Below, one piece after another: positions 1-64,000 of a stretch of 64,000 bases of DNA. Origin of the DNA: Halichondria panicea (lineage: Eukaryota > Porifera > Demospongiae > Suberitida > Halichondriidae); the NCBI RefSeq assembly GCF_963675165.1, contig NC_087389.1, positions 2,700,001-2,764,000 on the forward strand, in the 5' to 3' direction. Within the stretch, counting starts at the first letter, position 1. Every line of letters begins with the position of its first letter. The position numbers and the translations under genes were made by a program. The notes beneath the pieces were generated by a model, which ran no database searches, had not been told where the DNA came from, and worked only from the letters and a program-made list of their open reading frames with translations.

Positions 1-1025
<1,025 letters not shown>

Positions 1026-1687
1026 TTAGCTGTGCAGTACTCTTAATGTAGTAGTCCATGTTACCTGTACATTAGCACTAGGCCAGTTCCATTATTTATT
1101 AAGAACTCTTTGTGATCATTATCGTTCTACATGTGTGGTGTGGTGTATAATTATATAATTATGATAGAGCTATTTTTATCTTCTACTACATGTATTTCTC
1201 TTATAATATAGGCAGTGCATCTAGATCGATCTAACTCCGGAGCGCTCAATACAGTGCCTGAACATCTTTGACTTGATTGCGAACCCATAATTCAGATGCC
1301 ATACACAGTCTGTAATGAACACTCACCTTAGTTTGTAGTGATATTTTTACCACGCTCTGAAAAAAGTGTACCGAATTTTCCCCGTTTTGTCCATGAATTA
1401 TTTCCTTAATTTTGAATAAGTATAGTATTAATTTTTTGTCCATGAATAGTATTAAATTTTTTGTCCATGAATTATTATTTCCTGCTCCCAGTACCTCATG
1501 TTTGTGACTACTGTGAAAATAGCTACCAATTAAGGAGTTGCCCATAATTATGGTTTCAATGCATGTACACCATCAGTAATTGCATACCATAATGAGAAAG
1601 CTGTAACCACGATGATGGTATTAAATTATACAATCGTGCAATCTACCAAGTCGTTCACTTAAAGCATTGTCAGTGATGTGAAAGGAC
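1026..1687. other. intergenic spacer
   Basis: AT-rich spacer between the PFKFB stop and the next gene's start, about 660 bp. It holds the PFKFB 3' UTR and the promoter of the fucosyltransferase-like gene. A short stretch around 1390-1480 repeats the string TTTTGTCCATGAAT three times. No coding exon is supported. Confidence 0.5.
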
Positions 1688-4245
1688 ATGAGGTCCTGCT
1701 TCTCCACGATCCGTTCCCTGTTGCTAGTGGTGTATTCTTTGGTTCTTTTGGTTCAGCTGTTACTCTGGCCATCTTGTGAGGTACGCATGCATATAGATCC
1801 ATAATTAATACTGTTTACTGGTGATTAGGTCAACTATAGTGTGATAATAATAATTAATTAAAATTTTTATTATGTCAAAGGCGATGAGAGAATACCGAAA
1901 ACTATTATACACTAGTCTTGTATTATACAACAGTACATACTGCAGATCAATACACAAAATTAATGCCTTGCAGCTAGAGCACTAAAGTGCTAACCCTCGG
2001 CTATTGACATAAATAATAAAGATCTATAGCAACCAAAGAGTAGATATACATATATATAATTATACATGTTATACAATAAACGCTGCATGGCTATAAGCAG
2101 CAAGGAACGCCTCAAGGCATTCAGTTGCTGAAACTTTTGAGAACAGAGTTTTAGCAGTTGTATGAGATTGGGACATTCATTGTGGACTAAGATCATTAAG
2201 CCTGGGAGTCTTAGATTATGGCTCCTGTGGTACGTTATGGGGCTATGCAACCACACCATATAATTCCACCTGCCTCGGGTAACAAACCAACGGTCAGACT
2301 ACTATACCTGCATGTGGCCGCCCAGGCACCTGGGGTAATTATAAGCCCCGTTTACACAAGGCCTGAATTTGCTAAAGTTGCAGAATTAGACCCCCCACAA
2401 AACATATCCTCCATAAAATCATACCCACAAAAACAGACCCTCAAGAACACTATACCTGTCAAATTTTAACGGCCTTATCTGATTTTACACTGTCATTGAT
2501 TACACGCCATTATACCTAGCTATCATGCAGCCAATGTTTGACCCGGATTAGGTATTGTGTGAACAGGGCTTATAATTATATAGATACCATCAAGAGTAGA
2601 TAACTCTTGATACCATTTAATCATGTTGCATGCGGTTTGATATGTATATTTCACACACAGGACGACAACAGTTTTTCATTGGCTGATGATTTCGAAGATG
2701 ACTATATCCTCCCAAACATGCCAACCAACCCACTGGACCCGCCTATGTGGAGTGTGGACTCTTCAGCAGGACAGTGTGGCAACTGGCAGAAACAGTACAC
2801 GAAGATACACAGAGGTGCATGGGTGTAAATGTGTTCTAGGGAGGGCAGGGAGGGGTGTGTCAGTAGCTGCAAAAGTATGATTTGATCACTTTTACAACTA
2901 TGAAATGGAAGTCCTTTACGAGTACAGAGGCTGTACCGAAATTATGTTTCCATTACTATTTCAGATCTTGCATGGGTACGTGGCTGTTAATTTGTATACC
3001 ACAGTGATGATACAAAATGTTTTTTCGACACACACAGCTATTGCATCAGGAGATATGCCTCCATCCTATTTTGTGTACACCACTGGGAATGGTTTTCCTC
3101 CAATCATTGAGAGTGTGCCTCATGCATTGAAAGGAATTGGGACTGCTTTCATGCTTGCCTTACTAACAGGTAAATATGTATCTAGTTCCCCACAATAATT
3201 TATCTGTGTATAGCTTCTGGTTGGTATTTAGGATGCACCCTTCCTCCTCCACCCTCCACATGCACGTAAAACTCACACTGTCACACATACCTAGCAACAT
3301 TAACTATGTTACATTAACTACACCTTTGCGATTGACGTTACAGACAGAGCATTTATTCTGGACTGGAAAGCCCCAGCTGGGTTTGACAGACTCGTTGTGC
3401 CACGCTACATCAACTGGAAGCCCAACGATATCTTTAACAATCATCCTACTATCACTGACCATGTACACAATATAGGTAGCACTCAATGGGTAAAAAATCA
3501 AAATGGAAGCGTTGATTGGTACATCAACACAAACTTTGATGAGTATTTTACTCATGAGTTCGAAACTATCCAATCGTTGAGTTACGACTTCACCTACGCA
3601 ATTCTTCGTAATAAGCACTACAGACACAAAATCAGAAATCTGGGTCTTCACACAGCAAAGTGCAGACTATGTTGCATATGGCATTACTTATTCAAAACAT
3701 CGACACTCTTCAATCACAACCTAGCAATTTACACAAAAAACAAGCTGCGAGTACCACCAAAAAGTGACTTTATATTCATAGACCTCTCATTTCAACAGAA
3801 AAATTTACCACAGCGACTGATAATGCAGTACTCTAGTGATGTAATAAAGTGTGCTGAGAGAGTCTCGAGACAGCTTAAGAACACTGTCTGGCTGATTGCT
3901 TCCAACACGTACAGTATTCTGGACAGTATACCTCAATCTCACCCGAAGATTAAGAGGGATTTTGGTGTGTTTTACAGTGATGATCGATACCTCACTGACT
4001 TGCAAAGAGAGCAAAACTCCACCACGGCACAACACAGCTTCATTATACCAAGAACTGAGCAAAATGCTCTGATGTACTATTTCATAGGGATGTACTTGGA
4101 AATGGAGAGTACTATACTCATCACCAGTAAACACTCCCTATACTCAGAGATGACGGCTGCTGTGAGACACTTTTACTACCAAAGCGGGAAATACCTAGTG
4201 ACGAAGGATAGTGGTTGCCATCTACATCGGTATAGGGCTACCTAA
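1688..4245 (+). CDS. type II membrane glycosyltransferase, fucosyltransferase-like
   Basis: Exons 1688-1780, 2661-2822, 2965-3169 and 3344-4245 join in phase to 453 residues. Exon 1 encodes MRSCFSTIRS followed by a leucine/valine-rich hydrophobic run and WPSCE, a typical Golgi signal anchor. Exon 2 is acidic and ends with CGNWQKQYTKIHR; exons 3-4 give MPPSYFVYTT, IGTAFMLALLTDRAFILDW and PRYINW, then a C-terminal block with MYYFIGMYLEMESTILITSKHS. A helix ending in LALLTDRAFI-DW, and a late hydrophobic block followed by TS-S, recall a group of eukaryotic fucosyltransferase-like proteins (GT23/GT37-like folds). Substrate and linkage cannot be inferred. The exon 2 donor is uncertain: 2822 keeps phase, while 2814 is also a possible GT site. 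Expected site of action is the Golgi lumen. Confidence 0.55.
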
Positions 4246-4443
4246 CTATTATGTTAATAAACTAGTATGCCTCTACAATCCTGTTTCTATATATTTATGC
4301 ATGCATGACATTGTGCTTATTATTGTAGATAGTCATAAAACTACCTGTTCAGGTGAGATGAAAGTTTAAAGTTTGCATTCAGTTTAGCTGATACAGTAAA
4401 TTAATAATCAACCTTTGTGTCAGTTAAATTAATAAAACAGTGC

Positions 4444-7400
4444 TCACGTGAGCTTTAAGTCCTTGGCTAGTTGATTGGCTGCCACACTGTGGTAGAACTC
4501 CTTGTACTTTTTGAATGTAGATACAGCTAGAGCTTTGCCGTCCTCTCCACAATTGTATAATGCCCTGCAATCGCACACACAATTAATAAAGTAAGCTTTA
4601 CGTTGGGTCCAAGGAAACACCAAGCAGAAACACTTACGAATACATGTAGCTTGTTATTAGGCATTAGCAGTTGTGCATGCATGGGGTAATAATGTACATG
4701 TACTGTAATGATAACGAAGACTTACCTATAAAGAGGCCGAACATACTTCATTCTTCCCTGTGTGGTGATGAAGTCGACAACAGCTGGGATAACCTCAGAC
4801 CAACCTGACTTGAGGCAAAGACGTTGCCATCTACAAGAATAGAAAGTAAAGTAATAATTTGGGGAAAAGCAATATTAATAGGATCATGCATGCACCTTAG
4901 TTTGACTTCGTTGTTCCCCATTTTTGACAGTTTGTAGACTGTGTCCATGCCTTGAAGTATGGGAATGTCAATTTTAGGCTGAAGGAAAAGGTCAGTTGAG
5001 CTATGTACATGTAGCCAACCAATCGTACCTTTGATAGCAGCTGGTTTAAGAACTCTTGTAGAGTCATTGACGTCATCCCACTAATGTCACTCTCAGAGAA
5101 CCCAGACAGTGAGTCTTCCGTTGCCTAGGACACAATCAAGTTACATGCATGCCAGTAATGCCACAACATGTATAGTCTCGCGAGCAGACGTTGCGGGGGG
5201 AGGGGGAGGGAACGTTTCCTCTATGAAAAGTCGCGCTCGCGAGACTAGCCACACCATAGAGTGACAAAATGTTTATTTCTAGAAGAAAAAAACTAGTATA
5301 ATTGTTGGCTTCCATTCTATATATTATATTCTACAAACAAACAACAACGAAGCTTACCTCAGAGAGAGTGCACCATCTTTCAGCAAGTGCCGCACTGATG
5401 TCAGCCAGGGAAGTGTCATATCTGGGCAGTCATGGTACTACATGTACATGCATAACTCTACAAGAGTGCATGTATTAGTTCAATTATGCCCCAGAGTGGT
5501 ATGTTAGACCATAGTTCTATCTACGATTAGACTGATATAAAAGCTACAATCTTTTTGGTGCAACCACAGTACACGTACAACCATTCTATTTCTAAACTAA
5601 CACTGGTTTGTGAGGTGGTAGTCCAGGATCATAAAACCACTTGTCCCACTCCACACTGTCAAACACACCCTCATCCACCTGGGAGTAAGAACAAGCACGT
5701 ACATTCATTTGTAAGTGACACCATGGCGGGAAAAATGTGTGCATGCGGGTATTTGCTTGCTTACTGCAATCGTTACCTGTTTCTTGAAGTACTCCAAAAA
5801 GTATTGCTTCCACTCAACTGATGTTATCGTCAAGAATTTGTACTTGTTTACATAACTCCTGAGGAAACCATCGAGTGACCCTGTAGAGAGTTGTAGGCAA
5901 GAGGTCACAATAGACACCTAGAAACCTAATCATGAACTAGGTCCTAGATCAATGCAACCCCAAAAACACTCAATGCCATGACTATCCATAAGAATGACGT
6001 ACTCACCTGGTCCACCGAGAAGAGTTTCAAGGTAGAAGAGAAACGCTGACCCTTTCTCATAGGGGATAGTAGAGAAGGCATCATCAGGGTTAACACCTTC
6101 CAATTTGGGGATGAGGGGAGTCAGCTCGAGCTTTCCAATACTCTTAAACTGATCAATCTAGTGCAGATTTAATATGCATAATTATAATTATAATTATTAT
6201 AAACTTGATTGGTACCATTGTACACAAATGCTACAAACGTAAAACCGTAATTATAGATTTGATCTTCTAGAAAATTCAGTCTCATGTATAAATACAACAG
6301 TCTGCCATCTAATGTGTACATGTACGTTATATATATATGATTATATCCCGTTGCTACGTTGTTGCTAAGTGCAATATGCAGCATAATGCACTAACCACAA
6401 AACGCCCCTCTGGCATTAGACTGACAAATGAAATAAGAACATGCAGGACACTGTTAATTTTCTTTGTTTTTGTAGTAGGGTGGGGCTGTTTTGCAGTAAC
6501 AATTTGTGTCAAGCCATTTATTGGTCAATGCGGCACATAATTTATTGTCTAGAAGAGAGAGAGAGATGGAGCTGTGTCTAGGGTTGTTTCTGTCATTTTG
6601 TGCAGTTCTATTTATTGTGTTACTAAAGACAGTGTTATGTTGCTATGCCTTCGGGACATAAACTAGTTATAACACGTGCACTCAGGATGCATGGCATATA
6701 ATGAACTCAGCCTTCGGGGTTTATGCCCTCGTGCTTCATATGCCATACATCCCACGTGCCTGTGTTATAATAAACAAAACACACTCACAGCATCATTGAG
6801 AGTCTTCCAACCATCTGTAGTGGTACACAGGGTTACATCTAAGTCTCTGCTATTTCAATTGAACTCACTAATGTAGCAAAGGTGGCGTTCCTTCTCACTA
6901 TGTAGCTTAGCTACTATCTTTCTTTCCAAGTACGTTGTGAAGCCTTCATTCAACCTGCAACAATTCATACTGATTAACGTATCCAATATGATTTCTAGAA
7001 GGCTTTGGTTTTACAGGTGAAAGTTGTTTTAATCTTCAAGAATTGTTCCTGGTTGTATGATACACCTACCAGAATTCTTCCCATGTTCTGTTGGTAACAA
7101 GATTTCCCGTCCAGCTGTGAGATATCTCATGAGCAACAACCTATGGGAATCACAAGAGGTTGAACTCTTGCAGTCAAGTTACCACACCTATATTTACCAC
7201 TGTGTAAATCAAAAAATGATTAGTATCTATAAGAAAAACATAAGCCTCGGTCCCAGGCCATTTGTTCTCTAATTGAACACTAAGTCGAAAAAATGGCGTC
7301 TATTGCATAGGTGTTAGTACATATGCGCTGCACTCGCACTACAAACGTAACACTTTATATCGTAAACACTACAGTCCGTTTACTAGTAATACGTTCCTAA

Positions 7401-9470
7401 TCACCACGACTGGTAGATAATGGCCTTTTCTGGCTTCAGACTAGTGTGCAAGCCTTCTTTACCAACACAATATAGAGGGCATAAGCCACAGCTAAACCTA
7501 AGCTGCTTCACCATAGATAAAAAAAGAGAAGGGGGATTCCCAAGCATGAATAAGTGCGTGTGCACTATCACCCATGCAATAGACACTAGGCTGTATCTTT
7601 CTCCCCTCCGTTCTTTAGAGAAAAAACGGCCTGGGAACGAGGCTAAAGAAATACACACAATCACAATCAAGGCTGTGTTAATTGTAGTATCAACTTACAC
7701 TTGTTAGAGATTTGTCTCCCGCCTTGTGAGCCGACATGATGTGCATACATGAAAAGTATAGATATAGTACATAAAACCACAACAGCAACATTACAGAGAG
7801 TGTACCAAAAGAGTTGGAGTGAGGAAGGTGAGACAAGGGTTCTCCATGCCACCATACGGAAAGGAAGGAGGCAGGACCAGGAGGTCGTATTGACCCCACA
7901 CATATGGCCCCACAATCTCCTCAGCAGTGCACAGCATACTCTCAGTCTGAATAAAATACATGATAAAGTAGCCCATGATAAAGTAGCCAAATGTGCCCCT
8001 GGAGACCAGTAGCTAATTGTGAGGAAATTGAAACAAACACTGGTAGAGAACAGATGTTAAGGAAAGGTTGTATCAAGGGCAAACTAAACATGCTACATGT
8101 AACTTGGGCATGTAAGTCTGATTGTGTCATCAAGGTATCATCACGCACTGCCATGGTATACTTGAAGTGATGCTTACCTCAGAGAATTCCCAAGCTGCCT
8201 TGTCAACCATCTCTTTCTCAGACCACACCAAAGTACGAGGACCTACTTGCCTGTAAAGAATTGCTTATGACCATGCAGTATCCTCATTGAAGCGTCTTTA
8301 GAGACCATGCACATTTGTAGTCAATATAATTATATAGACTGACAATAACGTATACATGTAATTCACCAATAACTTGCCTGCTTTCCAGACAACCAACGAC
8401 GAGAGCAATGAGGTAGGATGGTATTGGAATATCTTGACAAAATTTCCAGGTAGTTATGTCTCCATGGTTCGTCTTGCCTACTACTCGAGCACTCATGAGA
8501 GCAGTAAGATCTCGTGGCACTGATACCTAGGGAAGTGGGGAAACTATAGCAAACATTGAATATTAATTGGTAAAGTACTTCAGCAGTGTAAGTGGTCTTG
8601 ACTGAGGGTGAGTCCTGGCAAGGCAGCATGCTGCGAGCATGTATGGGCTAGAGAAGGTGAGGGAGTTTCCATTAAAACATAATACACCAAATGGCATACC
8701 TGACACTGTGTGAATAGATACGGGTGCTGTTTTCCAGCAGTCTGCGGAGGGTCCAGCCACTGCACGGCCCCTGACTCAGGAGGAGGTGATGTGGTGTACT
8801 CCACACCCACTCTCATTACGCTACCACTGCAATAACATTCAATGCTAATCTACGACTGATTACAAGGTTGTAGTGTATTTCAATTTCCATAAAGTAGTTG
8901 CAATCATTTCTCCCCAAAACAAGGAGAACAGTACCACACGTACATATGGTACATACATACGTCTTTCTGTATTTTTCTGGGAGCTTGATAGTCAGTGATG
9001 CCCCAAACGACGCCTGTCCCACACTGTACTCGAGAAGCGCCCCTGTCTCAGTGTCTGTTACACTGCTCACAGTCAGCCCAACCATGTCAAGGACCTGCAG
9101 CAATGTCACGAAGACATGGAATTTTCATGATTTTGTCTATTCGACCATTTAATAATCATACTGCCATGCAGGGTATAGGGTTCCCCTCACTGCATACCGG
9201 ATTAAAATAGAATTCGGTTCTATAACCCAGACTATCTACTTTATAGGCTCACCCATAAAACCTAATATAGGGCTAGCTCGATCCAGAAGAAATCCATCAT
9301 TATTTTGTCTACATGTATATACTAACCAGTTTTGAGCACCCATCTATTTTAACAGCAGCACTCAGTCCCACACAGCCAACAATTTGTTTTGCTTTGAAAT
9401 TTGCTGTAAGCTTCCACTGGATGTCTGTAATTAGGACTTCACTGGGGTTAGAACAAGAGCTGTGATCCAT
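4444..9470 (-). CDS. LTA4H: leukotriene A4 hydrolase / aminopeptidase, M1 family
   Basis: Nineteen exons in gene order: 9470-9327, 9094-8961, 8826-8700, 8647-8579, 8526-8378, 8250-8178, 7946-7806, 7722-7699, 7140-7070, 6954-6869, 6814-6789, 6157-6007, 5880-5777, 5678-5602, 5421-5355, 5124-5029, 4978-4896, 4830-4726, 4564-4444. They sum to 1848 nt, 615 residues, close to the usual 610. The protein has the substrate-binding PYGGMENP loop, the zinc motif HEISH with the downstream glutamate in [26 protein letters not shown] with the conserved tyrosine, and the helical C-terminal domain ending LAKDLKLT. Family members are cytosolic zinc aminopeptidases; vertebrate LTA4H also has epoxide hydrolase activity, which cannot be assumed here. 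Intron 5 is GC-AG, and two exons are only 24 and 26 nt. It starts 138 bp from a divergent gene. Confidence 0.96.
5173..5247. repeat. short inverted-repeat element
   Basis: Ends form an inverted repeat, TAGTCTCGCGAGC against GCTCGCGAGACTA, around a G-rich middle. Size and placement in an LTA4H intron fit a tiny non-autonomous element or a solo hairpin. No coding capacity. Confidence 0.5.
7240..7645. mobile_element. non-autonomous element with TAGCCTCG-type termini
   Basis: About 405 bp in the LTA4H intron between the 24-nt exon and the HEISH exon. The left end reads TAAGCCTCGGTCCCAGGCC and the right end GGCCTGGGAACGAGGCTA, imperfect terminal inverted repeats. Flanking 9-mers AAGAAAAAC (7231-7239) and AAGAAATAC (7646-7654) differ at one base, consistent with an aged 9-bp target duplication. 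Internal sequence (CTAGTGTGCAAGCCTTCT, CACAATATAGAG, CATAAGCCACAGCT) recurs in the element at 32401-32882. No transposase ORF. Confidence 0.65.
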
Positions 9471-9608
9471 CTTGTGTTAATTCTGGCTAAGATTATGTTG
9501 TTATCGATCTTTACCAGCTGATCTACCAAACACCTTTATTTCCGTTTTTAGTGGGTCTGTATACATGTGTCAGCCAGTGCAGTGATCCTCAGAGCTTAGC
9601 TAGAGTCT
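9471..9608. promoter_or_regulatory. shared divergent promoter, LTA4H / unknown gene
   Basis: Only 138 bp separate the LTA4H start codon (minus strand) from the ATG of the gene starting at 9609 (plus). Both 5' UTRs and any core promoter must lie here or overlap the genes. No clear TATA box was recognised. Confidence 0.5.
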
Positions 9609-12271
9609 ATGGATACTGAGTCTATGGATACTGAACACAGTGATCCTCAGGTAAGTGACAGTAGGATGTGTAGTGTGTCTTTATATGTGACAGGACATAG
9701 GAAAGGGCCCTTAGTCATACCAAGAGTATATGATAGAGAAGAGTATTGAACGTAGGCGTACTGCACATCAGATGTATGCGGAGAGTAACGTGACTTCCTG
9801 TATGGCTAGGAATTTTCACACTGACCAATCCAAGTGTGGGTGTACTTTCTTGATAGATACATCACCCACGCTTGGATTGGTCAGTGTGCAAATTCCAAGC
9901 TTGTGACAGATACAGGAAGTCACGTTACTCTCCGCATACATCTGATCATAGATAAACAAAAAAAGGGATAGGCAACACCCCACGTGATGCTAGGTAAATG
10001 CAGAGTGTGACGTCACACCCTCTGGTTGGAGGCGAGTTGCGCTCAAGAAAGTACACAATTATCCGCTATATCTGCTTATTTTTCTCGTAGGGGGCCTAAA
10101 AGAGAAATTCAAAGCAATCAGGCATCATGCACACATACACCCAGCACTACTGATAGCTACAGCTGCTATGTTAGTGCCGAGGCTTTCTTTTATTCAGCTT
10201 GATTTGTGTGAAAAAACACCAATTTGTCAGTTTATGTACCTCTATCTCCAATATGAAATAATTTTATAACATGTACGTTTCACAGAATTAAAGTGTGTCT
10301 ATAACTGCATGGATTTTCCAGCTCTCAATGCAGTGAAGTATAGTAGCAGCACCATGAAACGTTTGTCCGAAGTCCAAAAAGTTTGCGTACCTCTCCTGCT
10401 CTTACTGTACATGGTAATCTAGTTTGAAGTGCTCTAAGACACAGTTTAGGTATTAGAAAGTGGAACACAAGTATCTTTATCTGTATTGTGTGATCGAAGA
10501 GATGGCATTTGAAGGACTTGGGAACAGACCTCTTATGGTCTGTAGAGTGTACTGACACCCCCTTTGGAGCTCACTTCCTCATTACTTTGCATATAGTAGC
10601 TCTAAAAGTATGTCTAAGTGTATCTGGTGTCTCCTCAAGAGCACAGCTTGCTATAATACTACAAACTATTAATATCTTTACTGACATTTTGAGTGAACAC
10701 ACCCCTTTTTAGCAGCTCGCCTCATCCAACGGAAGTGCTGGGCGTTGAAGTATGGAAATGACGTGTAAGTTCAGCAGCAGGATTGTTATACTGACAGTAG
10801 GACAATCATTTGTCTCTACAACCGTTACCAGCCTAGATTTTCTTTCCATGTTGTAAGTAGACAGCCTCAAGTAAAACCGGGGCAACACGGATGGTTATTA
10901 ATTTCACTTTAGAGAGGCGCATCTTTTAAAGCCCAACAAATTTTGCATTCAGTCCAGCTGGCGCTTAAATTACGGTGGCACTTGCGTGTTAGAGCTAGTA
11001 TAAAGAAAATAATACCTGTGCTGAGTAGAGCGAAACCGCTTGAGTGGAGAGCTAGTATAAAGAAAATGGGTGTGGTCTAGCCACGCTGAGAGCTGGCTCA
11101 TGAACAATATTTTATTGACTGTATAGCTATAAATCAAACAGCTGAATCCTTCAGAAGTGTGCAATCGAAGATAAAGGCACATATCCGTTTGCTTCACGCC
11201 TCAAACAGCCGGTTTATGAGCGCCAGAGAAATTAGTTGGCGCATCTTTTAGGACTGCAAAAATTATCTCACACTCAGGTGGCGCTGTAATTACATCAATT
11301 ACGGTAGTCACCAATTCTCATTTTACCTAATTATTGTTCTGTGTTTCTAAACTGTTGCCTAGTACTAATACTATAATAGTAATAGCTGCTGTTATGTAGA
11401 ATCCATTTTATGTATGTCCATCTTGCAAGTTTATTTTGTAAATGTGTTTATTTTACAGTCACTGAGCAAAGGTCAGCAACAACTCAAGGAAAAATTAAAA
11501 GATGTCCTCTTCAATGTACACACAATCGAGCCGCCATATGCGTTCAAAGTTTCATTTTCAAGGGTGAATCTACACGTATGCGAAACAATCGTACCAAGTT
11601 TCTCTTTTGTAAGTCTCTTCTCTCTTGACGAAGTGGAACAATGCCCAACAATACGCTGGGAAAGGCAAAAGTCTAAAGATCTATTTATTGACGTGATGGA
11701 AAATGTGTTCGCAAAACTTGGCGAGGTAACACTCGAACCTACCTATAAATCAAAAGTCGTGAGTGATGCCTTTATACCTGAAATTGATTCCCAAGACTCC
11801 ACCCCCACCAAATACCCGAATCCAATTTCGGTAGCCGCTTAGCGATGATCTCCCTGTTAGAAACCCTGAAACTGGCATAAAGTGTGAATCTATTGGGATC
11901 GGGGGGCGCACCGCATGGTATGGCACACCGGATGCCAGGATAAGATCTATTGAAGGCGATACAGTCGTATAACAGGATGATGATATGATACTCGTCCAAT
12001 AAAATCGTTGGGGTCATGGAATTGAGGGTTTTGTGATTGTGGTGCTCCGTAAATGAATGAGTCATCACAGTAGCCACTACTTGCCCCATGTGCTTTCGTA
12101 AAATAAAACGGAACTTCCCTTCTATGAGAACAGATTCACCGTCAGATTCGATTTCCTGCTCAGAACTATCCCAAGCTACAACTGCAAAATGTGCTCCTCA
12201 TTTCTGAGAAAATTAAATATTATGACGAAGAGAAAAATGCACTCGTGGACGTGGGCGTGGCTGGCAATTAA
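9609..12271 (+). CDS. unrecognised small protein, three-exon model
   Basis: Exons 9609-9650, 11459-11758 and 12134-12271 all join at phase 0 with good sites (CAG|GTAAGT, TTTTACAG, GTC|GTGAGT, AACAG), giving 159 residues. The N terminus MDTESMDTEHSDPQ contains a small internal duplication (MDTE). The middle is mixed alpha/beta-like with HTIEPPYAFKVSFS and RWERQKSKDLFIDVMENVF; the C terminus includes RFPAQNYPKLQLQNVLLIS and ends DVGVAGN. No signal peptide, membrane segment or catalytic motif is evident and I do not recognise a family. Support comes from phase agreement over two introns, the stop-free 300-nt middle exon, and the divergent position 138 bp from LTA4H. The exon 2 frame also stays open to 11842, so an alternative end there is possible. 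Confidence 0.5.
9767..9946. repeat. fold-back element in the intron of the unknown gene
   Basis: A long inverted repeat of about 180 bp. The left arm begins ATCAGATGTATGCGGAGAG and the right arm ends CTCTCCGCATACATCTGAT; both continue inward through GTAACGTGACTTCCTGTAT and an inner pair around ACTGACCAATCCAAG. The loop is short, so the whole unit would fold as one hairpin. No clear flanking duplication was found. Confidence 0.75.
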
Positions 12272-13883
12272 CCACAGGTTAGGTACACACTCCTATTGAT
12301 GTATTTTTTACTTTATCTGTTATAGGAAGTATCTGCAGGTGGCAGATTTTAGGACACAAACTAGTGGGCTGCACAATTTCGCTAGTACTCAGATAAATTC
12401 AAACAGTTGCATTACACCAACTGTTATTGGGGACAAAAGGAGGAAGGTTCCCCACAGAAGAAAGCTGGTGTGTGTGCGTCTTTGATTACGACGAAGCCCC
12501 CCCCCCCCCCTCTCGAAACCCGACCATGATTGTAGATGACTCTGATTGTTTTTTGTCTTGTGACATGCTTTTATGATTGTGACTCTCTCATTCGTCTCGT
12601 GCGTTGCTGCAATTAATGGCACTTATAAAATGCATAGTAGGCAAACAAAGACACCACAGTCAAATGCATTGCTTTGATTTGGAATACCCTATTAAACTGA
12701 GGTGGAACAGGGTTGACTTGAATAGAACCAGTACGTAGCATCAGCCAGATTGACCTCCTCTGGATCTCACCTAAGTCTTAGGCTCTATAAAGATAGAATT
12801 GTGTATTATTATGCCTGTTGGCCATTATTATTGTGATAATTATTTATGAAATGTTTTAACCTTGTATGGAAAAGTTACAAAAACAACGAAAATTGTTGTT
12901 CATCTTCTCATGTTCTTTTATGACTTCAAAACTTATAGGGATCCCATAATCTTTCTGAAGTTGTTTCTTGCTTGCATTTGCCTGGTGATGTTGGAATTTG
13001 GGTCTTTAAGTCATTATCTATCGGCAAGTTCAACGGTTACATACTAAATTGAGCTAGGTGTAACTTCTTGCAAGAATGCATTCAGGTCACAGAAATAAGA
13101 CATTACGATGAACCTATTCCTATGCTTGGCCTATAAGTATAACCTTATTGTGCAATTAGACCTCGACATAGAGGTACACATAAATCAATTAGCGTAGTTG
13201 ATACTTGAAATTAGCAACACATGTTTTTCAATCAACACCTGCACCATTGTGGCTCATTACAATCGCTAATGGAAAACTATACACTTCTTCTAGGCTAAAG
13301 ATTATTTAAACTCTCTTGCTAATTCCAAACACTCTTGCACAGCACATTTACCCATAGATACTATAAATTACAATTGTAATTTATAGTATCTATGATTTAC
13401 CAGTCTAGTTTTTAGGCTATTTTATTTTTGCTCAAAAGCAGAGATACAAGTCAGTGATCTTGCGCTAGCAGGGTCTTCTTTCCCCTCTGATTCTGCCGTT
13501 CCCTTGCAGCTTGGCTGTAGTTTCGCTAGATAGGGACAGGGGGAATCTCCGTTAATCCATTCATGATCGAATTCGATGACTTGCCAATGATTTGGCTAGC
13601 CATAGTTACTCCTGCCGTTTATTCGTCATAATAACACAAAATTGGTGTGAAGTAATTACAAAATTAATATTTAGAACTCAAAGATTTTCATTGTAAATCC
13701 GGTACACAGAATAGGACAACCGATCTTATAGGGAAGGTCAGATACGTGAATGCTTATACTCTAGTGGCAAACTATACAGTGTATATACATGCTTGCTGAC
13801 TATTATATGGTGACATGCAGGTCACACTACTTGCCAAAGAACCATAAACAAATTAAATTGCATGTGTGAATGAAAGTTAGTGT
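12272..13883. other. intergenic region without supported genes
   Basis: About 1.6 kb between the unknown gene's stop and the CEP41 stop; the genes converge here. It contains a run of about 14 C near 12499 and a perfect 42-bp palindrome at 13353-13394. Plus-strand open stretches near 12862-13047 show no conservation or splice context. The CEP41 3' UTR must occupy the right end. Confidence 0.5.
13353..13394. repeat. perfect 42-bp palindrome
   Basis: The first 21 bases (beginning CATAGATACTATAAATTAC) are exactly mirrored by the next 21 as reverse complement, centred on CAATTG with no spacer. This is cruciform-capable DNA or the remnant of an element collapsed to its termini. Confidence 0.9.
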
Positions 13884-16800
13884 TTATTTCCATGGTTTGG
13901 CAGAGTCAATTCTGCTACTAGCTGATAACGATCTGTGGCTAGAACTTGAGCTTGTACGACTACTTGCTCTTGAACCTATATGAAAATATTATCACGGTTT
14001 AAAACAGGTCTACAAGTCTGCACTATGTGTGCTTATATCAAATAATAATTATAGTACATACTGTTGGTTCAGCATTGAAGTGAAGCTAATATTCCAGATA
14101 GCAAATCCATTATATATTATATTATATAGATAGATAGCAACTATAATGGCTGCAAGCTCATGGTACAGTGCAGCATTACAGCTCTTTTCTGACTATTGCA
14201 ACCAATAGCTAGCGTTTTAGTGCAGAGTTTACTACTAACTAAGTTATATCAACAGACATTGCTACACAAGTCTGACGATTCTGCATAGGCCTTCAAAGTA
14301 AGCAAACCCAGCCATAACTCGAGAACGAAGCATCAAGAAAAACATGACCTGACCAGAAACCTATAGAAGCTCCTATGGAAGCTCTTACTTGCACTTAATA
14401 TATCATTGAGCAGCTGTAGCAGTCTACACACACAGACACATTACCGTATACCTCGCTGTGCATGCGCCATCGAGGCATAAATAAGTTATACCATTAGGCC
14501 ACTGCCTGAGTCACAGGGGACACTGTGCTAGGTAGGAAACTTTTTACGCTGTATGGCATAACACGTACTGCCTACACGTGTTAGCATGAAGACAACTATA
14601 TAAATGCACCTCTGCAAGTAACATACGTACCAGTCCATGCACAGACCTCCCAAACCCATGCTATGTGTCTTTCGGGTAAAAACAAGATAAGATCTACAGG
14701 GAAAATAAAGTACATGGGAAAAGTGCCTCGGAGGAGGTATGCTATGGGACTTAGTATACCGTATAATTATGTTCTAATCATTTTATCGGACAGCAAAAAA
14801 TGGAAATTGTCTAGGTATAATTGGAACAGAGCATGCAAAGTGTCCAGAATAATTAGAACATGAGCAAGCAGCTGCATGCGAGCTAGCTAAGTTTAATACA
14901 ACAGTGTGCGACTGAATAGTTGCACTAGCTATCTAAAACTAGCTACTCAAAGCTACATGTATCTAACTGCAGCACTCTAAGTCTTACTTGCCGTCTAGTC
15001 TATGATGTAACTCATCTTTTCAAGGTATTGTCCGGATATTTAGTAATATTAAAGCACTGGAGTGTCTGTTGTATTAGAACAATGAAAAATGTCCAAAAGA
15101 GTGTCCGGGCTAATTAGAAGTGTCCGATAAATTAGAAGATATACGGTACCTGCAACTTACTTAGTATCTCGTTGTGACACAAAGTAAACTTGTTGTGCTG
15201 TAGTCAAGCCTCGAGGGCAAGGTTTGCGCATGAGCACTAGTAAGACACTATTTTGTCGGTGTTCATGTGATTTAGAAGCCCTCAGCCACTTGTAGTACCC
15301 TCGCTACGCTCGGGATACTAAATCAGTGCCTTTGGGCTTCTAAATTCCATAGACACCTCCAAAACAGTGTCTAACTATATTTAGACAGTTACATTTGTAC
15401 ATGTATCCTTCAATATAATTATGGTGAGCTAGCTAAGATGCAAAAAATTACCACAGAGAGCTTCCATTTTCTGTATTGCGTGATTGTAAACGTGAGGGAG
15501 GGATACCATTCATGAGATAACTAAAAGATAATGCTCAGATGATTATTGTTTCAAAGGCCCTCGAACCACTGAGCACAGCATTTATACTTACTTAACAAAA
15601 ATGCATCATCAAGCTTGTCTTGAATTCCTGATAGATCTCCCAGAGTGAAGGTATCCCTATGCACCGCACTACCTTTAGCGGACAATGAAAATGTTAAAGC
15701 TTTTGTTCGTCCTGAACCAGCAGAAGTTATTTTACAACCACCTGGAACCACTCCAGACAGCATCCCTTCTGGGAATGTCTTGTACAAGACTTTTATACCT
15801 ATTGAAATTAGGAACAGTGAACATGCTAAGAGCGTACATTATTAGTTTACCTCCTGAGAGCATAAACACATTATCAATTCCTCTCTGCACAAACGTAGTG
15901 GCTGCGTTTGGAGCAATTCTCTCATCCTCATCGTACAATACAATAATCTTTCCAGGTTTGTTTTGCTACATTTGGTTAAAGAGAGAACGTAGAATACATG
16001 TACGTAACCTAGATACATACAACATTTTTGAAGAGGATACATAGTCAAGGATGTCCTTTGTGAAGTAGTTACAAGATCTTGAGAGCATTGCGACAGGGTA
16101 GTTCTTCGCTATAATTATAATTATGTAGGAGAGAAAGCAAAAAGTGTGTTAGTGCAGGTTACCATGAAACACAAACACACTAAAACTTACCACTAATGAT
16201 ATGGCATTGATCATAGTCTTCCTTACATCTCACATCCAGTAATAAGTATGGATATGAGGCAGGTTCATGAACAGGTGTACTGGGTGGAGAAATATTGCTA
16301 CCATGGCTGATGATGTCCAATTCACCAACTCCAGATATCACACTATGTTGAGGTATACAATGGATAACATGTACATTTTGCGCAAAAGTAAACATGAGGG
16401 TTTCTACCACCAACGACGTCAAAAAGGAATAAACAGCATAATGCATCTTGGTTACCCAATATAGTGTTGTAAAGTACAGCATGTAGTGATAGATTGCAAG
16501 TTCAAAAATATGTTCACCTTGATAAAGTGGATCTCGCTGTATCAGGTGGAGACTCAGGATAATCTGCTATAAAATGTGCAGGGGAGATAATTGGGCTATT
16601 ACTAACAATGCTATCCGAAGGAACAGGACTTTCCACATCATCAACTTCAGCTACTTGCAAAATCTATAGACAAATGAAATGTGAATCCAGTCACGTATAG
16701 CAGAATGTTCTGGTGTTCAGTGTGCAAATGCTACACCCACTCACCAGCTGTGCAAATGTTGTAACTTTTAGCCGTTTGAAAATCTCATCATTGCGATACC

Positions 16801-17041
16801 TGTAATCTTCATGTAAAGAGTACAGTACTGAAGATTTATCATAATCTCTGCAATCACTTACTTCTCTTCATCTCTTCTAGGCGCTCAACGTATTTCGACA
16901 CACTTGCTCCTACATAATTATTGTACGGTATATACACATTTAAAAAAAAAATCAGGGTGTGATGAATTTCTAACCTGTGTCAATTGATGATTTGATGTGC
17001 TTATATTTCGGGTTCTCAGGGATTCTCTTATTTAGAGGTTT
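13884..17041 (-). CDS. CEP41: centrosomal protein of 41 kDa, first exon not found
   Basis: Exons in gene order: 17041-16975, 16909-16862, 16806-16745, 16663-16518, 16342-16191, 16108-16041, 15965-15851, 15798-15592, 13975-13884, joined in phase for 318 residues. Diagnostic matches to animal CEP41: [14 protein letters not shown] near the start, [39 protein letters not shown] opening the rhodanese-like domain, [35 protein letters not shown], a serine-rich tail and the terminal AKPWK. As in known CEP41, the rhodanese active-site loop has no cysteine, so it is probably not a sulfurtransferase. Vertebrate CEP41 acts at centrioles and cilia and is needed for axonemal tubulin glutamylation. Only the short N-terminal exon (before KPLNKRIP) is missing; it should lie upstream of 17041. 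Confidence 0.93.
14145..14480 (+). repeat. dispersed repeat, family R3, copy 1
   Basis: Shares long stretches with 56170-56500 (same orientation) and 51245-51590 (opposite). Landmarks are CTCGAGAACGAAGCAT, TCTTACTTGCACTTAAT, GAGCAGCTGTAGCAGTCTA, a CACACACAGACACA tract and TACCGTATACCTCGC. Copy 1 ends near CATCGAGGCATAA. It sits in the last CEP41 intron and is non-coding. Confidence 0.75.
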
Positions 17042-20000
17042 CTGCAAATACAGATATGGAATTAAAAATAAATTGATTCGTCAGCGCAGAGATGCACTGT
17101 AGGCGCTTTTTCTTGTAGTATGTGCGAATCATAAATAGTTGGCAATGATGGATTGACTCGTTGAGGGTATGACTTTAGAGGAGGGATTCTATGAATACAT
17201 TCATGCCGTATAAAATCATTTTAGCAAGCCTCAATTCCAGTCCACTGAGGAGAACGGGAAGGGAGTAACTTCTCAGCTATCTAGAATTGAGGCTAGTATA
17301 ATTATTTATATACAGTAGATCGATAGCCTCGTTTCTAGCGCAAATTTTCTCTATTGCAATGCTAGGTCGAAAAGAGGGCGCTATCTACTGCACAAGTGTT
17401 AGTGTGCATGTGCTGTATAATTCCACATCTGGGGAATCTGTTCTATACATACATTAGAGGGCACTTGTGCATTTCTTAACGTCATTATGAGGTTAAACAT
17501 ATTAACCCCTCCCCCTCCACAAACACCACAAGTATTGAATATAATTATGGGCATGGCCTAGGGACGAGCCACACCCATCTAAACAGTCACAGTTTTATGC
17601 CTGGACTTGTGGTCAATACTTAACGTCACAGCCCAAGACCCCCCCCCCCCCCCTTAAAGACGTTAAGAAACAAATAGTTTATTAAAAGGGATGCTGCTAG
17701 TACAAATATACATGTAGTTGCAACAAAGGATGGAGGGGAGCCTAAGGAACAATAAATCGGCATCATCAAGACCGTACTTATTCGATTTAAAGTTACCCTC
17801 CAAATATGCGACAACTTCGATTTTCTGACCTCTAAAAGTAGTGACTGCTATGTTGATAAATATTTGTACTAAATACATGTAGATGTCAAACCATAGCCTC
17901 GATTCCAAGCCGCAAGAAACAATGTAATTTAAGCAGCCTATAAGAGGATAGTAGAGCAACTTCCAATTAGATGCGACCCTTTAAATATGCGACACCAGGA
18001 CTTCAACATAATTTTTCAACCTCCAAAAGAAAAGACCTCTGGCTTAATTAATTTGTAGAAGTGTCGCCTTAAATCGAATAAGTACGGTAATGGAACAATG
18101 TGCAAATCATTTTCTGCACATGTTTGTATTAATGTATTGAGGGAGGGATAACATTGTGAGTCTAGCAGCTAACGCATGGTTAACCTGGTTAAAACGTTTT
18201 GATTTAGTGTGCAATAATTAGGTAGGTTCTTGACATCTAGACTTAGTACAGTACATCTAGTTAGTAGGCAAGTGCCTGCACTCACTCACTCACCCCTTTC
18301 CCACTGCTTGACCTAGAGGAAAAGGACATGGCTCCGCACTAAACAGTGAGAATTAGAATGAGGATCGAAGAAGTAGTCTACAGTGCAGTCAATTATGGAA
18401 CGATTGGCATGACAACTGCAAAATATCACTCATAGATCGTGAATAATCGATAAGTATTCATGATACAACTTCATTTTGAGATGAAGATGACTTTGTGGCT
18501 GCTTTTTCCTGGACCACTCTACATCATGTAGATCTATTACCACTGACTCAGAGATGCTGACAGGGCATGATGTCGTTGAAGGAAGAGATTGAAGGTGAGT
18601 AGACTACGAGTCTGTTGTGAGTTTAGCGAGAAATTTTCGTTAGGTGCAAAAGGTGCGTTTTTCGACGGCAAAGCAGTTAACACGAAAGGGATAAACTTAC
18701 CAGCCCTCTTGGGGTAAGATCGAGGAAGGGCTGGCTAGCGAGTCGAGTCTAGGATAAACTTCCACGCACCGATATTTCACTTCCTGAAAGTGAAACGCGA
18801 ATAAATTATTACAACCCCACAAACATTTCTTTGAGGGCTCTCTAGCCAAATAGCGAAAAGTTGCACCCGTGAAAATTCCCGCTATACTGTATGTCATTTT
18901 TACATGACTGCAAGGGAATTGGTTGTTGAACTGTGGCGTTTTGGAGAAGATCTAGAATATAAATGGGCAACTGTCTCAAGAATTATTTGAGGGAGTTAAA
19001 AAAGATACTCCCTATAAACTGGAGCAGATGCTGCAGCAGTAATTGCTGTGCATGGGCAATGATGGCCACACTCTCAATGTGGAAGGCTGGGTCGACCTCG
19101 CCCACAGGAAAAAAGGCGTTATACCGGGACGTTTGCTGAGACATTTACTGGGACAAAAGCTGGGAATTTACCCTTCCATAATTATATGCGGTATCCATAA
19201 TGTAAGTCCAATATTCAACCATACTTAGCCTCGATTCCAGCCGCTCTGGGATCGAGGTTAAACCACCATAGATCTACTATGCACAACCCACAGACAGTGA
19301 TATCTTCTAAAGATTCCCATGCCATGTATGTTATAACACTTACTGCATGTCCACTACATGGCAGTAAACCTCCGAGGACGAGGGGTTTACATAACTAGAA
19401 TACTTAGGCCCAAGGGGTATACATTAAATGCAACAATTCCTTGCTCAGGATCTCAGTAGATTTAATATTAAATAGTGAGCAAATAAAATCTCTGTCCCTA
19501 ATAATCGTTAAATAAGAAAGCTAGGTCTACGTATCCAGTCTGGTAAAGATACATCTTTACATGCCCTAATGGTCAAAACACAGATTTAAGTGCGACCGTC
19601 CAGGCTCCACTCCTGACTGTTGGTCTGGTCTAAGCTGTGAACCAATGTCCCTCAGCATCTGCCAAGACTCCACGCCAACTATCAAAGCCTACATGTCCAC
19701 CACAGTCCTCAGTTTGCCTTGATGTCAATCAACACCACCACCACCACGAAAAATCTCAAGGACCCAACATAAGTTATGTTGGGTCATAACCTCACAAAAG
19801 AAACAACTGTATCATGCATGTGTATATACACTGCACATAATATTATTGTTTAACTGTATGACTGTGCACTTACTACATTTTGTAGGAATTTTAAGGAAAT
19901 TAAAATGCATGGATGTACGTATACTCACATGTACATTGACATCATGCATGAACTCCAACAATTGATAAGCTACGTACGGTGACCAAGAGAGCGTTAATGG

Positions 20001-20417
20001 TTTAATTTGTATCTAACCCGTTATACATGTATATCATGTCTCCATGTCACTAGCATAAATGAGCTATGACCTGCTTCGCAAGTTAGCTGTGTGCTAGATG
20101 CATGTTGTAATTGATATGAACGCTGCCTACGTACAGCTAGAGCAATGCTTTGTGAACAGCAACGGTTAGTTTTAGGCCGGGAAAATTAGGCGAGGTGTTT
20201 ATATAATACTGACCTGCTTCGCAAGTTTGCATGAATACACACCATCATCCATGCTTGCATGACTATTCATGCATATCAACGTTAACGTATGCTTGGATGT
20301 AAGATATATACTATTCACTGTATAACACGGCTTAAATAAACAGTAAAACAAACATGATTGTATAAAACATCAGAAAAGTGAAAATAATCCATATATAAAG
20401 TGGAAAGGGGAGGTTTA
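17042..20417. other. repeat-rich region with no supported gene
   Basis: Between the first identified CEP41 exon and the RhoGEF stop. It should contain CEP41's first exon and promoter, which I could not place. Visible contents: a poly-C run near 17640, TAGCCTCG-type termini near 17325, 17900 and 19229, and a segment at about 18640-18900 that resembles 24730-25050. A plus-strand mini-exon-like sequence at 18567-18595 (ATGATGTCG... before GTGAGT) has no partner exon. A fragment near 18905 encodes ELVVELWRFGEDLEYKW before a stop. Confidence 0.45.
18640..18900. repeat. dispersed repeat, copy 1 (partner 24730-25050)
   Basis: Shares GATAAACTTCCACGCACCG, ATATTTCAC, GAAACGCGAATA-like and AAAGTTGCACC-type strings with 24730-25050, followed in both by a TTTTTCC/CCCGCTATA-like end. 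It looks like a non-coding repeat family of about 300 bp. Boundaries are approximate. Confidence 0.5.
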
Positions 20418-23400
20418 TTAAACATCTGACTCTATATAGTGATCGTTCTGCCGGTGCCATAGCAAGTCTTGTGCATGGAAAATTTGCGTTAGCCATTTAT
20501 TCTGCAAAGGAATTACATTTTTTATATATACAGGTATCTATATTATACTATAAATTAACTAATCGCATGTTTTCCTATTATTCACTGTGATTCGTACAGT
20601 GATTAATCGCGTATCAGTAATTGCACGTCGTCATTAACGACGTGCAATTACTGCCTTGACGACTGCACGTTCGAATAACGGACGCGGCTAATTTTTTTTA
20701 CTGAAACTGTAGCTAAAAATGTCCTTATAACTGCATCACAAACGATTAACAATCAATAGTAGGACTACTCGTGCATAAGACACTCATAACAAGCACTCAT
20801 AACAAGCACTAGCTGGCAAGGTTAATAGCACTCGGCTACGCCTCGTGTAATTAGTATCCTTGCCATTGCTTGTTACTCGTGCTATTAATCCCATATTGCA
20901 CTCTTAGCCATACTATTAATTATACCTCAAATTGTGGCAAGAACACCCTCAAGCACTATACCTTGTCATCTTTACCAGCTGCTTGAAGTGAATACACTTT
21001 GATTTTTTGCTGTAGTGCAGTTTTTTCTACTATAGTGACAATGTGCTTGTGTGTGGCATTGTAAGTGACATCGTGGAGTTCGATACTCTCCAGAAAGAGT
21101 GGGTGGCCGTAGACGTGGTAACGAATCAGCTGGTTGCTCTGCATTGGGAAATTATCTTAATTGTGAGGAGAAATTACGTAAAGATGCTACTGAAGGAACA
21201 TGCTACAATAACAGTTATAAGTTGTTTACATGTATATATAATTATAGCTTCGTTCCTAGGCCGATTTTCTTTAATAGAGCAGATGGTGAAAAATACGGCC
21301 TGGTATTGATTGTATCTGGCGTGGTTAGGAACCGCAGAGACTTGCACATTATTTTGTCCTGTTTCTCCTCTGAAGCATTTCAGTCAGCAAGTTACCGTAA
21401 TGTAGCTTCATGTATGCATGCTCTCGTATTAAAATCTCTAACCATAAATTATCTAGCTATCTACATGTAGCTAGCTAGCTATGCAAATTTAGGTTGTTTA
21501 AATTAACGTATACCGTATATGCTTGACCAGAGGCCGCTCTTGGTATAAAGGCCGTACTCAAATAGCTATGTCTCTGCACGCGTAGCAGCTAGCTAGCAGC
21601 TTGTTAGTACTTTTTGAAAAACTTTCTCATGGCAGAGTTAGAGTTGGTAAAAGAACTTTGATGGTTATTGGGGTTTATAAACGCCCTCTCAAATTGTAGC
21701 CTCCTTTGAACAAAATGAAACATTTAGTACCCACGGCCTCTGATCAAGCATATACGTTAGGTTGTCTTGCTGAAGCAAGAAGGCCTCACTCTCAAGCTTT
21801 TGTCGAAAGGAAGGGACGTCTTTGTTTGGTTTCCAACTGGGTATGGCTAGTCTCTTTGCTAGCAATTGCTGCTCTTTGGACTACAAGCTACGTAGGACGA
21901 ATGCTGCCCTTGTCGATAGGAGTGCCATTCTTCAAAGCATGCAAAATGTCTGCTTGTTCCTAACCACGCCCAGATACAATCGTGCCAGGCCGTATATTTC
22001 ACAATTTGTTCGCAATAGCAATATAATAATAGTGTTGATGACCCTTTACCATACAACACTTACTTCCTTCTTGCTGGACTTGAGTTCAGTGAAAAGTAAA
22101 AAGTCAGTGAAAAGGAAAACATGAAGTTCATGGCATGGCTTGGCCTTACTATCCAGCAACCGCAGAATCCCTTTGTACACCAACTGACGATCTTTGGTCA
22201 CCAATTGTTCACCACTTTGTTGAGAAGACAGTAAACCTTGTATCTCCTATGTAACAAACAAGTGAATTATTTTAACAAACAATTTGCAACACCTATCACT
22301 TCTTTTTTCATTGTAGCTTTAACCCACGTACAACTTAAATTATTAAATCCTTGTCAATGAATGCATGCATGCATGGTGTGTCTAACCTCTGGAATGTAAG
22401 CATCCATGTCCTGCAGTGTGACTGAGGGCCATGAAAGAGTTTCCTGCAGCTCCAATAACTCAGCAGACCTCTTGCTCTCATCAATATTGCCTTCAAGTTC
22501 CTCTGGAGAAGGGGTAACTATATTCAATTACAATGCTCCATTACTGGTGCAACTACATCAGTCTACATGTATAACATTATAGGTGTTTGAGTGGGCTGCT
22601 CTGCTTCTATATACATGTAGTGAGAACGAATACTTTAATACATACACCACACGAATATAAACGTACTCAAAGACACAACGAATGCTTTTATGGCAGAGCC
22701 AAGCATAGCCTTTTCAGCTGGATCCTTAGTGTACTTGAGCACTTTCTGTATAAACAGTACAACTATTAATATTAGCTACATGTAGTGCACATCATGAAAC
22801 CTGCATCTGGTTAGTACCTCCAACAGAAGCTGATAGTGGCACTGATGCTGCATAGGGGCTATTAGTAGGTCGGAAAGGTCTTTCTTCTGCACCAGCTCAT
22901 GGGTCCTGCACAGTAGCAGATACTCCTGAAACTCTGGAAGTTGCTGCAGGGCTCTCACAAATCCTCGCTGCTTCTCAAAGTTGACGCAAAACCGCTGGTA
23001 CACTGGGTTGATTTTGTGTCCAAACTAAAACAAAGAAAGTGTGTATCTTAGACATACACACTGAAGAGCGAACCATTTACACAAAGGTAATTAGTAAGCA
23101 ACCGACTTATCTTGTGACTTGTGCTACTGACAAACGTACCATGCTAAATGCTCGTATAAGCTCTCCATTGGGAGCAATCTTGTTGCCCGAGCGTCCATTA
23201 AACATTTGGAACAGTTGTTCAGCAATGCTGGAGCTCAGCTGCATGTGTATACAGTAGACATAATGTGACATAACGGAAATACAATGTGATAGTACGTTTT
23301 GGCTGGCATTGTACTTGAAATTACTGACTAATGGAAGCAATAGATACCTCGCACAATCCACTCAAGTTCGCAAATATTTTGTCAACATCGGCAATCTTCA

Positions 23401-26400
23401 AAATTCCATGAAAGTGAAGTTCATCCAGAAAACCTTTGTACACCTGCACACAGCAAAATATGTACCACACAAGCCAAAGGCAAGTATTCAGATACATAAT
23501 TTGCAGCATAGTAAAATTTAAGTATTTAAGTATTCATAATTACGAAGACAATGACAATTGTGGCCACGCACAAACTGGGATACACACACAAACACACACT
23601 AACCAGTTCTAATGGTTGCAAGAGGTTTGTGAGGTACTTAATCTCCTGCTGGAACATGTCCCAGACAGTATTGTGGTACTGAATGTCCTCCTGACTACTC
23701 TCCCCGCTCAAACACACGTCCGTCCATGGACGATCCTAAAATCACAATAGTACAGTACGTAATATAAATCAGATTATTAATCACTGTACTTAATTGGTCT
23801 CACATAATTTGTGGATGCAACTCAACCTTTGACATTAACGAGCTACTGTGTATTTTAGCTAAACTTACAATATACTTGGCAAGAGAATCACGTTGATTGG
23901 TGATAGGTATTTGAGAGAAGGTCTGGAAGATCTGCTCTATGGAGAATGTCTTATGTTGCTCTTCCCTTGAAATGTGTGTTTCTGAAAGAGTGGCTCGTTT
24001 ACGCCGGAAGAAAGTTGAGATCATGGAATTAGAGCGACCCCTTTGGCCTGTATAATATGTGACACGAGGTGTGGTAGGTAGTTAACAGCATAATTATTGT
24101 AACTAACTTGATTTCTTTTTAGGAGCCGTAGTGTCTCTGCCCAGGGAGTTTGTTACTGTAAGAGGTTTCTTGGTGGGTGGAGACGTTCTTCCGAATTTGA
24201 GTGGCTCATTATCAAGAGACTTGACAGACTCAGGAGGACTAAAGTGGAAACATACATGTAACGCTATAAGCAATGAGACGATTACATTCCCAAAAGTGAA
24301 CAAACAGGGATCTTTGGTCATGAGCCAAACCGCCTACATGTACACTACACAAGTTTAAAGTCAGCAACAGAAAACAGGAACCTAATTTTGGCCATTACTA
24401 ATACACAACATACCTCACAGCAACGGGCTCCGGACTAGTCTGTCTCTTGACTAACTGTATTGGAGCTAAGGTATTCTGTAGGAGTAATGGAGACGAGATC
24501 TAAACATGTGTAGGTGTGTAGGCATACACTGTAATAGTTTTAGAGCCTCTAAAGTTTTGTGCTCTAAAAAAACATGAGAAAGCATACAGAATGCCCGCTG
24601 TGACTCTAGTATGCATATCAAATACTGTACGTGCCACATTGGGTATATCCTGATCATGCATGCATTCTAAACTACCTGCACTTCCCTTAATTACGACAGC
24701 TCTATATTTTCGAGGCACTTAAATTTCGTGGAATGGTTGACTGCTTACCGGAAGCCACGCCTTTAATCTTTGTACGTTGCACATAATTCTAAACAATTTT
24801 TGTGGATTTAATTTTCGTTATTGCTAACCCACGATCTCCTCACATGCCGTACAGCGAAAATGTTCGCGTTTTTCGAAGGAAAACAGAAATCGCGAAAATT
24901 AACTGGGATAAACTCCCACGCACCGGTATTTCACATGCAAAGCTATTGGTGGGTGTGGTTTCCTGGCGGTTCATCCTGGCATTGAAACACGAATATTAGA
25001 ACCCACGAAAATATAAAGTGAAAGTTTTGCACCAGCAAAATTTTTCCACTATATATATAGTACATTATGGCATGGTCATCATTGGTAACTATCGTATAGT
25101 ATTACAACATAATTATATTGAAGCTTTAGAGAAATTATCATGGCCACGTCTTTTTATTAAGCAGAAATAAGAGCAATTTCTGTATATACAGTATATTTAC
25201 ACCGTACGTAAAATGTAAGCCTATAATTTTACATTGCCATTGGTATAGTCATCCACATTTATAAATGATGCGCTGGTTACCTTAGCAATATTATGGAGGG
25301 AGCAACTCCGTCTCTGTGATGCCGGGCTGGGGGGTGGTTTCTGCAACATCAGTATCATGTGTTACACGTATAGTGTGCCTCAATAAAAATGCACTGTTAG
25401 GGAGCTATTTAATAATGTAAATTTGATACCACATTTCCGTGATATCTAACAGCCATAATAATTATACAATAGCTTCTCGAATTAAGGTAATGCCTAAGAG
25501 CGTACCTCTCTTTCCGTTATGACATCTGAGAGTTGCCGTGACAATGGGGCCAAGTGTTCATTAGTAAATACCTGTGTTATTTTGAGCAATTGGTCTGAAT
25601 GAGGGAGATATGAGCTACTCATAAGCACCTAAAATTCATTAAGCTAGAATATCATTCTCCAGGATTGTAGTAGTAGCTATTCTCAAAATTGACAGGCTTT
25701 AAAAGTAGTAGCCTATAAAAGGGACCAAATGAGTTATTGGGTGGAATGGTGGGGCATAAGTCCCAAATGGATATCTCTTAATGAAATCTACTGCATTTAC
25801 ACACAGTGCAAGTGCATATAATGCAGTGCAGTGCAATATATGGTTGCCATAGTGATGCAACATGTTATATACTGAGCACTCACTGGGCAACAATGCTGTA
25901 TAGTGGGCTAAAAATTTACTATGGAATTCAGCAAAACTAATGAATACACTAAATTCCTTCAAAACACATGTCTTTTATTACGATTTATATGACCAGTCAG
26001 ACGACTTAACGTCATTGGGCAACAAGTTAGTTATTGCAGGCGCCCTCGTGCAACATGCCATATATTGCACTGGAGCAACATAATGCCCAAGGGCCGCAGG
26101 CTGGGCAATAACTAATACATACATTTAATGCAGCCACCAACACAAGTGACACCATTGCGTACATTCTTCATGGATTCCAGGGATGCAAATGTACAAAAAC
26201 ATATCAGTCTAGAATACATCACCAACCCCCCCCCCCCCCCTCCTCCACTCCACAACACAGCCATATGCACAGTAGGCGCACATTTTCTGTGTTCTTTCTA
26301 CGACCACTCACAATCAAGATTAACAGGTTCATAACATATAATATACTCACATGAAGAGACTCATTGGTCGGACTCCACACTCCAGCCATGTTATGATGAA

Positions 26401-28341
26401 CAGTGCCATTCATTTCCTTAGGCTGCAGGAGGCATGTGATGATTGTAAAAAGAGTGAAAGCCTATTTCCTTTCATGCGTAATAAAACAATCGTAGAAGGA
26501 TAATGACAGCAATATGTGCAAGCTGATATTAGCATAAACCAAAACATTGTGAGTGGCATAATAACAATCACATGGACAGTAGCTGCTGCTCAACAGACAA
26601 TAGAAACAAGTGGCTACAGGCTAAGTCGGTATTAACTTACATGTACACTGTACCACATGTACATGCATGTATTATGAAGAAATGTTGTATGGGTTGAGAG
26701 AACCTATTGAAGACTAATGGCTATGAATGACATTGACCGAGGGGTTTCCACTACATGTACACAAGCAGCAAAGATACAATGAATGAAACTGATAATTATG
26801 GCTGCGCACACAATGCATCCAGCTACAGTAGCCACGTGCACTCACATGAACTTGCTCGTTGGAATGTGACTCTTCACTGAGGGACTTGAGGTTCACCTGT
26901 GAAAATATAGCACGTGGAATATGGAATACTCTGACGGTTAGGGCCATGTTGTAATAAACCCGAAGTACTTAGTGGGACTTATAAGACGGCCATACAAATA
27001 TAAAACTGTAGCGAATATGTGGATGTAATAATTAACGTACAGTGTTAAAAATAATGAACATACCAATCCTCCTAGGCCTGTTACCTTTGGACTGCAAGGT
27101 TGGGAAACTGCAGATGAATATCACACCCACATTATGTGCAGTATTCAGCTCTTAAGGATGCTAGCTAATGTGGTTAGCGGAATTCCCACATTGATTGCCT
27201 CAGGATTATTAGTCAAAGCTCATTAGCTAATATTAGCTGTTATTACTGTTATTAACAGTATTCATGCGTGCTTGGAATGCAATCTCTAGGCTCACTTGAT
27301 CGCAAACGGGAGACATTCCTTTGAGGTGGAGTCATGCTGACAATGAGGGCAGGGGTGGGAGACTGCGGACTTACCTCAGAGTTCTGTAGGGGTACAATAC
27401 ATTTGCAGCAGCAACTGCACCAACAGCTGCTTTTTCATAGCTGCATTACTAACCAATCGTAATTGGTCACAGTTTACAACAACTCTAATAACAGTACAAA
27501 ATCGATCAAACAACAATATGCTGCACACTATTATTGCACATGGAGGAATTTATTACATGTGTGGGCATATATAGTCTTAATGGCATGTGACACAACTATG
27601 AATAACATAAAAAATTGCTAAACTTGTATTAACTTCTGGCAATCTACTTAGTGAGGAGGAGGAGGTCACGACAGGCCCAAACAACACTAAATTGGGAGTA
27701 ACCAATTTATAATAATTGTATAGGCTTATAGTTTGATAAGCTATGAATAATTCATTTCCTGTTCAGAGTTAGAACAAATTCTGAGAAAGCTTGTTAATTT
27801 TTAGGTAAGTTAGTGACAATTAGTTTACATCAGCTGGAACATTTCTTACAAGGAAACCTGGCAAGCTCTACAAACATATGTACATGCAATTAAGCTCCCA
27901 AGGAAGAACCCATAAACCCGATGTTGCGACTAGTAGTTATGAGCATGCTGCATCATAAACTGTACTAGCTCTTACCTGACTGAGGTCTGTATCTGCCCAG
28001 GGTAAATCTGGAGTCTCCATTCCAATGCGTAGCCCTAGATAGCAGGGAGGAAAAAATGCATACGCATTCTCAGAACACAACTTAACTATGTAGGACAGAG
28101 ATCACATGCAGACCGAACTAGCTATGATGCACACATCAAACTAAAAATTACTGATCTTACCATTTGGGCTTCTACTGGAGCTGCAGCGGCGGGTATCCAT
28201 CAGCTGCTCATGGAGGTGTCTTATCTTCTTATGGGCCTCAGCTTCTCTAAAGAGTGCTTGGTAGAGCTGATCCTGTAGCTTAGACACTTCATCGTCAGAA
28301 GCAGTCACCACCAGCATTTGTTCAGGGTTTCCAAGAGACAT
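20418..28341 (-). CDS. Dbl-family Rho guanine nucleotide exchange factor (DH-PH)
   Basis: Nineteen exons in gene order: 28341-28161, 28034-27976, 27383-27375, 26896-26846, 26422-26351, 25571-25506, 25340-25281, 24499-24414, 24238-24108, 24047-23869, 23735-23604, 23443-23348, 23238-23140, 23024-22818, 22745-22667, 22502-22387, 22243-22064, 21138-20962, 20501-20418. Total 2064 nt, 687 residues. Residues about 15-55 look coiled-coil (DDEVSKLQDQLYQALFREAE). A Ser/Pro-rich basic linker follows. The DH domain spans exons with HNTVWDMFQQEIKYLTNLL, ILKIADVDKIFANL, GFVRALQQLPEF and LSDLLIAPMQH. The PH domain has VYKGILRLLDSKAK, HVFLFTDFLLFTE, a beta-strand core, and the helix tryptophan in NKWLTQIFHA. 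It should load GTP on Rho GTPases at membranes. The closest subfamily may be PLEKHG-like, uncertain. Confidence 0.88.
20615..20653. repeat. short near-perfect palindrome
   Basis: CAGTAATTGCACGTCGT is mirrored by ACGACGTGCAATTACTG across a 5-base spacer, downstream of the RhoGEF PH exons inside its last intron. Hairpin-forming; no function assigned. Confidence 0.8.
24730..25050. repeat. dispersed repeat, copy 2 (partner 18640-18900)
   Basis: Located in a RhoGEF intron. Carries GATAAACTCCCACGCACCG, GTATTTCACATG, TTGAAACACGAATATTAG and AAAGTTTTGCACCAGC, matching the copy at 18640-18900 in the same order. Non-coding; ends not resolved. Confidence 0.5.
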
Positions 28342-28434
28342 GGCTAGCTATATTGCATGGAAACTAGTTAATTTCTAGAGTAGCCGGGCCAAAGAACTAC
28401 GGTTTATTTTTGTTTGCCACTGCAGGGGTGTGGC

Positions 28435-28566
28435 TAGCCTCGATCCCAGGCCGAGTTTTCGCTTTTATAACGGTTAGGCGAACAACTGGGATCGAGGCTT
28501 GAGTGACACGACCAGTTGTTTGCCTAACCGTTATAAAAGCGAAAACTCGGCCTGGGATCGAGGCTA
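28435..28566. mobile_element. fold-back MITE with TAGCCTCG termini and 9-bp target duplication
   Basis: A 132-bp element between the RhoGEF start and the TMEM177 stop. Its arms of about 55 bp are nearly perfect reverse complements: left end TAGCCTCGATCCCAGGCCGA, right end TCGGCCTGGGATCGAGGCTA. The flanking 9-mer GGGTGTGGC occurs exactly on both sides (28426-28434 and 28567-28575). Perfect arms and an intact duplication suggest a young insertion. A 9-bp duplication is typical of Mutator-like transposases; no ORF is present, so it moved in trans. Confidence 0.88.
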
Positions 28567-28646
28567 GGGTGTGGCATAATTAAACTGATGAGTGACACGA
28601 TCATTACCAATTTGGATATAACTTGCATGCATACAGAAACAATCAG

Positions 28647-30889
28647 CTATCTTCCAACATAGTCATAGTCATTGCCACTCAATGCAAGTAGGTCATTCAA
28701 GCGTTCCAGTCGATCTACAGTGAAACATTAACAATTTTCAGGACGTGCATGAAAACCTACGCAGTGTTTATCTCAATGAACTGATTTAAAGTTTTTAACC
28801 AGCTCATTATTATGCTACTATGTGGAAGTAATCTCACAATTACACAAACTACTACGTCTAAAGAGTCTTTTGAATTTGAAGGTTTCGCTATAATTCATCA
28901 AAAATACTACATTGTATACATAACAACATTTCCCTCGTACTTATACAACAGTTTCTGACCTCTGTACGAAGGGTGACTCTTGAATGAGGCAGTGAATCTC
29001 TCCAGTGAGTATCTGCTAGGTGGTTCCCTACAACAGTACACAAGCCACCTTAACTTTAAAGTAAATGTAATTGAAGCTTAAGCAAAAACGTATTCTCTAA
29101 AGTCACAACTGAGATGATGAGCACTTAACTTGCTGTTCAGACACAAGACAAATCTAAGAATCAGCATACTCAAGTACCATTATAATTATGTAATGAGACA
29201 GTTGTACCTAAGTATTGATTCCAGCTGCATGCCTCTCCTCATTAGCTCTGCTCCTCCCTCGGCATAGCTCCGCCTACACACAGCAGCCATTTTGTCAGCT
29301 CTGTACTCTTGCCAGTGATCTGACAATAATTATAGAGAGTGGATAGAACTCTGGGACACCATGGGATATAGACCAAAGGTAGTAACCAATTATTTCAAGT
29401 TTAGCATAATTATGTAGAAGACATGCATGTATGAATGGGAATACATGTGATACTGGGAAGCTGAAATACATGTAAGTGCGAAGTGCAATCTCCTTGCAAC
29501 AGATAGGGTAACTGTTATGTTACTGCATTAGTTTCATTGAGTGTGTAGCAAGGCATAATTCCCCGGTAACTATATAGATTGCTGGCTCTATAGTTGCCAA
29601 TCAACACTGAAATTTGCTATTACGCATAAAACAATTTTTTTTATATACTTACGAATTGTTGATGAAATCTGCACTTGTGCAACGAGTGCAAGAGAGAACA
29701 ACAGTGGGAAAGCTGCCACTATTCGACCAGGAAACATAGCTACAACGTTACAGGGCAGAAAGGAATACTAATTAATGCATTGTATAGTACACATATGCAG
29801 GCTTTGTGTGTGACTTCAAATTTATCAGAATTGAATTATGCTATGAGCTTGCAGTAAGTGGACCTGGAATGCTTAAAATCAGTATCTGAGGTAGGCATGT
29901 TGCTGAAAAAAAATGCACTTACATTTGGATAAAAATAGAGCAAAGTGATACCCACAAACCAGCACAGCTGGTGATAATAGAGTGTGATAGACAAAGTCAT
30001 TGCTCTTCAAGTGAGCAACTTCATGAGCTATTCTGAAGTTGATGAGTTTAGCAGAGGGAGGGAGTATCTTAAGCAGCTGCTCTCCCTCCTCTGATTCCCA
30101 GTCAACTGGCTCTCCCTTCACAGCTATGTCACACTTATGTACATCCTTTGGGCTTCTAAAGAGCACTGTTCTGTGTGTGTGTGGGGGGGGGGGGCTATCA
30201 GAAAAATGCATGTTATATTGCACTAACATCGGTCACACTACATAAATAATAAATACAGCATTGCATGCATGTCAGTGGAGTGGATGTAGACGGTGAACAC
30301 CTTAATTGGGCACTTACGCATCTCGTGGACCTCAATTAAGAGTGTTCTAACTATGTTTATAGTCATAATATAATTTTAATCCCATGGCTGAATCAAAGTA
30401 GTAACTATTATTATTGCACGGGTACTCATACCACTAATCTATTTCACACCCACCTTGGTAGTCCAATGACAGCCCCCATGGGCAGAGCTGTAGACCCCCC
30501 ACACAAGCTGGAGAATCCTCTATTGACGAAAACCTGCACTCTCTCAGTGTTCGAAAGACCCTACAGTATCCACATACATGAGTACGGGTACATATTGCCT
30601 TATAGGCTTTTTACGTAATAATTTATTAAAATGAACATCCATTGTAAGAAATTTACCATAGACGCAGCAATCTTCCGAACATGAGCCACTAGTTCAATTG
30701 GTGCTTCAATCCTGTCAGCTTCTGAGCTGCAGGCATGCATGCATGGAGTCATTGGTAATATTGATGGACGATAGCACACCTCCATCTGATAATGGAAGGC
30801 AGAGCATGTGGGACAAAGTTGACACATAGAAGGCCTCCTGCGCACCAGTACACTAGACGCTTCATTCCGAAGATCCTGTTAGTTGACAT
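28647..30889 (-). CDS. TMEM177: transmembrane protein 177, mitochondrial
   Basis: Eight exons in gene order: 30889-30780, 30726-30657, 30533-30454, 30155-29923, 29739-29653, 29319-29208, 29027-28960, 28714-28647; 828 nt, 275 residues. Matches to TMEM177: N-terminal hydrophobic YWCAGGLLCVNFVPHALP, then GFSSL...LPMGAVIGLPR, VKGEPVDWESEEGEQL, FRIAHEVAHLKSNDFVYH before a second membrane segment, a third hydrophobic segment VAAFPLLFSLALVAQV, and HHWQEYRADKMAAVCRRSYAEGGAELM. In human cells TMEM177 is an inner-membrane protein that stabilises COX20 during cytochrome c oxidase subunit 2 assembly. Here the middle domain shows HEVAH, a metalloprotease-like HExxH that human TMEM177, as I recall it, lacks. 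Its start lies 262 bp from NDUFAF3, in divergent orientation. Confidence 0.9.
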
Positions 30890-31151
30890 CGATCCTATAA
30901 TGGCAAACCTTTTAATTATTATATCAAAACTCACAGGCCATTCTCAGCAACATTTGAGTCGGTAAAGGGTCAACACTCGGCCTTCTGACTTCTGGCTTTT
31001 GAAAACAATGAATTTAACTCATGATCTTTACCACTAACACCGCTTGAGAAGATATGCTGTTCCTTGTCAGAACTCTCTGCAGAACATGCCAGAAGTTCTA
31101 TGGCAACTGGTATAAGAGCTTTGATCAGAGATTCTCCTGTATAATATTATT
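30890..31151. promoter_or_regulatory. divergent promoter of two mitochondrial assembly genes
   Basis: The 262 bp between the ATG of TMEM177 (minus) and the ATG of NDUFAF3 (plus) must hold both promoters and 5' UTRs. No element was recognised with confidence. An upstream acceptor-like AG near each ATG leaves room for a non-coding first exon. Confidence 0.55.
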
Positions 31152-33731
31152 ATGCTTTATTCTAGTGTAGGGTTGCTGAAACAGTCAAGTGTGCAGTATC
31201 GGTGGAACAGTGAGAGTGTGAGTGAAGAGCTGTTTATTCCGACCACCTTCAACAAGTTGGAGGCCTCGGACAGTGCTCCCATGGTGAACGGCTACACCAC
31301 TCAAGGTTTCATCGTCAACGGCAACACTGTGTACGGATCAGTAGCTCTACTGCCCAGGGGAATATTGAATTGGAAGGTATGCATGTTGGGTATAATTGAG
31401 TTCTATCACTATATGCAGAGCCAGAGGAGGTACGACATCCGCGTGTCTTTAACACACACATTCCGAACTTTGACCTAAGGAATGTGTGTCTAAAACGTTT
31501 CCTTTGACACACGGATGTCGTACCTCCTCTGATGCAGAGCATGACATTGCTGTACCAAAGTAAAGTATTATTGTTGTATTGACTGCAGGTGACTTCTTGG
31601 GAAGACTTAGTTGTGGAACAATTTGCATTATTCTATTTACTTCATCCAAAGATAGGTGAATTAACTTTTTGAATTGTTTCATGCAATAAATTTAAGCAAT
31701 TTTCCACCAGATATTGTAGTCCTGGGTACTGGGTCTAAAGTGCAACGAGTGAACCTTGAACTTCTTTATGGCCTTAAGAAGAAAGGACTTAACATAGAAG
31801 TACAAGACACGGTGCGTTTCAACAGGAATATTACTACCAATAGTTGACGATAATTACAGTGCCAGGAAAAATTTATTATTTTTGCGAGACTATGTCAAAT
31901 GAATTTATATGATGGTATAATTATAGCCAACAACTTCGAATAATTCAACTGGCGCTGCAATTACACAACTACGGTAGTGGTTATTCCCTATCAAGGTGTC
32001 ATGGATTTTGAAGTACAGGGGGGAAATAAGGCCATGCTTTTAAAAGTACAGTAGCCTAGAGAGTAAAATACCACAATAGGGTGAGTAGTTGTACTCCAAT
32101 GTATCTCAAGATTGGAACATTTGTGCTGATACCATGAATGAATAAGCTACAACATGATTACCCAAAAGTTGTTGTACTGGGAAGGTGAAAATGGGGGTGA
32201 TCGTAAAAAAAATGTGTGTAACATCAAATATCTCTAGACAAATTTTTTGTATCAAAAGATAGAAAATTTATTAACGATGAATGTACAAAAACAATTAGAC
32301 CTTAGCCGACAAATTTGCTTGACCGCTAAGCGAAAAGGCACTCAAAAACAAAAAACTCGATAATTGATAGTAATCAGTTTATAAACCATGCATATGTTAG
32401 ATTAAAATACGGCCTGGTATCTATTGCATGTGTAATTATTATAGGCGTGGTCCATACACGCCCATGTACTGTATACAAAGCTTTAGCTAGCTAACTGTGA
32501 CCCTCTATGGTGTTGTCGAGAATGCTTGCACACTAGTCTGAAACCAGAAGAGGCTCTCATCTACCTCTATGATGGTTGAATGGTCGTGATGTTTTGAAGT
32601 TGGTTTCTATACAAATGAGCTTCTTCTGGCTTCATGAAGACTAGTGTGCAAGCCTTCTCGACAACACAATATAGAGCATAAGCCACAGCTTCACAGGAGA
32701 CAAGTATTTGTTAAAATTAATACGGAAAGAAACTAGTAAACAAACTAGTTTACGGTATAATTTTACAACGATTTACTAATGTATACAAGTCCCCCAGATT
32801 CTGGGGGACTTAGTTTGCGCATGTGCACTATCACCCATGCAATAGAGACCAGGCCGTATTTTAATCGGCCTGGTCGAGGCTAATTAATGTTAGATAAACT
32901 ATTCAAGAATGTTGTGCCAAAGTTTCATACCTTACCCGAATTAAAACAATTGGCCTTTTCCATCGCTAAGCGATTGTCTACTATAGAAATGTTGGTGTTA
33001 TATATTATATAAACCACCACATACCCACCACCTTTGGTTGCCATGGAAATCTTTTTGGATGTGTTTTAGATAATTTGTTCACCAACACAATGGTCATATT
33101 TTTTTGGAATTGTTCCAATCCCAAAATATTTACATTTATGTACCAATATGCACGCACCTAATTGCGTTTATTAGACTAGGTACTGTAACCAGAAAATGTT
33201 GCTAAAAAAATGTTACTTAACTCAGTCATACAACTAGTACCTGAATGCAAATTTTTAGGCGGGGAGGGGGGGTTGGAGCCAGGGGGGATGTCCCCCCTTT
33301 CCCCCTCCCTGTATGACACCCTGCCTATATTATTCCCTACTTACACGTACCACAACCATACAAACCTTTACATGTACAATGAGCCTCACTGCAAAGATTT
33401 TTATGCTCAACTTCCTCTTCTGCGCGTGTGCGTATAGCTACCCAAATAATATACGCCAAGTTCCAAAGATGTTATAATAATACGTATATATACGTACATG
33501 TTGTACATGCATGTATCTCAATCTACTTACATCATGTCAGACTCAGATTTCACTACATACAGTTCAGCATAATGTGTTACAAAATCACCAAAGGAAGTGT
33601 GCATATTAATGCTTTTATTTATTTTGCCTCTTTTTTTGCAGCCGAACGCTTGTGCTACATTCAACTTCCTACTGAGTGAAGGGAGGCCAGCTGGAGCGGC
33701 TCTGATACCACCCGAACATATAGCAACTTAA
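31152..33731 (+). CDS. NDUFAF3: NADH dehydrogenase (complex I) assembly factor 3
   Basis: Exons 31152-31376, 31589-31655, 31711-31811 and 33642-33731 join in phase to 160 residues. The family core is plain: FIVNGNTVYGSVALLPRGI, SWEDLVVEQFALFYLLHP, DIVVLGTGSKVQRVNLELL, KKGLNIEVQDT and PNACATFNFLLSEGR-AGAALIPP, the conserved end of the Mth938/DUF498 fold. The short basic, Ser-rich N terminus (MLYSSVGLLKQSS) is consistent with a mitochondrial presequence. In animals it acts with NDUFAF4 in early complex I membrane-arm assembly. The first two introns are short, but intron 3 is 1.83 kb and carries a transposon-derived repeat; intron 1 carries a MITE. It forms a head-to-head pair with TMEM177. Confidence 0.95.
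31422..31531. mobile_element. MITE, CAGAGGAGGTACGACA family, copy 1
   Basis: A 110-bp element in NDUFAF3 intron 1. Left end CAGAGGAGGTACGACATCCG, right end CGGATGTCGTACCTCCTCTG, inverted repeats that continue inward through CACACACATTCC-type sequence. Flanked on both sides by the identical 9-mer ATGCAGAGC (31413-31421 and 31532-31540). No coding capacity. Second copy at 43211-43357. Confidence 0.9.
32401..32882. mobile_element. TAGCCTCG-family element, left end truncated
   Basis: In NDUFAF3 intron 3. Left end ATTAAAATACGGCCTGGT, right end ACCAGGCCGTATTTTAAT followed by CGGCCTGGTCGAGGCTA. Internal direct and inverted segments around CTAGTCTGAAACCAGAAG and CTTCTGGCTTCATGAAGA, plus CACAATATAGAGCATAAG and CACTATCACCCATGCAATAG, match the element at 7240-7645. 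No ORF. Confidence 0.65.
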
Positions 33732-34371
33732 AATTTAGTTCTTTGTATGCCGGCAGTAATCGTTATTAACAGTTTATTTTAGGGGAATATGCCCCCCCCC
33801 CTTGGATTAGTTTGGTCCTTATTCAAACATTGTGTCAACATTAACTGCATACACAATTATTAGTCTTGTTCAAAGTAAATGTCAATAATGCTATCAAGGT
33901 CATTGTCTGTGAGTTTGTTTGTATAGCTATAATTATTAAATGTGATAGGATATGATTTCCGTATTACTAGAATATTTTGCTGGTGAAACACCTTTGCAAA
34001 TGAACTAAATCAGCAGTAATTAATGTTGACCCTTTGTGATCTAACTATTTGCGTATTGGCAAGGATCGTGTGTATTTACTAGTAGATTTTGCGGATTTTA
34101 TTGTTGTGAATTGATCGACCATCGCAAAGTTCACAAATGTTTGATGCTCGCAAAACTAATACGGTATACAGTACCTAGTCTCCTCGATTTGAAATGCATC
34201 TTACACCATGCATGCACCCAAATAGCAAAGCTTTTTCTGAGGAACATGCCACAAATTTGTTGTACATACACTGTAATTATTATTAAAATGTTGGTTTCGG
34301 CATTTGACTCCCGTCAACCCAATGTGATAAGAAACAAGTGTAGGTCACTTATGTAAGGTTCCTGTTTGTCT
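33732..34371. other. intergenic spacer between convergent genes
   Basis: 640 bp between the NDUFAF3 and TUBGCP6 stops. It holds a C-rich run near 33790 and, from about 33976 to 34135, a repeat segment (GGTGAAACACCTTTGC, TTGACCCTTT, CGTGTGTATT, TTTTGCGGATTT, CGCAAAGTT) also present at 63850-64000. No gene. Confidence 0.5.
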
Positions 34372-37300
34372 CTACTTGTAAAATCTATTAAAGTCCAATC
34401 TCAGTAAGAAGTCCTCCAAATGAGGTTGATACCCACGTTGCACCAGCTTGTCAACAACTGTATGTGTGCATGTTAATACGTACATGTACCTTACAAGTAT
34501 GAACTAAGAGAGTGATGGCACACATGTGTTTTTAGAGCACTGAAAGTAAGTATGTGCCGACGAAATTATACCCACTTAATATTGAAGTAGTGTGGCCTAG
34601 CTGGCTGTCAGGCCTAATAGGGTGCTATGACATGCATGTGCTATACATGCAGCTACATAACAATGGAATACATGTATATAGTCAAATGGAGACACTCACC
34701 TTTTATCAGCAGACCTGAGACCTCCCTGAACCTGTTATGTGTCTCTGTCATGGTTGCATAGCTCCTCTCAACACACACTCTCTCTCCTGTGAGCTCACTG
34801 CTGAACTTCAGGATGGAGCTGAAGATGTTTTGGATCAGCTTCATTACTGGTGCTGCTTTCTTGCTCAGTAAACACCTACATGTACATGTATAATTATGCA
34901 TACAAAGGATGATTGATGCCTAAAACCTTCACACAAAGAAATTGTCAGGTTTGCCTATCAGCAAGAGCTTACCTGAAAATCGCCTTATTAATGAAATTGT
35001 GGTGGGCTTGGATCAGCTCCTCAAAACTGTGAACCTACATCGATCAATACATGTACATGTAGTATGTTGGCAACGTAACTGTAAGTTAGACTGTGGGGGC
35101 AAGCTAAAGTGAATCACATGTTGATAATCACTGTCCATTTAGTAGTGAGAAATAGTCACACAATTACATACGTCATTTTCAAGGTCATTTTCAAACTCCC
35201 TCCATGTGATCTGGAACACCTGGTTGGCAATGTACCCGTGCATCACGTTGACAAAGTGCTGATACTCGTGTCTGTAGACTTGCAACTGTCTGGTTTGTGA
35301 GGGACTGAGCTGTTTGCTGACTTTGAGTTGATGGAAAGTGTTCTTAAGTGCCCATGAAGCTCTCTTCATCTGCAGTAGAAGCTGAAGAATCTGAAGGGAA
35401 GTAACATACAACTGTACATGTACATGTATTTGGGAACAACGTGTGTAACGCTGTATGTAATGACTGCTGTAAGTGTACATACAAGTGAGGCATGCACATA
35501 GCTAATTCCATACTAATTGTAGTTACATGTATAATTATTATGTACATGACATGTACACTACGTTACATACTGTATGATTATACATGCAACCAAACGCGTA
35601 CACGTATATACTTTGAAGGTATCACAACATCGGCACAAGCACATATCAACACTTACTTTACATGAACATTTATTTTCCGTACAATCGACTAGTTACGGCT
35701 GGTTGACATACATTGTAAACCAATGCAATTTCAATGAATGCCATACATGTACACATACAGACTAGAACTCATAGCTCACCTTATTGTATTTCTCTACTGA
35801 CGTGCTCGTTATCACAATATTACAAGGCCAGTCCACCTCATACTTTAGTTGCAAAAACTCAAGTGCATCAATTGCTATACAGGAAAAATGTTTACATTTA
35901 GCATTCAATTTGGTCTGCCTGAAATTAACTTATCCATTTGAAAGTAAATGGAAGAAACGCCTGTAAAGGCTCTATCTCTAAAGGACACCATTCTGCACAC
36001 ACCTTACAATGTACGTGAATAAGGGGTGTGATATATTAAGCCAATGCCAGTAGTATCATGATGTATACCTGCAGTACTTTTGTATAAGCAAATGTACCAG
36101 GACTGAATGATTATAGTACAGCTTACAAGCAATAGGTGATCTGCCAGGGCCAAAAGGTAACTATCTACATTTTCACGTTTGATCACATATACGATATTTT
36201 TTAGTGGGGTAAATTTATGTAATGGGGCTAGGATTTCCAATAATTGAACATGCCCACCATGAGTGTTGAGTGAGGTGGGGCGGTACTTTAGGGCAAAGCT
36301 GATCCTCTGAGCCTCTGGGCAGCGACTATGTACAGAAACCTCGAGAGCAGTCGAAAGCAGGGGGTTGAGAAAAGAGGGGGAGACAAGCACCCTCCAATCT
36401 CGACCATGGGTTAGCTCTTCACAAAGTCGAGTGGAGAGGGCATGGCCAAACTCACCGTCCTCAAGGAGCAGGAACCACTTAATTACATTGAAATGATGAG
36501 TGATGTGGCATTCTGACAGGAAGTACCTGAGAAGAGCCTCGTTGACTAGGGTGGATCTGCATGGGGAAACAATTAATACGCTTGTCTGATGTTCAATGGT
36601 CGTCACACTATTGTAAAATTAATGTTTGTGGATTGAAGTATAACGTATCTGTAATGTACATGTAGGTGCTGTACACTTCCTATTTTAAAGGCATGTATGG
36701 TTGCATGCTAGTAGTCACACAAGCCACGCCCCTTCATTCAAAGAAGGGTCTGGCAACAGTGTGCATGAATGTCTTAAACTATGCACCATTTCAGTTCACA
36801 AACAAAACTGAGAACAGAAAGGGGATAAGGGGATATAAAGGGGATGTGGACATATCAGTCAAAGACACGATCTAGCTACTGGTCTCGTAGTTCCAGCTCC
36901 GTGGAATTTTATCCTGCGCCAGGATCTTGGCGCCTAATTTGCACGCCCACTATAAAGTGGGTGTGGCAGAGTGAGTACGTAATTACATTCCACTGGGACA
37001 ACTCCACTTGCACACTGTTGTCAGACTCCTTCTTCGAGTGAAGGGGCGTGGCTTGCGAGATTAGCATGCTAGTAGATTATGAACTTACTGTGTGAGAATT
37101 GGGAGAGCCAGAGATTGCTCAATGAGAGCCGACAGTGGATAGACAGACAGAAACCCGGTGTCAATATCACTGTCATCCTGAACAGCAGGGCCAAGAACTG
37201 CACTCAGCATGTCCCGTGAGGAGGGATCATCTAGTCAATGAAAATTATACAAAAGTACGAGTTGCTTCCCAAACTGTTTGTTGTAAAAACAAATAGGAGA

Positions 37301-40300
37301 AATTGATAGGAAGAACATTAAACTATGGGCTAGGATGTAAAATAGCAGTGGTATATATCAGTAGCACATTACAGAATGTAATTCTGTAATGTGCTCCTGT
37401 ATATATACATGTACAGCATACCATTAAATGAGAAGTTATCTGTGTACTTCAATGAAGGGCCAGACTCAATAGTGGGCATCTTCAGCTTTCTTTTATCCTG
37501 TTTCTTTTCCACTCTCTCCTGCATTGCCTGCCTCAGTGGGTACATCTTGAGCTGAGCAGTGGACCTAGGGGCCTGCCCTCGAGACGAAACTAGTAGCGGG
37601 TGGCCAGGTTCTTGAATGAGAGGACTACTTACTGAAACATTAGCAAAGTCAGAGCCGTAGATGATATCTTGGGCTGTTGAGCCAGGCTCGTTTCCTCGGG
37701 TGGTGACACTGTATGTATGGTATATGACAGAGCTATATTGTACATAGTCTGTGTACATACAATGTACAAAGTACTTAAACGTTTGAATTAGTAATTTTAG
37801 TGGTCACACAAAAATTATATGTACAATGCATACAATAATTTTATAGTGCAAAAACACGAAGTGGATTAATTGGTACAAAGCATTACTAGTGCAAGTAAAT
37901 AAGTATCATTACAATTATAGTGCCTAACAAAGCTTGTTGCCATAATGCCCGAGGGCATTATGTTGCTCCAGTGCAATATACATGTATAGCATGTTGCACT
38001 CGTGCTGGGAAATAACTACTACAATCATGCCAAATGGATCGAGCAATACATATACATGCACATGTACATGCATGCCACAATCACCCAGAAAATACTACCG
38101 GTATTCAGATACATGTACGTACTCTGTATTCTCTCCACTTCCATACATATAGATGATGTCTTGTGCAGTTGAAGGGGCTTCTTGTCCTCTGCTTGACACA
38201 GGTCCAGGTGCACTCTCTTTCTGTACCGGAGCCAACTGAGCATGCTGAGTGGGATAGAGCAGTTCCTGTGCCACGGATGGCTGTTCTACGGGGCCGGAGC
38301 GAACATGAAGAGAAGGGACAGTGATTTGAGACAGTCTGGAAAGGATGCTTGGGTCCGTGGTCTCCTGGTTGTATAGGAGGTCCTGGACAACAGAAGGGGG
38401 GTATGAGGGCTGTAGAAGTAATGTACTGTTCACAGGTTGCGTGGAGCCACTGTCTGATTTGCTGCCCAGTGAGAACTGATCTTGTGGTTCTGATTCTATA
38501 AAATGATCCAGATCTTGAGGAAACTTGACGTCTTCTTGCACTCCAAATGGTGCAGGTTGATCAACCAATGATACACTCCATGTTTTCCTAGAGGCCTGCT
38601 GTTGTGCGACCTGCTCTCTTTGAGAGCTGCTCTCAGCCAAAGTTTTCCCAACCACAGAATTACTGGTATTCTCAACACTTTGCGATACATTCAAGTCAGC
38701 AGACACCACGTCTGTCAAAGACGTAGCAGGTGTCCCTTTCAATGAAGTCTCTCTTAATAAGGAATTAATTGACAGGAGTTGAGGAGTTGATAATTTGGCA
38801 GCCTTCTCACTCTCTGCGGTAAACCTTTCTCTCTCGCTTCTCAGAAACTCGAAACGCTGAGTTGATAGTTTGTAACGCTTTGCTCTCCACTCAGCCCTGA
38901 GTTGCCTCAGTTCAGCCTTTCTAGAGAGCCCAGCATAGTAAGCGATCATATCCTCCCTGGCCTTTTCTTGTAAGGAAGCCTCGTGGAGTGTGTTTCTTGA
39001 GCTAAAGTAGTCCGGTTGCTCCCTGTCTTCTGTACGTTCCTCGGCTTCATGCTCAGAACGCAACTGCAAGGAGATGAAATATGGCAGCTCATGCTACATA
39101 TGTACTTCAGGCTTGCTTTCAAATAGACACATACATGTCCGAATAATTTGACCCCTGTAAATGCTGATCATTGCGTCCGGCACAACTGTTAGCAAAAACA
39201 GACAAGACTTACAGCTTGATTTGTCTGTATTTGCTCCAGCAGTGCATCTCTTAACGCAACTTTTTTCTCTTTTTCTTGAGCTTTGTTGGATTCTTCTATC
39301 ACTGTACACGCATTTGTTCGTAAATTATTATGGTCACAAAATACAACGGTGACAAAGTACTGTCAACATACTTTTCAATTTCTCAGCATGAGCTCGAGCT
39401 TCTTGTCTGGCCTTCAGTACCTCTGCTCTCAACTCTTTCTCCTTGGCCAGAAGCTTTAGAGTAAAATCATACAGAGTGTGATGATAAAGTTAGTGTACAC
39501 ACAAAAAAGTGTGTACATGTACATAATTATTGAAGAAGGTGCATGTGGGAAACATAACTAGCGAAACTACAGGCACTGTACGTGTACATGTAGGTACACA
39601 TAAAACGCATATCCGAACTCGAAATACAGGTGTGTAACGAAAATGAGGTACAATACAGTGAATATGTACAAAGCACAAAAAACATTGGGCAAACCTCTTG
39701 TTTGAGTAGATCGTGTCTGACTTGCTCACTCTCCTGGACCTCTCTCCTGTAATGCTGACACTGCTCACCACATTGTTCTAGTCCGTCTAAAGATAGCTGA
39801 ACTCTCAACTTGGGTGGACGGAACATCCCCGTGCACAGTGGGTGCTACAATGAGACAATTGTCAATGAAGATGATCGTACAGACACAAAACATTATTGTA
39901 CATGTAAGTAGCTTGAAACATTGTGCGTCATCAGCCGTGCATTACTTTTTGCAAAGGGAATCGAACACCAACCAATATTTATCATAAAGGTAGCCAACAT
40001 GCCCACATATTCAAATACAATGTGCACAGAGACTGAATATTATCAAATGCAGCAATACTCCTCCGACATACACTCTACTACAGTGGAATCTCGGACACCT
40101 TGGTTTCAGAGGCAGGCCAGATAACTGGATAAACGAATAGATAAACCACGCCTTGATCCACCCACTTAATAGATAACAATAGTGCCACACGGTTGTCTGC
40201 GCAATAGCTGCAATCGCATGCACATTTAAAGGACACACCTATTCAGTATTATTATAAAGCTTGTTATGCCGGAAAATGGCGGATAATGGAGGGTCAGGTA

Positions 40301-43300
40301 ATCAAGGTTCTACTGTACAGTGTATCTGTCATTACATAGTGCATACATGTGCATGTGCATGTACATGCACTTGTACTAGCTCACACTCGGCTTGCATATC
40401 CTGAGTAGGTTGAGTGCCTTGCCACAGGTGAGGATGGTATGGGCCTGGCCTTCCAGGAACCCAGGGGCACACCCCCCACTAGCAGTGTACCCCTCATTCC
40501 AGTATTTATCATCTACACAGTACACCAGGAATAAGTTTACATAACACTGCCATTAGGCATGGCATAAACAGAAAAGCCACTTTACACAAATGTTTACACG
40601 AATGAATTGAGCAATACATGTCTACCTCTTCTAGCGAGGGCCTCCACACTGACATGCAGTCCAAACTCCTCCCCCATGTCCAGCCATCCCTGAAACACCC
40701 ACTGTTCCACAAACCTGCCAAAACAGTGCGCTATGTGAGTACCATGTCTTAGCAGCAATGATTATGTTAGCTAGGCCACTACCATATCTACAGTATACAC
40801 TTACATGTACATGTACATGAGCATCCATAAATAATTATTGGGTTAAAACTTAGAAGATTGGGTTAGAAGATTGTTAGGGTACATGCAAATTAGCCAATAA
40901 TGGCTTTGTGTAGAATTGTACATGAAGACTCAAGACAGCATGCTGTACTTCTAAAAATTCGACACAACTTACTTGAAATATGGTGCCAGGGCCTGTGCTA
41001 GTAGATGTAGTAGCAAGAGGTAGTGAGGGGTTCCCACCACCTGATAGGTCTGATTATAAAGGGCATCCAGTAGAGCAAGCCCCTGAAGAAGGCAGTGGAA
41101 CAGAGGGGTGAATACATGTACATGTACATGCGTGCAGACACATCAACTCTAATCTGTCTAGGAGTAGCACCATAGCACACACCTTGGGTAAATTTCTGGC
41201 TTCGTTCCAAAGGCCCATCAAGAATCTAAAGCATGAAAGATTATACTTCCAGTAAGATACACACCACTACAACATACTTGACTGTGGGTAGAATCCAATT
41301 TGCTGACAGTGAAAGGGTTAAGCCTGAAGCCTCCCCTAACCAGCATAATAGTAATTTTGCTGGTGAGTCTCCTACATGTACACTGTACCTGCTAGTTGAT
41401 GAAGCTGTGCTCTAAAGTAGTCCTGCAGTGATTGGACAGCTTCCCCAAACATCCGCGACACACTGCCACCCTCCTGTGATAGTGCAGCCACATATATTTA
41501 TATGGCATATCACTTAAACACAATGGCTTTTGAAGGTTAGACTCTGTATTTGCACAGGGTACAGCCTTTGGCCTGAGCAAAAACTTTTGCAGTCTACTTA
41601 AGAACACTAGCAGCTAACACATTTTGTACAAACGCTTGATGATAAAAGTAGTGCAACCAAAAACATATTTAGAGCACCTGGAATGTGTTGATAAAAACCA
41701 TGGGAAGGTTGTCCAGGTCACGGATGACTTTGCTCTCAAGGGAACTCCCATCCTCCACCTCAGACTGTGCCATGCCCCCCAGTGAGCAGTAGCGGGAGAG
41801 ACACAGCTCAATGGCATGGGGCAGGCAAGTCTCTGAGCCATCACAGAGGTACTGACGAGAACTAAAGGGGGGGGGGGGGGGGGGGCAGTGGAAATCTGAT
41901 GATTCAATAGCAAAATTATGACCACTACCTGTCTCAATACAAAAATGTAAGAAACAAGTTCTTGCTATTGGTATTCAATCACTCGGTTAGGACAATCTAA
42001 CCATCTCGCGCTACACCATTTCATGTGCAGTCATCCCATCGTTTTATATCTTCAACCCCATCAGTAATGCAACAGCACATCCAAATCTATACATGGCAAC
42101 ACCCAACACCTTCCAATAGTGACATACCAAGTCTGCCAGCCCTCCCATTCCCTGATGCTTTCTGGGTCATCTCCATTCGGCGGCCATGAGAAAAGATCCT
42201 GACCGGACCCTGCTGCTGTGTTGAAAACAGAAGCCTGCTCCTTGGTTAGTGAGGATACTGTGTCTGTTGTTGACGGGCGTGCAACACTGGTCTCCTGTAC
42301 AATAGAGCCAGATTAATGCCTAAATTGTTAGTCTGACCTTCAGTTTCTTACAGCCGTGCATATTCCTATTACATCGGCCACCAGAAATGTTCACACAAAT
42401 GTATGTACAGTATTATTATTTCACACTTAGTCTGAACTAATACAATACAAACAAGCAACCATCCACTCACCCCACGAGGCAGCAGGGGAGTGTTGTCCTG
42501 ACTGTAGGGAAGCTGTGGCAGTCCCAGTGGAGTGTTAATGTCCTCTACAGTACTGTGTACCAGTCCATGATAAAGAGTGTTGGTGGCCTGGTCCTCCATA
42601 CTAGGGTGAGCTGACAGGAAGCTGTCGAACCCAGTGCCAGGAGTGCGTTCAAACAGCTACAGTGTACATGGTGTAATCTACGTGTATTACAGAGAACTTG
42701 CCATTCTCAAACTACTCAAAGTGATGATAATTATGGCTGTTGCATTAAAACTACGTAGAGTCATGAATGTTGAGTCATGAATGTACAAGAAAACAATGTT
42801 TTAATTGCTCACAGAGACGCTTTCAGAGAAATCGTCCTTCATATCAGTTAAATCACTGTGATTGGGAGGTTTCTCAAAAAATAAGCTGTTGCGGAAAGAA
42901 AAACAGTAGCAAGGTCTCTTTGAATAATCTATACTTACCTCGAATAGATATCATATCGAAAAGGTGCACCTTCTTTTTGCTGAACCTAAGAAATGGGTGA
43001 CTTATAATTATAAGAGTGCCTACAAGAATATATCATGTCAATGAGATGCATACAAGTTTAGATTTTGATGCCATCAAGACCCATTGCCCCACCCCGCCCA
43101 ACTCTATTGACACCCACTAGGGTCAGCTTTCTTGTTGTCAAATGTTTGTTGCTAAGCAACAATTTATGACATGGAAATGTGAAATGACTCTTGGCAGTAT
43201 ATATGCCAGCCAGAGGAGGTACGACAGGTGCGGTGCAGCTCAGGCAATTAGCCTTTGATTGAGCAATAATTATCCACCCACGTCGTATGCTTTTGCTGAG

Positions 43301-44053
43301 AGTATATAATCAGTGGCTAATTGCTTGAGCTGCACCGCGCTTGTCGTACCTCCTCTGTATGCCAGCTAGAGCTGATAACACAGACCGAACCCACACAGTC
43401 TGAGCAGTCACTGAGAACTCAGGTACCCGGTAGCCATGCAATGCAGTATCATTAGAACAAGTGACACCTCAACCTCAACTTCACCATAGGACCACTAAAA
43501 ACCAGATATAGATACTAATTCCATGGATATAAACAGAATAGAGTTCATCCTAATAATTATAGTCCCAAGGAATCAAAAATTCGTCACTCACGTTCACCAC
43601 AGGAAGGTTGTCATGGCTGTTGTTTACCTGCACCTCGGCAAGTAAGGAGAGGAATGTCAACATGGCCTCGCACTCTTTGAACACCCTACACTCAGTGAAA
43701 GCGCTCACCGCCTCAACAAGGCGACCAGCATCATCGCTTTTACCATCACACATGAGGTGATAGCTAAAAGACATACACTTGCAAGCTGGGGACAGGATAG
43801 CACCCCCTTTGCTCATGCCAAACCACTCCCATCTCCTCAGAAGAATCGTGTCATAAAACTTTCTCACTAGGTTGCTACATAGTTTAGTGCTGGACTCAGT
43901 GCTCCATAAAGATACATTTTTCGGAGCTTGAAAGGTACTTTTCAGAGGGTTGGTGTATGTGTAGCTGGTTTTGTCCTCAGCCATGTACTGACATAGCTCC
44001 CACACAAGCTTGAGCGGAGATACCTCAACAAATCCCAGGCTAACTTCAGTCAT
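34372..44053 (-). CDS. TUBGCP6: gamma-tubulin complex component 6
   Basis: Twenty-three exons in gene order: 44053-43592, 42985-42939, 42885-42813, 42656-42471, 42294-42128, 41861-41678, 41473-41382, 41225-41183, 41082-40973, 40714-40626, 40512-40385, 39844-39695, 39453-39372, 39295-39213, 39063-38123, 37708-37422, 37230-37089, 36556-36258, 35874-35780, 35390-35172, 35034-34973, 34875-34700, 34457-34372; 4203 nt, 1400 residues. The N-terminal GRIP1 half is followed by a long charged helix (EKAREDMIAYYAGLSRKAE), a low-complexity linker with a repeated motif, then the GRIP2 half: STLVNEALLRYFL, LLEDGEFGHALS, WPCNIVITSTSVEKYNK, QHFVNVMHGYIANQV, KKAAPVMKLI, GYQPHLEDFLLRLDFN. The long inter-GRIP insertion is specific to GCP6. 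It should act in the gamma-tubulin ring complex in microtubule nucleation and centriole duplication. Confidence 0.96.
36712..37063. mobile_element. non-autonomous element with 9-bp target duplication in a TUBGCP6 intron
   Basis: 352 bp. Left end TAGTCACACAAGCCACGCCC, right end GGGCGTGGCTTGCGAGATTA; arms extend through CCCTTCATTC-AAGAAGG against CCTTCTTCGAGTGAAGGG. Exact flanking 9-mer GCATGCTAG on both sides (36703-36711 and 37064-37072). The right terminus differs from the left inside the outer bases, so the element is somewhat diverged. No ORF. Confidence 0.85.
37363..37395. repeat. short hairpin
   Basis: AGCACATTACAGAAT and its exact reverse complement ATTCTGTAATGTGCT flank a 3-base loop in a TUBGCP6 intron. 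Confidence 0.85.
40081..40315. mobile_element. pogo/Tigger-like MITE
   Basis: Left end CAGTGGAATCTCGGACACC, right end ATCAAGGTTCTACTG, bounded by TA on both sides (40079-40080 and 40316-40317). The TA duplication and a terminus of the form CAGTRGAACCTYG are characteristic of pogo/Tigger-type Tc1-mariner relatives. About 235 bp, no transposase, in a TUBGCP6 intron. Confidence 0.75.
43184..43512 (+). pseudogene. degenerate inverted copy of CFAP20DC exon 8, split by a MITE
   Basis: Plus-strand sequence in TUBGCP6 intron 1 that aligns to the CFAP20DC exon at 45003-44827 (minus strand). Shared strings include ACACAGTCTGAGCAGTCA, TGAGAACTC, AATGCAGTATCATTAGA and AGGACCACTAAAA. Small indels break the frame, and homology fades after CCAGAT. 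The MITE at 43211-43357 interrupts it. Its target duplication TATGCCAGC corresponds to TATGCTAGC in the intact exon, so the functional exon shows the empty site. No flanking intron sequence could be aligned, so the copied unit seems to be little more than the exon. Confidence 0.8.
43211..43357. mobile_element. MITE, CAGAGGAGGTACGACA family, copy 2
   Basis: 147 bp; left end CAGAGGAGGTACGACAGG, right end TTGTCGTACCTCCTCTG. The inverted arms also share GTGCAGCTC-AGCAATTAG-like sequence. Exact 9-bp duplication TATGCCAGC on both sides (43202-43210 and 43358-43366). The outer 16 bp equal those of the element at 31422-31531 while the interiors differ, defining a family by its ends. Confidence 0.9.
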
Positions 44054-44448
44054 ACTTCAGTGGTCTGGCATGGAGTGGAGAAGCTATGGCATGCACATGC
44101 ATGCAGCGCAGGAGTTCAAGAGCTTTTTTGTCTTTTATCCAAATGAAGCGCATAGTGCTGAATAAGCACAAGCACGCCTCGAAAGAAACACGCACTACAC
44201 GCCTCGGCCACAATTCGAGACTTATTTTACCTCCCCATGCACACAAAATTAATAGCACAACCTTGTTTAAGAGCTACAGAACTCCAAACTTTATACAGTA
44301 TATCGAATAATAAATCTTCAGATATACGTATACGTATACGTCTGTCACTTCACAAGAAAACTGATTCAGTTGCATGTGTACATAACAATAATCACTTCAT
44401 CATGCAAATCAAATTATAACAATGAATGTGGTTATACAAGAAAATTCG
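44054..44448. other. spacer between TUBGCP6 start and CFAP20DC stop
   Basis: 395 bp separating two minus-strand genes in tandem. It must contain the CFAP20DC 3' UTR and the TUBGCP6 promoter. A purine/pyrimidine alternation ATACGTATACGTATACG occurs near 44323. No exon seen. Confidence 0.5.
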
Positions 44449-47400
44449 TTACTGTGCTAGCTCATAGTATTTACCTGTAACTGGGTCATAAAAACAATTT
44501 AACTGAGGGTCATACATTAATTCAAGTTCCTCTCCTTCAGTGGTTGCTTTTTCAGGGTCTCTGACAAAGTCTGGTTCTTCAGTGAGCGTGCCTGACAAAG
44601 GACTTAGCATTCCTCCCATGTCACTGAAACGAAAAAAGGAAAAAAATCTTCATGGCTGCATGTACAGTGCTGGTATGCATATGTAATCTACTTTACCGTG
44701 TATCCAAGGAATCATGTAGCGGATTTATTGCAGCATCTTTAAACTTCTCAGTCCAGCCACTCAGAGTCTGTTGTAGGTTTATTTGTAGTGTACAGAAAAA
44801 GTCTCATTCAATCACAACACACATACCACGCTGCCAGATAGAGTGGCCTCTATTTCTGAATCTGGTTTTAGTGGTCCTACGGTGAATTCTTGAGGTATCC
44901 CTTGCTCTAATGATACTGCATTGGCTAGCCGAGTTCTCAATGACTGCTCAGACTGTGTCAGGTCTGTGTCATCGACGCTAGCATACTGCCGCCAATCATA
45001 GTCCTATCAGGTGCCATTATATTAACTATAATGCGAGTAGGCCCTAGTATGCTCTATACATGGTTGAGTTTCACAAACTTACATCAGATAGCCTTGTCTC
45101 GTTTAGCTGGTCATGAGGGGGACTACCACTGTTTTGATTTCCTGGTGTCATTGGCGTGCTGCCATCCTTCTGTTGAGAGGATCTTAGCCTGACCTCAACA
45201 ACAGGAGGTGCAAACAGTATCGATGACTTAGGGTTGGCTTCTTTGACTGGTGACACAAAGTCAGCCTCCAGGTCAGCACTTCGACCACCCTCTAGAGACT
45301 CCTGATTTTGATTGAACAATGAGAAAAATTGAATGGTGGCACAGCACATAATCAGCTACAAATGTAGAGCATTATATAAGTTCACGTACCCAAAATTCTA
45401 TACATATGATATACGGCTCTTTACATTCTTTTTGTAGGTTAAGCATTGCCTGAGCCGGCACAATAATACTATAATAATTATAAAGATTACCAAAATGTGT
45501 TTACTGTCTTTGAAGTCGGATTGCTTCCTCTCTGCTGATCGGGGCAAGGATCGATACAAGTAGAGCACCTCATCTACAGAGTTGTCCAGATCCAACTGCT
45601 TCATGTTACTAGTCACACTGGTGTTTAGCATTTGTGATTCATCTGAATAATCCTCTGAAATCCCACTTGCATTTAGACCACTAATTTGATTCGCTTTGCT
45701 TGAAGTGTTGTCCATGTAGTTATCTTGGGCATTGTCCTTGTACTTCAAAACATCAAGAGCCAAGTGCACATCTTGATCGAGATAATCTTCTATTGATTGT
45801 TGTTCAGTCGTTAAACTACTGCCAGTATGTCCAGTTTTAACAGAATCAGAATATGCAGTACTCTTACTAGAGATAGTCTCACTGACACCAGTTTGAAAGC
45901 CACTGTCAACGGACGTGGAGCTAGGTACAGTTTTCGACACCTGCAACATAGCTTCAGGCTTTTTCTTTCCTCCACTGATCATTCTAACTCTTTTCTTTTG
46001 CACTCTGAGCATTGCAGGGTCTGCTGGCTTAGATGGTGGTCGTGGCTGGAAGCTCTGACCATCAACCAGTGTCATTTCCCTAACACTTCTGGCACTGTCA
46101 ATTGAGGACGTTCGGCTAGACAGAGCAGATCTACTGGACTAAAACAAAGCAAAAACGATGTGAGAGTTTTTCCAATAAAATTAAGGTTGGACCATAATCA
46201 AGTCACTCTCACACACACTCTACCACATGTAAGTGAAAGGTACGGGTGTATATACATGTACATCATAATTAATATTTATGTACCGGTTTTGATCCCAATA
46301 TATGGTCTGGAATTGTAAATTTCTTTCCAAATGCAATGTGAGTAGGACGTTCATCAGCAGTAACCATGTTCTCAGAAGAAGATGAGCCCACGGTACTAAC
46401 AGTGCCATCTGTACTGGTTGGTTTGTCATATGATGGACAGCTCACACTTGCATAGGATATCACCTGACAATGGGATATTCTATAATGAAGCTATATCATA
46501 GTGCTAGAAATAATTATGTGAGCATATATAGAAGTATGTGTTTTGGCTCCAAAAATATTATGCGATAAAACAATTTTGCTCCTATTGCTTGAGTCGCGTT
46601 TGTTAGCAAGAGAAAATAATTATAATAACATTATAGTCCTACATGTAGCAGCTAACCTGCAGTCCTACACACACAACACACCCTCATGTACTGCTGTACT
46701 TATTTCCCCATTGATTAAAGAAGAGGGATTGGAAATGGAAGATACCTCGAATTATATCCGCGATACGCCGGGGTTTAATCGAGGCTATGCATCTAACGTT
46801 GAGTAAAAACTAGGCTATAGGTAGTATTCATGTACTCCTGGTAGTACTTTGCTCTCATTCTGCAGGGGGCATGAAAATGACGTTTTAGGGGGGCTCTGAG
46901 TGTCTTAATTGCACAGGTCATAATTCGTTTCCCCGCATATGTGTTGCGCAACAGTAACACGGATTAATTAACATCAAAATCTTTTTGTGCCATGCTGTAA
47001 AATGTCAGGTGATGCTACTTCCGTTTCCAATCCCTCTCCTCTTTAATCTATAATTAAACAGTGGATTCAATGGGATATGCACATACATGTACCTCAACTA
47101 ATTGTACGACACGAAATATATAACAGTATCAGGCATAACATTCTAACAGTACATGCAGTATACTTCTAGGAATGCTCTGTAAGTAGTGTCAAGGGGACTA
47201 AATCAAACACATCATGCAACATGTATACACACGGCATGCACATGTACCTGTGTCTGAGCAGTGGCCACACTGGTGGGCATTTGATAAGCTCGTGGAATTT
47301 CCTCGAATGGCGGGCTCACTTCAGTACCAGTGGTGTCCGGAGGTGAAGATTTGAGGGTAAAAACACGGCGAATTATGCAGCTTCCCCCAATAGAGACCCC

Positions 47401-48270
47401 CTCCAGGGACTTGTACGACTGTGCTTTGAAGAGGCCACTCACTAGGGAGCCAAGGTCAATGCACAGGTTTACCCACTGGGAAGGAAACATGAAAAATATA
47501 GTTAACGAGGTGAACAATGACAGCCTCCTCTGAACTCATGTGGTGCTATAGGCATTGATTTTATTGTGTAAGTTATTATTTTTATACACACAGTATAAAA
47601 ATGAAGATGTTCTCTACTGAGCTGCAAAAGCATGTGTGTGAAATCACCTGTCCTATGATAACACCAGATAATGGTACTCTGGCATTTAGAGGCGTGACCG
47701 CTATCTCCCTCTGAGAAGTGGACATCTGTATCCTCCTGCGACTCCCACTGCTGTCCACTACACCAAGATCAATGGCTACCCGAGCTCCATCTGGCACCAT
47801 GAACTGGAACACTAAGTATGGCTGCACCAGGCCCACTGTAGTGGAGACAATGTAGAATATGTAGTTTGAGCCTAAACCTTACATATAGACACAAATATGA
47901 ATTTATGCACAAAATCACTTCATTCACCCCTGTTTACGTGTATACAGTAAGTGCAGTAACGCTCTATAAGCCACACTGCATGGGGGTGCAATTACACAGA
48001 CATACAAGAGGCCTTGTCAGTCTTGGGTAACTGCATCCTGGTGTTGGTCGTCGAGGGCCCTCCCTCCATGATAACCACATAGCTGCGAACATCCTTGACA
48101 TACTTCCTGCTCACAGAGCCTGTCAGTTTCCACGGTGCAAGAGGATCTCGACCCTGAGCACTAAGCACTTCCACATGAGTACCACCCTACAGTGTATATT
48201 GAAGGTTTGCAAGTGTAGTGTGAACATCTGCAGAATTTATTGATCTCACTTGATACTCCTTCTTAAACAT
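44449..48270 (-). CDS. CFAP20DC: CFAP20 domain-containing protein
   Basis: Ten exons in gene order: 48270-48250, 48186-48006, 47835-47648, 47475-47248, 46463-46284, 46138-45491, 45301-45083, 45003-44827, 44767-44697, 44623-44449; 2088 nt, 695 residues. The 21-nt first coding exon gives MFKKEYQ and joins [20 protein letters not shown]. The N-terminal 220 residues are a CFAP20-like beta-sandwich: [70 protein letters not shown] long Ser-rich disordered region follows, with a short conserved helix [17 protein letters not shown]. The C terminus [23 protein letters not shown] matches the family's WW-like end. The molecular role of the vertebrate protein is poorly known; CFAP20 itself is axonemal. 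It forms a divergent pair with sortilin, 300 bp apart. Confidence 0.93.
46713..47048. mobile_element. non-autonomous element, AGGGATTGGAAACGG family, copy 1
   Basis: In a CFAP20DC intron. Left end GATTAAAGAAGAGGGATTGG, right end CCAATCCCTCTCCTCTTTAATC-like, as inverted repeats. Internal landmarks (CCTCGAATTATATCCGC, ACGCCGGG-TTTAATCGAGGC, ATGACGTTTTAGGGGG, GTAACACGGATT, TTGTGCCATGCTG) occur in the same order in 61677-62185. No ORF. Confidence 0.8.
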
Positions 48271-48570
48271 TTATTTTCTGCAGTTTCTCGTCTCTAGATA
48301 ATCTGAAATGGAGCCAAACAGCAGCCTAACAAGTGTCAGCGGTACTATACTGTGTGCATAGATACAGGATGCTGTTGGTGAGGTCTCTCTTGTCAAACAG
48401 AGGAAACAAACCAGATTCAAAAGTGCTGGCTCAGTTTCCTGCAGCACAGTTTGTTTACTTCCGCAAATGCCCCGCCTTCTCTTTTGTCATGTGACTTGTT
48501 TCCAGTCAGAGCACACCGTAAGAAAGCTTTTGTCAAGAGTAGTACAATTACAAGTAAGTGAAGAAGAGAC
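48271..48570. promoter_or_regulatory. divergent promoter, CFAP20DC / sortilin
   Basis: 300 bp between the two start codons, on opposite strands. Both promoters and 5' UTRs must fit here or begin within upstream non-coding exons. No recognisable TATA box; GC content rises around 48460-48500 (CCCCGCC). Confidence 0.5.
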
Positions 48571-51500
48571 ATGAGCACGTTCCCCCTACTGTTGTGCTGT
48601 TTATCTATTGTGAACTGTGGGTTAATTCTTCCAAAAGATGAGCTTCATTTGAACCGTGGAAATAGACTAGAAAAATCACAAAGATCAACTTCTAACATCT
48701 TTGAGCTCCCATCTTCATTCAAGCACAAGCTTTTAAAGGAACATCATAATGCTGTATCCCAAAAAACAAACATACTCTATAGCTTACAAAAGAGAGACGT
48801 TTCAACATGTGCTCTAGACAACAGAGAACTTGAAAGTGACGCGGTATGAGAACTAAAGCTCTATTGTGATTTCATGCAATACTTCTGTGTACAGGTGGAA
48901 CTGAAGGAAACAGCTGAGGCTGTTCAAGCTGTGTGGGTGGGGAAAGATGTAAGTTACAACTGAGAAGCAGTTGGTGAAGTGAATTTCTGTTCTCTCTATT
49001 AACTGTAGATCATACTGATAGTTGCATCTGACAAGTCAGAGACAGGTCACACCACTCTCTGGAGAGGGTATGTTGCTGGTGCAGAGATTTGTACATACTG
49101 GTCACTGAAAATTACTTGTGCATTGTCAAGCAGCAATGAATGGAATAAACCATATGTATAGTGTTAAGTATAATGTACGTATGTGTGTGTATGGCTTTTG
49201 AACCATGCCTCTAGCCAGTAGGTGCAGTGATATATATTAACTGTATTTCCACAGAGAGGTGCGGAAGAGCTTAGGGATATTCCAATTCACAGATGATACC
49301 AGATCTATCAAGGCCACCGTCTACCCAGACTCTCTGCAAGTCTCCTCAGTAGAGCCTCATGACACAGTAATTGTAGTCTCCTACTCTCACCACCTCATCT
49401 TTGTCAGTCGCAATTACGGTGTTAACTGGGACCAGTACACAACACCCACCACTGACTTTGACCCCGTGGGCAGTCTGTACATGAGCAAGCAAGACCCAAG
49501 ACACTTGATGATTAAATCAAGAGGGGGAGATGTGAGTAATGGTTGAATGTCCTCATGCTTCAGTATGAGAAATACAGTATGCATGTACATGTATACTTCA
49601 ACTGTATGTTCCTGCAGTTGTTTGTGTCAGATACTCTAGGAGAGCATTGGAACCACGTTGCAGCACAAGTGCTTATGGCAGAACTGTAAGTGTACTACTG
49701 TCATAATCTATCCCCTACTTTGTCTAGCTTTGTGTCTCTGTGTGTGATTGTTGCAGTGGTAGAACAGACCAGGGAGAACACGTGTACTTCATGACCCAGG
49801 CTGGCATCTCTGCATCCAATCCTCTCTACAGAATGGATATCTCATCAAGAAATAAAGATGGTGAGAAAATGTTTAGCGATCCAAACTGACAATTGATCTT
49901 TGTGTGCATTATGACTTTACAACTTTATGTTTTTGGCTGTAACTAGTAGTTACATGGATAAGTCATCAATGCAGTTACTATCGGCGTATTGCTTTTTTCT
50001 GCTACAGTAATTGATCGTTCTACATATCGTTTCCGTGTGGACAATCGCTACCTGTTCATCTCTCGCAAAAACACTACTAATAACAAGCAGGCTGACAGCC
50101 AATCTCGCAGACTGTACGTGTCCAGCAACTATTACACTCATTCAGAGAAGGTGGGATTCACTGAGGTACAGCTTCCCTCCCTAAAGAACCAACAGGTATT
50201 TATTAGAAGGATGTGCACATAGGTCAGGGATACTGGGAAGTCTTCATTAAGAGGATACACACACACTTGTCTAAAAATAGAATGTAATGAATGCGTCTAT
50301 GTGTTTGCAGTTTTATGCGGTCATGGCCACTCATGAGACAGGAGCTTTTATTCATGTCTATGATGGAACAGGTAGGATTTGTGCGTTTACGTAGTTATAA
50401 AATTATAGAGACACAAAGTTGTGTAAGAATTACAGTTTCAGTCATCTAGGTATAACTATTTATAATAGGCTACAGTGTTAGAAATTACTCACTGCCATCG
50501 GTCATTGACCGGACGTTTACTTAGAATGACCATGCCTTCCTGCAGTATCTGGTCATTATAATGATCAGGCATAAATGTTATTTGACCATATACAGTCAAT
50601 AAAAATTATTTCTAACACTGGGCTATTAGTGTAACACATGACATACATTAGTTTACCTGATTATCTGTACATGCATATCTATAGACTCAACAGCTGGTAA
50701 CCTATACGTATCAGACAGCAGTGGCTCCAAGTTTGGCCTTTCTCTTACTGATCATCTGGTGAGGTTCATGCAACATGTACAGACACACACCACATGCACG
50801 TATATACATGTATACACAGTCAATTTCGTCGATTCCTTTCAAACATACACTGTCCTACATGTAACAACCTATTTTATACTAGGAAATCCTAGCTCTCCGT
50901 TTAAGCAGTGCCTTACGTACTTTTGAACAAGGTGCTGTCCACACGCATGTACATGTACTGTACATATACGCACATAGTTTAAGGTTCAAGAGTACCCACT
51001 GGGCCACTATTCTGTGCACGACTTTTATGAGGTGAAGTCCACTAGGGGAGTCTACATCACGACAACAGTCAAAAAAGGTCAGACAATTTCTGTACTACAT
51101 GTATTTAGGGTTAGTCCATTAGTATAGCTTACGACCATATACTCTTGTGCAGGAGATGGTGGTCATGTGTCGAAGATAACCTTCAATAATGGTGGGACCT
51201 GGCAAAAATTGAAAGCACCTGACTCCACCAATTGTGTAAGATAATTATGCCTCGGTACGCATGCGCAAGTGAGGTATACGGTAGTGTGTTTGTGTCTGTG
51301 TCTGTGTAGACTGCTACAGCTGCTCAAGGATGAATCAAGTGCAAGTAAGATTCTATAGGCTTCTAGTCATGTTTACTTGGATTTTAATTCGTGTGCAAAA
51401 TAATGCTTCGTTCTCGAGTTATGCCTACTTGGAATGCCATTGCAGCCTTTTCAGAGGAGCACGTAGCCAAACTTGTTTACCAAGTGTTGCTACTCTACTT

Positions 51501-54436
51501 AGTAGTTAGCTCTGCATTAGAACGCTAGCTATTGGTAGCTGCAAGAGTAAGAAGAGAGCTGCAAGGCTCTGCTGATGCAGCCATTAATTTTAGACTTTAA
51601 CTTTTATGTTCATCATGTGTATAAAAGCTATTAGTACCTTTATGTTATGTAGCTTTGGCATCTCCACCGAGGCATCAGCACCTGTGGTGCTTTCATTTTA
51701 TAAGTGGCATATACGTACATGTACATGCCTTACACTATGTACATGTACTTATTTAAATATGCACATCATGCACAATGTATAGTGTATAGTCAAACGTTAA
51801 ATGCTCATGAAATCTTTGTCCTATACATAATTTACGTTCAGTAATTATATTGTTAACCACTGGTTGGCAGTTTGCTCGAGGGTGACCGACCCCTTTATGG
51901 CACTGTTTAACCCTCACAGCACCTCCCCGATTGCTCTCTCCATCTCCACCTTCGTTACAGTCAGTACATACTCCCATTCTACAACTATTCATCACTCAAG
52001 ATGCCGTTCAGCATTGAGACAGCCCCGGGAATCATCTTAGCACATGGTCCGTGAACACCCATGTACTACTTGATCCCATTAATTTGTACATGGAATTGTA
52101 TAGCATCAGCACTTACGTGTAGTACATCATACTCACATGTCATTGTACATTACAAGTGCATTAGCATAGCTCAAATTATGGTATTGACTGATACACGTAC
52201 CTTATGTGTACAAGTGTTCCATCCATCCATCCAGGATCCGTTGGGCCCATCCGTAACAACTCGTTCCCCAAGCTCTACGTGAGCAGTGATAGTGGTCATA
52301 CGTGGTACGACCCAGACCTTCCCGCGGGTACCTACTCTTATGGCATCGGGGACTATGGCAACATCATCACTGTGGCTCCAGACAGTGAAAATGTACCATA
52401 CATGTGGTGAGTGGCTTGCTATATAAGATGCACTAGCCCTGTACCTATGTAATTGTTAGCAAATAAAAGATATAAAAACTGTCCCTTTTAGAAGCCTGAA
52501 TACAATTTTGGTAACTATATATACATGTATAAGAATTACGTTGTACGCAATACAATCTAAGGTTCTCTCACAATCGTGGCAAGTGCTTCACCAAGAAGCA
52601 ATTTGACTCCACCACTCATTTCACGACTCGTGGTATCCTAATCGACCCGTCCGCCGCCAGTCTGTTTGGGTTCGTGATGGGCGTGGAGGGAATGGGCTCC
52701 ACGGATGAGTGGAGGATCAACGCTGTTAACTTTCAGAGCCTCCTGCAAAGACCTTGTGAGTGGATGTATTGATTCAGTTTCTCTCTAGAGTTTTGTACAT
52801 GTATGGTACATGTAGTGGCTCGTGTAGTTTGATCAAGCTTTTGTGATTTGAATGTTGTGATCAGGTGTTGCTGATGACTACGCACTGGTGACGGAGCACG
52901 AAGGCATGGGAGTCTGCATTCTTGGTTACCAGAGTGTATACAACCTCACGAAGGAGGAAAGTGTGTAAGTTACATTGTGCCTCAGTGACTAAACTGCCGT
53001 AATTTTTTTGTAAAGTGCTGAAGCTGTGCTCTCTAGAGTTTTGTATTGAACTCAATGCAGATGTTACAACCCAGCAAGTTACAGCTACAAGCCAGTCAAG
53101 AGCAACAAGTGCAACTGTGATTATTCTGACTTGGAATGGTATGCATTTATATAATGGTATGCAATGCGTGGGGCGTTACTCGTTTGATCTGTTATGCAGT
53201 GATTATGGATTCAAACGCAGTAGTGCTGACAAGTGCTCTAAGATCCCCAACGTGGGTCTCTCAGATGTTTGTCCCCCAGGAACTGACACTTATCAACAGA
53301 GTGTCTCTGGGTATAAGCTACATATAATTATGCTGTGTATATATATAAGTATATATACATTGTAGGTCACACTTCGATAGACCTTGTGTACGTATTACAG
53401 AATGCACGTGCATTGTAGGTGACTATTCAGAACAGTTATTTCTTTGCTATGCATGTGTAACAGTCACTGTTGTTTCCAATTATACGTTGACCGATAAGTA
53501 ATTCGAACTTGTAGATCCAGCTTTACATGTCTTCTCCAGGTTCCGGCTAATACCTGGTGATCAATGTGTGCCAACTGATGACAGCAAGAAGCTGGTGGCC
53601 ACTGTCACAAAACAGTGCACCAGCCATGAGAAGCAGTCTGGTATACACCCGGTCACTTTCTCATCAATGGTGAGCACATGTATGTAACTTACTTATACAG
53701 AAAACCGTGTGTAAGCGACATGGAGTTCGAGGGGTGTAGCCATACATCATGATACATGTTAGTCAATCCTAGGCCACACTTCTTCTGAGGGTGAGGCTAG
53801 ATACATGTATGTCCATATACATGTACGCCTGCAAAAATTGCTACTTGGCTACAGTCTGTATGTGTGCATGTGTAGCCATGCCTGCACTTCAATACCTGGT
53901 ACAGAGCACTGCTGGGAAGATTGTTGGTGGGATCTTTATAGTCTTGGCGGCGTTGGTTGCAGCAGGACTTACGCTCTTCTGTTGGCTGAAATGCAAGAGT
54001 AGAACATACACATCGTAAGTTTTTCATGCTATGTACCGTATAGCGAGTCATTTCTGATGGTCAAAACATTACGTGGATAAGCAATTAATATTTAGTCAGT
54101 TCATGGATATTAATTTTTGTGGTTGCTGCTTGCACTACAGGTAGGGTGGTCAATTATGATTGCTTCATTCGTGGGTAAAATATTTGTGCTCGGAGACAAA
54201 AACACGAAATTATTGTCCCCCCAAGTGCTATAAAGCATAGCTATACGTATACATGTAATTGGTGCTTGCGGTGCATAATACTGCAACATGTATTAGTATA
54301 AAATTATGTACCTTACATATCACATATTTGCTACAGACATGACAAAGTATACTACCAGCGGCTACCACTTCATGAGACTGGGGGCCGGTTCAGTGCCAAT
54401 GATGATACGAGCAGTGATGAGGATATACTAACTTGA
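48571..54436 (+). CDS. SORT1: sortilin-type VPS10 domain receptor
   Basis: Twenty exons: 48571-48843, 48895-48948, 49009-49067, 49255-49531, 49618-49685, 49757-49860, 50008-50195, 50311-50371, 50685-50758, 50978-51077, 51153-51235, 51920-52046, 52235-52406, 52562-52755, 52865-52964, 53061-53138, 53200-53310, 53540-53669, 53905-54014, 54337-54436; 2463 nt, 820 residues. A signal peptide (MSTFPLLLCCLSIVNCG) leads into a VPS10 beta-propeller with Asp-box-like turns (SRNYGVNW, SNYYTHSEK, SDSGHTWYD) and LGHYSVHDFYEV. The Cys-rich 10CC module has CSLHLHLRYS, CILGYQ, CNCDYSDLECDYGF and PGDQC. One membrane helix (IVGGIFIVLAALVAAGLTLF) precedes a short tail. The tail has YYQRL, a possible YxxPhi signal, and ends TSSDEDILT, like the DxxLL-type GGA-binding signal of sortilins. 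Role: Golgi-endosome sorting. Confidence 0.95.
50473..50620. mobile_element. MITE with CAGTGTTAGAAAT termini
   Basis: 148 bp in a sortilin intron. Left end CAGTGTTAGAAATTA, right end AATTATTTCTAACACTG. The flanking 5-mer GGCTA is repeated on both sides (50468-50472 and 50621-50625). Termini of this type occur in hAT-like elements, which normally make 8-bp duplications, so the superfamily is left open. Confidence 0.7.
51245..51590 (-). repeat. dispersed repeat, family R3, copy 2
   Basis: Opposite orientation to copies 1 and 3. Contains GAGGTATACGGTAGTGTG, AGACTGCTACAGCTGCTC, AAGTGCAAGTAAGA, ATGCTTCGTTCTCGAG and the CTCTGCTGATGCAG end. It fills much of the intron between the sortilin exons at 51153-51235 and 51920-52046. 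Confidence 0.75.
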
Positions 54437-54536
54437 CACGTACAAATGCAACTGGTATAAACTTAGTGTTGTTTTGTGTTCAACCATCGCAGTCCATGCA
54501 TGTTATTGTCAATACAGTAATTTTTTGTTATTGCTA

Positions 54537-54901
54537 CAGTAGACTCGTTAATCCAGCCACCCTTGGGACAGTGCAGCTTGGCTGGAATATATAGCGAGGT
54601 GGCTGCATTTCAGAAAATAGCTGCAGCTAAAAAGCAGTCCCTACCTCGAATCTAATGACTAATGTTGCAGTCTGTCTCAAGGATAATATGAATCATTTTA
54701 TCTGCAAACCACACCCAAAACGTCATATCCGGCCGGCCGTAATAAAAAAACGTTTACGGAAGCCAGTATACGGAATAGCGAGTGGCTGATTTCAGGGGGA
54801 GTTTTGTGCAGTAAACATCTAACTAGCAATCCGTGCCGAACCAAATGGCCGGTATAGATTGAGGTGGCCGTACTTTAGAGAGCCGGAATAGTGAGAGTCT
54901 G
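54537..54901. mobile_element. pogo-like non-autonomous element
   Basis: Left end CAGTAGACTCGTTAATCCAG after a TA, right end GGAATAGTGAGAGTCTG; imperfect inverted repeats. Interior carries GCTGGAATATATAGCGAGGTGG and GAGGTGGCCGTACTTTAGAG, related direct segments. The target duplication on the right is not clear. Confidence 0.5.
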
Positions 54902-55075
54902 AATTCGCTACAATTTACCTAATTACACTTCTTCATGACTTGTATATACATGTACACATAATGCCTTATACATGTACTGAATAATAGGCTCATATAACGG
55001 CCAGTGCATTAACAGAGATGCACATGCATTATAAGGCATTATAATTATATAATTTACACATGACACAATTATAGG

Positions 55076-55113
55076 GACCACAGAAATGAGTATTAATACT
55101 CATTTCTGTGGTC
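55076..55113. repeat. perfect 38-bp palindrome
   Basis: GACCACAGAAATGAGTATT is followed directly by its exact reverse complement with no loop. It lies in the 3' spacer between sortilin and CPT2. Confidence 0.9.
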
Positions 55114-55232
55114 TCCATGACCCTAAAGACTCGTACACATCATTGTACAATACAAAATAATAATTTTGCTTCAGAAACACTATTATCGTAATTAAATGGC
55201 TGCAAAATGACCTGTGTATAACTATCAGTCTA

Positions 55233-58200
55233 TTACTGCTTAAAGTTATTCCCATTGAACACATCGTACAGGTCATTGAATACTGTCTCTAATTTCTCTA
55301 CAAAATCTGCTCCATCTCTTGTTTTGTAAGTGCTCACTTGAGTGCCCATCCAGTCATCTAAGACGGAGTAGCCTATCCCATAGCCATCAGGGGTCACGGG
55401 GGCAAACCCTCCCATTAGAACTGAGTCTGAAGTGAGCGTGCTCGTCGACAGGATGATGTGACTGAGAGACTTGTAAGAGGAGTCTTCGAAGATTGGTAGT
55501 GGTGGTAGCTGTTCACTTGCAGCCAGGTTTCTTAAAGCAAACATGTGACGATCAAAACCTTGACCTGAAACAAGACACGAAATGAACATCACAAAACTGG
55601 AATGCTGTTATTATGACAGTACATCAAACGTTTACATCACTGAAGATCATGGTAAACATAAGAATATCCACCCATGCATACAGCTAAATGTGAAAAATAA
55701 TAGGTGGTGATCAAAGTCACTTGAAATATGCAAAAGGACTTAAGGCAGCCTTACCCATGGCAGCTTCTCGAACCAGCTTGCTGTGGTAGTCAGCAGCAGT
55801 CTTGATCATGGCCATTAGCTCCTCGGGTCCGGCTGGATGATCAGGCTCAAAAGCCTCTGCACAAGCTTTTGTTGCCATACTTGCTGATCTGATTGTCTCT
55901 GTGCGCCCATGCTTGAAGGCAGCTGTACTGCATGACTCGTACGTAGCAACAGTGCCTTTGTACAGTCGGTAATAGGCGATCTGCATGTAATGAATCAGTT
56001 GAGTTGTTGTGGCTTTACATGCTAGATTGCTATGTTTACTAAAGCACCGCGGGTGCTGATACCTCGGGAGATGTGCCAAACCTATATAGATTGCTAATAC
56101 ACACTTAGTATCATGATGAACATTTTGCTGCATGCAGGCACAATCACAGGGAAACTCGGGAATGATCGACCATGTCGTTGCTAAAGGGGATGCCAGAAGT
56201 CTGGCCGCTGCATCAGTTGCAGCTCTCTTCTCACTCTTGCAGCTACTAATAGCTGTTCTAGGGCAGAGCTAACTACTGAGTAGAGTAGCAACACACTTCT
56301 GAAAAGGCATTCCAAGTAACTCGAGAACCAAGCATTATTTTGCAAATCCACGAATTAAAATCCAAAAAAGCCTGACTAGAAGCCTATATAAACTCTTACT
56401 TGCACTTCATTGATCCTTGAGCAGCTGTAGCAGTCTATACACACACGACACACAGACACACACACAAACATACTACCGTATACCTCGCCCACTGAGAAAT
56501 ACGGTAGTACAGTGATTTACCTGTATAGACAACTGTAAAATAGCATCAGGGCTTAATTTCGACTTCTTAAGGAAATTCTTTCCATACTTCTCATATTGAA
56601 GGGAATTGATTTTCAGTCTCTTCGTATTGCTTTCTATCTCTTTCTTTGCAGCCTCAATTGCACCCTTCATTGACTCAGACAGGTCGAAGGCCAGCCTATT
56701 GACACCACTCATGGTGGACTGAGCAGTACATGTGGTTAGCCTCCTGTGAGAGTCCATGTAGAGCTCATTGAATAGTCGCAACACTGCTACGCCATCGCCC
56801 CAGGCATGCTCAAAGTTAATGCAAGCACGGGCTCCTTTGGTCACTGTCAGCGAAAAGGACTTGTCAAACCACCTGTTACGTACATGTATGTATAAAAATC
56901 TGTAAAATAAGTCTATACATGTACAATTACGTGTACGTGTTACTTCATGATTGTGTTACTAGTAAATGTGCAACCTACTGCACGCTGATACAAAACAATG
57001 AGGTATACTCACTGAACTCACCTATTCTGACCATGGTTATGGAGCATGTTGTGTGAAAGATCAGTGACGTTATCGGGATCACTGTCATCAAGACACAGCA
57101 CAAACATTGAAGAGTCTATACATCTGATGGCCTCTCTGTTCTTCTCAGAGCTGACAAGTTCCTTCCTCAGCTCCGCCCACTTGTCTCTATTGATTCCGGT
57201 TAAGTAGCCGACGTGGTGTTGTGCTGCCGGAGTTGTATCTGAAAGTATTCCTCTAAGTTGACTGCACACAGTCTCAGTTGGTACAGCAAGCCCTGTGTGT
57301 CGATGTGTACAATATAGGTGAAACACTTCGTAAGACTGAGTGTGGAGATAATTATGCAACTATCAGCTAGTGTATATAACACTTCCACCGTGGATATCAT
57401 TGTGCATGGTGTAGGCCAGTGGCAGCCATATGCCAAACAGTAAGGGGACTTTAACATGGTGCTCAGATATAACAATCGCATAGATAGTGCACTAAGCCCC
57501 AAATTACCATCTTCTTGCACTACGTCAATGCTGTAAAATTGTCCACTCCTCATCACCACCAGATGCTTTGGTGCCTCATTCTTAAACGACAATAAGCAGT
57601 CCTTGCCAATCTCTGGCACCCGGGTGCTGTTGAACAGTCTGTCGTACTGACTCATATCCAGAGGGAATGCCTTCCAGATTAGAGCAGCTGCATACCAGGA
57701 CAGGGGGCCAGGCACCAGTCTGGACAGGTGAGAGTAATACATGTACAATCGATAGTAGTCTCGGGGCTAGACCTAATAGCTCGGGGGAAAAATCAAGTAG
57801 AGCTGGGATTAGGTCTGGAGACTCTTGCAGCATTTCCGTGTGCTCTAGTGGAATGTGGCCAGAGCCAATGAAATGCATATCCTATGTCATGTGATTTTTA
57901 CCCCAATGAAATGCGAGTATTGCCTCTTGGATACGAAATGATAGTATTGCTACATTTACTCCTTCATTAAACCTCCAATATCACAAGTCTAATTGACATT
58001 CCAAGAGCACACGGAAGTGCTGCAAGAGTCTCCAGACCTTTTATCTTCTTCCCCCTCCCCCCCTCTGAGAAAAGGTCTGGCCCCCAGATTAAATTGATAG
58101 CATGTGATACAAGAATGTTCAAGGAGGCACAAAACATGGTTATCAAATTCATAAAAGCAATAATTATAAGTACATGTACATGTACCGTACCCTCGCGAAA

Positions 58201-59646
58201 ATACGAGGGTACGGTACAGGTATTGTATTTCCACATACAGTCATTGTACTGCATACATGTGTATACATACATGCACATCTATAATACAGAAACAGTGTCA
58301 GTTTTATAGCCATTAGGTGCCCACCTGACAGCATTCTTGAAGAATGCATTATCTGATACAGTAGGATTGAGATGGAATACCTCTGGCTGCAGAGTTTTGT
58401 CCCAGAGTGCAGCTCTGAACCTCACGGCTGATCGAATGAAGTTGGCTGCTCTTAATGCCTGCAGAAGACTTTGTTGTGTGCGACTCTATATTTTTTGCCC
58501 AAGACCAATTAAAGGGTTGGCCAGTATTCCACACCAACTAAAACGTTACTTGTATTAATTATTTTGGCCAGTATATTATCAGTCTACAACTGCAAACTGT
58601 ACCAAAAAAACAGTAAAGAGAAAATTGTATTCTTCGCCATATAATTATATAGTATCGTACATTGTATAGGGTTGGGAATAATGTTAAGGTTAGGGGGGGG
58701 GGGGGGGGTACGGTGGACTGTATACATTATGTAGTGGCATAGATCTACAGCTGCAGTATAATTATAGTACAGCCTATACTATTCTCCCAGACCAATTTTC
58801 CGTTGTCCTCTCTAGACCACTATTTTCCTCCCACATAAAAACATCTGTGACACGCCAAATTAAGGTGCAGAGTGTGTTACTCAATCACTAGATTAATGCT
58901 ACGTGTATTCTATTCTGCCATGCACATTACACATCTGCTCACTTGATACCTGATCTGTGATCCCCTGAGGGTCATCCTTGAAGGCAATGAAAGGATTGTA
59001 GTTGAGAACAAGAGGATCTCGAGCCTTTAAGTACATGTCAAACCATGGCTCTGATAAAAGGGATCAAAATCATGCATCAATAGTCATAATCATGTACTAT
59101 AGAAATGCATTAAGTCGCACACACACCACAGAAATGTGGATTACTGTGTTAGAGGGATGGACTCAAAAAAGAGCATGCCATTGGCTAATTACGTATCTCA
59201 CCGGTGATATAGCTGGTGTGCTTGTTTTTGCGATCCTTAGCTATGAGCCTCTTATTGAGTGCGTCACCTTCTCCCCCACTATTGCCGAACTCCCTGACAA
59301 TGGCCTCTGTGGATCGATACTGCTCCTCACTCACAGTAGGCCTCAGGGCAGCCAGGTAACGCTGACAGGTGAGCTCAAGTTTTGGGATCGGCAGTCTCGG
59401 GAGGCCAGGTTGAAAGTGGAGGGTGGGGATCGTGGTTGTCTGAATATATCGCTCCTCACCATCGCCACCCAGGGTACTGTACTTGGAAGAATTGTGAACA
59501 CTGACAGAGGATAGAGAGCCATGAGCCAGTCTCCAACTCTGCAACCAAAGGCAACGTATCTATGGAGGTTGAGGAAAGCATTGTAGAGTGTGGTATACAT
59601 GAGTACACAATCTATTCAATACCTTGAATCTACACACTGAGGACAT
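55233..59646 (-). CDS. CPT2: carnitine O-palmitoyltransferase 2, mitochondrial
   Basis: Nine exons in gene order: 59646-59623, 59538-59202, 59050-58950, 58458-58325, 57719-57508, 57292-57022, 56872-56521, 55980-55755, 55564-55233; 1989 nt, 662 residues, against about 658 in human. Family blocks: [89 protein letters not shown], then the catalytic HxxxD region [72 protein letters not shown] and [15 protein letters not shown]. It converts long-chain acylcarnitines to acyl-CoA on the matrix side of the inner membrane for beta-oxidation. The 24-nt first coding exon (MSSVCRFK) plus the Ser-rich start fits a mitochondrial presequence. This exon is the least certain part; the frame upstream of 59538 is closed by a stop. 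Confidence 0.96.
56170..56500 (+). repeat. dispersed repeat, family R3, copy 3
   Basis: In the CPT2 intron before the catalytic-exon donor. Carries GCTGCATCAGTTGCAGCTCT, TAACTCGAGAACCAAGCAT, CTCTTACTTGCACTTCATTG, GAGCAGCTGTAGCAGTCTA and TACCGTATACCTCGC, in the same order as copy 1. Its right end lies next to the CPT2 exon at 56521. Confidence 0.75.
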
Positions 59647-60004
59647 TTTCTCAAGAGCACATTTAGGGGGCTGTAGAATAAAACCTCTGAGGATCAAGGA
59701 TAGTATTGCAGATAATGATCAGATGCCAACAAGTTGTAGTAAACCAGTACAGCTACAGCACACCTCACCCACAGTACAGCACTCTGGTCCTCGCTCTGAT
59801 GCTAGTACAGTGCAGTGCAGCTGCGCCGTGTTCTAAAAAGTGCCCAACAAAAAAACAACCACGCCCTTCCCCAAATACCTTTTCTGCAGAAGAAAGCAGA
59901 AAGTAGCTTGACGGTAACTTGCACATGAAGTAAGTTGTACGTTGCTCCAGACCACTGCTAGTGACGCCTGTCAGAGTCTTAGTATTTCCCTAAATCCACA
60001 AGGA
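59647..60004. promoter_or_regulatory. divergent promoter, CPT2 / STIMATE
   Basis: 358 bp between the CPT2 start (minus) and the STIMATE start (plus). The region is less AT-rich than average. An in-frame open stretch upstream of the STIMATE ATG (from 59942, no ATG) could be 5' UTR. No specific factor site is claimed. Confidence 0.5.
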
Positions 60005-62753
60005 ATGTCTGGTGGATTTGTGAATAACAGCAGCTTGGAGGTACCCTCAGGCAATGGGTCGACTCTGAGCAGGGAGCTGTGTGACCTCACTCAAGGCTTC
60101 AGTTTCATCCTACAGACTGTACTGGGAGTGCTAGCCTTCAGCACCCTCCTGAGTAAGTCAGTCCTGCTGTGTACGTTGTGGCTAGGCAAGAGGCTGTAGT
60201 CTAGCTAAGCTTGTATGCTCAAGTGATAATGTCATTTAATACGGTAGCGTGTGCAGCTGACAAATTGACGTCGTGTGTGTGTGTCTATAGAATATGTGTC
60301 TATAGAATACACTGTTTCCTATAGCTAGATATAATAAGCTTGGGTCTTTTTGCTACGTATGGTAAATTAATTCTGACTCAGTAAATAACAATGCACTATC
60401 TGTACGTCCACGGTTGGGGGAATATTGCTATGAGTAAGAGTGGAATGTAACATCTTTAGCTGCTGTGTCTACGACTGTTTTATGTACGGTTTCTTATTAT
60501 TATTGTCCATCTGTTTGTTGTTGACGCTGCCACACCTTACAGTCAAGAGATACAAAGAGCCAGCTGAGTGTCGACGACCATTCTGGATATGGTGAGAAAT
60601 GTATACAGTGTACACATTATTCTTGTCCGTGTGATGTATTTGTGTTTGTATAACTATGTGTTCGGTGAGGGCACATTCCTTTAAGTTGCTATGGTGCTAT
60701 CAGATACACATATACACAGATTGAGTGCTGTACAATGATTATTGTTTATAACAATGATTCACACAGGGGAGCAGATACCACAAAGCAAGCACTAGGCATG
60801 CTGGAAATTCATTTCGTGAATCTTGGTCTTGCAGCAATTGTTACAGAGAAGGAGTGCATTACGTAAGTCACTCTTGTTATCTACATGTATAGGACAAGCT
60901 CCGGCCATGGGTACGTTGTGTATGCCGTACATGCTGTTTGTGTGGACAGTTGTTTACTGTAGTGATTGAATTAAACATAACCATATGTACATTATGCAAC
61001 ACAAAACAATACTCACAGAGATACGTGCATCAAGTTTATTTGTGATTGCAGATATTTGGTTAGTTTCCTGTTGGACTCAACCGTTGGATTGCTACTGATT
61101 TTCATCTTGCTGAAACTGGTGGCACTCATGGTGTACTGCTGCAAATGGCCACTTCTCAAGTCAGGAGAGTACGGTATGACACATGCAGTTGTCTTTGATG
61201 TGGTTGTGTCATACTAATATTGCCAAGGTTGTACACATGCATGATATAATTATGAGGTGTAAGTCGGTATTATTATGTCAGAGTGAATCTTCATCCAATG
61301 CAGGCACTCCATTCAAGTGTCACTATTGGCTGGCTCAGTGTGGTGTGTACCTGGCTGTTATGCTTGTAGAGAAGCTCATCGTCGGACCACTTATAATCTT
61401 TGACTTTTGGAACAAGGTGAAACTACTATAGCTACTATAAAAAGGAACATTGTGGCAGGTCTGATGCAAACTTCAGGATCAACTGTTTTTCAATTTGTTC
61501 CTGATAAGTCTATATGATTTTATTCAATTCAATTACAGATGGAAGTTGTACTGCCGTCAAATCAGAACGTGAGGGTCGTTATAGTCATCTTCATAGTGCC
61601 TTTTATAGTGAATGTACGTGAGTCAAATCATTCACTGGTTATTCACTAGGTTGTTAGCATTTCATGTGCCATCATAGATTGAATAGGGAGAGGGATTGGA
61701 AACGGAAGTTACCTCGAATTATATCCGCATTACGCCGGGTTTTAATCGAGGCTGTGTATCTAACGTTGGTAAAATCTTGTCTGCTAGATTATACTACATT
61801 TGTACTAAAACTTGCACTTCCAACTGACACTTGAGACCATATGGGACACAGTACACCGATGAGTTGCACAGTCTTAGCTATATTAGAAGCATTCTAGGTA
61901 CATAAAGATCTCATAGCGTGTTTTGTACCTCTAGCTCTCTTCACAAAAGTCAAAAATGTATATTTTTCTTTTCCAACTGATGCTCACCATTAGGAGGCAT
62001 GAGAATGACGTTTTAGGGGGCTCTGAATATCTTGTAGTGATCATAATTCATGAAACATTGTTTCCCGCGTGTTGAGCAACCGTAACACGGATTGACATTA
62101 AAGGATCTCTGGTGCCATGCTGCAAATTCAATGTAAAATGTCACGTGACGCTACTTCCGTTTCAAATCCCTCTCCCTATTCAATCTATGGTGCCATGAAC
62201 TTAAATCTAAAGCTGCGTACTTATAGTATTGTAGAGGAGCAGTTTCTATAAGAGTTTAGGTTTAGCCTTGTCCCTATGCCCACTTCTGCTCCTTATTACA
62301 ATGTGATTGCTCAGAGGCCTGTGTGGTTTTTCAAGTTTTGATAAGCTAATATCTGACTACAAGGTGGTAGGATAAGGTAGTGGTAGGATAAACTCAAATG
62401 GCAGCAAAATTCATGTTAAAACACGGGTATAGTCGAGTGGACCATGAATAATGAACTGGTCCAGGATACTCATTTTCCTTCATCACTCTCTCGTGCAGGT
62501 GTTAATGTTCTGGATAGTGGATAGTTTGCTGATGCGTAAACAGACTAAACAGAACAAGCCAGTGCCTTCAAAGAACAAGGCCAAGTACAACAAACTGAAG
62601 ACCACGGGAGACAGTGGGTCAGAGTCAGACGAGTGTGATGTCATCTACACTAGCATGAACCCACATAGCACTACAGTGACTGCCCAGCCCAGTAAGAACA
62701 AGTCTGATCACCCCATTAATATGAGCTTACTGTCTAGTGCTGATCGTAGGTAG
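60005..62753 (+). CDS. STIMATE: store-operated calcium entry regulator STIMATE
   Basis: Also called TMEM110. Exons 60005-60152, 60543-60591, 60767-60862, 61052-61173, 61304-61416, 61539-61613 and 62499-62753; 858 nt, 285 residues. Hydrophobic segments recur: FILQTVLGVLAFSTLL, IHFVNLGLAAIV, YLVSFLLDSTVGLLLIFILL, CGVYLAVMLVEKLIV, VVIVIFIVPFIVNVLMFWIV. Family signatures are KRYKEPAECRRPFWIWGADTTKQ, the segment after LKSGEYGTPFKCHYWLAQC, and IVPFIVNVLMFWIVDSLLMRK, followed by a lysine-rich cytosolic tail with an acidic SGSESDECD patch. In mammals it is an ER membrane protein at ER-plasma membrane junctions that helps activate STIM1. The last intron (885 bp) contains a transposon copy. Divergent partner: CPT2. 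Confidence 0.93.
61677..62185. mobile_element. non-autonomous element, AGGGATTGGAAACGG family, copy 2
   Basis: In the last STIMATE intron. Left end GATTGAATAGGGAGAGGGAT, right end ATCCCTCTCCCTATTCAATC, an exact inverted repeat, and flanking ATA/TAT extends the symmetry. Shares ordered internal landmarks with copy 1 (46713-47048) but is about 170 bp longer. No ORF. Confidence 0.8.
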
Positions 62754-63034
62754 TGTGTGCAGTGATGCTAGTGTTATTATAGTTTTATGTATAATATTAT
62801 TGTGTTTATAATACACAGGTTTTTAATCATTCTAACTGTTACAGGTATAATTTATATGACTGTACATGCATGCATGTACTGCACGGTGAATTAAATTAAA
62901 GCCAGTATGATTATGGTGTTTGTAAATATGAATGACACCCAAATTATCTCTTGTAGCTAGTGCAGATTAACCATGATGCGACCTAATAACTCCATAAATA
63001 GATTTTGTGAATGAAGTACATAATTATAAATCAT

Positions 63035-63786
63035 CTATGGTGGGACTCGTTCAAAAGGCACGGTGTCTCTGAAGCAAGTTTGAAACACCTTGTCTACAAC
63101 TCTCTTTGCTTCTTTTTCTGGTATGTCTCTAATACACAGTACACTTTTCATGGCTCTCTCCCGAACACACACCTGCAAGGGACAATTAAAAGATGATGTG
63201 TGAGTCAAAGCGAATATCTACTTTACAATCATGCATGCACATGGGAATAGATGCTGCAGATGTATAAAGTGCAATGTACAAACTGAACCATAATATTATT
63301 GTCATTTAGGTGACAATTTTTGTACAAAGGCCGAAAACTTGTTCCCCACAACTGCCTATTATCAGGTAGTGCTATACCAGGAGTGCATTCATGCACTCCT
63401 GGTACTACACATAATGTGATGTCTAATTTATCTCTCAGCCCTAGATCTAGTCATTTGCACAACAAACAGTATACATTGGAACCCCTAAACGTGGACTCCC
63501 TGAAACAAGGACACCTTTAATAAGACACTCAACCAAGTCCCAAACTGGCAGCACTCAAACATACCTGATGGTGTTTTCTCCATCCGAATTTGAACCGTGT
63601 GAAGTTTTCCTTCCAGAAGAAACACTCCCCACTGAGGTTGGCTGCCCTTATCTCAGTACAAGCCAGGTGTTCGAGGTTGTCCCAGTCAAGGTGGGCCCGG
63701 CAGTAGTCATATGTGTGGACCAGCTCGTGAGTGAGCACATCGTTCATGTGCCCTTGAGAGAAGATGTTGTTCTCACACAGCACAAC
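63035..63786 (-). CDS. ATP23: mitochondrial inner membrane protease ATP23, 3' part
   Basis: Two exons in gene order, 63786-63565 and 63172-63035, encode the last 119 residues. Exon one has [35 protein letters not shown], containing the zinc HELVH motif with its family context, then [18 protein letters not shown] and KHHQ. The second exon gives [33 protein letters not shown] and stop. The family is M76: intermembrane-space metalloproteases that in yeast process Atp6 and chaperone ATP synthase assembly, and in vertebrates are also called XRCC6BP1/KUB3. Upstream exons lie beyond base 64000. The C terminus stops right after FERVPP, shorter than in human ATP23. Confidence 0.94.
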
Positions 63787-63849
63787 CTGATTATATTTAC
63801 AGCAATTCATCAATTTAATGAGGCATATTTATATCATTATTATTATTAG

Positions 63850-64000
63850 AAGGTGAAAAACGTTTGCGAATGAGCCAAATCATCAGAAAAATTGACCCTT
63901 TTGCGAACTAACTATTGTGTTCCTTGCCGGACGTGTGTATTAATTTAGGTTTTGCGATTTAGGTTTTTGTGATGTTATTTTTTCAATGTTCGCAAAGTTG
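63850..64000. repeat. dispersed repeat, partner of 33976-34135
   Basis: GGTGAAAAACGTTTGCGAATGA, ATTGACCCTTTTGCGAACTAAC, GTGTGTATTAATTTAGG, TTTTGCGATTT and GTTCGCAAAGTT follow in the same order as in 33976-34135. It lies in an ATP23 intron and runs off the window. Confidence 0.55.

Follow-up and report, generated by a model that had tools for sequence, protein, structure and literature searches.

A decayed, inverted copy of a CFAP20DC exon segment in intron 1 of the neighbouring TUBGCP6 gene of Halichondria panicea, and the MITE associated with it

The window analysed here, a 64,000-nucleotide stretch of Halichondria panicea contig NC_087389.1, carries two neighbouring genes, CFAP20DC and TUBGCP6 (GCP6), both on the minus strand. 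These names, proposed in the initial annotation, are sound, since Pfam matches were obtained both for CFA20_dom (E=1.3e-20, in exons upstream of the exon studied here) and for GCP6_N (E=7.6e-10, with the exons of the host gene joined). As read from the sequence, the CFAP20DC exon displays AG/GT borders and an open frame in phase with the neighbouring exons, while in GCP6 the exon 1 donor lies at ~43591 and the next exon at ~42984, with the copy described below located between them. Prokaryote and viral collections, in which relatives of the CFAP20DC gene were sought to assess conservation of the exon, yielded none, as expected for an animal gene. The coordinates of all features are listed in Table 1.

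Table 1. Features of the CFAP20DC/TUBGCP6 locus (window coordinates)
Feature	Position	Strand	Details	Basis
TUBGCP6 (GCP6) intron 1	42984..43591 (approximate extent)	-	holds the copy	splice-like borders, frames read from sequence; GCP6_N match
Inverted copy, left part	43184..43210	+	exon nt 5-21; ends in the left target-site duplication	13/17 identity, collinear with right part
Left target-site duplication	43202..43210	.	9 bp, TATGCCAGC	exact match to 43358-43366
MITE	43211..43357	.	147 bp, long imperfect terminal inverted repeats (CAGAGGAGGTACGACAGG...)	repeat family, arms, hairpin, consensus
Right target-site duplication	43358..43366	.	9 bp, TATGCCAGC	exact match to 43202-43210
Inverted copy, right (main) part	43365..43512	+	exon nt ~22-149; frame lost via net insertions	75% identity including gaps, E=1.6e-19
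Copied part of CFAP20DC exon	44999-44855	-	exon nt 5-149	alignment with intronic copy
CFAP20DC internal coding exon (source)	44827..45003	-	177 nt, 59 codons, phase 0 at both ends	

In order to compare the intron with the exon, the MITE was removed by joining 43100-43210 to 43367-43600, and the resulting sequence was aligned to the reverse complement of 44750-45100. A single local alignment was obtained, pairing 43184-43512 with 44999-44855 at a score of 154, the highest score reached by 500 shuffles being 39. Without the MITE, the copy aligns in unbroken form and in inverted orientation to nt 5-149 of the exon, and the alignment limits are those that had been assigned to it previously. When the 39 contigs of the genome (131 Mb in total) were searched with the exon as query, the sole matches were the exon and, at 75% identity and E=1.6e-19, 43365-43507; the exon piece thus has two places in the genome, and the copy is not a dispersed repeat. 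These results bear out the proposal of a decayed, opposite-strand copy of the CFAP20DC exon in TUBGCP6 intron 1. Reverse-orientation identity is above chance, and the distance to the donor is only ~1.4 kb. Elsewhere in the window, tests of two further local inverted pairs (21277/22011 and 36703/37069) showed both to be dispersed repeats, indicating that the copy/exon pair is of a different kind. Taken alone, the left part of the copy is a weaker match, equalled by 0.25-0.35% of window positions and by 0.4-0.5% of shuffles.

The initial annotation spoke of an exon-only copy, as though the exon had been the unit. The aligned segment, however, stops 28 nt inside the exon end, and this position constitutes one of the copy breakpoints; the last 28 exon nt are either missing or nearly unrecognizable, and may persist weakly (p=0.034). 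A copy that reaches the exon end past a 24-bp insertion is a weak possibility, at p=0.034. The left flank was compared to intron 7 and exon 7, and the right flank to intron 8 and exon 9, and neither comparison revealed homology (p=0.25-0.99). In simulations where both sides were allowed to drift, intron homology of the same age was detected in 85-95% of trials; since none was seen here, both breakpoints are placed in the exon or next to it. A larger inverted duplication encompassing introns or exon 7, which according to the simulation would usually be visible, was not seen. The copied piece thus holds exon sequence alone or almost alone, and the unit of copying was not the exon as a whole.

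Confinement to the exon raises the question of an RNA source. The flanks carry no match to exons 7 or 9, and no poly-A tract was seen beside the copy; a processed retrocopy was rejected, as the neighbouring exons are missing. A more restricted form of RNA origin would be a patch, in which part of a CFAP20DC transcript, after reverse transcription, would have been taken up at a break, as in class 2 templated insertions, for which the use of RNA has been proposed (PMC5110952). The presence of exon sequence only would suit such a patch, but no neighbouring exon is attached, poly-A was not seen, and a source just 1.4 kb away favours a local DNA template. In addition, we estimate that at this locus a 145-bp piece would fall wholly within one exon almost as often if taken from DNA as from mRNA, and the missing intron sequence therefore hardly discriminates between the two. 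We thus consider an RNA patch unlikely; although DNA and RNA templates are not distinguishable here, local DNA 1.4 kb away provides the simplest reading.

The element that interrupts the copy has arms of 57 nt that are 86% complementary, and its hairpin has z=-13. Its family is abundant, with 808 matches to the terminal inverted repeat ends in the genome. We read 27 other copies, two of which are segmental duplicates of others, leaving 25 that are independent; target duplications of 9 bp, allowing no more than one mismatch, flank 20/25 of these, while one has a duplication of 8 bp and four have none. Because family copies carry such duplications, the MITE borders are fixed without recourse to the exon. 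This modifies the previous argument, in which the intact exon served as proof of the borders; the proof comes instead from the target duplications of the family. The duplication TATGCCAGC had also been said to equal TATGCTAGC of the exon at the same aligned position, but one base differs, and the placement is nearly tied. Indeed, in alignments that span the site the exon's GCTAG is paired, at the cost of one 8-bp gap, with the GCTAG that straddles the right end of the duplication, while the pairing of TATGCCAGC with TATGCTAGC calls for two gaps of 4 bp and has equal mismatches. The left part of the copy is collinear with the right one and ends at the target duplication, but it is short (13/17); a position of the MITE within the copy, and not at the edge, is well supported though not certain.

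Target duplications of 8-9 bp are also generated by Merlin elements. The terminal inverted repeats, absence of coding capacity, high copy number and 9-bp duplications of the MITE are traits of MULE-type MITEs, and the element probably stems from a Mutator-like family; its 9-bp duplications and the length of its terminal inverted repeats are shared with Mutator-like (MULE) MITEs, such as Muta1-derived elements, whose duplications measure 8 or 9 bp (PMC5225508). It differs from them in that no autonomous partner, namely a transposase-bearing relative with the same ends, was found at 12 MULE loci with 3.5-4 kb flanks or in shorter stretches around MULE/Merlin-type matches. What looked like a 2.8-kb element on contig C1 proved to consist of two separate MITEs.

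We note that the genome is rich in DNA transposons, with MULE transposase domains in long open frames of ~800-960 codons (for example at C2:979312, C12:1785729 and C1:5153312) and 24 matches to DDE_Tnp_IS1595 (Merlin-type). Within the MITE family, the copies of two pairs (L004/L005, C11 1.61/1.69 Mb; L006/L007, C1 13.40/13.73 Mb) have the same flanks and target duplication, indicating that host segments were duplicated after insertion. Two further copies (L002 and L028) are inserted at points a few bases apart within a short stretch, tgatcccgtac, that appears to be common to both sites and may represent a host repeat or a favoured target.

The window MITE differs from the consensus of the 25 copies at 7/143 positions (4.9%), while 16-21 substitutions in ~145 sites (11-15%) separate the copy from the exon in alignments covering 43184-43512, the range reflecting gap costs. 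The Fisher test for this difference gave p=0.009 with 21 substitutions and 0.08 with 16, in a comparison where the consensus was built from the closest copies and where the exon's own changes enlarge the distance of the copy. The sequence of events put forward earlier, with copying followed by decay and then by MITE insertion, is upheld by the nesting and by the two divergence values. Divergence is in agreement with nesting and supports an order in which the copy would have come first and the MITE later.

In the main alignment, differences between copy and exon are distributed evenly over the codon positions (7/7/7), which indicates that the copy decayed as non-coding DNA, and stop codons occur in all three of its frames. 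Both the flat spectrum and the broken frame are as expected for neutral drift of a sequence copied from an exon under constraint. In this alignment, the copy is the longer sequence at every clear length difference (by 8, 4, 7, 4, 4 and 1, or 28 nt in sum), and in an alternative alignment 9/10 gaps are insertions in the copy. Some of the insertions are tandem (CCTCAA CCTCAA, ATGCA ATGCA).

These length differences bear on the direction of copying. If the intronic sequence were the older one, the CFAP20DC exon would have arisen by inverted copying and shortening of that sequence, in keeping with the fact that every clear length difference makes the intronic sequence longer. The exon, however, is coding, has phase 0 and an open frame, and sits between parts of the gene that look conserved, and the 28 nt of gaps do not preserve the frame, which makes them unlikely as deletions in an exon. 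We therefore regard this reverse direction as very improbable; the constraint on the exon as coding sequence, together with gaps that disrupt the frame, argues that the intron received its copy from the exon.

Exclusive insertion, as in the clear indels at 43386-43497, is unusual for neutral decay. Under equal rates of insertion and deletion, the observed bias (6/6, or 9/10 depending on the alignment) has p ~0.01-0.016, a value that concerns one locus and a test chosen after the data had been viewed, with uncertain gap placement. The only length difference between the MITE and its consensus is also an insertion, of 4 bp at ~43304. It is conceivable, but distinctly unlikely, that local repair in this lineage is biased toward insertion, in which case the inverted patch, the at least 6 later, small and partly tandem insertions and the 4-bp insertion of the MITE would all stem from a single error-prone end-joining activity that operated repeatedly on the intron.

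The best explanation for the copy, and one that we hold to be probable, is a single local inverted templated insertion, arising through a template switch or as a break-repair patch. A break or stalled fork in GCP6 intron 1 would have been under repair when ~145 bp of CFAP20DC exon sequence, from a site ~1.4 kb away, were copied and inserted in inverted orientation. Devoid of function, the copy would then have drifted, acquiring substitutions and small, partly tandem insertions, until it was interrupted by the 147-bp MITE, with duplication of 9 bp. For the break or template switch, parallels are documented: double-strand-break patches can insert sequences from distant DNA or RNA (PMC5110952), and both templated and inverted insertions occur at yeast breaks (PMC11724301).

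The copy resembles class 2 TSIP/MMBIR-type templated insertions in being a short, non-mobile fragment from elsewhere, with neither target duplication nor poly-A seen, but its source is merely 1.4 kb away and inverted, and its junctions are too old for microhomology to be scored. It also recalls the short-range four-point template switches of the Loytynoja and Goldman type, which yield a local reverse complement of nearby sequence. However, at ~145 bp over 1.4 kb the copy is both longer and farther from its source than these events, for which templated pieces in great apes have a median of 12 and a maximum of 128 nt (PMC7954356).

Template switching stays the best of the two origins suggested initially. 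The other, capture and reinsertion of the exon piece by a transposable element, gains some appeal from the MITE that sits in the copy, from the MULE transposases that are common in the genome, and from a 44-bp repeat fragment ~90 bp to the left of the copy. The MITE, however, is complete without exon sequence, with its target duplication inside the copy; flanks are single-copy except for the 44-bp fragment, the right flank entirely so, and the exon piece is found nowhere else in the genome. The search for other copies or for paired element ends around 43184-43512 yielded none, and the capture scenario was rejected, its probability being very small indeed. The fragment itself, at 43052-43095, belongs to a low-copy dispersed repeat with a ~50-bp unit present at ~12 places, several of which are clustered on C11 at 6.16-6.52 Mb, and was ruled out as a second templated patch.

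With both genes on the minus strand and the copy inverted, RNA from the GCP6 intron would carry the antisense of ~145 nt of the exon, and the copy could in principle serve a function, for example as antisense RNA from GCP6 pre-mRNA against CFAP20DC. The identity of 75-85%, the many gaps and the interruption by the MITE make this scarcely credible; the copy has no Rfam match, and constraint was not seen. The exon fragment in the intron is real, but as a genomic scar it is of an ordinary kind and gives no indication of function, and as far as the DNA reveals it entails no change to either CFAP20DC or TUBGCP6. For claims of exon-only copies, the present case illustrates that the significance of missing intron homology can be tested beforehand by simulation. 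As a layered scar, in which an inverted templated insertion would have been followed by decay and then by a transposon, it can be used to date events in the GCP6 intron.
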